A DNA stretch of 49,326 bases from a virus. How positions within the stretch are numbered: the stretch's first letter is position 1; each line of letters starts with the position of its first letter. Below, one piece after another: positions 1 to 49,326 of this stretch. The stretch spans positions 1 through 49,326 of IMG/VR virus record IMGVR_UViG_3300032088_000012. One strand, given 5' to 3'. The notes below the pieces were generated by a model, which had not been told where the DNA came from, did not search any database, and worked only from the letters and a program-made list of their open reading frames with translations. Position numbers and translations under genes: made by a program.

Positions 1-3000
1 GTACCGTTAGTACCGTCAGTACCGTCAGTACCGTCAGTAATAGTAGCTGAAGTACCGTCACTAAAGCTAAGAGTAGTAACACCATTAACAGTGCTAGAGC
101 TAACTGTTAAGGCATCAGGGTCCACTCCTGCTTTTGATTTACTAAAAGTCTGCTTTTGTGTACCCGTAATTAAACTTTCTATATTTAAAGTATAGGTAAT
201 CACTGCAGTATCAGCACTCATATTACTATGATCACCAATTGTAAAAGAGTTTCCTACAACGCTTGTAGTACCTGCGGTAATATTACTCGCACTTACACTT
301 ACAGAGAATTCTCCTGTAGTTGGAGTGCCTGTAACACTGTCTAATTCTGTGCCTCCTTTATAAACTTCAATACTAGTACCAGAGCCGGAATAAGAAGATA
401 CAGTCCCAGTATTATTTGCTGTAAAGGAGTGCGCAGCGTTTGTAAGTACAACAGTATACCCATCTATACCATCAGTCCCATCTGCACCACTGGCGACATA
501 AAATATCGAAATAGTATCAAAAGCTATCTCATTAGTAGGATTTGCTGCCTCCGCTACACCTACTCGAATGCTTAAAGGGTTTCCTGCCCAGGTAGAAGTA
601 CTAGAAGGAATAGTATACGTAAAGGTATCTAAATCTCCCGTGCCATCTGTATAGGAGGTTTCGTCTGTAATACCGTCTCCTGTAAACTTAAAATAGGGGT
701 CAGTAAAATTACTAGAAGTGGCTGTAAATGTTAAAGTGCCGCTAGGGCTCGGATTTGAGGTGGTTCCATTCTCAGCAGTTTCATAAACTACTGAGTAATC
801 TGATGAAGTTAAATTTACAACTTTAGCCGTGCTTCCTCCCGCTCCATCCTTTACAAAGGGCAGAGTTATACTAGAGGTGGACTGCTTATCTATATTAGTT
901 TCGTCTAATTCTTCTGCAACTGTCACTGTAAATTCTAGGTCTGTGGCAGTAAATTCATCTACTTTGTCAAGAGTTTTCGTAGCTACAAAGTTAGTTCCTG
1001 CAGAAAAAACTGTGTCTGCACTTTGCGATATTTCAGAGTTATCAAAACCCGTACCTGTAAACTTAAATACAGGATTTTTGTATCCGAAAGCAGTAGCAGT
1101 TAATACTAAATTAGTGTAGTTTGTAGTTAAAGTTTCATCCCCATCAAAGTTAAAGAAGGTGGGAGAAGAGGTAATTAGTACACTTCGTGCAACTTTTCCA
1201 AGATTAGGATTAACCACAAAGTTTAAAGGATACGCTTTGAAAGTACCATTGTCATTTCTTATTTGGTAGATTGCAGCATCATCATTTCTATCAAAACGGA
1301 AAGAGTTTTTAGTTGCTGCAACACTTGAAATTGCAGTGCTAAAGCTTTTATCTATTCTAACATCTGTATTAGACGCAATATAAACTACTTTCGCAGCCTG
1401 AGTAGAACTAAACTTAATTAGGTCTCCTACAGAAAGAGATGAAGTAAATCCGCTACCTGTTACTTTATTCGAATTTGCAGCAACACTTACTGTACCTATA
1501 GAAGTCCAAGCAGTAGTATGAGCATCACTACCATTTCCAGCATCATAGAAATAGTTATAACCTAAATCACTGTCTCTGTAAAATTCTATGAGTTTTAAAG
1601 GATCAGTCGCATCTCCGTCAACCATTATATAACTAGAGGAGAACACTTTGTCCTCTTCAGGCAGCGAAGAGTAGTCAATTGACGTAAGCCCGCTACAATC
1701 TTGAGTATACTCTGCAGCAGGTGACCCATCAAAAGTACGAACAAGTGAAGGGTTTCCATCAGGTGATATAGAGTAGTCCTTATCTTCTAGAGTGAATGTC
1801 CCCGCTGCGGTAATAAAGGCAGGAGAAGAAGCAGTAGCTCCAATTGCCATGCCATATTGACGAGGAACTGCTTGTAAAGCTTCGCTTTCAATGGTGAAAG
1901 TAGTTTTCACTCGGTCGGATCTTTGACCGTTTTGTGCAATTGTACGAACTCCAATAGTAAACGACCCCGCAGGTAAGTCCATACCAGATAAACTAGTTTG
2001 AGACCTGTCCACTCGTATTATCTTAGGAAAGCCAGGAATATCGCCTGTTACTTCGTAGTAATCTATGTATTGATACACTTCTCCATTAATTTCTGGACGA
2101 TCCCAATATAGAGTTACATCATCTACTAATTGTCCAGAGTTTAGGCTCCCTGCTATAACATATGCATTAGTAGGGGCAGGTACAAACTCTCCTGACAAAG
2201 GCGGAGAGAACACAGGGTCACGAGTACTTAATGTAAAGTTATCATCTACAGCTGCATATTTTTCATTATAAAACTCTACTGCTGTTAGGCTATACTCATT
2301 CTTTGAGTCTTCTGAAATACTAAGAATCTTATAAAGTTTCTTAGAGCCTAATACTTCTTGACCGTCTATATTCTCTTGCAGTACCCAAACAGTCTCAGCA
2401 GATGGAGTTGTAGAGAATGCAGAATCAACTGTTAAAGAAGTGATATCAGAGCCAGAAGAGGTAGAAACTGTCTGAGTTTCTACGTTTGTATAAGGCTTCC
2501 ATGTAACATCTACATAGTTTCCGCTATCATCTAAAATATTACTAGCTTCTGTTTCTGTATCTATAGTTCCAGAATCAATAACATCGCCTCTAGAGTAAGA
2601 TACTGATCCAATTGTCGCAGAATCCTGGGCAAGAGTAGCTACAGTGTCCGTAAACAGCACACTCAGCTCATAAGTAGAGCCAGAAGTTAAAGTAATTAGG
2701 CGATCTAAAGGTATAGTAGTTGTATTTCTAGTACCAGTATTACTAATTCTGCCGCTATACTTTGCATTGCCAGGATATCGATCCGAATCCTGAACATTTA
2801 TAACATCCCCAGGGGATAAGAAAGCTGCATTAAGTGCTGTTTTGAAAGATACAATTTCAGTCTGATTAACAGCAGTCCATAACTTCCAACGACCATATCG
2901 AAGTGCCTGACCTTCAGTAGTTGCACCAAATGCTGCAGCTTCTTCAGAAATGATTCGTCCAGTTTTAATGATATTCTGGCGATCTTCGACTATAAGATTC

Positions 3001-5672
3001 TCTAGCTTATAGTTTGCATCAGGGTTATTCCAAGTTACAACTATTTGATTCGAACGAGTCTTGCTTCCTGTAGTTTCATACGAGAAAGCGCCTTCTATAA
3101 CATTTGCTTTGGAGAAGTTATAGATAGGATCAGAAGGCTGGTCTGTAATAGTATAGATTTCACCGTCCATCCAGTAAATCATACTTCTAAATACAGTAGC
3201 TAAGTCTTTTACAACTTTATAAGCGTCCGAAGATTTACTAAAGTATACATTTGTAGTAAATCGAGGCTCAGTTCCGCCGTTGCCGTCAGGAACAAGTTCA
3301 TCACAGTATCTAGCAATTCTGTAAAGTGCGTACTTATCAATCTCATCTTCATTTAACCACTCACCAAGACCGTAACGATTGTTAGTAAGTATATCATAGA
3401 ATACCCATGCAGGGTTATTTGTATAAACTTTTTCCGCTCTAAAGTTACCATCCCAGTTTTGGTAGGATGATTCGATAGACCCCGTACTAGTGTTCCTGTT
3501 ATAAGTAGCTAGTCCTGATGCTCCCTCTTCACGAGTTACATAGTTTGAAGGTACTTTTACTTTTACACCTTTACAGTGGTAAGTTCGAGTAGGCACACTC
3601 TGGAAATCTTTAGAGTTTATCCGTACTTTTGCCATCGCTGTAAGAGGATAAGATAGATTTTCTTTTATGATACTATTTAAAGAACTAATAGACCCGTCTG
3701 TAGAAGTGGTATAATTAGTATTGGTAGTATTAGTTCCTTGGTTGTACGCCAAGTCATTAAATGTAGTACGAGTAATTCTAATCTTAAAATCTGTAAAGGG
3801 CTGATATTTTTTAAGATCAATAATTTCTTCGAACACACGAGGAGCATTGCTCAACCCTACGTGCTCTATATTCTGCCCTATAGATTGATAAGGCTGGAAT
3901 GAGCCACCTTTTTCAATTGAAATTTCGCCAGTATACCTAACTGTAGCGGCTGTTTGAGTATTTGTCTCACTACGATTCCAAAGTTGTGGATATGCGAAGC
4001 TTACTCGTATTTCGTCTACTTCTTCTACTTGTGCGGCAGTAAGTCCAAAGCCTGCGGATGAAGTTCCTATATATTCTACTTGAGGATTATCAGTTTCTAC
4101 AGGATCACTGTACAGTACAGGACTAAAAGCACTAAAAGAGCCTCCAGGACCTATAGCTATTGATCCAACGCCTGTTCCAGCTGCATCTGCAAAGGCAGGT
4201 TGTACAATATTTCCTGTACGGAATTGAACATCAAGACTGGCATATTTTGAGCCGTTACCAATCCTATCCTCTAAAGACACAACAGAGTAGTTTGTAGAAG
4301 TTAGGTCACACTTATAGCTTCCAGTATTACCTGGGAAGCTAGATGAAAGAGTAAGAGACGTTCCTGAAATAGAAGCTACTTGAAGTTTGCCGTCTACAAC
4401 AATAGTATAGCTGCCATTCACAAGAGCAGGATTTAATGCACTACCCGGAAAAGGTATACAAACTACTTCTGTGCTTGAAATAAAGGAGTTAACGTACCCT
4501 TCAAATATTGTAGCAGAGCTAGAGTCTAAAAGGCGAATAATTGCTGCAGCAGTAGAGTTCTCTGGGTCATAAACAAAATCAGAAGTAAAAAGAGCACTGC
4601 TAGCAGTAACTGTAACAGCATCATAAGAAGAAACGCTAGTTAAAGATGCAGTACCTGATTGAGAGCCGTAGTTTCGTACTATTATATATTTTGTACCATT
4701 GTCGGAAGTATCTGCAAGTATTTCTTTCGTATACCCATTTTTATCTATAGTTACTGACGAACTGCCATTTGTGAAATCAAACTCTACTGGAGTTTGAGAT
4801 ACTCTTGTAAGGCTCTTCGCCTGCTCAAAGCTAGGATCATCGTTTAAATAAACAGACTTAGGGCCGTCTACCAAGCCATAGATAGGGCCTTCAGAGATAA
4901 TATCTGTAAATAATATATCTTGAGTGTTTCTAAAAGAAGAGCCCGCCGACATAGGCCCAGACTGGCTAAGAGTGGCAGTAGAATTTGCTCCACCATTTAT
5001 ACCCCTCTCGTATAAATCCTCATAATGGGCGTCAAGTAGAGAATTAGAAATAATATTACCATTAATATCTACATCTTGATCTGAAGAAGTTACTCGCTTA
5101 TTCCCATGTATCATTTCAAAAGATACTGGGTACCCAGGTACACGAAGTTCTCCATATAGTAATGGGATTGGCATACCTTCTACAATAGTTTGCTCTGAAC
5201 CATTGAAGAGATATCCTTCGTCTTTTTCATCAACAGAAGGGTCTGGAGCCATTAACTGCTGAATACCAGTCATAGCTAGGTTTACTGATACTGAGGCCAG
5301 TAACATACCTGTTTTTGTCAGCTCTCCAGATACTATTAAAGCTCCTCCTGGATTTATGATAAACAATGTAGCCAGTGCTAGAGCGGCAAGAACTTTTCCT
5401 CCCCCAGACTTAGAACCTGCAGGAATAGGAGTGATAATAATATCACCTTCTCGAAGAGGAAGCAAGCACTCTAATGGAGTTTCTAACTCATTGCCACCTA
5501 CTTCAATATGAAAACCAATATCACACTCTGCCGCATCTATAAAGTATTTTTTGAAAGAAGGATTATTAGCTTCTATAAGACGAAGAGCATCTTTTACACT
5601 GTCTCCACTAAAAGAGTGCTCTGCCCCAAAGTTTAATGCTAGCTCGCCTTCTAAATAAATCTTACGGTTCAT
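1..5672 (-). CDS. Tail tip attachment protein: fused lambda gpI-like and gpJ-like host-specificity protein (partial)
   Basis: One uninterrupted minus-strand frame starts at ATG 5672 and runs off the left edge after about 1890 codons. The first ~190 residues resemble lambda gpI (tail assembly), including a PIPAGSKSGG stretch and a glycine/alanine-rich hydrophobic part. The frame then passes without a stop into a gpJ-like region (FRNTQDILFTDIISEGPIYG, then RYGLGEWLNEDEIDKYALY near 3.3 kb). The C-terminal part is beta-rich and repetitive, like fibronectin/Ig-type modules. The last visible residues (positions 1-60) are Gly-Thr-Asp/Asn triplets like a phage collagen-like shaft. The role inferred from lambda is the central tail tip that contacts the host receptor. 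The start overlaps the end of the upstream K-like gene. In lambda I and J are separate genes, so the fusion is the odd feature. The true C-terminus is outside the window. Confidence 0.88.
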   Translation of the reverse strand, partial: MNRKIYLEGELALNFGAEHSFSGDSVKDALRLIEANNPSFKKYFIDAAECDIGFHIEVGGNELETPLECLLPLREGDIIITPIPAGSKSGGGKVLAALALATLFIINPGGALIVSGELTKTGMLLASVSVNLAMTGIQQLMAPDPSVDEKDEGYLFNGSEQTIVEGMPIPLLYGELRVPGYPVSFEMIHGNKRVTSSDQDVDINGNIISNSLLDAHYEDLYERGINGGANSTATLSQSGPMSAGSSFRNTQDILFTDIISEGPIYGLVDGPKSVYLNDDPSFEQAKSLTRVSQTPVEFDFTNGSSSVTIDKNGYTKEILADTSDNGTKYIIVRNYGSQSGTASLTSVSSYDAVTVTASSALFTSDFVYDPENSTAAAIIRLLDSSSATIFEGYVNSFISSTEVVCIPFPGSALNPALVNGSYTIVVDGKLQVASISGTSLTLSSSFPGNTGSYKCDLTSTNYSVVSLEDRIGNGSKYASLDVQFRTGNIVQPAFADAAGTGVGSIAIGPGGSFSAFSPVLYSDPVETDNPQVEYIGTSSAGFGLTAAQVEEVDEIRVSFAYPQLWNRSETNTQTAATVRYTGEISIEKGGSFQPYQSIGQNIEHVGLSNAPRVFEEIIDLKKYQPFTDFKIRITRTTFNDLAYNQGTNTTNTNYTTSTDGSISSLNSIIKENLSYPLTAMAKVRINSKDFQSVPTRTYHCKGVKVKVPSNYVTREEGASGLATYNRNTSTGSIESSYQNWDGNFRAEKVYTNNPAWVFYDILTNNRYGLGEWLNEDEIDKYALYRIARYCDELVPDGNGGTEPRFTTNVYFSKSSDAYKVVKDLATVFRSMIYWMDGEIYTITDQPSDPIYNFSKANVIEGAFSYETTGSKTRSNQIVVTWNNPDANYKLENLIVEDRQNIIKTGRIISEEAAAFGATTEGQALRYGRWKLWTAVNQTEIVSFKTALNAAFLSPGDVINVQDSDRYPGNAKYSGRISNTGTRNTTTIPLDRLITLTSGSTYELSVLFTDTVATLAQDSATIGSVSYSRGDVIDSGTIDTETEASNILDDSGNYVDVTWKPYTNVETQTVSTSSGSDITSLTVDSAFSTTPSAETVWVLQENIDGQEVLGSKKLYKILSISEDSKNEYSLTAVEFYNEKYAAVDDNFTLSTRDPVFSPPLSGEFVPAPTNAYVIAGSLNSGQLVDDVTLYWDRPEINGEVYQYIDYYEVTGDIPGFPKIIRVDRSQTSLSGMDLPAGSFTIGVRTIAQNGQRSDRVKTTFTIESEALQAVPRQYGMAIGATASSPAFITAAGTFTLEDKDYSISPDGNPSLVRTFDGSPAAEYTQDCSGLTSIDYSSLPEEDKVFSSSYIMVDGDATDPLKLIEFYRDSDLGYNYFYDAGNGSDAHTTAWTSIGTVSVAANSNKVTGSGFTSSLSVGDLIKFSSTQAAKVVYIASNTDVRIDKSFSTAISSVAATKNSFRFDRNDDAAIYQIRNDNGTFKAYPLNFVVNPNLGKVARSVLITSSPTFFNFDGDETLTTNYTNLVLTATAFGYKNPVFKFTGTGFDNSEISQSADTVFSAGTNFVATKTLDKVDEFTATDLEFTVTVAEELDETNIDKQSTSSITLPFVKDGAGGSTAKVVNLTSSDYSVVYETAENGTTSNPSPSGTLTFTATSSNFTDPYFKFTGDGITDETSYTDGTGDLDTFTYTIPSSTSTWAGNPLSIRVGVAEAANPTNEIAFDTISIFYVASGADGTDGIDGYTVVLTNAAHSFTANNTGTVSSYSGSGTSIEVYKGGTELDSVTGTPTTGEFSVSVSASNITAGTTSVVGNSFTIGDHSNMSADTAVITYTLNIESLITGTQKQTFSKSKAGVDPDALTVSSSTVNGVTTLSFSDGTSATITDGTDGTDGTNG

Positions 5673-6351
5673 ATCGGTATATTCCAGTTAAATGCTTTTT
5701 CCACAAAGGATATAGGTTTTCTCTGCAAGAGAGGCGGTTTACTGCATGATGAAAAAATATATCATTATCAGTATAAACTCCACAATGGTTAGGTACTGCT
5801 GCTCCCATTGTAAATATTAATAAATCATTTGGCTTTAGATCGTTTACTTTCTTAAAGCCCCACTCTTGTATATGTTCGTCTGTAAAATAGTTATGACCGT
5901 GTTCCCACCAGTCATCTAAGTACGGTAATCTTTTCGGTAGCTCAAACCCTAAAGTCTGTTTATAGTAGTCCCTACACGCTTCCAGACAATCGAACTTACC
6001 AAACTCATACTCTCTTCCTACTAAAGTATTTACTTTTACTTCTGGTTCTACTATATTTAACTCCATACCAGGGTAGCTAAAAATATAGTAAGGTACTCCT
6101 AAAGAATTACAGTATTTTATATCGTTGTCGCTAGGTTCATTTGTCCAATCTATATGGTTGTGAACGATTGCGAATATATCTGCTTGCCTTCTTACTGAAA
6201 TATAATCTGTAGGATCAAGTATAAAATCTTCGTTATCTTGTGCAAGATTTTTACAAGGAAAATACTTTTTCTTACCTTTTACTATTCCAATTATTCCGCA
6301 AGCTTCTTGAGGATAGTTCTCCTCAAAATGTTTCTGAATATCATCGATCAT
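5662..6351 (-). CDS. Tail assembly protein K-like: JAMM plus NlpC/P60 peptidase
   Basis: The 229-residue protein has two peptidase domains. Residues 1-110 carry a JAMM/MPN zinc-metalloprotease signature: E16, H64-x-H66, then S74 and D77, matching HxH-x7-S-x2-D. Residues 115-229 look like NlpC/P60 with candidate catalytic C122 (in FDC), H189 (NHCGVY) and H201/H202. This architecture is that of lambda gpK, a tail-tip assembly protein thought to act on peptidoglycan during assembly or DNA entry. The gene lies between the L-like and I/J-like genes with 4-11 nt overlaps, as in lambda. Confidence 0.9.
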   Translation of the reverse strand: MIDDIQKHFEENYPQEACGIIGIVKGKKKYFPCKNLAQDNEDFILDPTDYISVRRQADIFAIVHNHIDWTNEPSDNDIKYCNSLGVPYYIFSYPGMELNIVEPEVKVNTLVGREYEFGKFDCLEACRDYYKQTLGFELPKRLPYLDDWWEHGHNYFTDEHIQEWGFKKVNDLKPNDLLIFTMGAAVPNHCGVYTDNDIFFHHAVNRLSCRENLYPLWKKHLTGIYRYEP

Positions 6352-7349
6352 CTAAACTTCATGCTTCCTATAAAGGCTCCGAAAGGCAATATTTTACCCG
6401 TATTTTTATCGGTAGCAGGATCTGAATTAGAACTTCCAACAGTCTGAGGCTTAAACTGGAATCTACATTTGCAAGAAGATAATTTTTTACCGCAAACATC
6501 CCCCTTCTCCCAATAGTTAGAATCAGTAGATGGAGTATTTCCTGCGCCAGCAATTAAGCATTTCCATACAGTGGTTTGAGTGCCATCATTATACTCTACA
6601 TAGTCTCCCGCTGAGTAAGAAGTTGCTCCACTATAAGTAACATAAGTTTCATACTGTCCAGAAGTCCAACCAGTCATTGTACTGCCAGAAGGTACAATCG
6701 GTTTATCGTCTACATCGAAATAAGCTTTGTGTGTATTGACTCCTCCAGCTCCATCAGAGTAAGAAACTACACTATCTTTACTCCAAATACACCCACCTTT
6801 TTGAGAGAGTCCGTATCCTTGGTACTGCCATGAACAATATTTGCCAATAACAGTACGGTTTGGTATAGTTATACCAGATAAATCATAAGGAGCTGAAAGT
6901 TCATAAGTTACTACTGTACTTGTTTCTCCAGAAATTCGGTCAAGTATGAATTTTTTAATTGGAAACTCTACAGGAGGAGAAGCATCACCGCTTTCTCCAT
7001 ATAAGTATTTTTTAAGAGTAGTTCTTTTTGTAACTCGCTCACCTACTAAGTCCTCTGCCTTAACGTTTCCAATTGCTGCTGAAAAAGTGTTTGCTACATT
7101 TGCTACACTAAGAGTAGGGCGGTTTATAGCTCCGTCCGCAGATAGGTCTACTCCGTCCATCATAATAGGAAACGCTATATACTCTCGAACAGTATAAGGA
7201 CTAGTACGGTCTCGAAATTGTACAGTAGATAAATCAGCTTCTAGTCCTGCATGAAAATACAAAATAGTACCGTCTACAGTAAGTTCATAAAGTTCTACAA
7301 GCTCACTACCCGGGTCTTGTAGTTGTACTGCTTCTATTAACTCACTCAT
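6348..7349 (-). CDS. Minor tail protein L-like with a carbohydrate-binding-like insert
   Basis: The 333-residue protein has the gene position, size class and cysteine-rich C-terminus of lambda gpL, whose cysteines bind an iron-sulfur cluster. Visible cysteines are C172, C187, C264, C286, C293 and C295. Between C187 and C286 lies an extra segment (about residues 228-282) with the pattern W-T-x-Y, SYSAGDYVEYN, VWKCL, and a closing W280, which resembles a small chitin-binding CBM5/12-type module. Such a module could make a surface-exposed glycan contact at the tail tip; that is inference. It overlaps M upstream and K downstream by 4 nt each. Confidence 0.85.
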   Translation of the reverse strand: MSELIEAVQLQDPGSELVELYELTVDGTILYFHAGLEADLSTVQFRDRTSPYTVREYIAFPIMMDGVDLSADGAINRPTLSVANVANTFSAAIGNVKAEDLVGERVTKRTTLKKYLYGESGDASPPVEFPIKKFILDRISGETSTVVTYELSAPYDLSGITIPNRTVIGKYCSWQYQGYGLSQKGGCIWSKDSVVSYSDGAGGVNTHKAYFDVDDKPIVPSGSTMTGWTSGQYETYVTYSGATSYSAGDYVEYNDGTQTTVWKCLIAGAGNTPSTDSNYWEKGDVCGKKLSSCKCRFQFKPQTVGSSNSDPATDKNTGKILPFGAFIGSMKFR

Positions 7350-7726
7350 GCTTCATATACTCGTCGAAAAGTTGCTGTTACTGAGTACACACCTTCATGG
7401 TGGTACAGTTGATTATAGTTTTCACAGACTACTTTAAGAGCTAATTCTCCTCCTGCGTTATCATCAGGAATTGTATAAGTAAAAGCAGTTGCTCCCTTTA
7501 AGGAAGCAAAATACCCTGTGATATCATCGATTTCTGCAGCAGTACGATTATTAAAAGTTACACTAAAGGTCTCTTGAATAGAGTTGATTCCGTCTGCAAT
7601 TCTTTGCTCGTAGCCATCTCCAAACTTTGCTACCAATACTTTAGGGGCAGATTGTCGCCCAATTCCCCTGTCGGGGGAAATGGTGCGACTGCCGAAACCT
7701 GCTGAAGTTGTAAATCCAAGTGCCAT
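7346..7726 (-). CDS. Minor tail protein M-like
   Basis: The 126-residue protein begins MALGFTTSAGFGSR and contains FGDGYEQRIADG, the pattern seen in lambda gpM-type tail-tip proteins. It sits exactly where gpM is expected, between the tape measure and gpL, with a 4-nt overlap on the L side and a 1-nt overlap on the tape-measure side. It is probably a structural part of the tail tip linking the tube to the attachment complex. No enzymatic motif is seen. Confidence 0.85.
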   Translation of the reverse strand: MALGFTTSAGFGSRTISPDRGIGRQSAPKVLVAKFGDGYEQRIADGINSIQETFSVTFNNRTAAEIDDITGYFASLKGATAFTYTIPDDNAGGELALKVVCENYNQLYHHEGVYSVTATFRRVYEA

Positions 7727-10700
7727 TATGCTGCTCCATATGGGCTAAGTATTCCGCCCGAACGTTTTTGATTTTGTAGTTCTTGCTGTACTGCTCGTGC
7801 AATAACTTGTCCAAGATTTCCTGCTTGAGCTGAATCTTGCTGAGAGTTAGTAGATGCGTTTCCTTGGTTGTCTACAGACACGTTTACAGTTACATTATTA
7901 TTTTGTTGGCCCGAGCCTTTCATCTCTACTGGAATTGAACTGCCGTTTGGTAGAGGTACAATCGCCTCATTATGACGACCCTCTCCTACCATACCAAGGG
8001 TTGGCTTACTTACAATTCCGCCGTTTGCGTATGCACGGAAGCCCCCAGGAGCCATTCCACCCTTTGCAAAACCTAAGAAGCTAGTAAATAAGCTGGCAAT
8101 TCCTCCGCCTCCGCCAAGTAATGAACCTAGACCTTGGAAAAGGCTGCCAAATATGCTTCCGAAGCCTTTTAGTAAGGGGTTCTCTTTTGAGAATAGTCCT
8201 GTAAGTCCTTTGAAGAAGGGATTCTCACTGTTTGAAAAGAATCTTATAATAGGGCTAAATAGTCCTCCACGCCTTTCAGTTTTTTCTGCCAGAACTCCTT
8301 GATCATCCTCTACAGAAGTAGTACCTTTTGATCCTAGAAGAAACCTTGATATACTACCCTGCTTTTTCTTCTTTACATCTTCTATTATAGAAGGCTCAGG
8401 AGGCCCTACAAATGCTGCAGGCTCTGCACCCATAGCAGAACGAATTGCTGCTCCGACAGCGGCTGCTCCTTCTGTAAGCGCATATGCTACTGTAACTGCT
8501 CCCATCTGCGCTATCTGTAAAGGATTAGTACCCATTATAAGATCAGTCAGCTGTGTAGATAGAGTATCGGCAATTCCATTCAATACTCCCTTACCTATGT
8601 TAACTATTGCGTCCTTTAAATTCTTCTCTTCACCTTTAATAACTGCTGCAATATTTTTCTGTACTGAAGACTCTAAGCCTTGATTTGCAGAATCATAGAG
8701 CTGCGCTACATTATTAGCACTTCTTTCTAGGCTTATATTTTGCTGGTTTATTAATTCTAGCTCTTGTTCTAAAGCTTGTAGCCTAGTTTGTTCCTGATTA
8801 TTAAGTTTTCCATTTTGATTTTCTCGCTCATTATAAAGTATGTTAATTTGCTCTTCTACATACTTTCTATTGTTTGAAAGTTCTTGTGATTTCAACTCTC
8901 TCTGAATTAGGGTAGCTTGGCCTTTTGTCTGACCCCGCAGAGATTTTTCTGATATAACCGCTAAGGCATTTGCCCTTCTTATCTTATTTTTCTCTACATT
9001 ATCTAAGGCTTCGGCAAATTGTAGATTTCTCTCAGTAATTCCAAGTTGAATTTTTTGTTCGTCAGTTAGTTTTCCGTTCTGGTTCCTTAAAGCTTCGGTT
9101 TCTTTAACTAAAGCTTTTAAAGCAATTACTGCGGACTCTGCTGCAGTAACATTTAGAAACCCCGTTCTAAGTTGATTAGACTGGGTTTTTGTGTCTTCCA
9201 AAGCTCTTGCATAGTTTTTGAATAGTAGTGTAGCTTCTTGTACCGCCGATTGCTCTTGCTTTAATTGAGTCAATAATTCTTGCGTTTTTTCTATGGACAA
9301 TCCTTTAGTGTGTACTAATTCATTCAATGTTTCTAAGTAAGCTCTTATACTTTTAGAGCTTCCATCTGCGAATTGGTTATTTAATACACTTAAATTAGCT
9401 GCTTGATCTGTTAAGGTTTTTCCTAGATCTTTTAGTCTTTGATCATCCGAAGTATTAAGAAACTCGCCAAAAGTTTTATCAGTATCTGCTAACTCTTGCC
9501 TTAGACCTTTTAAGTCCTTTGCTGCTTTATTTATACTTTGAGCGGCTTGCCCGTAGGCATTAATACCTCCTCTATTTATTATGCCAGATAATCTATCTTC
9601 TCTATTTGCCAGGGTAGTAGCTGCTTTTTCTACGCTAATTTCGAGATCTTTTATATTTTCTAAGTTACTTTCTTGAAATTTTGCAAAATTTTCTAACCCT
9701 AAATCAAATAAAGGCTCTAGTTTAGGCAGCTGTACTGCCCCTATTCTAGTTCCTAAGTTTGTAAAGTACTCTAGGCCGGTGCCTCCTTCTTCTAGAAGAA
9801 TTCTTTGAATCTCATTAAAGTTTTTAAACTCCTCTGTTAATGAGGATACTTTCTCTCCTGCATAGTCTAAAGCCTTAGAAGTCTCATCCGCTTCTTTTTT
9901 GGTTTTAAAAAACTGATAAACAACGACTCCCAGAGTTGCTGCTAAAGATACCCATGAAATTACTGAAAGTGCAGTCGCAGCAAAACCTGCAAAACTTGCA
10001 ACAGCGCCTTTCATTGTAGCCATGGTTAGGTTCCAGCCGACCGCTATTTTCTTGCCTGCTACACCTATGAACCCTTGTGTTTTCTTAAATTCTTGCTGAA
10101 TTCCTTTAGTGCTTTTCTTTGTTGCTAAAAGCATCTCATCAAGAGCTAACGTCCAGTTAGCTTTCATTTCTTTAGTTAAAGTTTTGCTGTTGGCAACCGC
10201 CCTCTTCATTCCTGATAACTGCTGAGAGCTTAGGTCTGCGCCACGTCCTTTACTGATTAAGTCAAAACCGCTACCAGGCTTTGTAGTCTTAAATCCTGGG
10301 TCTCCAAGAGCCTGAGCTCTTTGTGCAGCCGCTTCTTTATTTGCAACGCGCATTTCAGTAGTGTAAGACTTTAAAGCAGCTTTAGATTTTTCGTATGACT
10401 CAGTAGCTTTTTCAGCACTCTCTCTAGCTGTATTTCCAATATCTCGTAGACCTGGAAGAGCTGCCGTTAGTACGCCCTTACCAAAGACCCCTAGTAAAGC
10501 TACTCCAAGTAGAGGAAATTGAGAAATAGCTTCTGCAAATGGGCCTAGAGTTACTGCTGCAAATTCTTTTATTTTATTTATAATATCATCAAAAGACTTT
10601 CCTAGCTTATTAAAAGTATTTACTCCAGGGTTAACAACTGCAATAATTTTAGAGTACTTTCTTTCTGCCTGGTCTAGAACATTGTTTGCTACTGCTTGAC

Positions 10701-11367
10701 TTCTTTGAAATTCTGTTAAATCTTTCTGAGATAGACCTAAAGCGTCTGCATACTCTCTAGTAGCATTATCTAGCCTTAGAATGATACCCAATTCATCTAG
10801 TAGTTCTGGCTCTGCTTTTGTTACACCTCGTACTAGTCTGTTAAATGAATCCGTAACATCTCTACCAAGAATTAAAGAAGCATCCTTAGCCGCAGTGCCT
10901 AAACGAGTTAATTGATCTGTAGAAAGGCCTGAAGCAGTACCTATTGCAGCAGCTTGAGACGCGTCTGTAAAGTTAATTTGTGCGTCAGTAGCAGCAATAA
11001 TATCGTTTGTAAGAGATTTAAGAGCAACGCCAGTGGCGCCAGCATAAGCAGCTTGTCCAGCTTGAAGAGTTACTAGATTTCCTGCATCTTTTAGAAAGTT
11101 GAATGCGGCGGAAACTGCGAATAAGTTTGCGGCAAGAGTAGCATAGGCAGGTACAAGACCTCCATTAATCCCTTGAGCCATTTTGGAAAAGTTTTTGGTG
11201 GAGTTTGAAGAAGCCTGTGCAGTACCTTTCAGAGCTCTATCAGTGTTCCTAGAGCCTTGTGCAACCCCGTCTAAATCTTTGGCCGCTTTGTTAGCTTTGT
11301 TGCCTACCTGTTTAAGAGTACCATTGTCGGTAACTTCTACATCAACTTTGACTTTATTATTTGCCAT
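7726..11367 (-). CDS. Tail tape measure protein
   Basis: At 1213 residues this is the longest complete gene in the window. It is alanine- and lysine-rich, largely alpha-helical with coiled-coil stretches (about residues 560-900), and has hydrophobic segments near 283-306 and 450-487. The C-terminus is glycine-rich. These are hallmarks of siphovirus tape measure proteins, which set tail length and may form a channel during DNA entry. By the usual proportionality the length predicts a tail of roughly 180 nm. It overlaps the T-like chaperone stop by one base, consistent with translational coupling. Confidence 0.93.
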   Translation of the reverse strand: MANNKVKVDVEVTDNGTLKQVGNKANKAAKDLDGVAQGSRNTDRALKGTAQASSNSTKNFSKMAQGINGGLVPAYATLAANLFAVSAAFNFLKDAGNLVTLQAGQAAYAGATGVALKSLTNDIIAATDAQINFTDASQAAAIGTASGLSTDQLTRLGTAAKDASLILGRDVTDSFNRLVRGVTKAEPELLDELGIILRLDNATREYADALGLSQKDLTEFQRSQAVANNVLDQAERKYSKIIAVVNPGVNTFNKLGKSFDDIINKIKEFAAVTLGPFAEAISQFPLLGVALLGVFGKGVLTAALPGLRDIGNTARESAEKATESYEKSKAALKSYTTEMRVANKEAAAQRAQALGDPGFKTTKPGSGFDLISKGRGADLSSQQLSGMKRAVANSKTLTKEMKANWTLALDEMLLATKKSTKGIQQEFKKTQGFIGVAGKKIAVGWNLTMATMKGAVASFAGFAATALSVISWVSLAATLGVVVYQFFKTKKEADETSKALDYAGEKVSSLTEEFKNFNEIQRILLEEGGTGLEYFTNLGTRIGAVQLPKLEPLFDLGLENFAKFQESNLENIKDLEISVEKAATTLANREDRLSGIINRGGINAYGQAAQSINKAAKDLKGLRQELADTDKTFGEFLNTSDDQRLKDLGKTLTDQAANLSVLNNQFADGSSKSIRAYLETLNELVHTKGLSIEKTQELLTQLKQEQSAVQEATLLFKNYARALEDTKTQSNQLRTGFLNVTAAESAVIALKALVKETEALRNQNGKLTDEQKIQLGITERNLQFAEALDNVEKNKIRRANALAVISEKSLRGQTKGQATLIQRELKSQELSNNRKYVEEQINILYNERENQNGKLNNQEQTRLQALEQELELINQQNISLERSANNVAQLYDSANQGLESSVQKNIAAVIKGEEKNLKDAIVNIGKGVLNGIADTLSTQLTDLIMGTNPLQIAQMGAVTVAYALTEGAAAVGAAIRSAMGAEPAAFVGPPEPSIIEDVKKKKQGSISRFLLGSKGTTSVEDDQGVLAEKTERRGGLFSPIIRFFSNSENPFFKGLTGLFSKENPLLKGFGSIFGSLFQGLGSLLGGGGGIASLFTSFLGFAKGGMAPGGFRAYANGGIVSKPTLGMVGEGRHNEAIVPLPNGSSIPVEMKGSGQQNNNVTVNVSVDNQGNASTNSQQDSAQAGNLGQVIARAVQQELQNQKRSGGILSPYGAA

Positions 11368-11795
11368 TATCCTGATACATTATGGGTGTAGTTTTTACCA
11401 CCGCTTTTAGCTTTACGCTCTTCAGTTTTTCTTCGTTGGTTGGCTTCTTCAGCTCTTTGATTCATTAGAATTCTTTCATATACTTTCATAAAGTATATTG
11501 TAGTCTTTTGGTCTTCTACTTCATATATCTTAAACAGTTGTGAGCAATGTGACCAGTCTTTTCCCATATAACTACCAGACATACCTTCCCAAACATCTGA
11601 TAATAAGTTAAACATAAAAAATGCCACTTGTACCTCTGCCGGAAAGTTCGACTCGGTAAGTGGCATCTTTTGGGGATCAGGCTCTGTGCCTAGCTGCTCG
11701 CATATTTCAAGATACTTATCTACAGATACAGACGCAGACTGTTCTTTAACATAGCGAGCAAGTAACTCTTGTATTCTGGCTACTTGCTCCCAGTA
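11367..11795 (-). CDS. Tail assembly chaperone, frameshifted C-terminal part (gpT-like)
   Basis: This frame is open from the slippery site near 11795 to the stop at 11367. The internal ATG at 11666 would give only 99 residues. The segment upstream of that ATG (YWEQVARIQELL and on) is coding-like and has no good start of its own, so the natural product is a G-T fusion made by -1 frameshifting at the end of the G-like gene. The C-terminal end is basic (QRAEEANQRRKTEERKAKSG). As in lambda, the fusion would recruit the tape measure protein during tail assembly and be absent from virions. Whether the short internal-start form is also made is unknown. Confidence 0.82.
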   Translation of the reverse strand, partial: YWEQVARIQELLARYVKEQSASVSVDKYLEICEQLGTEPDPQKMPLTESNFPAEVQVAFFMFNLLSDVWEGMSGSYMGKDWSHCSQLFKIYEVEDQKTTIYFMKVYERILMNQRAEEANQRRKTEERKAKSGGKNYTHNVSG

Positions 11796-11801
11796 AAATT
11801 T
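11756..11801 (-). promoter_or_regulatory. Programmed -1 ribosomal frameshift signal (G to GT)
   Basis: The minus strand carries the canonical heptamer A AAT TTT (11801-11795) in the zero frame of the G-like gene, five codons before its TAG stop. After a 5-nt spacer comes a perfect 9-bp inverted repeat, GAGCAAGTA (11789-11781) and TACTTGCTC (11764-11756), with a 16-nt loop whose closing G and T could add a wobble pair. Slipping back one base enters the open T frame. Heptamer, spacer, stem and frame all agree. Confidence 0.85.
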
Positions 11802-12211
11802 TCAAGATCAGAAACAGTATCTGTAATCCAAGAATCAAAAGTATTAGAATTACGCATTAGTAACTCTGCATTTTCACGATTAAAAGGCAACTCATCATCG
11901 GGATTCTGCTTTGAAATATCCACCAAAAGAAACTCTTCTAAGTATGAAAATTTCAGTCCAGACCAACCTTTAATGACTGCACTAACATACTCTTCCAGAA
12001 ACTTATCTTCATCTAAAACTTCTTCTGGTTGGTGAGTACGCTTATTAAACTTTGTTGATACACACTTCTTACGTAGCTTTACTAGTTCGTCCCGTCCTAA
12101 ATAGCAAATATCTAAAGAAAACCCTTTATAGCCTGGAAAATCGATAGAAACTGTCTTGCTTGGTGTAAGTAAGCTAGCTAGGGAAACTGTAGGTTTTACT
12201 GCGTCTGTCAT
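11780..12211 (-). CDS. Tail assembly chaperone gpG-like
   Basis: The 143-residue protein (MTDAVKPTVSLASLLTPSKT start) lies between the tail tube gene and the tape measure, the invariant place of tail assembly chaperones. Its sequence is acidic and helical in the second half. It ends SDLENFTGSK, and the codons for ENF form the slippery site that yields the G-T fusion. It has its own promoter at 12276-12304 and a short leader with a hairpin. Family assignment rests on synteny and the frameshift rather than on a strong motif. Confidence 0.8.
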   Translation of the reverse strand: MTDAVKPTVSLASLLTPSKTVSIDFPGYKGFSLDICYLGRDELVKLRKKCVSTKFNKRTHQPEEVLDEDKFLEEYVSAVIKGWSGLKFSYLEEFLLVDISKQNPDDELPFNRENAELLMRNSNTFDSWITDTVSDLENFTGSK

Positions 12212-12238
12212 GGTATATCCTTTTGTTGTTTATAAAAT

Positions 12239-12264
12239 AAGTGAGGGCTTTTACACCCTCACTT
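12239..12264 (-). terminator. Hairpin in the tail tube / chaperone intergenic region
   Basis: A perfect 9-bp inverted repeat (AAGTGAGGG and CCCTCACTT, 8-nt loop) is followed on the minus strand by TATTTTATA and on the plus strand by TTTATTG. It could terminate part of the tail-tube transcription and so lower chaperone expression, or stabilise RNA ends. It also falls inside the leader of transcripts starting at the promoter 12276-12304. The U-tract is weak. Confidence 0.55.
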
Positions 12265-12275
12265 TTATTGTTATT

Positions 12276-12304
12276 AGTATATGTTATCTCAACAGAAAAG
12301 TCAA
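12276..12304 (-). promoter_or_regulatory. Sigma70-type promoter for tail chaperone and tail genes
   Basis: On the minus strand TTGACT (12304-12299) and TATACT (12281-12276) are separated by exactly 17 bp. The predicted start is near 12269, 58 nt upstream of the G-like ATG, so the leader includes the 12239-12264 hairpin. Confidence 0.65.
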
Positions 12305-12317
12305 GAATTATTTTTAA

Positions 12318-13544
12318 TTAGGTAGTTGGTCCTACCAGCTCTACCCATGCTTCATCCGCAGTGTCGAGGTCAGTACCAAGACCCATGAAGTTTGTAGTGA
12401 TAGAGATCAGATCTCCAACTTCATGTGTAGGAATTTCTACGTGCGCTGCTGGAATAGTAATATTCACGTGAGGAATACTAGTAGCTGTACCACCAAGCTT
12501 GTAAATCAGCTTAAACTCGTTAGTAACAGTAGTGTTTAGAGCCTTTAGTCGATCGTAGAATGCAGCAGAAGTAGTGCCTACTCCGTCTTCATAGCCTAGA
12601 TAGCAGCTAAAGTTTCCTGATACGCCCCTTTCTCCAAGAATACCTGCGAAAGGCAAGTTTACTGAGCCTAGCTCTTCTGGAGTTAGGTAAGTAAGGTTAT
12701 TACTAATAGTAATATTACCACCAGTCAAAGTAAGGTTATAAGCTTGGTCACCATCAAGAGTATCTGTGATAGCAAGCTGAGAAATACGGTTACGAATAAA
12801 GTTATCAGTATCAGTAACGCCAGTATCAATCAAAGTAGTAGCAGTGCCTGCACCATCAGTTGATTTATACAGTTTCTCTGTAGTAATGTTATAAATGTAA
12901 TCATCTTGAGCAGCCGCACTTAGGGCAGCAGCATAACCTGCCGTAGTTGCTTCTGTAGCTGCTTGGTCAGTAATAACTGTACCAAATCCAGACCAGTTAA
13001 TTGTAGCAATACCTTCAACATCAAAATCGATACTTGCTTCATTAATAGTAGCATTTTCCATTTTGTAGTATTTACGGTTATCATCACCAAGTACAAAGAA
13101 GATGTTTACTCCATCTGCAAGAGTTGCTCGGTTTGAATGTGCAAAATTAACTTGTTGAGCGGCTAGTCCACCTTTTGAAGCTCCTGAAGTAACTTGAGTA
13201 GTTACATCATTAGTTGTGTCATAAGTAAACTCTCCAGAGCCATAACCATCTGCGCCTGCCATCAGTGCCCAAAGTGCGTTATCAACAGCACCGTGCGCTG
13301 AAGCAGCGAAGTAAGGACGTGCATATGTAGAGAAAGACCACTCTGCTGGAGCCAATGAGTCGTTAAATGCTTTCTTACCACGACGGCTTACTCCGGCTGT
13401 ACTTTCCATCTCTGACAAAGTAACTTCGGTTGCATTGGTTGCTTGAGAGAAGCTGAAACCATCTAGTACTGGAATCTCCCAAATAACCGAGTCAAACTCA
13501 ACGAATACTTTCGTATACCGAGTAAAATATAGTTGTTGTGCCAT
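12318..13544 (-). CDS. Major tail tube protein
   Basis: The 408-residue beta-rich protein starts MAQQLYFTRYTKVFVEF and has the composition of a phage tail tube protein: an N-terminal tube fold (residues ~1-130) with DGFSFSQATNATEVTLSE, a long Thr/Asn/Asp-rich insertion (~170-290), and a return to the tube fold at the C-terminus. It lies between the tail terminator and the chaperones. Its ATG follows a good ribosome site (AGGAGACAATA). The middle insertion may be a surface domain decorating the tail. Confidence 0.85.
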   Translation of the reverse strand: MAQQLYFTRYTKVFVEFDSVIWEIPVLDGFSFSQATNATEVTLSEMESTAGVSRRGKKAFNDSLAPAEWSFSTYARPYFAASAHGAVDNALWALMAGADGYGSGEFTYDTTNDVTTQVTSGASKGGLAAQQVNFAHSNRATLADGVNIFFVLGDDNRKYYKMENATINEASIDFDVEGIATINWSGFGTVITDQAATEATTAGYAAALSAAAQDDYIYNITTEKLYKSTDGAGTATTLIDTGVTDTDNFIRNRISQLAITDTLDGDQAYNLTLTGGNITISNNLTYLTPEELGSVNLPFAGILGERGVSGNFSCYLGYEDGVGTTSAAFYDRLKALNTTVTNEFKLIYKLGGTATSIPHVNITIPAAHVEIPTHEVGDLISITTNFMGLGTDLDTADEAWVELVGPTT

Positions 13545-13604
13545 TATTGTCTCCTATAATCCTGAAAAAACTTGGACTTGAACTTTTGTTCGTGCCAGTA
13601 TTTT

Positions 13605-14057
13605 CTAGTATCGAACCTCTACTACCATCTCTCCGACGCCGTATGGTTCAAGTACACCTTCGTCAGTATCAATACTGAGGACTGTGATTTGGTGCGTATA
13701 TTGTGCTACGCCTTTTCTATCAATGTATTGTAATCTTGAATTATCCTCTAAAACTACTTCTACATCTTCCATCAATTTATCTAAGTCTTCTACTGAGTCC
13801 TCTGAGTTTACATAGCATCGAAGAGTTAAGTTCATGAATCGATCTTTATACCCTCCAGCCTGATATTCTCTAGTCTCGCTTCCTGCATTTAAATGTACTG
13901 CTGGGAACTCTTCAATTTCATCCCAAAACTTTAATCTGGGGTGAACATTGTTAAATAAATTAGTTAAATATTCTCCATTTCCATTTATTTCTTTTAATTT
14001 ATCTACTAATGCGTTAACAATGGCTTGTCTTCGTGTAGTATAAATTCTTGTAGCCAT
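13605..14057 (-). CDS. Tail terminator / completion protein (gpU-like)
   Basis: The 150-residue protein (MATRIYTTRRQAIVNALVDK) has the alpha-then-beta pattern of phage tail terminators: an N-terminal helix RQAIVNALVDKLKE, then FPAVHLNAG, and a C-terminal strand VGEMVVEVRY. Such proteins cap the growing tail tube and provide the head-joining surface. It lies directly before the tail tube gene in transcription order and shares one base with the upstream gene. Confidence 0.72.
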   Translation of the reverse strand: MATRIYTTRRQAIVNALVDKLKEINGNGEYLTNLFNNVHPRLKFWDEIEEFPAVHLNAGSETREYQAGGYKDRFMNLTLRCYVNSEDSVEDLDKLMEDVEVVLEDNSRLQYIDRKGVAQYTHQITVLSIDTDEGVLEPYGVGEMVVEVRY

Positions 14058-15361
14058 TATTGTCTCCTAGTGTAAAGTCTTCCAGTTACCATTTGGGCCG
14101 CTATTTCTCGTATAGACTTATCAATAAGCTTTCTAGGGTCTCTATCTACATCTCCCTGAGCATACCCAGGCTCAAAAGTTTGATAAGGGTATAATTGATA
14201 AGTATATCCTACGGAAGGCAAGCCTTTTTGAGTAGTGTTTACATCTGTAATCTTTACACTACCTGCAAAGACCCCGCTTTGGTAGTTAAGAGCCGGGTCT
14301 TCCATATTTTTTGCTACAGTCGCATTAATTCTAGTATTTAATAATGCGTATAGCTTAGTTTGTGAAAAACCTCCTGTAAGACTTGATTTTCTTACTCTAG
14401 AGGTTCTTGACTTAGTAGTTACTTTAACTTTGGGCTTAACTGTAGTAGCTACTTTAGTAATAGAATCTTTAAGCTTTATGTTTTCAGTAGTTACCTTAAT
14501 ACCTTTTTTATTTTTAAATGGGTCTGTAACCGTTTTTATAGTTTGTTTTCTTTTTCTAGTTTTAAAGCTGTCGGATCCTTTTAATTCTGCAAAAGCGAAT
14601 GTAGGATCTTTTTGCAGCTTTTTTAAAGCTTTGTCTAGTACTGCTAACAAGTCCCGCTTCTTTGTTTGGGAGCCTTGTCGCTCTGCCTGGTTAGACACAG
14701 CAGACCCCAAAAATACTTGCATTGTCTCGGTTTTGGAATTACGGATTACCGATATATCCACTCCCTGAGCCTCAAAAAACTTTTTTACAGTTGTTAATGT
14801 ATTTCCTGTAGCGTTTAAATCGCTTAATACATTGTCTATAGTATCTCTTACAGTAGTCTCTAGAACTCCTACAAATTTTCCATGCTCGAGATTGAACAAT
14901 CCACCTCTTCTACTTAGTAACCCTTTTGACCTTCGGTTTATTGAATTAAATAAAGTATTTAAAGGGCCGTTATAAACGCCTTTAATTCTTTTAAACACGT
15001 CCCCTTCGGCAGGAATTACTACTACAAGTTTTCTATGGGAAGCAAAAGTTACTTGTGCTTTTCCTTGTCTCTCTTGTACTCTATACCTATTTGTAAGTAC
15101 AGTTATAAATTTTAGTATATCTGCATCGCTTTGTTTTGATATTTTTGCTGCAAATGCTTTAGCTTCTTTATTGCTACCTTCTGTAAACGCTGCTGCAATA
15201 CCTTCTCGTAAACCCCTTTTTAAAGCCCTACTAGTTATAGTAAATACGTGACCTCTTTTATTAAAAAGTTCTCTTTGTGCGGCATTTGCGTCTCTAGAGC
15301 TTACAGCTAGTAAATCTTTTTGTAGTCTTTCCAAAAATTTTCTTTGGCTAGCAGCACTCAT
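14057..15361 (-). CDS. Large neck-region protein, possible HK97 gp10-position tail completion protein
   Basis: A 434-residue, strongly basic protein (many KK, RR, and repeated TKVATTV / KVKVTTK segments around 300-330) lies between the head-tail connector and tail terminator genes. In related phages this slot holds a much shorter HK97 gp10-like protein. The C-terminal part (TYQLYPYQTFEPGYAQGD, then REIAAQMV) resembles that family most, so the first ~300 residues look like an N-terminal extension. Function is inferred from position only. It starts at ATG 15361, sharing a base with the upstream stop. Confidence 0.5.
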   Translation of the reverse strand: MSAASQRKFLERLQKDLLAVSSRDANAAQRELFNKRGHVFTITSRALKRGLREGIAAAFTEGSNKEAKAFAAKISKQSDADILKFITVLTNRYRVQERQGKAQVTFASHRKLVVVIPAEGDVFKRIKGVYNGPLNTLFNSINRRSKGLLSRRGGLFNLEHGKFVGVLETTVRDTIDNVLSDLNATGNTLTTVKKFFEAQGVDISVIRNSKTETMQVFLGSAVSNQAERQGSQTKKRDLLAVLDKALKKLQKDPTFAFAELKGSDSFKTRKRKQTIKTVTDPFKNKKGIKVTTENIKLKDSITKVATTVKPKVKVTTKSRTSRVRKSSLTGGFSQTKLYALLNTRINATVAKNMEDPALNYQSGVFAGSVKITDVNTTQKGLPSVGYTYQLYPYQTFEPGYAQGDVDRDPRKLIDKSIREIAAQMVTGRLYTRRQ

Positions 15362-15951
15362 TAGAAGTTTTTATATAAGTCTAGTACACGCTTGATATGG
15401 TCTGGGAAAGCAACATTATTACGCTGGCTAGTGCTTGCTTGATTCTGGATAGAAGCTCCTGCGAGTGTGCGGCGCTCCTTGTGCTCATCCTTCAAATAAT
15501 AAGTAATTAGGTCAATTACTGCAAGTTGTAAGTCTGAAGGAACTGTCTCGTACCCAGCAGTATAAACTACTTTCACAGCTCCAGGGCCTTTAGGCCAGTT
15601 TCGATAGTTTCTTCCACCAGTAGTACGGAAAATGCTATCAGTAGTAGGGTCAAAGTAAAACTCATAAGCAGCTTCTGTAAGTTCTACATAACTATCTTGG
15701 TAAGAATCTCGTATTTCTACGGATACAATAGTATTAACAGGACTCTCTGTAAGTTGTACAATTTCTGTGTCCCAGTTAATATTTAGATATTCGGTTTTAT
15801 TAGTAGCGTAGTAGTCTACAATACTGTTTCCACAATAAGTTTTTATTAATTGACTCACGGACGGAATCAAAGCTTCGATACGCAAATCTTCTTTCGGAGA
15901 TTGGATACCTTCAGCTTCTTTATATTCTTCTAACGTAATTAAGTTTGCCAT
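15361..15951 (-). CDS. Head-tail connector protein (gp6-like)
   Basis: The 196-residue protein opens MANLITLEEYKEAEGI and continues DLRIEALIPSVSQLIKTYC, the typical start of HK97 gp6/SPP1 gp15-type connectors. A middle beta region is followed by a helix DLQLAVIDLITYYLKDEHKE near the C-terminus, also typical. It would form the ring beneath the portal. It follows the capsid gene and a hairpin terminator. Confidence 0.78.
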   Translation of the reverse strand: MANLITLEEYKEAEGIQSPKEDLRIEALIPSVSQLIKTYCGNSIVDYYATNKTEYLNINWDTEIVQLTESPVNTIVSVEIRDSYQDSYVELTEAAYEFYFDPTTDSIFRTTGGRNYRNWPKGPGAVKVVYTAGYETVPSDLQLAVIDLITYYLKDEHKERRTLAGASIQNQASTSQRNNVAFPDHIKRVLDLYKNF

Positions 15952-15964
15952 AAGTCAATTAATA

Positions 15965-15989
15965 AAAACTTGGGGGAGCGAACTCCCCC
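15965..15989 (-). terminator. Strong hairpin after the capsid gene
   Basis: On the minus strand GGGGGAG-TTCG-CTCCCCC forms a 7-bp GC stem closed by a UUCG tetraloop, followed by AAG and TTTTTATT. It lies just past the capsid stop codon at 16007. A partial terminator here would let capsid mRNA exceed that of the connector genes. The opposite strand also has a T-run, so it may work both ways. Confidence 0.72.
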
Positions 15990-16006
15990 TCGTTTTTTCT
16001 GTCAGA

Positions 16007-17371
16007 TTAAGATGCGAGGTCGATCTTAACAGCTGAACGGTTACCTGCTGCATCTGCAACCAACTCTTCAAAACCGAGTGATTGAGTAGCAACGATAACA
16101 CGACGCTGGTTACCAACTTCGTAATCAGTCTCAACTTGAACACCACGGAGACGTGGGATTGCATAGTTGCGAGTATTAACAGCGAATGCTGCAGGTATGC
16201 CGGCTGATTCTGAAGCAAAGCTGTCAGAAACGATAACAGGCGAGCCATAAACAGCACCGATTGCACCAGTAATCTTGGTAGCGATATCAGAACCTACATC
16301 AGTGATGTCTGCGAAACCTGAATCTTCGATCAGCTCGAAGTAACGGGCCTGGCTAACAATGTATGCAACGTCCATTGGGTTGATACCATACTTACCCATG
16401 TCCTTACGACATGCAAGAAGAGCAGCTGCAGTGAGCGCGTCGCCGCCACCGATGCTAAGAGTAGCAGCGTTAGCAGTTGCATAACCGTCAAGGCCGGTGA
16501 TTGAACCAGCACCATTGATGATTGCGCCGTCTACTGCACGTGCGTGTGCACGAGCAACTGACTCAACAAGCATAGGCATCAAGTTAACGAGTACTTCTTC
16601 GTCTACATGGTTATCCATGAAAGTCTGTGAGATTAGACGATAAGCATTCAGAATTACTTGTGAAGGCTTGTAAGTGTTGTCTGAATCACCACGATTTTCC
16701 AAGTTACCTGCTGCAGCTGCACCAGTTTGGAAAGTTGCAGCTTCAACATCAGGCTGAATTGGTAGTACAGTAGCTGCACCATTTACAGGGATCTCACGGA
16801 ACAAACCAGCAGTGCGGAGGTTAAGAGTAACTTCCTTTTCGATTTGACGAGAAACTTCCTGATCGATATCAGCAGCAGTTGACGCATAAGCGATACCTGC
16901 CTTCTCCTGGAGGTTCTGAGCGAAAGTAGTGTTCATACCTTTGCCAGTCATAACACCGAGGATGTGGGCGTGCATAAAGTCTTTGCCCCACTTTGAAAGA
17001 TCGCCAGTAGTGCCACGATCTGCGAAAGTACGCTTAGAGTCACGCATCTTAGCGAGCTCATCGCTCTTCTCTTCGAGTTCTTTCTTGAATGCAGCAAGAG
17101 TTTCGTTGATGTTAGCATCTTTCTCAGCGAGTTTCTCTTCGAGGTCAGCTTGCATACGCTCTGCGCCAGTCTCAACAGCAGTAACTACCGCTGACTTAAC
17201 TTGCTCTTCTTTGGCAGCTTTCTCAGCGATTGCTGCATCTTCTGCGTCTTTTGCAGCTTTTTCAGCTGCTTTTTGCTCGGCTTGCTTCATTGCGATAGTA
17301 GCAGCAGTTTCTTCCGCTACTTTTTTAGCAAAAGCTTCCAAGTCGATTTCTGGAGTATTAACTTCAGACAT
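16007..17371 (-). CDS. Nested in-frame start: major capsid protein precursor without protease
   Basis: Codon 206 of the fusion is ATG at 17371, preceded by AGGAGATCAAA, an excellent Shine-Dalgarno with ideal spacing. Translation would give MSEVNTPEIDLEAFAKK..., a 454-residue scaffold plus capsid protein lacking the protease. This fits the need for hundreds of capsid subunits and few proteases. The logic parallels lambda C/Nu3, though there the nested product is the scaffold. Both products are inferred from sequence. Confidence 0.68.
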   Translation of the reverse strand: MSEVNTPEIDLEAFAKKVAEETAATIAMKQAEQKAAEKAAKDAEDAAIAEKAAKEEQVKSAVVTAVETGAERMQADLEEKLAEKDANINETLAAFKKELEEKSDELAKMRDSKRTFADRGTTGDLSKWGKDFMHAHILGVMTGKGMNTTFAQNLQEKAGIAYASTAADIDQEVSRQIEKEVTLNLRTAGLFREIPVNGAATVLPIQPDVEAATFQTGAAAAGNLENRGDSDNTYKPSQVILNAYRLISQTFMDNHVDEEVLVNLMPMLVESVARAHARAVDGAIINGAGSITGLDGYATANAATLSIGGGDALTAAALLACRKDMGKYGINPMDVAYIVSQARYFELIEDSGFADITDVGSDIATKITGAIGAVYGSPVIVSDSFASESAGIPAAFAVNTRNYAIPRLRGVQVETDYEVGNQRRVIVATQSLGFEELVADAAGNRSAVKIDLAS

Positions 17372-17986
17372 TTTGATCTCCTGTTGTGCGGATTGTTCCG
17401 CCTTTTCCGGTGTGTCACTAGCTACGCTAGAGGTAATAACCTCGTCCTTAGCCAGAGTCTGACCGGCTAGATCTACACGATTAGTGAAAGTTTTCTTGAA
17501 TTCCTCATACTCATCCATCGAGTTAAAGGACTTCGCCAAAGAAAAAGTAGCCGCCTGATTGCAAGGTACGGAAACAACCGAAACTTCAAACAACTCAGCA
17601 TCCTTAATCATCAATCCATCAGTTTCCATAATATAATCAGCATCCTTGACTCGGAAACCGACAGAAAAGGCTCCAAGAACACCGTCTTTAACAAGTTCGC
17701 AAACTGCTGCAGGAGCAGATTTGCTTATTTTAGCTTCAAGCTCTAATCCGTTAGGAGTTACTTTCAACCCCGTGGCGCGACCGATTGGCTTGTCATAGTC
17801 ATGATTAAAAAGAATAATAGGATTCTTTTCAAAATTAGCAAGTCCACCCTTTGTCCATGCCTCATGAGAGATAGAATCTCCTGCACGATCAAAATCTGCG
17901 GTGCTTGCCATACCTCGAATCATCACACTACCGTCTTCAATAGTCTGTGATTTAAAGGTAGAGGTTAGATTAAATATCTTTTCCAT
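16007..17986 (-). CDS. Prohead protease - scaffold - major capsid protein fusion (HK97 type)
   Basis: The 659-residue protein joins three parts. Residues 1-160 are a U35-type prohead protease with candidate catalytic H62 (LFNHDYDKPIG), S108 (GAFSVGF) and E134 (ELFEVSVVSVP). Residues ~206-325 are Ala/Lys/Glu-rich coiled coil like the HK97 delta scaffold. Residues ~330-659 are an HK97-fold major capsid protein. Protease and capsid are usually separate genes, although fusions are known. An internal ATG with a strong ribosome site at codon 206 would supply protease-free capsid precursor (separate entry). Confidence 0.9.
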   Translation of the reverse strand: MEKIFNLTSTFKSQTIEDGSVMIRGMASTADFDRAGDSISHEAWTKGGLANFEKNPIILFNHDYDKPIGRATGLKVTPNGLELEAKISKSAPAAVCELVKDGVLGAFSVGFRVKDADYIMETDGLMIKDAELFEVSVVSVPCNQAATFSLAKSFNSMDEYEEFKKTFTNRVDLAGQTLAKDEVITSSVASDTPEKAEQSAQQEIKMSEVNTPEIDLEAFAKKVAEETAATIAMKQAEQKAAEKAAKDAEDAAIAEKAAKEEQVKSAVVTAVETGAERMQADLEEKLAEKDANINETLAAFKKELEEKSDELAKMRDSKRTFADRGTTGDLSKWGKDFMHAHILGVMTGKGMNTTFAQNLQEKAGIAYASTAADIDQEVSRQIEKEVTLNLRTAGLFREIPVNGAATVLPIQPDVEAATFQTGAAAAGNLENRGDSDNTYKPSQVILNAYRLISQTFMDNHVDEEVLVNLMPMLVESVARAHARAVDGAIINGAGSITGLDGYATANAATLSIGGGDALTAAALLACRKDMGKYGINPMDVAYIVSQARYFELIEDSGFADITDVGSDIATKITGAIGAVYGSPVIVSDSFASESAGIPAAFAVNTRNYAIPRLRGVQVETDYEVGNQRRVIVATQSLGFEELVADAAGNRSAVKIDLAS

Positions 17987-18305
17987 CTTCTTTTACCTCT
18001 GCTTTCGCAGGCTCAGCCTTTGGAATTTCTATTTTTACAGGCTTGGGCATTTCCGGCTTTTTTGGAGCTTCTACTTTAACTTTCGGTAGTGCCGGTTTTG
18101 ACGCTTGAAGCCATAGTTCTGGCTCATTTCTTTTCATCATATCTAGCATTCTAGAATATGACCGAAAAATTCTTCGAACATTGGAAAGTAGAATTGGCTT
18201 ATCTTTTGCTTTTACATAAGATGCTTGATCTAGTATCTTTCCCTTCTCCGCAAAAAACATTGCCATGTCTTGCAACGCTTTTTTTACTTGTGCCCTATTC
18301 GACAT
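17970..18305 (-). CDS. Conserved head-region protein of unknown function
   Basis: The start is chosen at ATG 18305 because GGAGACACAA lies just upstream; a longer frame to 18362 overlaps the portal gene and lacks this site. The 111-residue product has a basic helical N-terminal part (MSNRAQVKKALQDMAMFFAE) and a proline/lysine/glutamate-rich tail from about residue 70. It overlaps the portal stop by 11 nt and the protease start by 17 nt. It may be a small head protein or assembly factor. No family is recognised. Confidence 0.7.
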   Translation of the reverse strand: MSNRAQVKKALQDMAMFFAEKGKILDQASYVKAKDKPILLSNVRRIFRSYSRMLDMMKRNEPELWLQASKPALPKVKVEAPKKPEMPKPVKIEIPKAEPAKAEVKEDGKDI

Positions 18306-19497
18306 TTGTGTCTCCTTCCGTAGGTCTTCCACCCAAATCTGGGTTGGCTGCGCTACCTGCAATATTGGCAGGTACTCTTAAATCACTATGTCCTTCAATA
18401 CCTTCAAAGCCTAGGTTGTCTCTTGCTTCGTTTGGAGTAATAATTCCAGCATTTACAAGTGCTGAATAGTATTGCGCGGAGTCGCGCAGTTCTGGTTGTA
18501 GTGCTGGGATATTTGTAATATCTTCCGACAGCTCAAAACCAAAAAACCTTTCCAAAGCAAAGTTCAACTTTCGAACTACTGGTAATACACTCTCTAGGTA
18601 GTAGAGGCGCATATTTGGACGAATGTTTGCGTTGTTTCCAGAATCTAGTAAGATTGGTGGAATACCTAACGCTTTTAAAATAATCTTTTCTGATTCTTCA
18701 GTAGCAGACTGAAAGTCTAGCTCTTTAAAGTTGACATTTGAAATAGAATCTACTTCAATTCCACCATCTAGAATAAGTGGCCTACGACCACCAGCTTCTG
18801 GACGGTAGCGAGCTTGCCAAGACTGAAGCATACGATCTTTAATCTTCTCAGACAAAGTATTTGGGCTTTTCAGTACAAGACCTGGAACAGCTCCATTCTT
18901 AAAGAAGTTATCCTGGAAAGTACGCATACTCTTCATGAGTATCATCGTACGAAGCGCGGGCTTCAGGCGAGGAACGCCTCGGTAAATAGAGTAAAACGAA
19001 TTTTCCTTAATGTGTATAATCTCATTTGGAGAATAAGTAATCTTTTCGTTAAACGTAAATTTCTCAATATAAGTAGTATTACTCGCATGAATAATCATCT
19101 TATCTGCTGGCAAGTGATACAAGTGTACGCCATCAAAATAAATAAAGATGTTACCATCGAGTATTAGGTCAATAATACAGTTTCTACGAAAAGTATTAAT
19201 GTCTTGAAAAGGATTAGGCTCAGAGTTAAGAAGTATATCTACGCGCGAACGCTTAATACCTTTTACTACTGACATACCTTTAATGGCGGTGCCTACTACA
19301 GTACGAATCTCAGCAGCATCATCTACGATCATATTTACGCCACGATTTACTATTTCTAGTTCTTCGTATGCGCGCTCGTAGGAGAAGTGAGGCTCTCTGC
19401 TAGGCTCAATCTTATTGTCGTAGTATTGCTGCGCAGGATTTAGCTTTTCTTCTAAATCTTCTGGCTTTCTACCAAGTAGTGTGTCATACCACGCCAT
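18295..19497 (-). CDS. Portal protein (HK97 family)
   Basis: The 400-residue protein fits HK97-type portals in length and sequence: an N-terminal region with YDNKIEPSREPHFSYERAYE, a central RGVPRLKPALRTMILMKSMR, then GILGIPPILLD-like KALGIPPILLDSGNNAN and NFALERFFGFEL. The C-terminal segment AGIITPNEARDNLGFEGIEG is very typical. It forms the dodecameric DNA gate at the capsid vertex. It lies between the HNH gene and the protease-capsid gene. Confidence 0.93.
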   Translation of the reverse strand: MAWYDTLLGRKPEDLEEKLNPAQQYYDNKIEPSREPHFSYERAYEELEIVNRGVNMIVDDAAEIRTVVGTAIKGMSVVKGIKRSRVDILLNSEPNPFQDINTFRRNCIIDLILDGNIFIYFDGVHLYHLPADKMIIHASNTTYIEKFTFNEKITYSPNEIIHIKENSFYSIYRGVPRLKPALRTMILMKSMRTFQDNFFKNGAVPGLVLKSPNTLSEKIKDRMLQSWQARYRPEAGGRRPLILDGGIEVDSISNVNFKELDFQSATEESEKIILKALGIPPILLDSGNNANIRPNMRLYYLESVLPVVRKLNFALERFFGFELSEDITNIPALQPELRDSAQYYSALVNAGIITPNEARDNLGFEGIEGHSDLRVPANIAGSAANPDLGGRPTEGDTNVE

Positions 19498-19867
19498 GTT
19501 TATCTCTCTGTACTTCTACCCAGGCTTCTTGCTTTTTAGCTGTTGCAAGAGACGGGTCTTTTCCGTAAATTGAATGTAGTTGTAAGTGATGATCGTGGCA
19601 TAGAGTTACTGTATGTTCGTACAGCTCTGTCCACTTTTCTTCTATGAACTCATCTCGCCAAACTACAATATATTCATCCGTATAATGTTCTGGGCGTGCT
19701 TTTTGTTTTTCTTTTAACCACTGAGATAATAATGGACTTAAACTATAAAAGTGATGAAAGTCTAATTTCTCTGTGCTATGGCAAATATAACAGGCTCCTG
19801 CTTTTTCGTACTTCGACTTTGCTTTATCTCGAATATACTTAACCTTGTCTCTCTTTAGTTCTGCCAT
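19484..19867 (-). CDS. HNH endonuclease
   Basis: The 127-residue product (start ATG 19867, MAELKRDKVKYIRDK) has an HNH/zinc-binding pattern: C26-x2-C29, H38-H39 and C90-x2-H93-H94. An upstream GTG at 19930 is in frame, but a perfect promoter lies inside that extension, so the downstream ATG is preferred. HNH proteins beside the large terminase commonly assist packaging-site cleavage in cos-type phages. The gene overlaps the portal start by 14 nt. Confidence 0.85.
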   Translation of the reverse strand: MAELKRDKVKYIRDKAKSKYEKAGACYICHSTEKLDFHHFYSLSPLLSQWLKEKQKARPEHYTDEYIVVWRDEFIEEKWTELYEHTVTLCHDHHLQLHSIYGKDPSLATAKKQEAWVEVQRDKHGVV

Positions 19868-19897
19868 GCTTTTTGGTTTTCCATTTTTATTAACGAA

Positions 19898-19926
19898 ATT
19901 ATAGCTAACTTGAGGTTTGTTGTCAA
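19898..19926 (-). promoter_or_regulatory. Sigma70-type promoter for HNH, portal and capsid genes
   Basis: Minus strand TTGACA (19926-19921), 17-bp spacer, TATAAT (19903-19898): both hexamers are perfect. The predicted start is near 19891, 24 nt upstream of the chosen HNH ATG. It lies right after the large terminase stop and could give head genes their own late transcript. Confidence 0.75.
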
Positions 19927-19949
19927 ACACTATTTTTGGTCATGTATTA

Positions 19950-21254
19950 CTAGAATGTGGTCTGCGAAGTTTCGAATGAGTATAGCCCGTACCTAAGAGC
20001 GTCTGCCATATGAGATGCCATATTATGCTTAGGTTTCTCTTTTAACAGATTTGGATTCGGATCCCATTGGTACTGGTCTAAGCAAGCTAGAGTTTCCCCA
20101 CATGTCTGATCTACAATCAATTTATTATTATCTACTATCGCTGCTACGTGCCCAATACCATCAATAACCGACTTCTTTGCATTAATTGTACTAATATCGT
20201 AATTCTGAGCAAAGTCAAATCGAGTTTGTGCCGCTGCAGAATCTATGTAGATATAGTCTATATCGTATTTGTTAATCGCCTCACGAATCTCTTCAGCGTG
20301 TTTATCAGTAGTTTTTTCAGAGTCATAGTATTCACCTAGTACATAGTATGTTTCTGAGTCCCAATCATATGCAATTACACAGAAAGCTGTAGGGTCTCGG
20401 AAGCCTACGTCAAGGCCTGCAAATACATCCATACCTGTAGTATCTAGCTCTGACAAGTCTGCAACACACTTCTCTGCATCGAAGTTCCAAATTTGTCCTT
20501 CGTATGTATTAAAGTCAGCTTCATACTCTTGCTTAAACTCTGCGTCACTCATAGATTTTCGAGCTTCATCAACGTCGCTTTGGCTCATACGAGGATTATC
20601 TTTATATGTTGCTCGAATACTTATCCATTCTGGAAATTCACTAGTAAAGCCACGATCAAAGAACTTTGCAAACCAGTTTGTCTTACCCCGAGGCGTAGAA
20701 ATAAAGATTGCCTTTGAGTTATCCTTGTCGAGTGTAGGACGAAGAGACACGTTAAATGCCTCTTCTCCATCTGTCAATGCAGCTTCGTCAAAGATAATCA
20801 GATCGTAGGAACGACCGACTGAAGAGTCCACTTGATTTACAGAGCCCATTCGCACTGTAGAGCCGTTCGAAATTTCAATCACTTTGTCCTTTGCATTATC
20901 TTTTGTAACTTCTAGGTCAAAGTGCTTGATTAGATTTCTCTGCAAATCAAATGAGATTTGTGAAAGAGAGTAGTTTGGCGACATAATAAGTATATTTGAG
21001 CCTGGTACAAGTGAAACTAACTGGCCTATTACATTCGCAATGTATGTTTTGCCCTGCCTCCTGGATAAGGCGGCAGAAACAAATCTATACTTTGGATTAT
21101 TAATTGCATTAATTAAAGCTACCTGAGAAGGTAGTGGATTAATTCCTAATAACTCCAAATAGGGAGATATAGGTAGCTTAATAAATCGTGTATCAGAATG
21201 TAGTTCTTGAATTTCTGTGTAAGGCACATCTGCTCTACTTACTTGTACTGCCAT
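19950..21254 (-). CDS. Terminase large subunit
   Basis: The 434-residue protein has all landmarks of a packaging ATPase-nuclease. The Walker A variant SRRQGKT ends at K69-T70, Walker B is DLIIFDEAAL with D156-E157, and a coupling motif follows at FISTPRG. The RNase H-like nuclease has candidate metal ligands D282 (LDVGFRDP), D338 (YIYIDSA) and D418 (HMADALRYG). It drives DNA into the prohead and cuts the concatemer. The small subunit gene is not adjacent but about 4.5 kb upstream in transcription order. Confidence 0.95.
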   Translation of the reverse strand: MAVQVSRADVPYTEIQELHSDTRFIKLPISPYLELLGINPLPSQVALINAINNPKYRFVSAALSRRQGKTYIANVIGQLVSLVPGSNILIMSPNYSLSQISFDLQRNLIKHFDLEVTKDNAKDKVIEISNGSTVRMGSVNQVDSSVGRSYDLIIFDEAALTDGEEAFNVSLRPTLDKDNSKAIFISTPRGKTNWFAKFFDRGFTSEFPEWISIRATYKDNPRMSQSDVDEARKSMSDAEFKQEYEADFNTYEGQIWNFDAEKCVADLSELDTTGMDVFAGLDVGFRDPTAFCVIAYDWDSETYYVLGEYYDSEKTTDKHAEEIREAINKYDIDYIYIDSAAAQTRFDFAQNYDISTINAKKSVIDGIGHVAAIVDNNKLIVDQTCGETLACLDQYQWDPNPNLLKEKPKHNMASHMADALRYGLYSFETSQTTF

Positions 21255-21388
21255 TTTTACTCTCTTTTATCTAGTACGTTATTATGCTTTTAAAGACTCT
21301 GTCAACATCTTGAGAAAGGAATCCTTTCCCGCTTGTAGTTGTGGAAAGTTAGCTTGGTCTGGGCTGTCTGTTAGTGCTCTTCTAGAAA

Positions 21389-21658
21389 TTAAGCTGTGGT
21401 TTCTTCTGGAGATAGGTAGACCGGATGCTCAGGATCTTCAACAATAGTCATATCACTTAAGTTCAACTTTGCTGTAGAGGATAAATAGTTTATATCTAAC
21501 TTTACCCAAGTTAAAGAACCTGTTGGAAATCTATCATTAGGGTCTAAATCTTCTTGAGCCTCACACATAGATTGTAGCTCATCTTCTGTAAAAGTATCTG
21601 GGTCCCTTTTTTGAGTGCACTTTATCCAACCTTCAGTTTTATGATATATTATATACAT
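21389..21658 (-). CDS. Hypothetical acidic protein
   Basis: An 89-residue protein starts at ATG 21658 after AAGGAGAAATT. It is acidic, with EDELQSMCEAQEDLDPNDR and a C-terminal EDPEHPVYLSPEETTA. It directly follows the accessory virion gene 21668-22225, so a role in tail fibre assembly is possible. No recognised domain. Confidence 0.72.
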   Translation of the reverse strand: MYIIYHKTEGWIKCTQKRDPDTFTEDELQSMCEAQEDLDPNDRFPTGSLTWVKLDINYLSSTAKLNLSDMTIVEDPEHPVYLSPEETTA

Positions 21659-21667
21659 AATTTCTCC

Positions 21668-22225
21668 TTATGTTTCATTTACGGTTATAAGAGTATACTC
21701 ATAAAAATGAGTAGAATAGTGATTGACGCCAGTATAATATAACTTATCTCCGGGTGTCATATAAAATTCAGTATCATACTCACATCTATTAGATGGGGTA
21801 TCTCTTCCTCCTCCTCTATAGTTATTAAAGTTAAGGTAGGCACTGCTGCTGTTGCTATTTCTAGTTGTATTTCCAGCTGGGCGATAAACATGTCCTCCGT
21901 AATAGCTTCCATCGGTATGCTCCCCAGAAATCATATTTTTTCTAAAAGGAACCATTATACCTCCAGAGCCCCCCTGTGAATAACTTAAGGCGAATCCAAG
22001 AGGTTTATAGCCTCCTTCAGGAGAGGAACCTCTTTGAACTATCCAACCTCCCTGCACTTGATTTTGATTGCTCGGAACGCTACTACCGTTATTGTAGTCG
22101 AGAATCATATACCATTCCTGAGGGTATACTTTTGTAACTCCTGAAGAAGGTGCTGTATACAATAAAAGTTTTGTATTTCCAGAAAAAGTTCCTGTCCCTC
22201 TAGAGTATGATACTGTTTTTGCCAT
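21668..22225 (-). CDS. Probable accessory virion protein, beta-rich
   Basis: A 185-residue protein rich in Gly, Ser, Tyr and Asn (MAKTVSYSRGTGTFSGNTKL) ends with strands EFYMTPGDKLYYTG and YEYTLITVNET. This resembles small beta-sandwich receptor-binding or fibre-tip domains. It follows a tail-fibre-like gene with a 13-nt gap, consistent with a fibre tip or a separate baseplate appendage. Function is inferred from composition and position. Confidence 0.68.
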   Translation of the reverse strand: MAKTVSYSRGTGTFSGNTKLLLYTAPSSGVTKVYPQEWYMILDYNNGSSVPSNQNQVQGGWIVQRGSSPEGGYKPLGFALSYSQGGSGGIMVPFRKNMISGEHTDGSYYGGHVYRPAGNTTRNSNSSSAYLNFNNYRGGGRDTPSNRCEYDTEFYMTPGDKLYYTGVNHYSTHFYEYTLITVNET

Positions 22226-22238
22226 AATTTATTCTCCT

Positions 22239-22862
22239 TTAGAATGATGAAAATGCTGCGCCTCCGCCTCCAGAGGCTGGTAAGTTTGTTAGAGCAGACC
22301 CGTCGCCTTGAAACGCCGTTGCTTTTACTGTTCCATTTACGTCGAGTTTCTGTGTGGGGGAAGATGTGCCAATACCCACGTTGCCTGTGAAGGTTGGAGA
22401 TGCTAAAGGAGCTTTAAGGGCTAAACTGTTTGTAACAGTAGTAGAGAAGTTGGCATCGTCACCAAGAGCAGCAGCTAATTCATTAAGAGTGTCTAAAGTT
22501 CCTGGAGCAGCTGCTACTAAGTTAGAAATAGCAGTATCTGCATAGCCTGTGTAGTACGACCCCTGCTGACCATCTAATAAGTCTGCATCTAGCCCAGAAG
22601 CAGCTCCATCAACGGTCTTAACAGCCGTTAGAATCTCAGTAGCTGTTTGATCTGCAGTAGCACCAGTTTCAATGCCATCTAGTTTAGTACCATCAGTAGC
22701 AACGTCACGACCGTCAACTGTGCTTGTAGTCGTAATAGCACCAGTAAATGCTGCACCTGATAAAGAAGCTTTCGCATCTAAGTCAGTTTGTATATTCGAA
22801 GTAATATCGTCAAGAAAATTAATCTTGGAGCCGCTATCTCCAATGTCTTTAGATCTACTCAT
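22239..22862 (-). CDS. Tail-fibre-like repeat protein
   Basis: The 207-residue protein carries repeats common in marine phage fibres: [20 protein letters not shown], then [20 protein letters not shown], followed by [20 protein letters not shown] and a glycine-rich end finishing AAFSSF. It is short for a full fibre, so it may be the trimeric shaft of a small side fibre whose tip is the neighbouring 185-residue protein. The start is ATG 22862 after AAGGAATAGAAA. Confidence 0.8.
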
Positions 22863-22865
22863 TTT

Positions 22866-23207
22866 CTATTCCTTTTTACCGCTGTTGGCATATAAGCCGA
22901 ACCAAGCAGCACCGGCTCCTACAATTACTGAAATTAATCCTGCTTGCTCCATTGTAGGGGCTTCTAAAGCCATGAACCACTTGGAACTTGAGTAGAGCAA
23001 GTAGATGTAAGTAGTGATAAAGATTCGTGGAAAGATACGCCAAGAATCAATAGCAGCTGCTAAATCTTTTACTTTTTGATAGCGCGCTTCAGGAGCGGCT
23101 GCCTCTGGCTCTGCAGCGGCTGCATCTTCAAGTTCATCAATACGGTCTAATAGAGCATTATATTTATCTAAGTCTACCTGTACTTCATTTCGAGTTGTAT
23201 CTTCCAT
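22866..23207 (-). CDS. Small membrane protein, possible holin
   Basis: The 113-residue protein has an acidic coiled-coil-like N-terminus (DKYNALLDRIDELEDAAAA) and two C-terminal hydrophobic segments, around IFITTYIYLLYSSSKWF (residues ~60-77) and LISVIVGAGAAWFGLYA (~90-106), with a lysine-rich tail. This layout fits a two-span holin or a phage membrane anchor. It is separated from the lysozyme genes, and two other holin candidates exist, so the role is uncertain. Confidence 0.6.
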   Translation of the reverse strand: MEDTTRNEVQVDLDKYNALLDRIDELEDAAAAEPEAAAPEARYQKVKDLAAAIDSWRIFPRIFITTYIYLLYSSSKWFMALEAPTMEQAGLISVIVGAGAAWFGLYANSGKKE

Positions 23208-23232
23208 ATTTAATCTCTACAAACTTTGACCA

Positions 23233-23934
23233 TTACCGAGGGTCAAGAATCATGTCAAACGAAGCAGTTGCAGGAAAATTGTTTCCTGAAGTTATCGCTC
23301 TAAAATCAATATCCATCTTCGGGGATAGATTAAATGGAACTGCATAAGTCTGAGTGAACGTTGACTGATATAATTCTACATCTGCACGAATTCTAAAAGA
23401 TTTACCAAGCTCTCTTGTAAATATTTTAAAAGAGGCATCTCCACCTTTTCCAACACCTACCGTAAACTGGCAACCAAACGCGCGTACATTTGCAGGAATT
23501 GTATAAACTGCCATAAGTGTTTGGCTATACCCTGCTAACATATCTGCTACAACAGTCCCTGTTCCAGATACTGTACGAGCAGTAACTCGCCCAATGTTTG
23601 AGGCACCGTCTTGATACTTCATACGGAATATTCGCTTAAAAGTATTTTGAGTTGGAACGGCTGTAAGTCCTGTAAGAGTAATAGTTTCCTCTAAAGACTC
23701 ATAATTTTCATCGAGACCATATAAAGTAATACCGCCAGTATCAGAACCGCTTGTGCTGATTACATATAGAATTTGTGCAGTATCTAAGGCTGCCCAAGGA
23801 TAGAGTCCACCTTGAGTCCAGATGCTTTGAGACCCCGAGACTAAGTTAGGGTTTGATCCAAACTTGTGCTCAAAGTAATAGTCTTGCTCAGCTTTTCTAG
23901 CAATGTCTAATCCGTAGTGTCCTATCATTACCAT
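23233..23934 (-). CDS. Probable virion structural protein
   Basis: A roughly 230-residue beta-rich protein contains MIGHYGLDIARKAEQDYYF, GGLYPWAALDTAQ and a C-terminal NFPATASFDMILDPR. Starts are ambiguous: ATG 23934, or ATG 23928 which overlaps the preceding stop as TAATG; a TTG further upstream is less likely. Position among fibre and small basic genes suggests a minor capsid, neck or fibre-associated protein. No domain is recognised. Confidence 0.68.
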   Translation of the reverse strand: MVMIGHYGLDIARKAEQDYYFEHKFGSNPNLVSGSQSIWTQGGLYPWAALDTAQILYVISTSGSDTGGITLYGLDENYESLEETITLTGLTAVPTQNTFKRIFRMKYQDGASNIGRVTARTVSGTGTVVADMLAGYSQTLMAVYTIPANVRAFGCQFTVGVGKGGDASFKIFTRELGKSFRIRADVELYQSTFTQTYAVPFNLSPKMDIDFRAITSGNNFPATASFDMILDPR

Positions 23935-24251
23935 TTCACCTTGTCGGCCCAATAAGCTGCGCTCATCTTACCCTTTGCAATATTCTTCGCATGGCGAGCT
24001 TTAAAAGACTTGCGTTTTGCCTTCATTGCTGCTGACTCGCCTTTCTTCGGCTTGCCTGCAGTCTTTGCTCCTTTCTGCCCAAAGCGAATAGTTTTTACTT
24101 TGCCACCGCTTTTAGCAACTACAATGTGAGACTTCTTTGGATGCCCTGGAGTACGCTTTGGCTTGTTGTAACCAGATACGCCCGCACGCTTTAGTCTTGA
24201 ATCTTTCTTCTTACCTTTTTTTACCGCCACGCTTCTGTCTCTTGCGAGCAA
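23928..24251 (-). CDS. Lysine-rich basic protein
   Basis: The 107-residue, very basic protein (SRLKRAGVSGYNKPKRTPGH and ending KGKMSAAYWADKVKW) resembles small conserved proteins found in many marine phages. It overlaps the upstream basic gene by 41 nt and ends in a TAATG junction with the downstream gene. The charge suggests DNA or RNA binding, for example packaging with DNA in the virion; that is inference. Confidence 0.75.
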   Translation of the reverse strand: MLARDRSVAVKKGKKKDSRLKRAGVSGYNKPKRTPGHPKKSHIVVAKSGGKVKTIRFGQKGAKTAGKPKKGESAAMKAKRKSFKARHAKNIAKGKMSAAYWADKVKW

Positions 24252-24489
24252 ATGTTGCTACATTCCTCGGCTTGCCTCCAGGGTTACCTGCGGCTCTCTT
24301 TCTACGAATTGCGGATCTTTTCTGAGCCGCTGTCATTCGAGCAGCCTTTGAAGCGGGTACACACTTTGGGTAGCTTTTACTCCCTGCTTTCTTTCGTCCG
24401 CAAGGCTTGTAGCCTCCGCCCTTCTTCGGGCGTGAGATATCTACCCACTTCTCTTTAAACCACTTTGTTAAACCGCCTTGAGGCTTCAC
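24211..24489 (-). CDS. Basic protein with conserved cysteines
   Basis: The 92-residue product starts at GTG 24489, overlapping the upstream TGA as GTGA. It contains LTKWFKEKWVDISRPKKGGG, two cysteines (GYKPCGRK and YPKCVPASKAA) and a basic tail KRQKRGGKKR. It belongs to the same cluster of small basic proteins. Members with this arrangement are common in marine phages but have no proven function. Confidence 0.75.
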   Translation of the reverse strand: MKPQGGLTKWFKEKWVDISRPKKGGGYKPCGRKKAGSKSYPKCVPASKAARMTAAQKRSAIRRKRAAGNPGGKPRNVATFARKRQKRGGKKR

Positions 24490-24653
24490 TTCTTTTTCTT
24501 TTTAGCGCGCTTTTTCTTTAGAATAGCCATCTGTAAGGCCTTTGGTAACTTCTTTTGTTTGGCAGTCAAACCTTTTGAAGCTAGTTTCTTCTTGCCGCCC
24601 TTCTTCATTGGACGTCCTCGCTTTTTTCCGTATGTTCCTTTTCCTGCTGGCAT
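24486..24653 (-). CDS. Tiny lysine-rich protein
   Basis: A 55-residue frame from ATG 24653 to TGA 24486 encodes MPAGKGTYGKKRGRPMKKGG and ends with KKKRAKKKKK. The ATG overlaps the upstream stop as TAATG and the stop overlaps the downstream GTG, strong evidence of a real, translationally coupled gene. It is extremely basic, with an AT-hook-like RGRP motif (KKRGRPMKK) near residues 10-18. A DNA-binding role is likely. Confidence 0.75.
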   Translation of the reverse strand: MPAGKGTYGKKRGRPMKKGGKKKLASKGLTAKQKKLPKALQMAILKKKRAKKKKK

Positions 24654-24835
24654 TACTTGCTCCCCATGCGGTATCTACCGCCCTTGGCTTTGTAAGTCTT
24701 TACAAGCCAACCATTTGCGTAAGCTGAAGGATAAACCTTGAATTTACGCTTTGCCTGTGCCTTCACACGAGCGTAAAGCTTCTTATTTGTGGGTACAGGC
24801 TTTTTCTTTGTTACTTTTCTTCGTCTTGCAGCCAA
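24653..24835 (-). CDS. Small basic protein (conserved in marine phages)
   Basis: A 60-residue product with TTG start at 24835 (MAARRRKVTKKKPV) contains KKLYARVKAQAKRKFKVYP and NGWLVKTYKAKGGRYRM. This central segment is a pattern often seen in marine phage small proteins of unknown role. It overlaps the preceding gene by 25 nt and ends in TAATG with the next. No ATG is available in the first part, so the TTG start is likely but not proven. Confidence 0.7.
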   Translation of the reverse strand: MAARRRKVTKKKPVPTNKKLYARVKAQAKRKFKVYPSAYANGWLVKTYKAKGGRYRMGSK

Positions 24836-25035
24836 GTTTTAAGCTCTGCCTTTTCGATAACTCCGTCACCGTCTAGGTCTGCCTCTAGGATAGTTTCTTC
24901 TACGATAGCTCCTGCTAACGTTGGCTTATCAATTCCTACAAAGGCTTTTGCTTCACCTTCCGTGTGAAAACCGTTAATTATGGTTTTTCCTTCAAGGATG
25001 AGGTACATTCCGTTTCGTTTTTCAATTGTTCGCAT
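24811..25035 (-). CDS. Small protein with an EF-hand loop
   Basis: The start is set at ATG 25035, which has AAGGAGAAGGAAGA upstream; a TTG 39 nt earlier lacks a site. The 74-residue protein ends with ADLDGDGVIEKAELKTWLQ, a full canonical 12-residue EF-hand loop (D-x-D-G-D-G-x-I-x-x-x-E) followed by a helix. Such a loop normally binds calcium. Only one hand is present, so pairing by dimerisation would be needed. The gene overlaps the upstream small gene by 58 nt. Confidence 0.75.
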   Translation of the reverse strand: MRTIEKRNGMYLILEGKTIINGFHTEGEAKAFVGIDKPTLAGAIVEETILEADLDGDGVIEKAELKTWLQDEEK

Positions 25036-25142
25036 TCTTCCTTCTCCTTTTTGGAACCAAAGATTAAGTCCCAACCTGTTGCATAAGCTTTGTCATCACG
25101 ACCCTTACGCGGCTTTGAGCCTTTTCCAGCTTCACTTGCCAT
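24978..25142 (-). CDS. Tiny basic protein overlapping the EF-hand gene
   Basis: ATG 25142 to TAA 24978 encodes 54 residues: MASEAGKGSKPRKGRDDKAY, then ATGWDLIFGSKKEKEE, and a less ordered end that reads out of frame over the EF-hand gene. It begins one base after the SleB-like stop, with AAGGTAAC as a ribosome site. The N-terminal MASEAGKGSKPR is a pattern I recognise from many marine phages. The last ~19 codons may be under weak constraint because of the overlap. Confidence 0.65.
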   Translation of the reverse strand: MASEAGKGSKPRKGRDDKAYATGWDLIFGSKKEKEECEQLKNETECTSSLKEKP

Positions 25143-25143
25143 G

Positions 25144-25527
25144 TTACCTTCCTAATTTGCTATAAAATTTATGTGAGCCTACGGCGATATAGTTACCCCC
25201 TGCCCAGCGGGGTTGTACATAGTGTGCATGGTACCAAAGTGCTCCGTCCGTAGGATCAGAATACTTTCTGTAGATCATCGCTACTCGTACTGCTTCTTTC
25301 CAAGCTGAAGCATCAAATGGAGTATCGCTTTTACCGTCACAGTACCAGGAAAACTGGCATTGATTACGAGATTCTCCCCCATCCTGTACTACTCCACAAT
25401 AAGAGTTAGGAAATGAGGAGGATTCGACACGGTTCTCTACCACATGAGCTACTGCAAGTTGAGATTGAAAGTCTTCGCTACGCGCCTCGAAGTAAATATT
25501 CAAGGCCATACACATCAGAACTGTCAT
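25144..25527 (-). CDS. SleB-like cell wall hydrolase
   Basis: The 127-residue protein matches the Hydrolase_2/SleB family: ALNIYFEARSEDFQSQLAV with the key glutamate E15, then VVENRV, YCGVVQDGG, CQFSWYCDGKSD and ALWYHAHYV. The family cleaves peptidoglycan glycan strands. Neither a cleavable signal nor a clear anchor is seen, although the first residues are hydrophobic. It follows the XhlA-like gene with a 4-nt overlap, forming one of two lysis cassettes in the window. Confidence 0.88.
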   Translation of the reverse strand: MTVLMCMALNIYFEARSEDFQSQLAVAHVVENRVESSSFPNSYCGVVQDGGESRNQCQFSWYCDGKSDTPFDASAWKEAVRVAMIYRKYSDPTDGALWYHAHYVQPRWAGGNYIAVGSHKFYSKLGR

Positions 25528-25736
25528 CCCGCAAACACAGTAACTACGAGTCCCGCTAAGAACACGATTACTGCTCCCCCTACTGCGATAAGGCGGCTTT
25601 CCATACGCTCTAAAGCTTTTTCAATGTCGCCAAGGCGCTGAAAGTTAGTCTTCCAACGCTCTTCACATTGCACTTCGTGACGGTCCAACTGATTTTCGAG
25701 CGTGTGTATTCGCTCTTCAACTTTATCCTCCACCAT
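25524..25736 (-). CDS. XhlA-like membrane protein, holin candidate
   Basis: The 70-residue protein has an N-terminal coiled coil (EERIHTLENQLDRHEVQCEE through ALERMESRL) and one C-terminal membrane span (LIAVGGAVIVFLAGLVVTVF). This is the layout of XhlA/hemolysin-type phage lysis proteins. It sits between small terminase and the SleB-like hydrolase, overlapping both, which supports a lysis role. Confidence 0.72.
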   Translation of the reverse strand: MVEDKVEERIHTLENQLDRHEVQCEERWKTNFQRLGDIEKALERMESRLIAVGGAVIVFLAGLVVTVFAG

Positions 25737-26184
25737 TGAGTAGTTTCTCCATCAACTTTCCGTAGTTTCCTTGACCGAAAGGTATGGCTTCGTTAATCTG
25801 CACATTAGTTTGATTCTTAATTGAAGACGAAGATGCTTTCTCAAGCTCTGTCTGTGCCTTAATCTCATCCATTCGCATTTTATGGGCCATTTGTAATAGG
25901 TCTGCTAAGTCTTTCTTGGAATAAATTCCAGTCTCAGTAGCTTCTTCCAGTTTGGAAGCTATGATATCGTCCATTACTGAACCGATATTGCTTCGATTAC
26001 GGTAACCCATGTCTAGGTAGACTGTATCGATATAGCGTTTTACTTCGGCTTTGTTGAGAGCCTCTACCACTCTGTCTTCTGTAACGCAAAGATAATTGCA
26101 AACTTCACGAATATTCCCATACTGTAAGTATGCATTCGCTATTTCCAATCCTTCTGGAGAAACTGTGGTAACTTCTTTAGTCAT
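25723..26184 (-). CDS. Terminase small subunit (probable)
   Basis: The 153-residue protein has an N-terminal helix-turn-helix-like part (IREVCNYLCVTEDRVVEALN), a central helical region with DLADLLQMAHKMRMDEIKAQ, and a C-terminus with IKNQTNVQINEA, a pattern typical of small terminases in marine phages. It would bind the packaging site and recruit the large subunit, though that gene is about 4.5 kb away. ATG 26184 lies at the predicted transcription start of a perfect -10 promoter. Confidence 0.68.
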   Translation of the reverse strand: MTKEVTTVSPEGLEIANAYLQYGNIREVCNYLCVTEDRVVEALNKAEVKRYIDTVYLDMGYRNRSNIGSVMDDIIASKLEEATETGIYSKKDLADLLQMAHKMRMDEIKAQTELEKASSSSIKNQTNVQINEAIPFGQGNYGKLMEKLLNGGG

Positions 26185-26190
26185 TTTTGA

Positions 26191-26219
26191 ATTATACTGT
26201 CTAAGAGCTACGAAGTCAA
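26191..26219 (-). promoter_or_regulatory. Sigma70-type promoter giving a leaderless small-terminase transcript
   Basis: Minus strand TTGACT (26219-26214), 17 bp, TATAAT (26196-26191), then six bases and the ATG at 26184. The predicted +1 is the A of the ATG. The -35 and following bases (CTTGACTTCGTA) match the promoter at 28089-28117. Confidence 0.75.
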
Positions 26220-26237
26220 GATATTTTTATACCTAGG

Positions 26238-26765
26238 TTACTGGGCCAACGGATTCGTCGCAGCATCTAAGCCTTTCCACAGATCGTCAACCTCAGTTTT
26301 TAGCAAGTTCATTTCTTGAGTATAGTTATTATAGTCTTTTGCAGACTGTTGTACGATTAAGTTATTTTCTGCAACCATTTTATCAAGCCCCGATACTAAC
26401 TCTCGCAAAGTAAGTAAGCTTTTCTGCTGCTCTGAGATATTTACTAGATTTGTTGAAAACTCTGACAACTTACCCTGAAGCTCAGAAACATTGTTATCTG
26501 AGAGTTGCTGAGATACAGTCGCAATCTTTGTATTGTACTCTGCAAGAGTTTTCAGCATGCCTTCCTCAAGTTCTACAAACCCGCTACGAACTTCAGTACT
26601 CTGAGAACGTGCTGACACCACAGACTTCTCTAGAGTTTCGAGGCGAGAGAAGAATTCTGATGCTGCCCATATACCTCCACCAATTGTTGAAGAGAAAGAG
26701 AGAAGTATGGCAAGCCACACACCTTTAATCTTTGTACCTCCAACATCCAGCTCTAAATTATTCAC
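26238..26765 (-). CDS. Membrane-anchored coiled-coil protein
   Basis: A 175-residue protein starts at GTG 26765 with GGAGAAACGT upstream. After a short cytoplasmic start it has one membrane span (VWLAILLSFSSTIGGGIWAA, residues ~17-36), then long heptad-like helices to the C-terminus. Signal-anchor topology would place the coiled coil outside the cytoplasmic membrane. It could act in lysis (spanin-like), exclusion, or virion attachment. No family is recognised. Confidence 0.68.
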   Translation of the reverse strand: MNNLELDVGGTKIKGVWLAILLSFSSTIGGGIWAASEFFSRLETLEKSVVSARSQSTEVRSGFVELEEGMLKTLAEYNTKIATVSQQLSDNNVSELQGKLSEFSTNLVNISEQQKSLLTLRELVSGLDKMVAENNLIVQQSAKDYNNYTQEMNLLKTEVDDLWKGLDAATNPLAQ

Positions 26766-27540
26766 ACGTTTCTCCTGTAAAGAAACACGAATTCTGTGTC
26801 GGTCCTGTCAAGTAGAGAGAGCTCTCCAACCCAGTTGAGAAGATGGAGTCGATAGATGCGATGTAATTTCCCAAACCTAGGGAAACTGTAGAGGCCATAA
26901 ATGAGATTTCAATCGTAGACGTATCACGATTAAACGTTTCAGTTGCTACTTCAGAGTATTGCACTCTAAAGTCATAGGCTTGCGCATCAGCGGATTCAAC
27001 GAATGATTGCGAACTTGAAGCAGTAATATAGGCAGCAGCGGTAGCAGCGGCACTTTCTACGGCCACTACAGAGTCGTTATACGCTACGAGCTCTACAGAA
27101 GTAATCTCTACGTTATTTGTAACGATAAAGTCTTCGAGAGCAACTTCTTGTTCAACAGTTGTTGCGGATGCTGCCATGCTGCCCACTTCTACAGCCTCTA
27201 TAAGAGGAGCAGCTGCATAGGTAAAGTTTATAACAGCGTTATCGAGTTCTTCTATCTTCTGGTCTGCTTGAGCTGTTAGCCATTCTTGAGCTCCTGGGTT
27301 ACTAAAGTCCAGTGCATTGTTATAGGCTGCAACAATATCTTCGCTAATAAGTGCGGCGTCAGATGCTCCAACCGGAACAACCTGCCCCCCAAGTGCAACA
27401 TCATTCATGCCTCCTACGATTTGAATTGAAGAGTCAAAAGCTGCTACTAAACTATTCGTTTGTGCTATCAGTTCCTCCAGAGTTGCTGCTTCTGAACTGC
27501 TCGCTAATAGACTGAGCAGAAGAATCGCTCGTGTTTTCAT
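26758..27540 (-). CDS. Exported alanine-rich protein
   Basis: A 260-residue protein begins with a classic signal peptide (MKTRAILLLSLLASSSEAAT), cleavage likely after SSSEA. The mature part is acidic and helical, rich in Ala, Val, Glu and Ser, and ends with two cysteines (QNSCFFTGETCE) that may form a disulfide. It overlaps the preceding exported-protein gene by 89 nt. A periplasmic or cell-surface role is implied. Function unknown. Confidence 0.72.
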   Translation of the reverse strand: MKTRAILLLSLLASSSEAATLEELIAQTNSLVAAFDSSIQIVGGMNDVALGGQVVPVGASDAALISEDIVAAYNNALDFSNPGAQEWLTAQADQKIEELDNAVINFTYAAAPLIEAVEVGSMAASATTVEQEVALEDFIVTNNVEITSVELVAYNDSVVAVESAAATAAAYITASSSQSFVESADAQAYDFRVQYSEVATETFNRDTSTIEISFMASTVSLGLGNYIASIDSIFSTGLESSLYLTGPTQNSCFFTGETCE

Positions 27541-28081
27541 TACTTTCCCCTAAGCCCAACACAATATTGTAGAGCTTCTTATTCTTACTATAATCTGGAA
27601 TGTATAAATCCGGATTTAACTTCATTGTAAGAAATGCTGTCTTGCCCACTACGAGTTTTCCATTTACCACAATTGGACATGGTGTACCTGAAAGGAACAT
27701 CGAGGCCCAGACATCGGCACTTTGACACATTCGGGAAACTGCAGCTACTGACATTCCCAAATCCTTTAAAACTTTTGCATCTCGTCTGCGGTTACACTCC
27801 TCGTCCTGTCTGTAAGTGCCTGACGAAATTCCTAAAATATTTGATTGTACGCCTCCTGAGATACTGACTAGACAAGTCTCTGTGCCTGTGCTGAGAAGGG
27901 AAGGCGCTACCGCAGTCATGACAGGACTTGGAGAACCTGATCCAGCTCCCACATTTGTAGTATTGTTGCTGTCTACGGTAGAGTTTTGATTGTTTGTATT
28001 TAAAGACCCATCTTGAGTATTCTGTGCATATACCTCAAAAGGTAGAATGCAGATTATGAGTATTTTGATGAAATTTTTCAT
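27452..28081 (-). CDS. Exported cysteine-containing protein
   Basis: The start is ATG 28081 because MKNFIKILIICILPFEVYAQ is a clear signal peptide and the promoter lies just upstream; a longer frame to 28174 runs through the promoter. The 209-residue product has a low-complexity Asn/Thr/Ser N-terminus, then a core with cysteines (ETCLVSISGG, DEECNRRRDAKVL, SRMCQSAD, GTPCPIV), likely disulfide-bonded, and a Ser/Asn/Glu-rich tail. It is the first leftward gene. Function unknown. Confidence 0.72.
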   Translation of the reverse strand: MKNFIKILIICILPFEVYAQNTQDGSLNTNNQNSTVDSNNTTNVGAGSGSPSPVMTAVAPSLLSTGTETCLVSISGGVQSNILGISSGTYRQDEECNRRRDAKVLKDLGMSVAAVSRMCQSADVWASMFLSGTPCPIVVNGKLVVGKTAFLTMKLNPDLYIPDYSKNKKLYNIVLGLGESNENTSDSSAQSISEQFRSSNSGGTDSTNE

Positions 28082-28088
28082 TAACAGT

Positions 28089-28117
28089 AGTATATTTGAA
28101 AGTAGGTACGAAGTCAA
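28089..28117 (-). promoter_or_regulatory. Leftward promoter of the late module, nearly leaderless
   Basis: Minus strand TTGACT (28117-28112), 17 bp, TATACT (28094-28089). The predicted +1 is about 28082, one base before the ATG at 28081. No Shine-Dalgarno is present. Confidence 0.72.
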
Positions 28118-28137
28118 GAAATTTTTATATATGGTTT

Positions 28138-28233
28138 GTTTAGACCCCGTTGAGATTCTTTTTAGGTTTCTCAAATTTTATAAAAGTTTAGACCCCGTTG
28201 AGCTCCTTTTTAGGTTTCTCAAATTTTATAAAG
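28138..28233. repeat. Tandem direct repeat, two 48-bp units
   Basis: Two adjacent copies (28138-28185 and 28186-28233) start GTTTAGACCCCGTTGAG and end TTTCTCAAATTTTATAAA, differing at only a few bases. They lie between the divergent promoters, just behind the leftward one. They could be operator sites for a phage regulator controlling the early-late switch. Each carries the GACCCCGT motif seen elsewhere in the window. Confidence 0.85.
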
Positions 28234-28295
28234 TTGTACGTGTGGTGGAGCGCCTGGGCGTTCTGGAATGTCAAGTCAATTAACCGCCCCCAAAT

Positions 28296-28443
28296 GAGAA
28301 TGATTCCTATTTAGATGCAATCGATTTTTCCGATGCAATTTCGAGAATCGAATGATTTTTTTCATTGTTATTTTCGCTTGGATTTGCTATTATACTTGCA
28401 CTGGGGAGGCAAAGGGTCGCCCCAGACTAAACGAGAATCATTC
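28296..28443. promoter_or_regulatory. Palindromic operator-like sites flanking the rightward promoter
   Basis: GAGAATGATTC (28296-28306) and GAGAATCATTC (28433-28443) share a GAAT-S-ATTC palindrome. A related GAGAATCGAATGATT lies at 28342-28356. One site is upstream and one lies in the leader just before the ribosome site. They resemble Fur-type or repressor half-sites, but the binding protein is unknown. Confidence 0.45.
28364..28392 (+). promoter_or_regulatory. Rightward promoter
   Basis: TTGTTA (28364-28369), 17 bp, TATTAT (28387-28392), followed by a leader that contains CTGGGG...CCCCAG (6-bp stem) and a palindromic operator before the ATG at 28460. The hexamers are less perfect than other promoters here, as expected for a regulated promoter. 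Confidence 0.5.
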
Positions 28444-28459
28444 TTAATTGGAGAAAACT

Positions 28460-28768
28460 ATGGACTACTCAAAAGAAATGCTTGCCACTATGCGTAAAGC
28501 CGCTCCTCTCAACCTTGATATTGTCAAGGGCTTCATTGCAAAAGATTCGGCTTTCAAGCTCGCCTCTACGCAATCCATCATCGCCAAGGCGAAAGCCGAA
28601 GGCATAGATTATATCGCAAAAGCTCCGGCAGCGAAACGCGCAAAGGGCGCAACAAAGGCACAGATTGTTTCGGCAATCGAAGGCAAGACCAACGCTAAAC
28701 TTGGAGGCTTAGAGAAGGCTACAGCGTCATCGTTGGGAAAGCTCTTAGATGCTTTGCAATCTGCTTAG
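28460..28768 (+). CDS. Small protein of the window's DNA-binding-like paralog family
   Basis: ATG 28460 has GGAGAAAACT upstream, so it is preferred to the TTG at 28448. The 102-residue basic protein has an N-terminal part ending QSIIAKAKAEGIDYI and a C-terminal part KAQIVSAIEGKTNAKL, GLEKATASSLGKLLDALQSA. Both parts align by eye with the proteins at 32254, 33214 and 44186. Near its end it carries a GGGAAAG slippery heptamer that can shift ribosomes into the hydrophobic frame that follows. Confidence 0.8.
   Translation: MDYSKEMLATMRKAAPLNLDIVKGFIAKDSAFKLASTQSIIAKAKAEGIDYIAKAPAAKRAKGATKAQIVSAIEGKTNAKLGGLEKATASSLGKLLDALQSA
28735..28741 (+). promoter_or_regulatory. Candidate -1 frameshift heptamer G GGA AAG
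   Basis: The heptamer is in the correct phase of the 28460 gene (TTG GGA AAG) and is the same one lambda uses for its G-GT shift. Five bases downstream lies a weak bulged hairpin (28747-28762). A -1 shift enters a long open hydrophobic frame lacking any ATG, GTG or TTG start. Confidence 0.5.
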
Positions 28769-28938
28769 ATTGGTTAGGTGCGGCGGCTCTTGCTGTCGCT
28801 CCTTTCATCATCGATACACCAGAAGGTAAAGCATTAGCGGCTACAGGTTTAACGCTTCTCACTATTCAAGCAATACGAAACAAGACAGCAAACCTAATCG
28901 CCCTAAACATTATTGGAATTACAGGTTATTTATTATGA
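28741..28938 (+). CDS. Hydrophobic membrane segment, probably expressed by -1 frameshift
   Basis: From the slippery site the -1 frame reads 65 residues: ALRCFAICLDWLGAAALAVA, then PFIIDTPEGKALAATGL, TLLTIQAIRNKTANLIALN and IIGITGYLL, about three hydrophobic stretches. Its TGA overlaps the next ATG as ATGA, strong evidence that it is translated. No conventional start codon exists between the upstream stop in this frame and the hydrophobic core. Alternatives are a rare start codon or a sequencing error. The fusion product would have 159 residues. Confidence 0.55.
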   Translation, partial: ALRCFAICLDWLGAAALAVAPFIIDTPEGKALAATGLTLLTIQAIRNKTANLIALNIIGITGYLL

Positions 28939-29408
28939 TTATTTTCGACTTAGATCACACCGTCATTGATTCATCACATCGTTGTATCACTCGCGATGAT
29001 GGAACGCTCGATCTCGACGCTTGGCGCGCTCGCTCTACTTGGGAATTCATTTCGCGCGATACGCTTCTACCGATTGCGTCACTATGGCGAGCGGCGATGA
29101 AGCGCGGCGAGCATATTGTGATCTGTACGGCTCGCGTTATGGGCAAGGCTGATTTTCTTTTCCTCGAAGCCTACGGCTTGCGCTTTGATCGTTGCCTATC
29201 ACGCAACGGCGAAACAGATTCACGCTCTGACGTTAATCTGAAGCGTGACTTGCTCACTGGATACGCTCGCGAGATTGGTTATTCTTGGCGGCAATTCACT
29301 AGCGAGGCTATCGCTTACGATGACAATGCGGCGATACTCGACTACTATGCAAGCACGGGTATTCTGGCACATAATGCAATTACTTTAAACGCGAGGCTCT
29401 CACGATGA
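28935..29408 (+). CDS. HAD-superfamily phosphatase
   Basis: The 157-residue protein starts MIIFDLDHTVIDSSHRC, with D5-x-D7-x-T9 the HAD nucleophile motif. Motif II is around VICTARVMG, a lysine follows in VNLKRDLL, and motif IV is AIAYDDNAA. Small phage HADs of this kind include 3'-phosphatases and deoxynucleotide 5'-phosphatases; the substrate cannot be told. ATGA overlaps couple it to both neighbours. Codon use is richer in GCG and CGC than in the genes to the right of 31.4 kb. Confidence 0.82.
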   Translation: MIIFDLDHTVIDSSHRCITRDDGTLDLDAWRARSTWEFISRDTLLPIASLWRAAMKRGEHIVICTARVMGKADFLFLEAYGLRFDRCLSRNGETDSRSDVNLKRDLLTGYAREIGYSWRQFTSEAIAYDDNAAILDYYASTGILAHNAITLNARLSR

Positions 29409-30073
29409 AGAAAAAAATAATCATGGTATTGGATACCGAAACCGCCGATCTCACTGGCAGCATCTATGATATCGGCTACACTATTACAGATAAACAGGGA
29501 AACATTGCACTCACTCGCAACTGGCTCGTCGAAGAAATTTTTACGGATGCGAAAAAAATGATGGGCGCATTCTATGCAGGTAAGATATTCTCGCACTATG
29601 CCCCGATGCTACAGCGAGGCGATATTGAATTGACCTCTTGGTCAACAATCATCGAAACAATGCGAACCGATATCTTGGAGCATAATGTTAATGTTTTGGC
29701 TGCTTATAATTTACCTTTTGATACTCGCGTTATGCGTAACACTCATGCGGCACTAGGGTATACTGATAAGGTATTACCTCACGCGCTCGACCAGCTTTGC
29801 ATTTGGCAATTCGCTTGCGAAACTAAACTCAATACGCGACTTTACAAAACTCTTGCAGCAGAACAGGGATGGGTTAGCGATGCGGGAAACATTCGGACAG
29901 GCGCGGAATACGCTTACCGATTTTGTGCAGGTGATTGGGGTTTTATCGAGGATCACACAGCTTTGAGCGATGCAATTATCGAGACGGAAATTCTGGCGCG
30001 ATGCTTTGCGACTAACGCAAAAATTCCCTACAATAAAAAATCTGCAATGCCTTGGAGAATCGTAAATGCCTAA
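29405..30073 (+). CDS. DEDDh 3'-5' exonuclease (DnaQ-like)
   Basis: The 222-residue protein shows the exonuclease signature: D10-x-E12 in VLDTETADLTG, D106 in YNLPFDTRVM, and H184 with D189 in EDHTALSDAIIE. The acidic set plus histidine is the DEDDh class of DNA and RNA 3'-5' exonucleases. It may proofread, degrade host nucleic acid, or process RNA. It forms a tight operon with the HAD and PPK2 genes (4-8 nt overlaps). Confidence 0.88.
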   Translation: MKKKIIMVLDTETADLTGSIYDIGYTITDKQGNIALTRNWLVEEIFTDAKKMMGAFYAGKIFSHYAPMLQRGDIELTSWSTIIETMRTDILEHNVNVLAAYNLPFDTRVMRNTHAALGYTDKVLPHALDQLCIWQFACETKLNTRLYKTLAAEQGWVSDAGNIRTGAEYAYRFCAGDWGFIEDHTALSDAIIETEILARCFATNAKIPYNKKSAMPWRIVNA

Positions 30074-30683
30074 AACAAAAACACTACTGGCGGAACTGAA
30101 CCGCTTGGTTGAAAACAATAGCGACTCGCTCGCTATTGTTTTCGAGGGCAGGGATTCGGCAGGAAAAAGCGGCACGATTAAAATGCTAACAAAATATTTG
30201 CCGCCGAATTTATTTTCAATCGAGCATTCTAAAAAGCCTAGCAAGCGCGCAATGGGGAACTGGTTTGGTTATTGGAACAAGCGTTTACCAAAGCGTGGGC
30301 AGGTTCGATTTTTTGATCGCTCTTGGTATTCTCGCGCATTGGTGCAACGTGTCAACGCATGGTGCAGCGAACGTAAAGCGCAAAATTTTCTAGCGAATGT
30401 TATTCCTTGGGAGCAACAATCTGGAACGCGCATTATTAAATTCTACCTCTCAATTTCAAAAGAAGAACAGCAAGCGCGATTAAATGAGAGAAAAAAATCC
30501 CCTCTCGTTTACTGGAAATTTTCTGCAAATGATAAACTTGCGCTCGACTCATTCGATCGCATGACTCTCGCAAAAGAAGATTGCATCGGGACGGACTGGA
30601 TTGTTATTGACTTCAACGATAAAAAAGCAGGTCGCAAAATTTTACTAGAACGCTTGGTACAGGAAATTAAAAATGGACAATAA
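30066..30683 (+). CDS. Polyphosphate kinase 2 (PPK2 family)
   Basis: The 205-residue protein has the PPK2 Walker A motif FEGRDSAGKSG (residues 26-36), the Walker B-like FFDRSWYSRA (82-91), and the characteristic late block LSISKEEQQARLNERK, YWKFS and TDWIVIDFNDKKAGR. PPK2 enzymes transfer phosphate between polyphosphate and nucleotides, often making NTPs or NDPs. It is compact for the family, which is mostly 230-300 residues. PPK2 in a phage is unusual. It could recharge nucleotides for DNA synthesis from host polyphosphate; direction and substrate cannot be read from sequence. Confidence 0.88.
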   Translation: MPKTKTLLAELNRLVENNSDSLAIVFEGRDSAGKSGTIKMLTKYLPPNLFSIEHSKKPSKRAMGNWFGYWNKRLPKRGQVRFFDRSWYSRALVQRVNAWCSERKAQNFLANVIPWEQQSGTRIIKFYLSISKEEQQARLNERKKSPLVYWKFSANDKLALDSFDRMTLAKEDCIGTDWIVIDFNDKKAGRKILLERLVQEIKNGQ

Positions 30684-30762
30684 CGCAATTACCGCTTTAC
30701 TTTTTATTCTGGTTTTCGGTTTCGCATTTTATTTACCGATTGGTTTTTTACTCTCATTCTAA
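30673..30762 (+). CDS. Tiny membrane peptide
   Basis: ATG 30673, overlapping the PPK2 end by 11 nt, encodes 29 residues (MDNNAITALLFILVFGFAFY then LPIGFLLSF), a single membrane span. GGAAATTAAAA precedes the start. It closes the operon just before a strong terminator. Short membrane peptides are common in phages; function unknown. Confidence 0.5.
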   Translation: MDNNAITALLFILVFGFAFYLPIGFLLSF

Positions 30763-30776
30763 AACGCTCATTTCAG

Positions 30777-30820
30777 AAAATCCGCCTCGCACAAAAAATG
30801 CCAGGCGGATTTTTTTTTTT
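30777..30820 (+). terminator. Strong rho-independent terminator
   Basis: AAAATCCGCCT (30777-30787) pairs with AGGCGGATTTT (30803-30813), 11 bp, followed by an uninterrupted T-run to 30820. It ends the HAD-exonuclease-PPK2 operon. Confidence 0.92.
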
Positions 30821-30888
30821 GCCTGATAAAAAACGCTCATTCCAAAAATGCAGGGCACGAAGCGCCTTGCAAAAAAATTTTGGCGCGG

Positions 30889-31182
30889 GGGCGCCAGTGC
30901 GAAAGCGAAGTGCAATTGCGATGGTGTAGCCTGCGCCATTGTACTAAATCGAGCGGGGTTTGTCAAGTCTTTTTTTCACGTTCGGTGAAATTAATGCCAG
31001 AAGGGCAGGTCTTGGTAATATATTGTCAAACCCCGTGACAATTTATTGTCAATCAACAGGCGCCGAAGTGCGAAGTCGAAAATCAACGCAAATTGCCGGG
31101 CGGCGCCATTGTACCAAACCTATGCGGGGTTTGTCAAGTACTTTTTAACTTTTCCTGAATTTAATGCGCAAGGGCAGGTCTT
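30889..31182. repeat. Long imperfect direct repeats in a gene-free region (candidate origin)
   Basis: Two copies, about 30889-31013 and 31060-31182. The best-conserved parts are GCGCCATTGTAC, GCGGGGTTTGTCAAGT, a T-run, and AAGGGCAGGTCTT. The stretch 30763-31461 has no gene I can support on either strand; it holds these repeats, hairpins and AT-rich blocks. That composition suits a replication origin or a recombination/packaging region, but nothing proves which. Confidence 0.75.
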
Positions 31183-31234
31183 CTGAGACCCCGTAGAGAC
31201 CCTGGCGGGGTTTATGTGTAAAAAACCGAACTTT

Positions 31235-31268
31235 TTACCCATATCGAAGCAAATATGGGTAATTTTTT
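31235..31268 (+). terminator. Hairpin with T-run in gene-free region
   Basis: TTACCCATAT (31235-31244) and ATATGGGTAA (31253-31262) form a 10-bp stem with an 8-nt loop, followed by TTTTTT. It would stop readthrough before the promoter at 31403. A T-run (TTTTT) also precedes the stem. Confidence 0.65.
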
Positions 31269-31402
31269 GAAAATTTGCACATAAAGCAATAAATCTCGAT
31301 AAATTTTGGTAAATTGTAGCAAATAATACTTGACATTTTTTAACCCCGTGGCGGCCCCCGGATTTGGAGTGCGTTCCCTTATGTCCAAGCCTCAAAAAGA
31401 TA

Positions 31403-31431
31403 TTGACAAAAGGGTTCGAGTTTAGTATAAT
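31403..31431 (+). promoter_or_regulatory. Sigma70-type promoter
   Basis: TTGACA (31403-31408), 17 bp, TATAAT (31426-31431), both perfect, with TATA following. It drives the small genes from 31462. Confidence 0.88.
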
Positions 31432-31461
31432 ATATACATAATTTGGAAAAGGAGCAATGTT

Positions 31462-31635
31462 ATGGCAGACCAACGTGACCAACTCATAGAATTGATAGAC
31501 GAGAAGTGGTTGAACACAGAAGAAGTGATAGTAGCGTGTCTCAAGTACATGAGCCTAGACGAAGTACAGGATATGATGGAAGTAAATGAGTACGATACAT
31601 TGTTCCAAGATTACACAGCCTGGACGGAAGACTAA
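31462..31635 (+). CDS. Small acidic protein
   Basis: ATG 31462 with GGAGCAATGTT upstream encodes 57 residues (MADQRDQLIELIDEKWLNTE...QDYTAWTED), acidic and helical. Its TAA overlaps the next ATG as TAATG. No domain is recognised; first gene after a perfect promoter. Confidence 0.75.
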   Translation: MADQRDQLIELIDEKWLNTEEVIVACLKYMSLDEVQDMMEVNEYDTLFQDYTAWTED

Positions 31636-31814
31636 TGGAAGAGTACGACGAGATTGTAAAAGAGTTAGTTGATAATGTCAGAGATGGTAGTGACACAGAG
31701 TGGATGTTGGTAACTGGAGTGCTGATGGCTGCACTAGCAGATGCTATGTATCTAAGTCCGGAAGTAGCACGAATGATAAAGGATAAAAATGCTAGACATA
31801 GTAAAACAACATAA
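31635..31814 (+). CDS. Small acidic protein
   Basis: ATG 31635 (TAATG junction) encodes 59 residues: MEEYDEIVKELVDNVRDGSD, TEWMLVTGVLMAALADAMYL and a basic tail. The central part is hydrophobic but has acidic flanks, so it may be amphipathic rather than a membrane span. It overlaps the SprT-like gene by 26 nt. Function unknown. Confidence 0.68.
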   Translation: MEEYDEIVKELVDNVRDGSDTEWMLVTGVLMAALADAMYLSPEVARMIKDKNARHSKTT

Positions 31815-32199
31815 GAGCTGGAATAAGCATGAAGTAGAAGCGTGTATTAGCACGATTGTGTACGCTTTCAATACTTTGGACATTCCTTTTAAGACGAACA
31901 TTGAGTTGAAGTTTGAGAAGCAAAGCACTCAATGGTCAGGACTAGCGCTACAAAATAGTTTGAAGAAATATGAGGTAAGACTCTTCCATTCTCCAGATAT
32001 TTATGATATGATAGCTACTGTTCTTCACGAGATGGTTCATATTAAACAGTTTCGAGCAGGAGAACTAGGGTACACCCCAACGCTAACATGGCATGACGGT
32101 ACTAGGTGTAATGATGTAGAGTATGATGACCAGCCCTGGGAGAAAGAAGCCTTTAAGTTAGAAAAGAAATTGGTAAAAAAGTTATTGACAAAGACCTAA
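31789..32199 (+). CDS. SprT-like zinc metallopeptidase
   Basis: The 136-residue protein has HExxH in TVLHEMVHIKQF (residues ~82-93) and a downstream glutamate in PWEKEAFKLEKKL, the gluzincin-type arrangement of SprT/Spartan-like proteins. Such proteins cut DNA-bound or crosslinked proteins in cells; a phage role could be clearing host proteins from DNA. The promoter of the next transcript (32185) lies within its last codons. Confidence 0.78.
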   Translation: MLDIVKQHKSWNKHEVEACISTIVYAFNTLDIPFKTNIELKFEKQSTQWSGLALQNSLKKYEVRLFHSPDIYDMIATVLHEMVHIKQFRAGELGYTPTLTWHDGTRCNDVEYDDQPWEKEAFKLEKKLVKKLLTKT

Positions 32200-32213
32200 A
32201 ACTTCAGTATAAT
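32185..32213 (+). promoter_or_regulatory. Sigma70-type promoter
   Basis: TTGACA (32185-32190), 17 bp, TATAAT (32208-32213). It overlaps the end of the SprT-like gene and drives the 32254 gene. Confidence 0.88.
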
Positions 32214-32253
32214 ATACAAATAAATGAGAGAAAACCTTTTCGGGAGAAAAAAC

Positions 32254-32565
32254 ATGACTACACAGAACTACACTGATCGACAAACAGAAGACCTTCTCAA
32301 CGCTTACAACATATCCCCTACTAAGGAAACTGTGGAAGAGTATGCAGAAGAGTTCGGTAAAAGCACTCGTAGCATCATAGCGAAGCTTGTACGCGAAGGC
32401 GTATACCAAACACCTAAGCGTGTAACAAAAGCTGGAGAGCCTATCGTTCGTAAAGCTGACATAGTTGCTGAGATGCAAGAAGCAATTGGTAAAGAATTCC
32501 CTACACTTGTCAAAGTTAGCAAGCAAGACCTGGTACAACTAGCAGCCTTTATTAAGGGCTGTTAA
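32254..32565 (+). CDS. Small DNA-binding-like protein, paralog family
   Basis: ATG 32254 with CGGGAGAAAAAAC upstream gives 103 residues. The N-terminal domain reads NYTDRQTEDLLNAYNISPTK, ETVEEYAEEFGKSTRSII, AKLVREGVYQTPKR: three helices like a Myb/GcrA-type helix-turn-helix, ending in the family hallmark SII-x-KL-x-REGVYQ. The C-terminal domain KADIVAEMQEAIGKEF...LAAFIKGC is shared with the paralogs. It has its own promoter and no operon partner. It is probably a regulator of phage or host transcription. Confidence 0.82.
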   Translation: MTTQNYTDRQTEDLLNAYNISPTKETVEEYAEEFGKSTRSIIAKLVREGVYQTPKRVTKAGEPIVRKADIVAEMQEAIGKEFPTLVKVSKQDLVQLAAFIKGC

Positions 32566-32574
32566 AATTAAATC

Positions 32575-32604
32575 TTGACAAAAGTGGTATGATTTCGATA
32601 TAAT
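32575..32604 (+). promoter_or_regulatory. Promoter of the candidate non-coding RNA
   Basis: TTGACA (32575-32580), 18 bp, TATAAT (32599-32604). No good coding frame follows for about 360 bp. Confidence 0.85.
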
Positions 32605-32610
32605 ATATAA

Positions 32611-32887
32611 AAATTTGGGAGACTAGCATCCCTTACTCCGAGACGAGTATAAAAGCAGCGGGGTCTCTACTCGTTATTATAGAGGGGGGTTTGCTTCAGC
32701 CCCTTAATAAGAAGCTCTCTTCCTTCTAGAGATATCAAGAAGGCGCTGTCCTACGAGCGTATCGAGAGGAAGCTCTAGTAGAGTGAGTTCGTGACTCTTG
32801 GGTTCTTTCTGGAAAAGGAAAGAAATAAAATGGCAGGGATGGCAGCCATTATTCTAATTTGAAGCAGCCCACGAAAGTGGGCTTTTT
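32611..32887 (+). ncRNA. Candidate structured phage RNA of about 275 nt
   Basis: The segment has its own perfect-hexamer promoter and ends in a GAAA-loop terminator, with no convincing gene between. Inverted repeats predict several hairpins: ACGAGTA/TACTCGT with GAGAC/GTCTC inside the same arm (32650-32680), GGGG/CCCC around GTTTGCTTCAG (32684-32705), CTTCCT/AGGAAG enclosing CCTTCT/AGAAGG, and AGAGT/ACTCT. A short start-stop frame MAGMAAIILI (ATG 32830) is the only peptide. It matches no RNA family I know. Confidence 0.6.
32866..32887 (+). terminator. Rho-independent terminator with GAAA tetraloop
   Basis: AGCCCAC-GAAA-GTGGGCT, a 7-bp stem, followed by TTTTATT. It closes the candidate RNA at 32611. 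Confidence 0.88.
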
Positions 32888-32906
32888 ATTACCTTGAAAA
32901 AAATTC

Positions 32907-32935
32907 TTGACAATTTGTGAAAACCTTGATATAAT
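32907..32935 (+). promoter_or_regulatory. Sigma70-type promoter
   Basis: TTGACA (32907-32912), 17 bp, TATAAT (32930-32935); drives the two-gene unit at 32966 and 33214. Confidence 0.86.
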
Positions 32936-32965
32936 TATAGAGTAAAATTTAAATGGAGTTACAAA

Positions 32966-33214
32966 ATGAGTAATGTAGTAGAGTTTGGAGGTCTAAAGCC
33001 AAGAATTGAAAAGCAGCTACAGAAGCTAGAAGAGATTCATCAGCAGTTAGATGACCTTTACGAAAGTCTCAACGGGGTCGAAGAAGACCTGGCAGAGCAG
33101 CAGGAAATCTTTGACAATTTGTTGCTGTACTGGAAAGACCCCGTACCGACTATTTGGAAGCTGTATGCTACGAATCAGAAACTAAACGAGGATGATTGGG
33201 GAGAAATAGAATAG
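32966..33214 (+). CDS. Small coiled-coil protein
   Basis: ATG 32966 after GGAGTTACAAA encodes 82 residues. The region IEKQLQKLEEIHQQLDDLYE to EEDLAEQQEIFDNLLLYW is a strong coiled coil, acidic overall. It is co-transcribed with the DNA-binding-like protein at 33214, whose GTG overlaps its TAG as TAGTG, so the two may form a complex. Function unknown. Confidence 0.76.
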   Translation: MSNVVEFGGLKPRIEKQLQKLEEIHQQLDDLYESLNGVEEDLAEQQEIFDNLLLYWKDPVPTIWKLYATNQKLNEDDWGEIE

Positions 33215-33522
33215 TGAGCAACTACACTGAAGAACAAACGGTTGAAATGGTCGCGGCGTATGTGAAAACCCCAACGAGAGAAACAGTAGAAGAGTTAGCA
33301 GAGAAGTATGAGAAGTCGCTAAAGTCTATAATTGGAAAGCTCTCGAGAGAAGGAGTATACCAACGACAAAGTTATAAAACGAAAACGGGAGAGACTCCTG
33401 TAACCAAAGAAGAATTAGTATCAGAAATAGCAACGGGGTTGGAAATTGACCTAGAGAAATTACTAGGGTTAGAAAAGGCTCCAAAGCAAACGCTAAAGAA
33501 TATACTAGATGCACTAAGCTAG
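33214..33522 (+). CDS. Small DNA-binding-like protein, paralog family
   Basis: The GTG at 33214 (after GGGGAGAAATAGAATA) is chosen because it aligns the N-terminus with the 32254 paralog: SNYTEEQTVEMVAAYVKTPT, RETVEELAEKYEKSLKSI, IGKLSREGVYQ. The C-terminal domain TKEELVSEIATGLEIDLEKL, LGLEKAPKQTLKNILDALS is the clearest family version. It is followed by a terminator. Likely a regulator with the same fold as the three other small members. Confidence 0.82.
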   Translation: MSNYTEEQTVEMVAAYVKTPTRETVEELAEKYEKSLKSIIGKLSREGVYQRQSYKTKTGETPVTKEELVSEIATGLEIDLEKLLGLEKAPKQTLKNILDALS

Positions 33523-33530
33523 AAAAGAAA

Positions 33531-33554
33531 GGCCCTCCAAGTGAGGGCTTTTTT
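33531..33554 (+). terminator. Rho-independent terminator
   Basis: GCCCTC (33532-33537) pairs with GAGGGC (33543-33548), 5-nt loop, then TTTTTT. It ends the 32966-33522 unit. Confidence 0.86.
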
Positions 33555-34015
33555 ATAATTGTATATAATTGAAGAAAAGGTGTGTGGGGTTTTAACGACT
33601 TGCGAATTGGGCGAAATTATGTGTGTTTGTAAGAGACGCAACTTTGGAAAGGAGTTTTAGAGGTTGTAGCGGGGTTCGTTTGACCCCGTCGGGGTGTGTA
33701 GATATTTATTTGGTTATCCAATTGATATTTGTTAGTCATAATCATACATGAGTTAAAACACAACATTAGTTGGATTGAAGAAAACTGGTTTAAGCAGAAG
33801 TATACCTGAGACCCCCGTTCCGCTAACGCTACAGGGGATACAGAACGTATCTTCTATTAAAACAATTTTCTTTTGATCTGTAAGAATATTGAGAATGACT
33901 TGATTGTATATCAAAATATGAATTTATTATACCATGACTTTTAGCAGAACACAAGAACTGTTTTTGCCTAGGAGTATGATATAAAAACCTGTGCGGGGTT
34001 ACAGAAACTAAAATA
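33555..34015. other. Gene-free junction between converging units
   Basis: No coding region is supported on either strand. It holds a GC hairpin-forming stretch near 33669-33697 (GCGGGGT...ACCCCGTCGGGG), and on the minus strand a possible promoter TTGTGT-17-TATAAT (33954-33926) that would transcribe away from the leftward operon into an area with GATAC/GTATC and CCCC/GGGG hairpins (33797-33852). A second small RNA is possible but weakly supported. Confidence 0.4.
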
Positions 34016-34207
34016 TTATTCTTTCTTCTCAAGTATATTCGGACAAGCCTCCGCCAACTCTTCGAGATGTATATCCCAGGGAAAGTGTCGTAGACAGAAG
34101 TAGGCTTCGTCACGCATACCTTGCGGAACCCATTGGTTATTCAGAATGGAATTAAGAAACTTCTCAGTTTTCTTGAGCGAGTTATATCTCTCAGTTGGCA
34201 TTGTCAT
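34016..34207 (-). CDS. BPSL0761-like small protein
   Basis: The 63-residue protein (MTMPTERYNSLKKTEKFLNS, then LNNQWVPQGMRDEAYFCLRH, FPWDIHLEELAEACPNILE) fits the BPSL0761 family by its MTMP-x-ERY start, mid R(D)EA..LRH(Y/F)P and C-terminal acidic end. The family's function is not known. TAGGAAACCCAC precedes the ATG. It is the last gene of the leftward operon. Confidence 0.75.
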   Translation of the reverse strand: MTMPTERYNSLKKTEKFLNSILNNQWVPQGMRDEAYFCLRHFPWDIHLEELAEACPNILEKKE

Positions 34208-34216
34208 GTGGGTTTC

Positions 34217-34450
34217 CTAGAATTGAAGGTGAGTAAAGTATTTGCCTAAAAGTGCGAAGCCTTTCTCTGCTCTTCGTCCTTTTCGCTGCTTACAGGCATA
34301 AATCATTTCTTTCAGTGCCCATTCCCAACTCGCAACGGGGTCTTTCATCGGAGCTTCCTCTACAAAAGTGAAGTGCCACTGATTCTTCTCTAAATCTTGG
34401 AGATGAAGCAGCATATACTTTGCGATATCTACATAGGGATAAGGGCTCAT
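34217..34450 (-). CDS. Hypothetical protein
   Basis: A 77-residue protein (MSPYPYVDIAKYMLLHLQDL) rich in aromatic residues with a basic patch (KQRKGRRAEKGFALLGKY). AGAGGTTATTC precedes ATG 34450, and it overlaps the upstream stop by 4 nt. No family recognised; operon position near BPSL0761-like and zinc-finger genes is the only context. Confidence 0.68.
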   Translation of the reverse strand: MSPYPYVDIAKYMLLHLQDLEKNQWHFTFVEEAPMKDPVASWEWALKEMIYACKQRKGRRAEKGFALLGKYFTHLQF

Positions 34451-34626
34451 GAATAACCTCTGTTTGCAATGTTAATATAATCAATTTCATTTTGAATAAC
34501 TTTGAGATGAAAGAGTGCATTTTCAATGTTTGCTTCTCTATCATTTCCGAGTCGCGCCTCGTTTACAATTCCAATTACTTCGAGGAGGACGCCTCTAATC
34601 TCTTCTTCTGTAATTTCATTTTCCAT
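34447..34626 (-). CDS. Hypothetical helical protein
   Basis: The start ATG 34626 is chosen because AGAGGAATACGAAGA lies upstream; a longer frame to 34674 runs through the previous gene. The 59-residue product (MENEITEEEIRGVLLEVIGI...NIANRGYS) is acidic and helical. It overlaps the zinc-ribbon-like gene by 52 nt. Function unknown. Confidence 0.65.
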   Translation of the reverse strand: MENEITEEEIRGVLLEVIGIVNEARLGNDREANIENALFHLKVIQNEIDYINIANRGYS

Positions 34627-34721
34627 TCTTCGTATTCCTCTACTGTAAAGTATTTTGCTTTGCACATAGTGCATCCAGTTTTTGTAATATTTCCAACCCC
34701 GCAGCTAAGACATTTATACAT
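34575..34721 (-). CDS. Tiny zinc-ribbon-like protein
   Basis: ATG 34721 to TAA 34575 encodes 48 residues: MYKCLSCGVGNITKTGCTMC (C4-x2-C7, C17-x2-C20), then a helical basic tail. The four cysteines fit a zinc ribbon. It overlaps the upstream stop by 8 nt and the downstream gene by 52 nt. Small zinc proteins of this kind often bind nucleic acid or RNA polymerase; role here unknown. Confidence 0.66.
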   Translation of the reverse strand: MYKCLSCGVGNITKTGCTMCKAKYFTVEEYEEWKMKLQKKRLEASSSK

Positions 34722-35094
34722 CTAGTACTGCCTCCAGGTCAGGCTCCCAATAATTCGGGCCTTTCATTACTTTGCCCATTTCATTTTTCAGAGCATGACC
34801 ATCTACAAGTTTTGACATATTGCTGTCGTGTACTTCTTCGAAGCAAGCGTCTAGGTCGATACCATAAGCATGACCTGCCCCGTAGATGACATATAATAAA
34901 TCTGTAAGTGCATCAGCTACTTCGACAATATCACGACTCTCAATTCCTTCGAGTAGCTCATCAAACTCTTCCTGTATAAGTGCAGTTCGAAGGTGTACTA
35001 CCTCACCGTCTGGAAATTGTGGTTCATCTAGAATCTCTTGGTCGCAGGCTTCCATAAAATCGCCTACTTTTTCAAAGTTCGTCACATCAATCAT
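34714..35094 (-). CDS. MazG-like nucleoside triphosphate pyrophosphohydrolase
   Basis: The 126-residue protein has the all-alpha NTP-PPase signature: EEFDELLEGIESRDIVEVAD (E-E-x-x-E then E-x-x-D), followed by ALTDLLYVIYGAGHAYGIDL and the late block EVHDSNMSKLVDG. This version matches phage MazG/PRA-PH-like enzymes that hydrolyse dNTPs to dNMPs. It may balance the dNTP pool with ThyX, or remove signalling nucleotides. It overlaps the bS21 gene by 8 nt. Confidence 0.85.
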   Translation of the reverse strand: MIDVTNFEKVGDFMEACDQEILDEPQFPDGEVVHLRTALIQEEFDELLEGIESRDIVEVADALTDLLYVIYGAGHAYGIDLDACFEEVHDSNMSKLVDGHALKNEMGKVMKGPNYWEPDLEAVLDV

Positions 35095-35275
35095 TGCTTT
35101 GCCTCTTTCTCTCGCGAACTACAGCGGCTTGCTTCCTAGCTTGCCGCTTCGTAGAAGGTTTAATATACTGTTCACGTTCTCTAAATTCTCGAAGCACTTC
35201 ACTATTGTTTACTTTTCGCTTAAACACGCGAAGTGCTGCGTCTACATTCCCGTTTCTAACTGTTACTGATCGCAC
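35087..35275 (-). CDS. rpsU: Ribosomal protein bS21 homolog
   Basis: The 62-residue product has bS21 hallmarks: VTVRNGNVDAALRVFKRKVN, then SEVLREFREREQYIKPSTKR and a basic tail QARKQAAVVRERKRQ. In E. coli the equivalents are ALRRFKRSCEKAGVL and REFYEKPT. GTG 35275 is preferred because AAGGAGAGA is at ideal distance; an ATG at 35296 is in frame but has no site. bS21 binds the small-subunit platform near the anti-Shine-Dalgarno. A phage copy could modify host ribosome initiation preferences; that is inference. Viral bS21 genes have been reported before. Confidence 0.88.
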   Translation of the reverse strand: MRSVTVRNGNVDAALRVFKRKVNNSEVLREFREREQYIKPSTKRQARKQAAVVRERKRQSND

Positions 35276-35450
35276 TCTCTCTCCTTGCAAGTTCATTCCG
35301 AACTTTTGCTTTTATCTTAGGCTTTGCATTGTTAGCCTGAAGATACTCATTGAGCGTAGTAGTAGGAACAGCTTTCATGTAGTGATGCTTATATCGAATC
35401 GTTCCATCTTGCTGTCGTACTGGCTCGCTAGGTTTAAATTTAATTCCCAT
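35256..35450 (-). CDS. Small basic hypothetical protein
   Basis: A 64-residue protein (MGIKFKPSEPVRQQDGTIRY and KAKVRNELARRESAISNS) starts at ATG 35450 after AAGGAGAAGTAAAA. It is basic and lies between the DNA-binding-like gene and bS21, overlapping each. Its neighbours hint at nucleic-acid or ribosome association. No family recognised. Confidence 0.7.
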   Translation of the reverse strand: MGIKFKPSEPVRQQDGTIRYKHHYMKAVPTTTLNEYLQANNAKPKIKAKVRNELARRESAISNS

Positions 35451-35625
35451 TTTTACTTCTCCTTATTATCCACCCCTTTTTACGGAGGTATTGAACTTTC
35501 TTGTAAATCGAATTATCGTTTCGTCCTGGAAGCATCTCTTTTAGTTCTTCCATGCTGACTTCGTTATACCTCTTACGAAGAACATCACACTCTTTCATCG
35601 TCCAGGCTTTGCTTTGTTTTTTCAT
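35440..35625 (-). CDS. Small Myb/SANT-like DNA-binding protein, first gene of leftward operon
   Basis: The start ATG 35625 falls exactly at the predicted transcription start, so the message would be leaderless; a longer frame to 35706 passes through the promoter. The 61-residue product MKKQSKAWTMKECDVLRKRY, NEVSMEELKEMLPGRNDNSI, YKKVQYLRKKGWIIRR is a Myb/SANT-type three-helix domain like those in phage and homing-endonuclease regulators. It may autoregulate the divergent promoters. Confidence 0.78.
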   Translation of the reverse strand: MKKQSKAWTMKECDVLRKRYNEVSMEELKEMLPGRNDNSIYKKVQYLRKKGWIIRRSKNGN

Positions 35626-35631
35626 TTTTAT

Positions 35632-35660
35632 ATTATACAAAATTAGAGGTGTTTTGTCAA
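35632..35660 (-). promoter_or_regulatory. Leaderless leftward promoter of the bS21 operon
   Basis: Minus strand TTGACA (35660-35655), 17 bp, TATAAT (35637-35632), both perfect. Six bases later comes ATG 35625, at the expected +1. It is back to back with the rightward promoter at 35700. Confidence 0.84.
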
Positions 35661-35699
35661 GTATAAAATATGAGAACCACAAGCGTGGAAAAATTTTTC

Positions 35700-35728
35700 T
35701 TGACATTCTGTTTCAAAATTTGTATAAT
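35700..35728 (+). promoter_or_regulatory. Rightward promoter of the small zinc-protein cluster
   Basis: TTGACA (35700-35705), 17 bp, TATAAT (35723-35728). The bases after the -10 (ATACAAAATGAAAAAACAAA) mirror those after the divergent promoter (ATAAAAATGAAAAAACAAAG), so the two promoter-start units are similar inverted copies. Confidence 0.86.
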
Positions 35729-35735
35729 ATACAAA

Positions 35736-35771
35736 ATGAAAAAACAAATGGAAAAACAATGGATTGGATAG
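35736..35771 (+). CDS. Possible leaderless leader peptide
   Basis: ATG 35736 lies at the predicted +1 or one base after it. It encodes MKKQMEKQWIG and stops at TAG 35771, overlapping the start of the next gene (ATG 35759). The MKKQ start equals that of the divergent gene. It may couple translation to the next gene, which has only a weak ribosome site, or be a remnant of duplication. Confidence 0.35.
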   Translation: MKKQMEKQWIG

Positions 35772-35914
35772 AGTACGGTATCTACGGGGTCTGCCTTTTA
35801 GGCGGGGTCTACACGAGTTACAATAGCGGCTTTAACCAAGGCGTTTCATCATGCTTAGAGCATTTAGAGGAAGAAGGGTATATTACCCTGGAAAATAAAG
35901 ACGATGACGAATGA
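35759..35914 (+). CDS. Small membrane protein
   Basis: ATG 35759 encodes 51 residues: MDWIEYGIYGVCLLGGVYTS with a short hydrophobic stretch and an acidic C-terminus (EEEGYITLENKDDDE). A longer open frame to 35552 crosses both promoters and is rejected. It overlaps the following cysteine-rich gene by 11 nt. Function unknown. Confidence 0.65.
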   Translation: MDWIEYGIYGVCLLGGVYTSYNSGFNQGVSSCLEHLEEEGYITLENKDDDE

Positions 35915-36053
35915 ATGTGAAATTTGTGGAATGGATTGTGGTGTTGAACTAATCTGTGAGCAGTGCCTGCAAGAGATACAAGACGACGATTACTACGAAG
36001 ACGACGAGCCAGACGAAGCACAAGAATGGCACGACTATGACCCAGACTGTTAG
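35904..36053 (+). CDS. Tiny acidic cysteine-rich protein
   Basis: ATG 35904 encodes 49 residues: MTNECEICGMDCGVELICEQ CLQEI with C5-x2-C8 and C18-x2-C21 plus C12, then a long run of Asp and Glu and a final cysteine. The cysteines fit a zinc site while the tail is highly acidic, a DNA-mimic-like composition. It overlaps the previous gene by 11 nt. Function unknown. Confidence 0.66.
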   Translation: MTNECEICGMDCGVELICEQCLQEIQDDDYYEDDEPDEAQEWHDYDPDC

Positions 36054-36060
36054 GTAGATT

Positions 36061-36258
36061 ATGGCAAATCGTTTTAGAACAGTACGTAATTTAATCAAAT
36101 CAAAGCAGAAACCTTATAATGCCCACAAGAAAGAAATTGAACACACAACTCGACAGAAAACTGGACATTCTGCACAGAATGATGTCCATGAACCTACATC
36201 TAGAGAACCCGAAGCTAGTACAGATGCAGATAACAAGCATAACCAGATGCTGGGGTGA
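36061..36258 (+). CDS. Possible small basic protein (uncertain)
   Basis: ATG 36061 follows TTAGGTAGATT and encodes 65 residues (MANRFRTVRNLIKSKQKPYN). The N-terminal 20 residues are basic and plausible, but the rest is low-complexity hydrophilic and overlaps in another frame a more convincing gene at 36119. It may be a short true gene, or only a translation lead-in for 36119. Confidence 0.35.
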   Translation: MANRFRTVRNLIKSKQKPYNAHKKEIEHTTRQKTGHSAQNDVHEPTSREPEASTDADNKHNQMLG

Positions 36259-36331
36259 TTTAGACCTAGAAGATAAGGCATTCTTAGACAATTGCACTAT
36301 CTATGTGAGGGAGCAAGATGAATGGATTTAA
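36119..36331 (+). CDS. Small helical basic protein
   Basis: ATG 36119 encodes 70 residues (MPTRKKLNTQLDRKLDILHR and WGDLDLEDKAFLDNCTIYVR), predicted helical. It lacks a good ribosome site, but its stop overlaps the next gene start by 14 nt in the usual tight packing. It could be translated by coupling with the frame at 36061. Function unknown. Confidence 0.52.
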   Translation: MPTRKKLNTQLDRKLDILHRMMSMNLHLENPKLVQMQITSITRCWGDLDLEDKAFLDNCTIYVREQDEWI

Positions 36332-36539
36332 GTCAAATTGCTATATTTGGGCGATTCAACAGCGCCTGACGCGAGGGGGTAAACTAAACCTTCGACGCAC
36401 AGTAATGTGGCGAGGCCCTCACATGACCTGGACAGATAACGACGGAGTTGAGTGGGAGTTCACTTTTATATTTGCTCGTCCTCGTCCCTGGTGGTATGTT
36501 CCCTTCTACTATAAAGGAGTAGTAAAGAAACGATGTTAA
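36318..36539 (+). CDS. Small aromatic-rich protein
   Basis: ATG 36318 after GGGAGCAAG encodes 73 residues (MNGFKSNCYIWAIQQRLTRG, ...MTWTDNDGVEWEFTFIFARP, RPWWYVPFYYKGVV). Similar basic, Trp/Tyr-rich proteins starting M-x-GFKSN occur in other phages as I recall, without known function. It overlaps the next gene by 7 nt. Confidence 0.7.
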   Translation: MNGFKSNCYIWAIQQRLTRGGKLNLRRTVMWRGPHMTWTDNDGVEWEFTFIFARPRPWWYVPFYYKGVVKKRC

Positions 36540-36712
36540 AAGAAATACGATCTAATATTAGTATTCAAGTATGCGACAATGGATACGTACTAGAATATAG
36601 TGGCACAACAGTAGACGGTAACTATAAGTGCTTTCGAGTAGTTTGCGAAGACCTAGATAGGCTAGTAAAAATTCTAGAATCTTTAACGGACTTACCCCTT
36701 GAACACTACTAA
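36533..36712 (+). CDS. Small hypothetical protein
   Basis: ATG 36533 to TAA 36712 encodes 59 residues (MLKEIRSNISIQVCDNGYVL, EYSGTTVDGNYKCFRVVCED, LDRLVKILESLTDLPLEHY), a compact beta-then-alpha pattern. AAAGGAG lies upstream at a longish distance. It overlaps both neighbours. Function unknown. Confidence 0.7.
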   Translation: MLKEIRSNISIQVCDNGYVLEYSGTTVDGNYKCFRVVCEDLDRLVKILESLTDLPLEHY

Positions 36713-36875
36713 ATTTTGCCCTACCTGTGACAAAGAGTTCAAAGTCGTACTCGAAGCTGCACGGTTTTGCTCAAGAGAGTGCGAAGAGGAAGCTGCCTCC
36801 CAATATGTCGAAATGAAGTTCACTACGGCGGCAGATATGCTTCGTGAAGAGCTAAAAAAGATTAAAGAAGATTAG
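36699..36875 (+). CDS. Small zinc-finger-like protein with TTG start
   Basis: From TTG 36699 the frame reads 58 residues: MNTTKFCPTCDKEFKVVLEA, ARFCSRECEEEAASQYVEMK and a helical basic end. C7-x2-C10 and C24-x3-C28 make a treble-clef/FCS-like zinc site. It ends 5 bp before the tmRNA acceptor segment, so the RNA may be transcribed with it. Function unknown. Confidence 0.68.
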   Translation: MNTTKFCPTCDKEFKVVLEAARFCSRECEEEAASQYVEMKFTTAADMLREELKKIKED

Positions 36876-36879
36876 AATT

Positions 36880-37170
36880 CGTTGAAGCATGTAATAGGAA
36901 GTTTGGACTCGGGTGCAAATCCCGATAGCTCCACCAAAAGAACACTGTCGGTGCTGTTGGAAAGCGCAGATGGACAACACTAGGACGCCGTTCGAATCGG
37001 AGCAGTGTTCTTTTGATGGGGCTATTCATAGATTCGACAGACAACTGAAAGCATGTGGAGAATAGGTGCGGGAGCTACCTTGAATGCAACAAACTCTATA
37101 AATGCAAACGACAGCGTTTATTCCTTAGCTGCATAGCTAAGCGGGGTCTCAGCAACCTTGTTAACCAACT
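36880..37170 (+). ncRNA. ssrA: Circularly permuted two-piece tmRNA
   Basis: The 3' acceptor part comes first: GAAGCATGTA, T-arm TCGGG-TGCAAAT-CCCGA and TAGCTCC-ACCA, ending at 36936. After an 81-nt intervening segment the 5' part begins at 37018 with GGGGCTA and the tRNA-like AGATTCGACAGA, then the tag frame at 37104-37136: ANDSVYSLAA and TAG. GGGGCTA pairs over 7 bp with TAGCTCC, including the G3-U70 wobble that marks alanine tRNAs. The tag is close to E. coli ANDENYALAA. CAGCA/TGCTG downstream suggests a pseudoknot or hairpin arm. Exact outer ends are estimated. Confidence 0.93.
36937..37017 (+). other. Intervening segment of the permuted tmRNA with a tRNA-like T-arm
   Basis: The segment starts and ends with a perfect inverted repeat (CAAAAGAACACTG at 36935-36947 and CAGTGTTCTTTTG at 37003-37015) stacked on the tmRNA acceptor stem. 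Inside are D-arm-like GTGC...TTGG...GCGC and T-arm-like CCG-TTCGAAT-CGG (36988-37000). With AACACTG/CAGTGTT it makes a tRNA-like fold lacking a clear anticodon arm. It is presumably cut out during maturation. Confidence 0.75.
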
Positions 37171-37175
37171 GCTGG

Positions 37176-37205
37176 AGCCTTCTCTGTTCTGGAGAGGGCT
37201 TTTTC
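37176..37205 (+). terminator. Rho-independent terminator after tmRNA
   Basis: AGCCTTCTC (37176-37184) pairs with GAGAGGGCT (37192-37200), 9 bp with one G-U, followed by TTTTC. It is the natural 3' end of the tmRNA precursor. Confidence 0.82.
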
Positions 37206-37267
37206 ACGTTAGTAAGAAGTACCGAAAGGACTTCAAAGTCCCGCCGAAAGGGGGAAAGGAGATATGT

Positions 37268-37684
37268 ATGACAACACATAAATTGTCTATGGCAGACCTG
37301 CCGAAATTTTTTCTAGGGTTTGACCGCTTACAAGATGACTTCTTTGCAAGTACAGTAGATGGAGGTTATCCTCGATATAACGTCTTAAAGTCCGGACCCA
37401 GTTCCTACAGAGTAGAAATTGCAGTACCAGGATGGCATAAAGAGGATATTGAAATCTCACTACATAAAAGCGTACTTAGCGTAAAAGGCACTACAAAGCA
37501 AACGGAAAATCCGGACGAAACATACGTCTATAAAGGATTGAGTGGTAAATGCTTTACACGCAATTTCCGAGTAGGGGATCATATTAAACTTTCAAAAGCA
37601 TATATGAATAGGGGGCTGCTTTGTATTGATCTTCAGGAAGAGATTCCAGAAGAAGATCGCCCAATTACTATATCAATATCATAG
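37268..37684 (+). CDS. Small heat shock protein Hsp20 (IbpA-like)
   Basis: ATG 37268 has AAAGGAGATATGT upstream; the frame extending to 37055 crosses the tmRNA and is rejected. The 138-residue protein has an alpha-crystallin domain: YRVEIAVPGWHKEDIEISLH, SVLSVKG, then YVYKGLSGKCFTRNFRVGDH and LLCIDLQEEIPEEDRPITIS. It is an ATP-independent holdase. Phage Hsp20 genes occur in many marine phages and may protect virion proteins during assembly. Confidence 0.92.
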   Translation: MTTHKLSMADLPKFFLGFDRLQDDFFASTVDGGYPRYNVLKSGPSSYRVEIAVPGWHKEDIEISLHKSVLSVKGTTKQTENPDETYVYKGLSGKCFTRNFRVGDHIKLSKAYMNRGLLCIDLQEEIPEEDRPITISIS

Positions 37685-37693
37685 GAGAAGTCA

Positions 37694-37810
37694 TTGAATA
37701 AGACTAAAACATACGAGAGAGCGTGCAAGTTTTGCGCGATCGTTGAAGGGTTAGCCCTATGCGCAGTAAGCATACTGATACCTTTCAGTATCGTAGCAAC
37801 CAATATGTAA
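37694..37810 (+). CDS. Tiny membrane protein with CxxC
   Basis: TTG 37694, at ideal distance from AGGAGAAGTCA, encodes 38 residues: MNKTKTYERACKFCAIVEGL, ALCAVSILIPFSIVATNM. It has a CxxC near residue 11 and one membrane span. It ends just before a terminator and the cytochrome-like genes. Function unknown. Confidence 0.62.
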   Translation: MNKTKTYERACKFCAIVEGLALCAVSILIPFSIVATNM

Positions 37811-37817
37811 GACCAGC

Positions 37818-37846
37818 AGGGTCGGGAGAAATCTCGACCCTTTTTC
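37818..37846 (+). terminator. Rho-independent terminator
   Basis: AGGGTCG (37818-37824) and CGACCCT (37835-37841) flank a 10-nt loop, followed by TTTTTC. It separates the Hsp20 unit from the heme/copper genes, which must then rely on readthrough or a hidden promoter. Confidence 0.82.
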
Positions 37847-37857
37847 TTGGAGAAATT

Positions 37858-39147
37858 ATGATTAAACTCGCGATAAACGTAGTAGCATTCTGCGCAGGTC
37901 TAGGAATAGGTGGAAAAGCCTTTTCGCAGACGTACACAGACAATGTAGCAGATATTATCAACAATAACTGCGTAGTTTGCCACCGAGAAGGTGGTATTGG
38001 GCCAATGAGCTTCGAAACCTATGAACAAGTACGTCCTTGGGCGCCTCTCATCTCGATGAAAGTAGCTTCTCGAGAAATGCCTCCATACGCTTACGATCAC
38101 GGTATTGGAATTCAGAGTCTACAAGGCGATTGGCGACTTAAACAAAAAGATATTGACACTATTGTAGCATGGGTCTCAACGGGGTCATTGTATGGCGATT
38201 CCGACACAATTGTACAGCTTCCAGAAATGGGCGACCCAGAGGCTTGGAATTTCGAAGCCGACTTTGGCGCACCTGATGCAATCATTCCTTCAGTAGCAAT
38301 TGATATTCCTGCGAACGGTAATGATCTGTGGCACAAACATTTAGTACCTACAGGTCTTACTGAAGATCGTTGTATTAAAGCAGTACAAGTTAAGCCTCGT
38401 GGCAATGCAAAGGCAGTAGTGCATCACGCTAACTCAAGTATTATTACTGAGGGAGGCAGAGAAGGTATGCTTACTGAGTATGCTATGGGAAAGTGGGGAG
38501 AGATTGTTCCAGAAGGAGTATGCAGAACTATCCCGGCAAACGCAGAAGTATCGTGGGATATACACATGTTCCCAGGTGGTCTTGGAGCGATGGCTCCTGG
38601 AAGTGTTATCAAGGACAATGTAGTAGAAATCGGTCTTTGGTTATACACAGAAGAGGAAAGCGCACAATTGAAATACAAGCAAGACTTGAGCTTGTATCGC
38701 CTTGGCAACCAGGACGATTTAGTAGTCCCACCCAATGGATATGCAATGACGCAAGGCTTTCACAGTTTCGATCATCCTGTGCGTTTAGATAGCTTTCAGC
38801 CCCATGGTCATCTTCGTATGAACGCTGCTAGTCTTGAAATCTTCTATCCAGCTACAGGTGTCACAGAGCAGATCAGTCAGATAAGCAAGTGGAGTGCTAC
38901 ATGGCATCACAGCCATCTATATGATCCAGACTTTGCTCCATTGATTCCAGAAGGCGCAGTGATTGTTCTCAAGCAGTGGTACGATAACACAGCGGCGAAC
39001 CCCAACAACCCAGATCCTGATATGTTTGTGATGGGTGGCTCACGCACTGGCGATGAGATGACTCACGCTTGGCTGGCAATTACGCATTTAGATGATGAAG
39101 GCTATAAGGAGCTGAAAGCCTCCAGAAGTATTATGGGAGATGATTAA
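37858..39147 (+). CDS. Exported c-type heme / copper monooxygenase-like protein, first of two
   Basis: ATG 37858 after TTGGAGAAATT gives 429 residues; the longer frame to 37759 lacks a site. A signal peptide (MIKLAINVVAFCAGLGIGGK AFSQ) precedes a cytochrome c-like domain with C38-V-V-C41-H42 and a likely axial Met in REMPPYAYD (M74). The rest resembles PHM-type copper type II monooxygenases: H189-H190, H236, H316-x-H318 and M401 (DEMTHAWL) match the ligand order HH, H, HxH, M. It would act in the periplasm. Substrate unknown; phage occurrence is very unusual. Confidence 0.82.
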   Translation: MIKLAINVVAFCAGLGIGGKAFSQTYTDNVADIINNNCVVCHREGGIGPMSFETYEQVRPWAPLISMKVASREMPPYAYDHGIGIQSLQGDWRLKQKDIDTIVAWVSTGSLYGDSDTIVQLPEMGDPEAWNFEADFGAPDAIIPSVAIDIPANGNDLWHKHLVPTGLTEDRCIKAVQVKPRGNAKAVVHHANSSIITEGGREGMLTEYAMGKWGEIVPEGVCRTIPANAEVSWDIHMFPGGLGAMAPGSVIKDNVVEIGLWLYTEEESAQLKYKQDLSLYRLGNQDDLVVPPNGYAMTQGFHSFDHPVRLDSFQPHGHLRMNAASLEIFYPATGVTEQISQISKWSATWHHSHLYDPDFAPLIPEGAVIVLKQWYDNTAANPNNPDPDMFVMGGSRTGDEMTHAWLAITHLDDEGYKELKASRSIMGDD

Positions 39148-40412
39148 TGAATAGTATTAAAAAACTGTTATGGTTAAGCACTGTAGCAATATGGACAGCA
39201 CTACTGTGCGGTATTACAATTGCTGCAAAAGCAGCAGAGATAGACTATGCAAAAAATGTAGCTCCTATCTTTGTTGAACAGTGCCAAAGCTGTCATCGTG
39301 AAGGGGGTATTGCACCGTGGGCTATGACTGATTACAGAATGGTTCAAGCTTTTGCTCCTGCAATCAAAGAAGCAGTTGTAAATCTAAAAATGCCCCCAGG
39401 TCAGATTGACCGCAAGTATGCAGATGTAATCATCAATCATAGAACACTCAGTGATCTAGAAATGAGTACAATTGTTGAGTGGGTCAATGCAGGTGCTCCT
39501 GTAGAAGGCGATCGAGATCCTCTAACAGAGACTGTGTACTCTACTTCAGAGTGGGTACACGGAGAGCCTGATATGGTGATTGAAGTACCTCCTCAAGAGA
39601 TTCCTGCTGTTGGTACAATGGGGCCTAGATCAATTCCTTATCGTTATGTGGGCGTTGACTTGGGACTAACTGAAGACAAGTGGCTTCGTGGTTCGCAGTT
39701 CCTACCCTCAGAGCCTACTGTCATGCATCACATGCTAAACTCAGTATCAGTACCAGGTGAACGCAACGGCAACATCTTAGGCACACAAGGTGCAGAACAG
39801 CAGAACATGGACTATGCGAGCGTAAGTGCGTATGTTCCTGGGGGTGATCCAGACTTCTATGACGAAAATACTGGTGGCTTGCTAAGAGCAGGTTCGACAG
39901 TAAATCTACAGTTACACTACACGCCAGACGGTACAGCCAGAACAGACGAAGCACGAATTGGTTTGTACTTTCACGATGAAGGCGTAGTACCAGAAGATAG
40001 AATGGCAGGCGATTGTGCTTGCATCTTCCCTAACAATTGGACAACTATTCCTGCATTCGACCCTAATTTTGTACAGACAGCAGAAGTAGTGTTGAAGAAT
40101 GATGTAAATCTTCATACCTTCTTACCTCATATGCACTTTCGAGGAAAGAGTATGAAAGCCACAGCATTCTACCCAGACGGTACTTCAGAAGAGCTTATCG
40201 ATGTTCCACGATATGACTATGCTTGGCAGCTATCATATACTTGGAGAGAGCCTAAATTCTTGCCTGCAGGTACAAGACTATTTGTAGAAGGAGCGTTTGA
40301 TAATTCAGCAGATAATCCAATGAATCCAGACCCTAGTAGAGATGTACCTTGGGGTCAGATGTCAGAAGATGAAATGTTTTTTGGAGCGTTTACATGGAAG
40401 AACTTGCAGTAA
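39147..40412 (+). CDS. Exported c-type heme / copper monooxygenase-like protein, second of two
   Basis: ATG 39147 overlaps the previous TAA by one base. The 421-residue paralog has a signal peptide (MNSIKKLLWLSTVAIWTALL to AAKAAE), heme motif C46-Q-S-C49-H50 with likely axial M82 in KMPPGQ, and a copper ligand set H194-H195, H257 (LQLHYTPDG), H328-x-H330 (LPHMHFRGK) and M410 (EDEMFFGAF). This one matches bacterial cytochrome-PHM-like proteins more closely than the first. The pair may form a heterodimer or successive enzymes. Function is inferred from ligands only. Confidence 0.84.
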   Translation: MNSIKKLLWLSTVAIWTALLCGITIAAKAAEIDYAKNVAPIFVEQCQSCHREGGIAPWAMTDYRMVQAFAPAIKEAVVNLKMPPGQIDRKYADVIINHRTLSDLEMSTIVEWVNAGAPVEGDRDPLTETVYSTSEWVHGEPDMVIEVPPQEIPAVGTMGPRSIPYRYVGVDLGLTEDKWLRGSQFLPSEPTVMHHMLNSVSVPGERNGNILGTQGAEQQNMDYASVSAYVPGGDPDFYDENTGGLLRAGSTVNLQLHYTPDGTARTDEARIGLYFHDEGVVPEDRMAGDCACIFPNNWTTIPAFDPNFVQTAEVVLKNDVNLHTFLPHMHFRGKSMKATAFYPDGTSEELIDVPRYDYAWQLSYTWREPKFLPAGTRLFVEGAFDNSADNPMNPDPSRDVPWGQMSEDEMFFGAFTWKNLQ

Positions 40413-40543
40413 TACGAGCACGCCTAGAAGAACTTAGGCAATGTGAAAAAGAGAACACTAAAGAGTGTCGAGAGTTAGAGGAGGAGTTTCGGCTCCTCTC
40501 TAACGATTTAGTAATGGCGGAAATTTATGGAGATATTGACTGA
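40394..40543 (+). CDS. Small coiled-coil protein
   Basis: ATG 40394 overlaps the end of the second heme/copper gene by 19 nt and encodes 49 residues (MEELAVIRARLEELRQCEKE, NTKECRELEEEFRLLSNDLV, MAEIYGDID), an acidic coiled coil with two cysteines. Function unknown. Confidence 0.65.
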   Translation: MEELAVIRARLEELRQCEKENTKECRELEEEFRLLSNDLVMAEIYGDID

Positions 40544-40643
40544 TTTAGCTATATTAGGAAGTATGATTTTTGCAGCGTATGTATGGGGCTGTATGTTTCT
40601 TGCTTATTGGGAGCATAAACTTCGTGATAAATTTAGACCCTAA
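40527..40643 (+). CDS. Tiny membrane protein
   Basis: ATG 40527 encodes 38 residues: MEILTDLAILGSMIFAAYVW, GCMFLAYWEHKLRDKFRP, with one membrane span and a basic C-terminus. GGCGGAAATTT precedes it. It overlaps both neighbours and lies just upstream of the holin, so a lysis accessory role is possible. Confidence 0.6.
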   Translation: MEILTDLAILGSMIFAAYVWGCMFLAYWEHKLRDKFRP

Positions 40644-40749
40644 GCTGTTATTTATAACAATACTTATTTGCTTCTTTGCTATTGGAATTAGTAATAGTGT
40701 AAAAGCAAGCGTCGAAAGACCAGAGATAGAAATATGTGGGGCGGAATAG
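40624..40749 (+). CDS. Tiny membrane or exported protein, possible lysis accessory
   Basis: GTG 40624 encodes 41 residues: MINLDPKLLFITILICFFAI, GISNSVKASVERPEIEICGA E. The hydrophobic start could be a membrane anchor or signal, with a short periplasmic tail containing a cysteine. It overlaps the holin start by 16 nt. A spanin-like role is possible but unproven. Confidence 0.5.
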   Translation: MINLDPKLLFITILICFFAIGISNSVKASVERPEIEICGAE

Positions 40750-41096
40750 TAGGCTCTATAGCGGGGTTGGGACAAACCTGGCTGGAAGGTAAAAACAGTA
40801 AGATGAAAGCCAAAGCCGAGGCGGAAGCTCAGGTAATGGTAACAGCGGCTCAGAGTAAAGCAGATTGGGAATCAATCATGGCAGCTAACTCTGGATCATC
40901 ATGGAAAGACGAGTGGTTAACCTTGCTCTTTAGTATTCCTATGATATTGTGCTTCTTTCCTCAAACTGTAGAATACGTTCATGCGGGATTCCAAGCATTA
41001 GAAGAAATGCCAGCATGGTATCAATACACACTTAGCGTAATTGTTGCAGCATCATTTGGTGTACGAGCAGCAGTAGGATTTATGGGTAGAAAATGA
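40734..41096 (+). CDS. Holin (GTA-holin 3TM-like)
   Basis: The 120-residue protein starts MWGGIVGSIAGLGQTWLEGK, has a charged alanine-rich middle, then SSWKDEWLTLLFSIPMILCF and MPAWYQYTLSVIVAASFGVR. This SWKDEW / WYQ / ASFG pattern is typical of a holin family found in phages and gene transfer agents. It overlaps the downstream lysozyme by 4 nt. It would permeabilise the inner membrane at lysis time. Confidence 0.82.
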   Translation: MWGGIVGSIAGLGQTWLEGKNSKMKAKAEAEAQVMVTAAQSKADWESIMAANSGSSWKDEWLTLLFSIPMILCFFPQTVEYVHAGFQALEEMPAWYQYTLSVIVAASFGVRAAVGFMGRK

Positions 41097-41539
41097 ATGT
41101 AGAAAGAATACAAAAGCAGTTGGAAGCTGATGAAGGAGTAAAATATGTCATCTATATCGATCACCTCGGTTACCCAACATTTGGTATCGGGCATAGAATC
41201 ACTCGAGAAGACAAAGAATACTGGGAGCCGCTCGGAACCTCAATACCCGAAAAGCGAGTCAGAGAAGCCTTTGAACAAGACCTCTGTATAGCAATTGGAG
41301 ATTGTGAAGCTTTATACGGAGACAGGTTCTCTAGTTGGCCTAGAGACGTCCACGAGATCCTGGTTAATATGATGTTTAACATGGGTCGAACTCGCATGAA
41401 GAAGTTTAAAAAAATGCGAGAAGCTTTGCTACTACAAGATTGGAAAGAGGCTGCTAAGGAAGGTAGGGATAGCAAGTGGCACAAACAGGTACCAAACCGT
41501 GCTGAACGCCTTATGGTACGACTGGAAAATGTTTCTTGA
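41093..41539 (+). CDS. T4-type lysozyme (GH24 endolysin)
   Basis: The 148-residue protein aligns with T4 lysozyme at EADEGVKYVIYIDHLGYPTF and GIGHRITRED: catalytic E14, D23 and T29 correspond to T4 E11, D20 and T26. The C-terminal part AILVNMMFNMGR-like (HEILVNMMFNMGRTRMKKF) is also typical. It cleaves peptidoglycan. No signal sequence is seen, so it depends on a holin. This is the second cell-wall hydrolase cassette in the window. Confidence 0.92.
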   Translation: MNVERIQKQLEADEGVKYVIYIDHLGYPTFGIGHRITREDKEYWEPLGTSIPEKRVREAFEQDLCIAIGDCEALYGDRFSSWPRDVHEILVNMMFNMGRTRMKKFKKMREALLLQDWKEAAKEGRDSKWHKQVPNRAERLMVRLENVS

Positions 41540-41564
41540 CAAATCATCTCCATTTTAGTATAAT
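41536..41564 (+). promoter_or_regulatory. Sigma70-type promoter
   Basis: TTGACA (41536-41541), 17 bp, TATAAT (41559-41564), overlapping the lysozyme stop codon. Drives 41589 and thyX. Confidence 0.88.
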
Positions 41565-41588
41565 ATATGCTGAAATGGAGATTTACCT

Positions 41589-42185
41589 TTGAATTTATTT
41601 TATTTAGACGAAGACCTCGACAAGTGCGCTGAGTACCATGTTGATAAGCATATTGTAAAAATGCCCCTAGAAGTAGCACAGCTAATGTGTACTGCTATCT
41701 GGATAGACGAGCATTTAGGCTTTGTACCTCGTGCTCTTGAGAAAGATGAGCGTGATCATTTGAATGCGCTTAAAAAAGATATAAAGCATTTACCTCTAGA
41801 AGAAAGGCCTCTAACACCTTATCTGCCCATGATGTACAATCATCCTTGTACTATATGGGTGCGTTCGTCCTTAGATAACTTTGAGTGGACGCATTGTTAT
41901 GGTAATGCTTTGAATGACGAATACTATTATCGTTATGGTAAGCAGCATAAATCAATCGTAGAAGTAGTAAATAAACTACCTGCTCCGAAGAATATGCCTC
42001 GCAAAGGTTTCACTACCTTTGGTTTGGCAATGCCAGACGATCTAAAAGATTATGATAACCCTATACAGTCTTATCGCGACTACTATCATCTAGACAAAGC
42101 TACCTTTGCAGAGTGGAAGTATCGTGAAAAACCTCCTTGGTGGAGTGAAGACTATGCAGACTATGAGAAAAGGATTACACGATGA
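41589..42185 (+). CDS. Conserved phage protein of unknown function
   Basis: TTG 41589 (with GGAGATTTACC upstream) encodes 198 residues. The pattern FYLDEDLDKCAEYHVDKHIV, then AQLMCTA, NHPCTIWVRSSLDNFEWT and YRYGKQHKS with a final EWKYREKPPWW belongs to a widespread phage protein family I recognise without a known activity. The conserved His and Cys suggest an enzyme or metal site. It overlaps thyX by 4 nt, hinting at nucleotide metabolism. Confidence 0.78.
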   Translation: MNLFYLDEDLDKCAEYHVDKHIVKMPLEVAQLMCTAIWIDEHLGFVPRALEKDERDHLNALKKDIKHLPLEERPLTPYLPMMYNHPCTIWVRSSLDNFEWTHCYGNALNDEYYYRYGKQHKSIVEVVNKLPAPKNMPRKGFTTFGLAMPDDLKDYDNPIQSYRDYYHLDKATFAEWKYREKPPWWSEDYADYEKRITR

Positions 42186-42829
42186 AAGTTAAGTTAATAA
42201 GTTACTCAAAGGGTTCTAGTGACAATAATCTTTTAGAAGATATTGCCTATATCGCCAGAGTATCAAACCCTAGTAACCAGAACAATTCTCTCACTGCGGA
42301 GAAATTAGTTCGATATCTAGTAAAGCATAAACACTGGTCTCCCTTTGAAATGGCATCTGTATGTATCGAGATTGAAACTACACGAGACATCTCAAAGCAG
42401 ATACTGCGTCACCGTAGCTTCTCTTTTCAAGAGTTTAGCCAACGCTACGCAGAGCCAGGAGACCTAGCAGACTTTGTATTGCGAGAAGCTCGTATGCAGG
42501 ATACAGAGAATCGCCAGAATAGTATAGAGTGCGATAACGCACACATTGCAGCGTTTTGGGAGAACTCTCAGCGCAATGTAATCTCAGCCGCTAGGATGGC
42601 TTATGAGTATGCCCTCAAATCTGGTATAGCGAAAGAGCAAGCGCGAGCAGTCCTTCCAGAGGGTTGCACGCCTACGCGTATGTATATGAACGGGACTTTG
42701 CGTAGCTGGCTTCACTACATTGAAATTCGTAGTGGGGTCGAAACGCAGAAGGAACATCGAGAAATTGCACTAGCCTGTGCAGAAGAAATAAAGAGTATAT
42801 TTCCTATGGTAACTGAATTTATCTCTTGA
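42182..42829 (+). CDS. thyX: Flavin-dependent thymidylate synthase ThyX
   Basis: The 215-residue protein has the ThyX signature RHRSFSFQEFSQRY (RHR-x7-S) and the later block RAVLPEGCTPTRMYMNGTLR followed by WLHYIEIRS. ThyX methylates dUMP to dTMP with FAD, NADPH and methylenetetrahydrofolate. It supports phage DNA synthesis in the cytoplasm. Start ATG 42182 overlaps the upstream gene by 4 nt. Confidence 0.95.
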   Translation: MKVKLISYSKGSSDNNLLEDIAYIARVSNPSNQNNSLTAEKLVRYLVKHKHWSPFEMASVCIEIETTRDISKQILRHRSFSFQEFSQRYAEPGDLADFVLREARMQDTENRQNSIECDNAHIAAFWENSQRNVISAARMAYEYALKSGIAKEQARAVLPEGCTPTRMYMNGTLRSWLHYIEIRSGVETQKEHREIALACAEEIKSIFPMVTEFIS

Positions 42830-42854
42830 CGAATTCATTTAAATTTAGTATAAT
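42826..42854 (+). promoter_or_regulatory. Sigma70-type promoter
   Basis: TTGACG (42826-42831), 17 bp, TATAAT (42849-42854), overlapping the thyX stop. Drives the small genes from 42876. Confidence 0.84.
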
Positions 42855-42875
42855 ATCTTTTTATTGGAGAAATCA

Positions 42876-42956
42876 GTGGAAAGTTTATTATTAATATTCT
42901 GCGCTCTTATGGGCAGCGGTATATTCATAACTTGGATGGTAATCGAAGATGATTAG
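42876..42956 (+). CDS. Tiny membrane peptide
   Basis: GTG 42876 after TTGGAGAAATCA encodes 26 residues, MESLLLIFCALMGSGIFITW MVIEDD, a single membrane span. It overlaps the next ATG by 8 nt. Function unknown. Confidence 0.58.
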   Translation: MESLLLIFCALMGSGIFITWMVIEDD

Positions 42957-43122
42957 CGAAAAAAGAATAGAGCATATGAAGCAGCTCTCAGAAGATCACG
43001 ATGTAGCACTAGACATAGTGTGTGAAATAGCAGAATTTCTTGGAGAAACTGAGGATTACGACGGTCTAGTTTCTGAAGTAGAGTTGTATGCCTGGCTATT
43101 CGGAGATAAAAACTATGAGTGA
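42949..43122 (+). CDS. Small acidic protein
   Basis: ATG 42949 encodes 57 residues (MISEKRIEHMKQLSEDHDVA, LDIVCEIAEFLGETEDYDGL, VSEVELYAWLFGDKNYE), acidic and helical. It overlaps both neighbours by 8 nt. Function unknown. Confidence 0.68.
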   Translation: MISEKRIEHMKQLSEDHDVALDIVCEIAEFLGETEDYDGLVSEVELYAWLFGDKNYE

Positions 43123-43501
43123 AGGCAAGAAGTATGATGGCGAAAAGCCCCGCATGTACCTACTTCCTCCAAAATCAACCCAAGAAGTAGCAAAAGTATT
43201 GACTTTTGGCGCTCAGAAGTACGATGAAGATAATTGGAAGAAGCTAGCTAACTTACAGAATAGATACACTGGCGCGGCTCTACGCCATATCTTTGCAATT
43301 ATGGATGGCGAAGACCTAGACCCAGAAACAGAGTGCTATCACGAAGCACATGCAATATGTTGTTTATTATTCAAACTGGAGGCAAAACTTGAGGCGCGGA
43401 GTAAAGAAGAAAGACTACGAGAATCTGAGTCAGTCGAACGTCAAAAAAGTATATTTGATGCTGAACCCACAAGAGGATTCGTCGACTTCAGCAATTACTA
43501 A
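43115..43501 (+). CDS. dATP/dGTP diphosphohydrolase-like protein (MazZ-type N-terminal domain)
   Basis: ATG 43115 is chosen over an earlier frame start because homologs begin near KYDGEKPRMYLLPP. The 128-residue protein shows KPRMYLLPPKSTQEVAKVLT, FGAQKYDEDNW, RHIFAIMDGEDLDPETECYH and EAHAICCLLFKLEA, the pattern of phage dNTP pyrophosphohydrolases of the MazG superfamily. In some phages this domain works in 2-aminoadenine synthesis; no PurZ is visible here. The neighbours ThyX and MazG-like suggest dNTP pool control. Confidence 0.78.
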   Translation: MSEGKKYDGEKPRMYLLPPKSTQEVAKVLTFGAQKYDEDNWKKLANLQNRYTGAALRHIFAIMDGEDLDPETECYHEAHAICCLLFKLEAKLEARSKEERLRESESVERQKSIFDAEPTRGFVDFSNY

Positions 43502-44111
43502 AAAAGCGGCATGTGATATGCTCAATATCTCGTATAACACTACGAGACTAGATAAAATCATTGAAGACTACTTAGAAACAGCAGCTTATGTTTCTAAACG
43601 TAAGTCAATGAATCGAGGTAAGGCCGCTAGTAATACCGAAATTAGCGAAGCAGTTATGGGGTATCTTCAAGGTATGACTATATCTGATATAGCAAAAAGT
43701 CTTTACCGCTCTCCTTCGTTCGTAAAAAATCTTATTGAGCGCGTAGGAGTGCCTCAAAGACTTACTTCAAAAGAGCAAGCAGGAGAAGTAGACTATCTTC
43801 CAGATGAGTGTGTTTCCGACTCTTTTGAAGTAGGAGAAATAGTATGGTCTGCTCGATACCATCGTGCAGGTACTATTATGAATGAACTAAGTCCTACTTA
43901 TGTTCAGTCTAAAAAAGGTCTCACTAACACTGACTATGAAACAAGGTATGCTTGCAAGTGCTACGACATACATATTTCAGAAGATACAGATAGTGAAGAT
44001 TCTATGTTCCCAGGCGTATCAGCAGGTGGCTTCTTTGCAAGCTCTACAGCGTATGACCTAGGTAAACTCTCTCACCTAGAGAAATATGGTGTAAACTTAA
44101 AGAGCATCTAA
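43458..44111 (+). CDS. DNA-binding-like protein of unknown function
   Basis: The start is uncertain; ATG 43458 gives 217 residues and a 44-nt overlap with the upstream gene, while a frame to 43350 would overlap 150 nt. The N-terminal part AACDMLNISYNTTRLDKIIE and GYLQGMTISDIAKSLYRSPS, FVKNLIERVGVP looks like two helix-turn-helix units. The C-terminal half contains VGEIVWSARYHRAGTI and a Ser/Asp-rich loop. Similar proteins occur in other phages near replication genes as far as I recall. Confidence 0.65.
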   Translation: MLNPQEDSSTSAITKKAACDMLNISYNTTRLDKIIEDYLETAAYVSKRKSMNRGKAASNTEISEAVMGYLQGMTISDIAKSLYRSPSFVKNLIERVGVPQRLTSKEQAGEVDYLPDECVSDSFEVGEIVWSARYHRAGTIMNELSPTYVQSKKGLTNTDYETRYACKCYDIHISEDTDSEDSMFPGVSAGGFFASSTAYDLGKLSHLEKYGVNLKSI

Positions 44112-44121
44112 AAAATAAATC

Positions 44122-44151
44122 TTGACAAGATGCTCAAAAATTTTATATAAT
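44122..44151 (+). promoter_or_regulatory. Sigma70-type promoter
   Basis: TTGACA (44122-44127), 18 bp, TATAAT (44146-44151); drives the 44186 gene. Confidence 0.85.
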
Positions 44152-44185
44152 ATCTATTCAAATTTGAAACAAGGAGTAAAAAATC

Positions 44186-44545
44186 GTGGCATGGGACGAT
44201 GATAAGAAAGCAGCAGTAATTGAAGCGTATGAAGAAGCCAACCCAACACCTGAAAACTCGATGGAAATCGTTAAAGACTTAGCAGACGAGTACGAAGAAT
44301 CACCTAATGGTGTTCGTATGATTCTGACTAAAGCTGGTGTTTATGTTAAGAAGACTCCTGCAGCTTCAAGTAAATCTTCTGGAGGCAGTACTGGTGGTAC
44401 GCGAGTATCAAAAGTAGCCGCTCAGGAGTCCTTGATAGCCGCACTCACTGATGCGGGTCAAGAAATTGACAATGATATTGTTGATAAGTTGACAGGCAAA
44501 GCTGCCCAGTATTTTGCTGGTGTAATTGCCGCTATCAATGCCTAA
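44186..44545 (+). CDS. Small DNA-binding-like protein, paralog family
   Basis: GTG 44186 follows AAGGAGTAAAAAATC and encodes 119 residues. N-terminal WDDDKKAAVIEAYEEANPTP, MEIVKDLADEYEESPNGVRM and ILTKAGVYVKK align by eye with the 32254 and 33214 paralogs. A Ser/Gly/Thr linker (residues ~57-75) separates the shared C-terminal domain KVAAQESLIAALTDAGQEID, VDKLTGKAAQYFAGVIAAIN. It has its own promoter and terminator. Likely a regulator or nucleoid-type protein. Confidence 0.8.
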   Translation: MAWDDDKKAAVIEAYEEANPTPENSMEIVKDLADEYEESPNGVRMILTKAGVYVKKTPAASSKSSGGSTGGTRVSKVAAQESLIAALTDAGQEIDNDIVDKLTGKAAQYFAGVIAAINA

Positions 44546-44569
44546 ATCCAAGTAATAAACCACTTGGTG

Positions 44570-44605
44570 AACACCAGGGAGTCCCCCGCTCCCCGGTGTT
44601 TTTTT
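44570..44605 (+). terminator. Rho-independent terminator
   Basis: AACACC and GGTGTT (44570-44575, 44595-44600) with inner GGGAG and CTCCC form a stem interrupted by one A-C mismatch, followed by TTTTT. It isolates the 44186 gene as a single transcript. Confidence 0.88.
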
Positions 44606-44676
44606 GTACCTAAACCTTTCACCAATGAGGTCAGTACTGCAAAAAAGTTTGCTAACCTGCAATCGAAGGAGAAAGT

Positions 44677-44943
44677 GTGAAAAAAGAAGACCTGGCTAAC
44701 CTAGTGCAAGACTATGGCGATGCCGTTATAACATATAGAAGTGAGAACTCGAATAAGCTAAAGTATAATGTTTGTACTTTAGATTTTTCTACGCCTTATA
44801 TAAAGTCAAAGAATAGCAGAGCCAAGGAAGATAAAACTACTTTGTTAATGTTCTGTTGGGATACTGACTCTTATAGACTTCTAAAGCCCTCCACTGTTAC
44901 CAGTGTAGTTCCTCTAGCTTCTGTACTAAAAAACGGAAGGTAG
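44677..44943 (+). CDS. Small hypothetical protein
   Basis: GTG 44677 after GAAGGAGAAAGT encodes 88 residues (MKKEDLANLVQDYGDAVITY, TTLLMFCWDTDSYRLLKPST). The beta-rich pattern ending in MFCWDTDSYRLLKPSTV looks like a small ligand-binding or WYL-like fold, but this is not certain. It is one base from the PC4-like gene, so a replication or recombination role is plausible. Confidence 0.65.
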   Translation: MKKEDLANLVQDYGDAVITYRSENSNKLKYNVCTLDFSTPYIKSKNSRAKEDKTTLLMFCWDTDSYRLLKPSTVTSVVPLASVLKNGR

Positions 44944-44944
44944 A

Positions 44945-45244
44945 ATGGACTTATATCAAGCACCGGAACTCTACGAAAGGATTATACATTACGACTCTGA
45001 TAAAGAAGTTCAGATTCGTTTAACTGTAAGCAACTTTCGTGGGGTTGAATATTTAAGCCTTAGAAAGTATTACCTAGATTTCTTTGAAGAGTGGCGACCC
45101 ACTCCAGAGGGTATCTCTATGCCTATTGACTTTTCCAATTCAAAAGAAATGTTTATAGGACTGACAGAGATATTATCCCTAGCAGAATCAAAAGAGATCA
45201 TAGAGGAAAACTTCAAAGAACTAATTCAGGATATCTACAAATAA
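44945..45244 (+). CDS. PC4-like single-stranded DNA-binding protein
   Basis: The 99-residue protein has the PC4/YdbC-type core: VQIRLTVSNFRGVEYLSLRK, then YYLDFFEEWRPTPEGISMPI and a C-terminal helix. In the family KG..yvdIReyY and W.PtkKGI are the hallmarks. Phage T5 encodes a PC4-like ssDNA-binding protein that acts in recombination-dependent replication, a plausible role here too given the adjacent ligase and helicase genes. Confidence 0.75.
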   Translation: MDLYQAPELYERIIHYDSDKEVQIRLTVSNFRGVEYLSLRKYYLDFFEEWRPTPEGISMPIDFSNSKEMFIGLTEILSLAESKEIIEENFKELIQDIYK

Positions 45245-45247
45245 TTC

Positions 45248-45277
45248 TTGACTTCTACCCTATAAATTTTATATAAT
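45248..45277 (+). promoter_or_regulatory. Sigma70-type promoter of ligase part A
   Basis: TTGACT (45248-45253), 18 bp, TATAAT (45272-45277), right after the PC4-like stop. Confidence 0.82.
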
Positions 45278-45301
45278 ATACATATAAATTTGGAGAAGCC
45301 T

Positions 45302-46228
45302 TTGAAAGAATTTTTAGATACCGCTAGTGCTGCTTATTATAAGGGTGAGCCAATCATCTCAGACGAAGAGTTTGATAGATTAGCTCAAGCGTATTCCTAT
45401 AATGTAGTTGGACACACTATTTCTGGTGGGATTCCTCACCGCTATAAAATGTACTCTTTACAGAAGTATTTCGATATTAATGATGCTCCTGATTTAGACG
45501 GGTACATTTCTACCCCTAAGTTAGACGGAGCAGCAATCTCTATACTCTATGTAGAAGGACAGCTTGCTATGGCACTAACTCGTGGAGATGGTAACAAAGG
45601 TCAAGATATTACAGACAAAGTACGGCTTCTAGTACCTAATGAAATTATGCAACCAGGTACCGTACAAATTACTGGAGAAGTAGTATGCCCGTCTTCCGTT
45701 ACGAATGCTCGTAACGTCGCAGCGGGGTCATTGAATCTGAAAGATATCGAAGAATTTAAGAAACGCCCTCTAACGTTTGTAGCCTATGACATCCAAGGAA
45801 ACCACGTATTTTCATCCTGGGCAATGGCACTGAACTCTCTACAAGTACAACAGTTTAATACTGTACATAAGTTTAATGCTGATGAGTATCCAACTGACGG
45901 AATAGTATACAGATTGGATAGCTATAAAAACTTCGAGAAGATGGGCTACACAGCACATCATCCTCGCGGAGCTTTTGCTCTCAAAGAGCAGAAGGAAGGA
46001 GTAATAACAACACTCCTAGATGTTGTATGGCAAGTAGGTAAAAGCGGGGTCGTAAGTCCTGTAGCTATTCTAGAGCCTATAGAGATTGGAGATGCAGTAG
46101 TATCCCGAGCAACTCTGCACAACATTGAATACATACGGGAATTGGACTTGGAATTAGGATGTAAGGTGGAGGTTATTCGCTCTGGTGAGATCATTCCGAG
46201 AATAGTTAAGAAAGTTGTTAACCTGTAA
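45302..46228 (+). CDS. ligA: NAD-dependent DNA ligase, N-terminal part (adenylation and OB domains)
   Basis: TTG 45302 with GGAGAAGCC upstream gives 308 residues. The Ia domain motif is YYKGEPIISDEEFDRL (residues ~12-27). K73 in TPKLDGAAIS is the adenylated lysine (KxDG). Further motifs: LTRGDGNKGQDIT, ITGEVVCP, NARNVAAGSLNLKD, DGIVYRL, FALKEQ, and the OB fold VVWQVGKSGVVSPVAILEPI to CKVEVIRSGEIIPRIV. The protein stops exactly where LigA normally continues into the zinc finger. The rest is in the next gene, so the ligase is split. Confidence 0.92.
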   Translation: MKEFLDTASAAYYKGEPIISDEEFDRLAQAYSYNVVGHTISGGIPHRYKMYSLQKYFDINDAPDLDGYISTPKLDGAAISILYVEGQLAMALTRGDGNKGQDITDKVRLLVPNEIMQPGTVQITGEVVCPSSVTNARNVAAGSLNLKDIEEFKKRPLTFVAYDIQGNHVFSSWAMALNSLQVQQFNTVHKFNADEYPTDGIVYRLDSYKNFEKMGYTAHHPRGAFALKEQKEGVITTLLDVVWQVGKSGVVSPVAILEPIEIGDAVVSRATLHNIEYIRELDLELGCKVEVIRSGEIIPRIVKKVVNL

Positions 46229-46239
46229 AAAAATAATTC

Positions 46240-46268
46240 TTGACTTTTACCTTAGTTTTCCGTATAAT
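46240..46268 (+). promoter_or_regulatory. Sigma70-type promoter between the two ligase genes
   Basis: TTGACT (46240-46245), 17 bp, TATAAT (46263-46268). It lets the C-terminal ligase part be made independently of the N-terminal part. Confidence 0.84.
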
Positions 46269-46296
46269 ATCTTTTCAACTTTGAGGAAGAACCCGA

Positions 46297-47064
46297 ATGA
46301 CAGAAATTCAAGCCCCGACACATTGCCCTTCGTGCAAATCGTCACTTGAATGGTCTAACCATCTACTTTACTGTAGGAACGAAGCCTGTGATTCACAATC
46401 AACAAAGAAGTTGGAGCATTTCGCAAAAACACTAAAGATTAAAGGACTTGGTCCTGCGTCTATCACTAAGCTAGGTCTTACTAGCTTGGAGGATATTTAT
46501 TCGCTCGAATTAAGTGATTTATGTGAGAAGCTCTCTTCCGAGAAGTTAGGACACAAACTGTTACTAGAGATAGAAAACTCTAAGAAAGTAGGTCTTGAGA
46601 CTCTTTTGCCAGCTTTTAGTATTCCTCTGATCGGTAAAACTGCCGCAGAAAAATTATCAAAAGTCTGCAACTCAATAAGCGACATAGACGACGATAGCTG
46701 CAAAAGAGCAGGACTAGGTCAGAAAGCTACTGAGAGTCTTATTTCCTGGCTACATAGGGACTTCTATTCCTACTATGATGGGTATCTCCCCTTTAGTTTT
46801 AAGTTTAGCAAGGCTAGTAGTAATGTTAATGTTGCAACCAAAGGTACAGTTTGTATCTCAGGCAAATTAAATAGTTACAAAACGAAAGCCGAAGCAGCTA
46901 GTACTCTGGAAGACTTGGGATATACAGTCAAAAGCAGTTTAACAAAAGATGTAACGATTCTAGTAAACGAAAGTGGTGTAGAATCGTTAAAAACTCAAAA
47001 AGCCAGAGAATCTGGCGTAGAAATAGTTACTAACCTTAAAACTTTTATTTTGGAGAATATATAA
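46297..47064 (+). CDS. NAD-dependent DNA ligase, C-terminal part (Zn finger, HhH, BRCT)
   Basis: The 255-residue protein begins with the LigA zinc finger C10-x2-C13-x12-C26-x4-C31, followed by helix-hairpin-helix repeats (LKIKGLGPASITKLGLTSLE and FSIPLIGKTAAEKLSKVCNS) and a C-terminal BRCT domain (about 185-255: KGTVCISGKLNSYKTKAEAA, TLEDLGYTV). It completes the preceding ligase half. Phage T5 also has its NAD ligase in two genes. It ends in TAATG with the next gene. Confidence 0.9.
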   Translation: MTEIQAPTHCPSCKSSLEWSNHLLYCRNEACDSQSTKKLEHFAKTLKIKGLGPASITKLGLTSLEDIYSLELSDLCEKLSSEKLGHKLLLEIENSKKVGLETLLPAFSIPLIGKTAAEKLSKVCNSISDIDDDSCKRAGLGQKATESLISWLHRDFYSYYDGYLPFSFKFSKASSNVNVATKGTVCISGKLNSYKTKAEAASTLEDLGYTVKSSLTKDVTILVNESGVESLKTQKARESGVEIVTNLKTFILENI

Positions 47065-47789
47065 TGGCAGTCCCTAAGTGGAATGACGAACGCACAACTG
47101 AACTCACTACCTATGTCGGTGATGAGTCTCCCGTATCACAAGCAACTGTAGCAGGCGCTGCAGAGCAGCTTGAAACATCTTCTCGCTCAGTATCTAGCAA
47201 GCTCCGTAAGATGGGCTTCGAAGTAGAGCTCGCATCAGCTGCAGCAGGTAAAGCCTTCTCAGCAGATCAAGAAGCAACACTCGCTACTTTCGTAGAAGAC
47301 AACAGCGGCAGCTACACTTACGCTGAAGTCTCTCAGTACTTCGAAAATGGCGCATTCTCTCCTAAGCAGATTCAAGGAAAGATTCTGTCTATGGAACTGA
47401 CAGGCCACATTAAGCCTGCTCCTAAGGTCGAGTCTGTTAAGACTTACTCGGACGCTGAAGAAGCAGAGTTTATTAGTCTTGTTAAGTCTGGCGCATTTGT
47501 AGAAGCTATCGCTGATGCAATGGATCGCTCCGTAAGCTCTGTTCGTGGCAAGGCTCTTAGCCTTCTCCGTTCTGGCGCTATCGATGCTATCCCACGCCAG
47601 GAAACCACCAAGTCTGCAGCGAAAGAGGATCCATTGGCCTCTATCGACAACATTGCAGACCTTACAGTAGAGCAGATCGCAGAAGCGGTTGGCAAGACTG
47701 TTCGTGGTGTTAAAACTATGCTTACTCGTCGTGGCATCACTGCTGCTGACTACGACGGCGCTGCGAAAGCCGCTAAAGCCGCACAGTAA
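47064..47789 (+). CDS. DNA-binding-like protein, large member of the paralog family
   Basis: The 241-residue protein contains at least three helix-turn-helix-like repeats: TVAGAAEQLETSSRSVSSKL RKMGFEV, KSGAFVEAIADAMDRSVSSV RGKALSLLRSGAI, and DLTVEQIAEAVGKTVRGVKT MLTRRGI. Each ends with a pattern S-V-x-x-K-L-x-x-x-G like the small paralogs. The first two are separated by a further repeat-like stretch. It may bind DNA as a beads-on-string regulator or replication factor. GGAGAATATATA precedes the ATG, and a strong terminator follows. Confidence 0.78.
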   Translation: MAVPKWNDERTTELTTYVGDESPVSQATVAGAAEQLETSSRSVSSKLRKMGFEVELASAAAGKAFSADQEATLATFVEDNSGSYTYAEVSQYFENGAFSPKQIQGKILSMELTGHIKPAPKVESVKTYSDAEEAEFISLVKSGAFVEAIADAMDRSVSSVRGKALSLLRSGAIDAIPRQETTKSAAKEDPLASIDNIADLTVEQIAEAVGKTVRGVKTMLTRRGITAADYDGAAKAAKAAQ

Positions 47790-47801
47790 TCATAGTTTGT
47801 C

Positions 47802-47836
47802 CAAATGCTAACTAATCCTGGTTAGCATTTGTTTTT
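47802..47836 (+). terminator. Rho-independent terminator
   Basis: CAAATGCTAAC (47802-47812) and GTTAGCATTTG (47821-47831) form a perfect 11-bp stem with an 8-nt loop, followed by TTTTTA. No promoter is visible before the helicase gene, so helicase expression may depend on readthrough. Confidence 0.9.
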
Positions 47837-47855
47837 AGGTTCGGGAGACCTTAGA

Positions 47856-49205
47856 TTGAATATCGCAAGTGCTTTAATCAAGCAAGTCATTGCTCTGCAA
47901 GACTTCGAGACTTGGAGCCGTCTGCGTAAGCATTACTTACCTACAGAGTATAATACACTTTACAAGGTTATCGAATCTCATTGCGAGAAGTTTCATCAAG
48001 TTCCTACATTTGATGATCTTCGCTATGAGATTCGTGATGGTGCTACTCGTGACAGGCTCTACGCTATTGAAAGCGTAGAAGTAGAGGCAGAGCCTCTACA
48101 CCTGTTGGAGTACCTAAAAAATGAGTATGCTCAGAAAGAAATTCTAGGGTCTCTTGAAACCTATATAGATCAGTCTGTGGCTTTTGAAGACGCGGATGAG
48201 TCTCTTGCACATCTTCACCAGATCGTACTTGATGTAGAACAAAAAGTAGAGCTTCAAGACCCAGAAGAGAATATGCAATATATTCCTCTCTTCGATCCTG
48301 ATGAAGAAGTAAGCAAGTACCTGCCCTTAGGTCTAAATGCTGACTACGACGATAAGATTAAGTTCTCTCCTAGAGATCTCATTCTTGTAGGCGGTCGTCG
48401 TGGGGCGGGTAAATCTATAACCTGTTCTAACCTAGCTAATAATGTATTTAATTCAGGCAAGTCAGCTCTCTATTTCACTATTGAGATGGATAGCCGCCAA
48501 ATTCTTCAACGTTGTGCTTCAATCGCAACGGGGATACCATTCTCTAGATTAAAGTTGAAAAACCTTAATGTTACAGAGTGGGAAAAGGTTGCTGGATGGT
48601 GGGCTAACCGCTTCCAGAACGGTGAAGAGCGTTTGAAAGAATACAGAGAGCATAGAGACTTCGAAAAATTCCATCGTAATCTTACAACTACTTGCGAGCT
48701 TCTCCCGACTCAGCAGTTAGATGTTATTTACGATCCATCTCTGACTATATCCAAAATCAGAGCGGAATTAGATAAGAAAGTCAAAGCGCTCAATGTAGGT
48801 GTAGTCATTGTTGACTATATCAATCAAGTAAAACGCTCAGCACTGCCTTCACGAGGCGGTCAATATGACTGGACTGAACAGATAGAAGTTAGTAAGGCTT
48901 TGAAGGCCATGGCTCAAGAATTTGAGGTTCCAATCTTCTCTCCTTACCAAACAGATGCTACAGGTGAAGCCAGGTTTGCAAAAGGTATTCTAGATGCGGC
49001 TGATGCAGCTTATGCACTAGAAACTTGGTCACCAGAGGATGGATGTATTACATTCAACTGTGTTAAGATGCGTAACAACTCTATGGACTCCTTCACCTCT
49101 ACAATGGAGTGGGACTCCCTAAAGATTGGCCCAGCCTCTTCGCTATCTCCAAAAGAGAAAGAAGAATCTGAGCTTAAAACAGATGAGAATATAGACGACC
49201 TCTAA
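47856..49205 (+). CDS. DnaB-like replicative helicase
   Basis: TTG 47856 has TCGGGAGACC upstream; an earlier TTG (47829) lies inside the terminator hairpin. The 449-residue protein has a small helical N-terminal domain and a RecA-like core: Walker A LVGGRRGAGKS (residues ~188-198), then YFTIEMDSRQILQRCASIAT, Walker B VGVVIVDYINQVK, and motif IFSPYQTDATG. This is the SF4 DnaB/phage helicase pattern. It would unwind DNA at the phage fork. Confidence 0.9.
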   Translation: MNIASALIKQVIALQDFETWSRLRKHYLPTEYNTLYKVIESHCEKFHQVPTFDDLRYEIRDGATRDRLYAIESVEVEAEPLHLLEYLKNEYAQKEILGSLETYIDQSVAFEDADESLAHLHQIVLDVEQKVELQDPEENMQYIPLFDPDEEVSKYLPLGLNADYDDKIKFSPRDLILVGGRRGAGKSITCSNLANNVFNSGKSALYFTIEMDSRQILQRCASIATGIPFSRLKLKNLNVTEWEKVAGWWANRFQNGEERLKEYREHRDFEKFHRNLTTTCELLPTQQLDVIYDPSLTISKIRAELDKKVKALNVGVVIVDYINQVKRSALPSRGGQYDWTEQIEVSKALKAMAQEFEVPIFSPYQTDATGEARFAKGILDAADAAYALETWSPEDGCITFNCVKMRNNSMDSFTSTMEWDSLKIGPASSLSPKEKEESELKTDENIDDL

Positions 49206-49213
49206 AATATTTC

Positions 49214-49242
49214 TTGACACTCCTGTTATTTTTTAGTATAAT
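49214..49242 (+). promoter_or_regulatory. Sigma70-type promoter
   Basis: TTGACA (49214-49219), 17 bp, TATAAT (49237-49242); drives the gene at the right edge. Confidence 0.88.
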
Positions 49243-49276
49243 ATACATATTAAATAAATAGCAGGAGTTTTTCTTT

Positions 49277-49326
49277 ATGATGGTTTACACAGATACTAGC
49301 TATCGACCTCTCTCTCGTAGTCGCAA
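49277..49326 (+). CDS. Start of a further gene, cut by the window edge
   Basis: ATG 49277 after GCAGGAGTTTTTCTTT opens MMVYTDTSYRPLSRSR and runs off the edge. The position after the helicase suggests a replication gene such as a primase or polymerase, but 16 codons are too few to identify it. Confidence 0.6.
   Translation, partial: MMVYTDTSYRPLSRSR

Follow-up and report, generated by a model that had tools for sequence, protein, structure and literature searches.

The gene cluster and the phage that carries it

The window, by which we mean the whole stretch of DNA analysed here, is an IMG/VR virus contig of 49,326 bases. On its plus strand, genes for a small repeated-family protein, a HAD phosphatase, an exonuclease and a polyphosphate (polyP) kinase of the PPK2 family follow one another in that order, the phosphatase and exonuclease genes overlapping by 4 nt and the exonuclease and PPK2 genes by 8 nt. 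The PPK2 ORF at 30066-30683 begins with ATG and encodes 205 aa, exactly as an earlier sequence-only reading had placed it. The following features were recorded in the region.

28448..28768, plus strand: small protein, 106 aa, from a repeated family that opens the cassette (Family 0, found in 65 of 69 loci)
28935..29408, plus strand: HAD phosphatase related to the T5-family deoxynucleoside-5'-monophosphatase (Dmp), 157 aa (homology and HAD motifs)
29405..30073, plus strand: DEDD-type exonuclease-like protein, 222 aa (PHROG match, invariant residues)
30066..30683, plus strand: compact Ser-type PPK2 gene (PF03976, AF2 model, superposition on FtPPK2, clade support 100/100)
30147..30167, plus strand: Walker A GRDSAGK, residues 28-34 (D30 and K34 correspond to Ft D62 and K66; invariant in 69/69)
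30315..30323, plus strand: Walker B DRS, residues 84-86 (D84 and R85 correspond to Ft D117 and R118; invariant in 69/69)
30330..30332, plus strand: class-signature position Ser89 (Ser in 69/69 compact viral proteins)
30477..30575, plus strand: lid module, residues 138-170 (R138, R142 and K151 correspond to Ft R174, R178 and K187)
30673..30762, plus strand: possible 29-aa membrane peptide MDNNAITALLFILVFGFAFYLPIGFLLSF, overlapping the end of PPK2
30775..30815, plus strand: hairpin resembling a terminator, with a T run, downstream of PPK2 (-21.5 kcal/mol, z -4.2)

After PPK2 comes a long stretch without a plus-strand gene, in which promoter-like sites sit: two exact TTGACA-N17-TATAAT sites at 31403-31431 and 32185-32213 (plus strand), inside a repeated element of 57 nt, and two strong ones on the minus strand at 31137 and 30966. 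A different very short hydrophobic ORF was seen just before PPK2 in four loci (L013, L017, L020 and L046), whereas that of the window overlaps the end of the gene.

Terminase, head, tail and endolysin genes lie to the left of PPK2, and ThyX, a helicase, both halves of an NAD ligase, a D5-like regulator and DnaB lie to the right. The terminase shows 49% identity over 98% to T5-like phages of Serratia, Pectobacterium and Vibrio, and the genome combines this T5-type terminase with the split NAD ligase and the D5-like regulator, as expected of a T5-like phage. Since the terminase is similar to those of T5-like phages and phage genes stand on both flanks, PPK2 lies well inside such a phage, in agreement with the earlier statement that the gene is phage-borne. 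Host contamination was rejected on the same flanking genes and on the terminase, which is 69-91% identical in 17 of 20 PPK2-bearing records. A megablast of positions 26000-49326 against phage records gave no match, and a marine origin is suggested by the relatives.

A permuted two-piece tmRNA was predicted at 36844-37227 on the plus strand (ARAGORN tag ANDSVYSLAA; Rfam RF04321, 95.2 bits). Permuted tmRNA is typical of alphaproteobacteria, among others, and may be a hint of the host of this phage; one is reportedly also mentioned for a marine phage of OM43 (PMC9004378). An Hsp20/alpha-crystallin-like gene lies at 37055-37684 on the plus strand (PF00011, 4.4e-15), and its listed start overlaps the tmRNA prediction.

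The HAD protein is 34% identical (E=2e-19) to a Dmp-family protein of Vibrio phage phi 3, and its DxDxT, T, K and DD motif residues are invariant. Matches to the PNKP phosphatase family were also obtained (Pfam PF25109 in 9 of 16 members; PHROG polynucleotide kinase, 2.7e-16), but by its sequence the protein is closer to the T5-family Dmp proteins. It was reported that T5 dmp is a dispensable pre-early gene within the terminal repeats (PMC8108384), and that T5 Dmp hydrolyses deoxynucleotides and so prevents the recycling of host dNTPs (PMC12265719). The exonuclease-like protein (29405-30073) matched a PHROG DNA polymerase exonuclease subunit at 1e-6 and had no Pfam match; D10, E12, D106, H184 and D189 are invariant in its alignment.

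The neighbourhood was counted in 56 distinct loci having at least 2 kb upstream of PPK2. The HAD gene was found upstream in 54 of them, and 52 have the small membrane protein; the exonuclease was present in 35 loci and a different gene in 17, so that HAD together with one or the other occurs in 52/56. The nucleotide-metabolism setting proposed by the sequence-only reading is upheld, and ThyX and the MazG-like protein do occur in the phage, the latter as a MazG/PRA-PH protein. They are not the constant partners of PPK2, however; that place is taken by the Dmp-like HAD protein, often with the exonuclease. A different order was observed in five loci (L036, L041, L054, L060 and L061), where PPK2 is followed by cell-wall hydrolase-like and MazG/PRA-PH genes, and in L041 it comes after a MazG-like gene.

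Two closely related phage contigs (loci L349 of G031 and L351 of G039) carry the cassette of membrane protein, HAD and exonuclease or alternative gene without PPK2, and L349 keeps the downstream genes too. These contigs rule out PPK2 as a core gene of the lineage; it is accessory, and has long stayed close to a single site in these phages.

Family, fold and class of the PPK2 protein

The PPK2 identity given by the sequence-only reading was borne out by family models, PDB relatives and the predicted fold. Pfam PF03976 matched the 205-aa protein with E=2.3e-46 (158.7 bits, cut-off 22.3) over model positions 15-223 of 229, and the best PDB relatives are all PPK2 (PA3455, 4e-40; FtPPK2 of Francisella tularensis, about 5e-36). 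The GRDSAGKSG, FDRSWYSR and SISKEEQ blocks on which that reading relied were all found. Of the NCBIfam models TIGR03707 was best, yet it scored below its cut-off, and there was no PHROG match.

A first scan of virus contigs gave 8 PPK2 relatives, and a second, alignment-based scan confirmed 455 relatives among 500 candidates. The best 80 of the 455 were retained and, after deduplication, make up the 69 distinct compact viral proteins, that of the window included. Nearly all are 196-217 aa long (about 200 aa), while the nearest cellular homologues are mostly 250-290 aa (about 280 aa); the word compact, used in the earlier reading, is thus apt. Relatives in other virus contigs show 45-90% identity, and none of the cellular relatives found exceeds 42% across most of the protein. 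The dN/dS values are 0.062-0.069 between the window gene and three close relatives and 0.05-0.10 among those three, and they are approximate because dS is 0.7-1.2. The gene is under purifying selection. These values, together with relatives at 45-90% identity in other virus contigs, exclude a chance match. A recent transfer from host to phage found no support, as the cellular relatives are distant and PPK2 has a GC3 (0.417) close to the value for ThyX (0.398).

The equivalents of Ft D62, K66, D117, R118, R174, R178, K187 and K228, namely D30, K34, D84, R85, R138, R142, K151 and K186, are all present in the window protein and invariant in the 69 compact viral proteins. It was documented that alanine mutants of FtPPK2 at K66, R118 and R178 show weaker polyP binding and activity (PMC8776046). 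Other positions have changed: Ft H76 is Tyr in all 69 proteins, and the groove lysine Ft K184 is Val in the window and Thr in 52 of the compact proteins, so polyP binding may differ from that of FtPPK2. Ft R232 is Arg in the window protein and altered in many relatives. A degraded pseudo-enzyme was ruled out by the invariant residues and the dN/dS values. An inactive enzyme with a disrupted lid was to count against the sequence-only reading; R138, R142 and K151 of the lid are invariant in the branch, and the enzyme appears intact as far as its sequence tells.

The AF2 model built from a 70-sequence alignment (pLDDT 92.2, pTM 0.89, lid about 81-89) replaced an earlier model whose lid had a pLDDT below 50. 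It predicts a three-layer alpha-beta-alpha fold with a helical lid and superposes on polyP-bound FtPPK2 carrying a nucleotide analogue (5LLB) with Z 26.5 and rmsd 2.0 over 204 residues. In the structure search the top 25 entries were all PPK2, and the next fold was dTMP kinase at Z 14.6. The class II PPK2-II of Lysinibacillus bound to TMP also gave Z 26.5, equal to FtPPK2, so fold similarity does not discriminate the PPK2 classes. Among viral structure models the only close match was a jumbo-type protein named thymidylate kinase.

The class of a PPK2 is marked by the residue after Walker B, which is Asn in class I, Gly in class II and Glu in class III (PMC8776046). Ser89 of the window protein is none of these. 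Ser occupies the position in 69/69 viral proteins, which were found with patterns that do not include it, and in 65 of 66 sampled cellular relatives, a frequency that is biased because these were found partly with a Ser-containing pattern.

The first tree included two long rows (L159 and L101), and it was rebuilt without both. In the rebuilt tree the protein falls within PPK2 and not among non-PPK2 kinases, a placement that would have contradicted the earlier reading. The compact viral proteins are monophyletic (support 100/100), and sister to them stands a clade of Ser-type PPK2s that come mostly from marine bacteria (97/89; the join 91/71). Both group with the jumbo-phage PPK2 lineage on the side of class I, and the branch splitting Ser-type and class I proteins from classes II and III has support 100/99. 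Trees in which the proteins were forced to join class II or class III were rejected (p 0.001 and 0.0003), the class II rejection covering the rows used, from which the Bacillus/Lysinibacillus PPK2-II sequences were absent. A single viral clade of compact and jumbo PPK2s was not favoured, yet with p=0.26 it was not rejected. As the protein stands on the class I side but has Ser and not Asn, it is best placed in a Ser-type branch akin to class I and not in class I itself.

Possible role in infection

PolyP is a large bacterial reserve of phosphate and energy. On balance, we favour the reading that the gene encodes a working, trimmed PPK2 that uses host polyP to phosphorylate nucleotides, most likely (d)NDP into (d)NTP or ADP/GDP into ATP/GTP, within a run of nucleotide-remodelling genes. 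PolyP would be seated in the basic groove beneath the lid (R138, R142, K151 and K186), and Walker A (D30, K34), Walker B (D84, R85) and Mg2+ would position the attacking nucleotide phosphate. Phosphate from host polyP would then pass to the (d)NDP, and nucleotides would be recharged without ATP cost during the takeover. We infer polyP as the donor, an NDP as the acceptor, this direction of the reaction and its timing during infection. The (d)NDP acceptor is preferred because the tree sets the protein beside class I, and certain class I enzymes are reported to take every NDP, dTDP included (PMC8776046); the Ser signature and the changed groove residues make both substrate and donor less certain.

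Because the gene shares one overlapping run with the Dmp-like phosphatase and the exonuclease, the enzyme may, together with a putative dNMP phosphatase and a putative DEDD-type exonuclease, reshape and recharge the nucleotides available to the phage during infection. Pure salvage would not be an obvious role next to Dmp, since T5 Dmp blocks the recycling of host deoxynucleotides (PMC12265719), and the cassettes without PPK2 indicate that it is dispensable in some relatives, which counts against the favoured reading. The interpretation in the sequence-only reading is supported in part: the PPK2 identity, the intact lid and the nucleotide setting stood.

Among the alternatives, the enzyme might act mainly on monophosphates, converting AMP or dNMP to NDP and catching dNMPs derived from host DNA before the phosphatase does. 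The Ser in place of the class I Asn, the equal Z of 26.5 to the TMP-bound class II enzyme and to FtPPK2, and neighbours whose expected targets are DNA ends and probably dNMPs all agree with it. On the other side, fold similarity cannot tell the classes apart, the sequence is nearest to class I (TIGR03707 best, though below cut-off), and the trees reject joining it to those class II rows that were included; we regard this acceptor as unlikely.

An extended form of the favoured reading, which we hold to be distinctly doubtful, is a takeover module powered by polyP: the exonuclease and the dNMP phosphatase would strip host nucleotides, and a dedicated, trimmed PPK2 of a fourth, Ser type with a specificity of its own would burn polyP and rebuild (d)NTPs, possibly from among the first-entering genes and blunting nucleotide-depletion immunity. 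A PPK2-bearing contig of 82,805 bases (G016) carries the terminase twice, at 1022-2323 and 78916-80217, with equal scores and 77,894 bases apart, and its ends therefore overlap by several kb. As a sign of terminal repeats this doubling was set aside; it is uninformative on first-step transfer, and the PPK2 of that contig lies outside the stretch.

Counter-defence could also be the main value of the gene, restoring (d)NTPs in hosts with nucleotide-depleting immunity. The dGTP-depleting system Clover targets T5-like phages, with escape mutations in dmp and nrdAB (PMC12265719), and PPK2 is variably present and adjoins a Dmp relative. A dNTPase that yields nucleosides, however, is not reversible by an NDP kinase, and we consider this main value quite improbable. 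Synthesis of polyP, serving phosphate storage, the lowering of NTP or altered polyP-dependent stress responses of the host, is very unlikely: some class I enzymes such as the PPK2 of Corynebacterium glutamicum favour synthesis, but PPK2s preferentially consume polyP (PMC8776046), NTP spent on polyP competes with phage DNA synthesis, and the neighbouring genes indicate nucleotides. We give just as little weight to a repurposed P-loop kinase without polyP use, either one half of a PNKP-like split end-healing pair with the HAD protein or an NTP-dependent nucleotide kinase; the PNKP-family scores of the HAD protein, the fold common to PPK2 and dTMP kinases (Z 14.6) and the loss of Ft K184 from the polyP groove are outweighed by the retention of all main polyP residues, PPK2 folds that are closest by a wide margin, a HAD protein nearer to T5-family Dmp proteins and HAD cassettes that also occur without PPK2.

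If a phage enzyme does spend polyP, this would be a nucleotide route independent of ATP, and viral ppk2, until then an entry in catalogues, would become a function open to testing. For comparison the branch provides a defined protein set, a nearly fixed neighbourhood and natural PPK2-minus siblings, and it raises the question of how the signature Ser affects substrate choice.

Comparison with known systems

Viral ppk2 is a known kind of gene. Li et al. (2025, Water Res) reportedly surveyed it as a viral auxiliary metabolic gene. It has already been catalogued on metagenomic contigs (PMC9636769, PMC13188868), and the accessible parts of these two surveys give gene lists and describe no compact subfamily, class residue, T5 lineage or Dmp context. 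Our literature search, with most subscription papers outside it, found no tested role for a virus-encoded ppk2 and no description of the compact Ser-type T5-like branch or its Dmp-like context; in the literature found, these are undescribed.

The PPK2s of jumbo and huge phages (LR756502, LR745206 and IMG/VR contigs) are also virus-borne and likewise fall towards class I in the tree, but they keep Asn in 80/80, are at least 325 aa long with an N-terminal extension, and take a separate position. This lineage comprises loci L189-L268, L183, L184 and L186, and some of its open frames run to 1,000-1,900 aa, which suggests fusions. In the record of Pseudomonas phage Y15 (OQ572415.1, UNVERIFIED; L188), a tandem PPK2 is nearly identical to P. 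aeruginosa PA3455 over the stretches compared by eye, and the deposit probably includes host DNA here.

The Ser-type PPK2s of marine bacteria (SAR92, Halieaceae, Marinimicrobia, OCS116 and Flavobacteriales) share the Ser and form the sister clade, but they are chromosomal, about 70-80 residues longer and at most 42% identical to the viral protein; no characterised member was found in the literature. FtPPK2 (class I; 5LL0, 5LLB) has the same fold over 204 of 205 residues (rmsd 2.0), the main catalytic and polyP residues in common and the same side of the tree. The window protein differs from it in its identity of about 35%, in Ser for Asn, in the changes of H76 to Tyr and K184 to Val, and in its length: an N-terminal helical stretch and the C-terminal tail are missing, and the loop that precedes the last strand is about six residues shorter.

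Among the 16 phage records with a PPK2 match, no Demerecviridae record was seen. The T5 dmp module of the Demerecviridae resembles the present cluster in its related phosphatase, its similar phage type and its remodelling of the nucleotide pool, whereas the HAD protein of the window is shorter (157 against 209 aa) and is paired with an exonuclease.

Follow-up and report, generated by a model that had tools for sequence, protein, structure and literature searches.

A phage two-piece tmRNA gene carrying a conserved tRNA-like RNA element as its intervening segment

A circularly permuted, two-piece tmRNA (ssrA) is encoded in the window, by which we mean the whole stretch of DNA analysed, a virus record of 49,326 bases with genes for phage terminase, portal, tape-measure, major tail and DnaB-type helicase proteins. 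The 81 nt lying between the two tmRNA pieces are, as judged by sequence comparison, a single representative of a conserved viral RNA element that has not been described previously. The preliminary description of this DNA, made from the letters alone, took these 81 nt for a spacer; the segment is present as described but is not a mere spacer, since it encloses the conserved tRNA-like element, and the novelty, which is without precedent, sits there. The reading that we consider probable is that of two nested RNA genes, one for a working permuted tmRNA and one, in the excised 81-nt segment, for a separate viral tRNA-mimic RNA that would probably act in trans.

The tmRNA itself is genuine. The Rfam model tmRNA_permuted (RF04321) matched at 36877–37136 over its full length (model 1–213 of 213) with 95.2 bits against a cut-off of 47 (E 2.7e-17, whole window), and ARAGORN called a tmRNA* at 36844–37227 with the tag ANDSVYSLAA, the sole tRNA or tmRNA gene called in the window. 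A covariance search with a permuted tmRNA model and an ARAGORN run had been proposed as checks, and both were thus positive; together with the structural genes, they bear out the claim of a permuted two-piece tmRNA on a phage record. The CCA end, the 81 nt, GGGGCTA and the tag frame all stand where the preliminary description had placed them (Table 1). As it had also observed, the acceptor strands TAGCTCC-A-CCA and GGGGCTA are fully complementary, with G3 opposite U70. The features by which RF04321 members are recognized are present, namely CCA before and a 5' G after the intervening segment, and a tag frame with a resume codon and a stop. Of the models searched, RF04321 alone passed in the window; neither lineage model, RF01849 nor RF01850 (alpha and beta tmRNA), matched at gathering. 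On the window tmRNA beta_tmRNA gave 56.5 bits (cut-off 84), and alpha_tmRNA gave 50.3 bits (cut-off 50) on locus L263, which has a near-identical 5' part. The T-loop of the tmRNA reads TGCAAAT and not TTCAAAT (U55 to G). It was considered as a possible defect and this was rejected, as G occupies that position in 80 of 261 viral permuted tmRNA matches. The terminator-like hairpin followed by T5, at which the 3' end was set, was recognized by eye and was absent from the output of the consensus terminator scan.

Table 1. Positions of the tmRNA gene and of the tRNA-like element in the window
Feature	Position	Strand	Basis
Permuted tmRNA gene (ssrA), whole	36877–37205	+	3' end set at hairpin then T5
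Acceptor piece of tmRNA	36877–36936	+	Sequence; RF04321 alignment
tmRNA T-arm, in acceptor piece	36909–36925	+	Sequence
tmRNA acceptor 3' strand and encoded CCA (TAGCTCCACCA)	36926–36936	+	Sequence; RF04321 alignment
Intervening segment, 81 nt (tRNA-like element)	36937–37017	+	Model R2 match 36936–37016, 83.3 bits; covariation
Closing stem of element	36937–36948 with 37002–37013 (inverted repeat: 36936–36947 with 37002–37013)	+	12 Watson-Crick pairs and one T-G wobble (T36948-G37002 region)
Element D-arm	36951–36967	+	Model R2; covariation
Element short arm, loop GACAA	36969–36981	+	Model R2; covariation
Element variable loop, five nt	36982–36986	+	Model R2
Element T-arm	36987–37001	+	Model R2; covariation
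Coding piece, 5' part: tRNA-like 5' region as far as resume codon	37018–37103	+	RF04321 alignment
GGGGCTA, acceptor 5' strand	37018–37024	+	Sequence; RF04321 alignment
Tag frame GCA AAC GAC AGC GTT TAT TCC TTA GCT GCA TAG (ANDSVYSLAA and stop TAG)	37104–37136	+	ARAGORN; sequence
Coding piece, 3' part, resembling betaproteobacterial model	37137–37205	+	beta_tmRNA alignment, below cut-off
Hairpin GCCTTCTC/GAGAGGGC then T5, ending coding piece	37177–37199	+	Terminator by eye

A permuted tmRNA in a phage had been thought rare at best, which does not hold: public phage genomes yielded 133 unique tmRNA structures, 53 of them two-piece and 50 of these from marine or aquatic phages (PMC9004378), and our two loose patterns describing the permuted arrangement matched at least 120 viral stretches each and at least 240 together. 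The two-piece tmRNA of the OM43 phage Melnitz has been published (PMC9004378), and phage tmRNAs are also included in the 2025 tmRNA database, where RF04321 is described as the merged permuted model (PMC11915505). The window tmRNA is therefore a further member of an already known kind, one more phage case among many. It most likely functions as usual with host SmpB. By this scheme, i) one transcript would be cut after the CCA (36936) and before GGGG (37018), ii) the two pieces would be held together via acceptor-stem pairing, iii) the tRNA-like half would be charged with alanine through G3-U70, and iv) the tmRNA, with SmpB, would rescue stalled ribosomes and append ANDSVYSLAA. The earlier idea that an unusual tag might redirect degradation lost its ground, as this tag has the usual AND...LAA form and ANDSVYALAA occurs five times among the matches listed.

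Compared with the tmRNA at 12276–12659 of L263, the window tmRNA has 232 of 238 aligned positions equal (97%) up to the resume region and 52 of 96 (54%) after it. By this comparison it is a mosaic, its tag and 3' part having apparently been exchanged. Among 262 viral permuted tmRNAs, the similarity within several families of spacers is greater than that of the adjoining tmRNA flanks (for example, identities of 0.99 versus 0.69, 0.93 versus 0.65 and 0.91 versus 0.64), random pairs having identities of 0.51 in the spacer and 0.62 in the flank. Phage tmRNAs seem to have exchanged spacers, tags and 3' parts with one another. In L035, L021, L023, L139, L165, L122 and relatives, other conserved spacer families likewise exceed their flanks in similarity, which suggests that the intervening segment of viral permuted tmRNAs is a site of exchangeable modules. 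The spacers of L006, L015, L030, L076 and L104 hold an ATG-started small-peptide frame (MFENWHWxYLWGIA...) that continues into the coding piece and so overlaps the tmRNA gene. Those of L077 and L107 hold a zinc-finger-like frame (CxxCGKxF...HCSxxC) resembling that of the small ORF at 36699–36875 of the window, which ends directly upstream of the tmRNA.

The spacer of the window is 83% identical over 41 nt to the spacers of L050 and L064, though the tmRNAs differ. A pattern built on the part common to these three spacers matched 58 viral stretches, and the majority of the copies lay outside tmRNAs, among tRNA genes or beside tmRNAs. A broader pattern of 26 nt matched at least 119 viral stretches, and its scrambled version matched none; since copies were collected by patterns, diverged members are missed and these counts are lower bounds. 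Relaxing the pattern in another way was abandoned, chance matches in coding DNA being about as numerous as true copies. The diverged copy L189, which had not been included in the first model, was found by it at 64.9 bits. No match to two narrow patterns was present in 84,980 GTDB cellular genomes, and a cellular origin of the element was rejected on this narrow-pattern scan. In blastn searches of deposited phages three variants of the element had no match and a fourth gave only stray short ones. Rfam had no family for the element, either in 13 loci at curated cut-offs or in two isolated copies at permissive limits; RF00005 did not match these two copies at permissive limits, and ARAGORN called no copy as a tRNA.

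These copies bear on the possibility that the segment is a plain permuted-tmRNA spacer, conserved merely through tmRNA kinship. Closing inverted repeats are general in spacers of viral permuted tmRNAs, as would fit this possibility, so that the repeat alone is not special. However, the same core is present outside tmRNAs, and the mean identity among tmRNAs sharing the element is higher in the spacers (0.80) than in the flanks, where 0.66 is close to the value for random pairs (0.62). We regard the plain spacer as hardly credible, and as a full account it is refuted by the broad-pattern copies, the covariation and the gene neighbourhoods described here.

The 13-bp inverted repeat of the preliminary description stands for 12 Watson-Crick pairs, the thirteenth pair being a wobble, and corresponds to the closing stem of the element, the length of which is very variable between copies. 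Numbered as a tRNA, the element shows a five-pair D-stem, G18 and G19 in the D-loop, a short arm with four pairs and a canonical T-loop. In an alignment of 61 sequences, 84.7% of cells pair and 18 of the 24 pairs show changes in both partners. The covariation score was 0.563, compared with 0.174 after shuffling (0 of 500) and at most 0.134 with slid partners; as the 61 rows are related, the shuffle counts are not probabilities and the slide control is safer. In the same alignment, the pair closing GACAA is C-G in 24, A-U in 22 and G-C in 15 sequences, without exception; four pairs of the D-stem covary; the T-stem pair 52-62 is G-C in 50 and C-G in 11; and the tertiary elbow pair 19-56 is G-C in 54, A-U in 6 and G-U in 1. 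Among these telling pairs, the search pattern restricted position 56 only (C or T), whereas it prescribed GACAA, a few linking bases and the greater part of the T-loop, so that the invariance of these is partly by construction. RNAalifold, unaided, recovered four D-stem pairs from the alignment. In L189, compensating changes make the D-stem fully Watson-Crick, and the short arm has G-C where the first set has A-C. Weak matches to the models (about 14–26 bits) fell mostly on ordinary tRNA genes, an independent sign of the tRNA likeness of the element. Against the fold, the outer T-stem pairs are mostly A-A, A-C is frequent in the short arm, and single-sequence folding gave no cloverleaf for the element. 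Two other structures were rejected. The first core fold given by RNAalifold (hairpins CTGTG/CGCAG and GAAC/GTTC) had only one of nine inner pairs changed on both sides, in only 2 of the 61 sequences, and another pair broken in 26; a plain hairpin was ruled out by the conserved copies outside tmRNAs and the covarying fold. On this comparative evidence, we take the element to be tRNA-shaped, with a D-loop/T-loop elbow and without a usable anticodon arm.

Its tRNA-like fold, its tRNA neighbours and the weak model matches to real tRNAs might also be explained if the element were a decayed gene, a former phage tRNA stuck in a spacer and functionless. In contrast to such decay, dozens of distinct flanks enclose one conserved core with compensated changes, and neither ARAGORN nor the Rfam tRNA model calls the element. 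Base pairs kept by compensation exclude decay for the family, but a single copy could still be dead; overall, we consider a decayed tRNA very improbable.

In 26 of 26 whole records, of up to 160 kb, there was exactly one strong match (>70 bits) each, the remaining matches being at 20–26 bits, the level at which the models match tRNAs. Among the matches listed, 661 tRNA or tmRNA genes in the element loci were on the strand of the element and none on the opposite strand, and 87 of 113 copies were within 30 nt of a tRNA or tmRNA gene, whereas randomly chosen positions and strands gave 11 on average and 20 at most. Once near-identical copies had been removed, the matches listed comprised 25 between tRNAs, 17 inside tmRNA spacers (a class into which L309, L351 and L378 were put, although they closely precede the tmRNA), 17 directly 5' of a tmRNA, 9 beside one tRNA, 16 with a tRNA or tmRNA farther off in the stretch and 14 for which none was called; these classes are rough, as ARAGORN misses some tmRNAs (L242 and L270). 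In L281, the element is 2 nt from each flanking tRNA, and in L337, L362 and L366 a perfect promoter sequence, TTGACA-17-TATAAT, is located immediately upstream of the element and tmRNA. That a genome has a single copy however many tRNAs it encodes points to a trans-acting gene rather than a punctuation mark.

The placement could alternatively be that of a handle acting in cis, a tRNA-like head that would aid precursor folding, or draw RNase P or RNase Z to the neighbouring tRNA or tmRNA ends, and then be discarded. RNase P- and RNase Z-type enzymes bind the tRNA elbow, which would suit such a role, as would the facts that the element is always among RNAs cut by these enzymes, on the same strand, and that inside tmRNAs it fills exactly the removed segment. 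However, there is one element per genome regardless of tRNA count, tRNAs require no such aid, and the element is in the spacer of 3 of the 240 viral permuted tmRNA loci listed (L202–L241 included), the others maturing with unrelated spacers. We judge the handle to be unlikely. Control of transcription was also weighed, with the GACAA hairpin as a boxB-like site for an N-like protein allowing read-through of untranslated tRNA/tmRNA operons. The loop is identical to the P22 boxB pentaloop GACAA (PMC12550061), and in some relatives the element would be transcribed first; yet many copies are in the middle of a tRNA array or inside a tmRNA, where processing would cut them off the transcript, and boxB requires no tRNA elbow. 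Antitermination seems to us improbable.

Returning to the two nested genes, the cuts that make the CCA end and the 5' G of the tmRNA would also free the 81-nt segment, and between tRNAs, e.g. in L281, the cuts of tRNA-end maturation would likewise free the element. Its transcription, processing, release and stability are what we infer from its sequence and surroundings. The single copy and the conserved core suggest that the freed element acts in trans, and the conserved elbow and GACAA loop suggest a protein partner; most likely it would occupy a protein with affinity for the tRNA elbow, the GACAA loop or both. As a guess, the partner may be an elbow-binding enzyme, EF-Tu, SmpB or a tRNA-attacking defence enzyme. 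A wider proposal, which we put forward tentatively as having somewhat less than an even chance, is that small viral RNAs of this type, which keep the tRNA elbow but lack a decoding arm, form a widespread family; they would occur once per genome as cargo of tRNA arrays or permuted tmRNA spacers, be released by maturation of their carriers and act in trans on some protein that binds tRNA, perhaps as counter-defence decoys; more broadly, the spacer of viral permuted tmRNAs would be a slot for exchangeable RNA modules.

What is new is a conserved, single-copy tRNA-like RNA that has no Rfam family and is tied to translation RNA genes in more than a hundred environmental virus sequences. A permuted tmRNA with such an RNA as its intervening segment is new, and the element alone may deserve more, given a free RNA. 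Should the element exist as a free RNA, phages would possess a dedicated tRNA mimic, the target of which could be tested directly (an enzyme of processing or modification, EF-Tu, SmpB or a defence enzyme that attacks tRNAs), and small RNA genes could be sought in the segment that permuted tmRNAs discard.

Other genes of the window are worth noting. Two proteins, encoded at 37759–39147 and 39147–40412, have a CxxCH haem-binding-like motif near the N-terminus and are shared with the tmRNA relatives L077 and L268; they had no PHROG, Pfam or NCBIfam match and are perhaps metabolic genes acquired from a host. A polyphosphate kinase 2 (PF03976, E 2e-46) is encoded in this phage at 30066–30683, and an NAD-dependent DNA ligase, LigA, is split over two adjacent reading frames (45290–46228 and 46297–47064).

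Among known RNAs, the RF04321 tmRNAs of the Melnitz type share with that of the window the order of acceptor piece, intervening segment and coding piece, the CCA, G3-U70, the resume codon and an AND...LAA tag. In contrast, the intervening segment of the window is a conserved tRNA-like RNA that is also found outside tmRNAs, and we found no report in the literature of a tmRNA intervening segment like it. With tRNA (RF00005), the element shares the D-stem, the GG of the D-loop, the T-loop TTCGAAT, the 19-56 elbow pair, the five-nt variable loop and an acceptor-like stem; the elbow that characterizes tRNA is indicated by the 19-56 pair, the covarying D-stem and the canonical T-loop. It differs in having no encoded CCA and in carrying, in place of an anticodon arm, a weak four-pair arm with a five-nt GACAA loop. 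A seven-nt anticodon loop with U33 is absent; the GACAA loop is itself fixed by the pattern, and its closing pair covaries in three states. The mascRNA-menRNA family (RF01684) is a small tRNA-like fold cut out of a longer RNA (MALAT1/MEN-beta) by tRNA enzymes, as is proposed for the element, but it is an animal nuclear RNA, and the element scores 14.3 bits with its model, against a cut-off of 42.5. The small stable RNAs rnaC and rnaD of T4 (NC_000866) are viral non-tRNA RNAs lying flush among same-strand tRNA genes; they differ in length (139 and 119 nt) and have no sequence kinship to the element beyond the T-arm. The rnaC gene (L391, 1909–2047) has the T-arm CCGGGTTCGAATCCCGG near its 3' end. 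Homology of the element to rnaC was rejected, the best match in the T4 region being rnaC at 14.3 bits, in the T-arm only, compared with 13.7 for T4 tRNAs. With its covariation, the element gives a point of comparison for rnaC, rnaD and other small stable RNAs of phage tRNA clusters, a long-standing puzzle. Finally, the boxB of P22, which serves N-peptide antitermination, has the GACAA pentaloop on a short stem (PMC12550061), a likeness to the element seen in a comparison of the loop: boxB is a lone hairpin of the nut site, whereas the GACAA hairpin of the element would be one arm of a tRNA-like fold.
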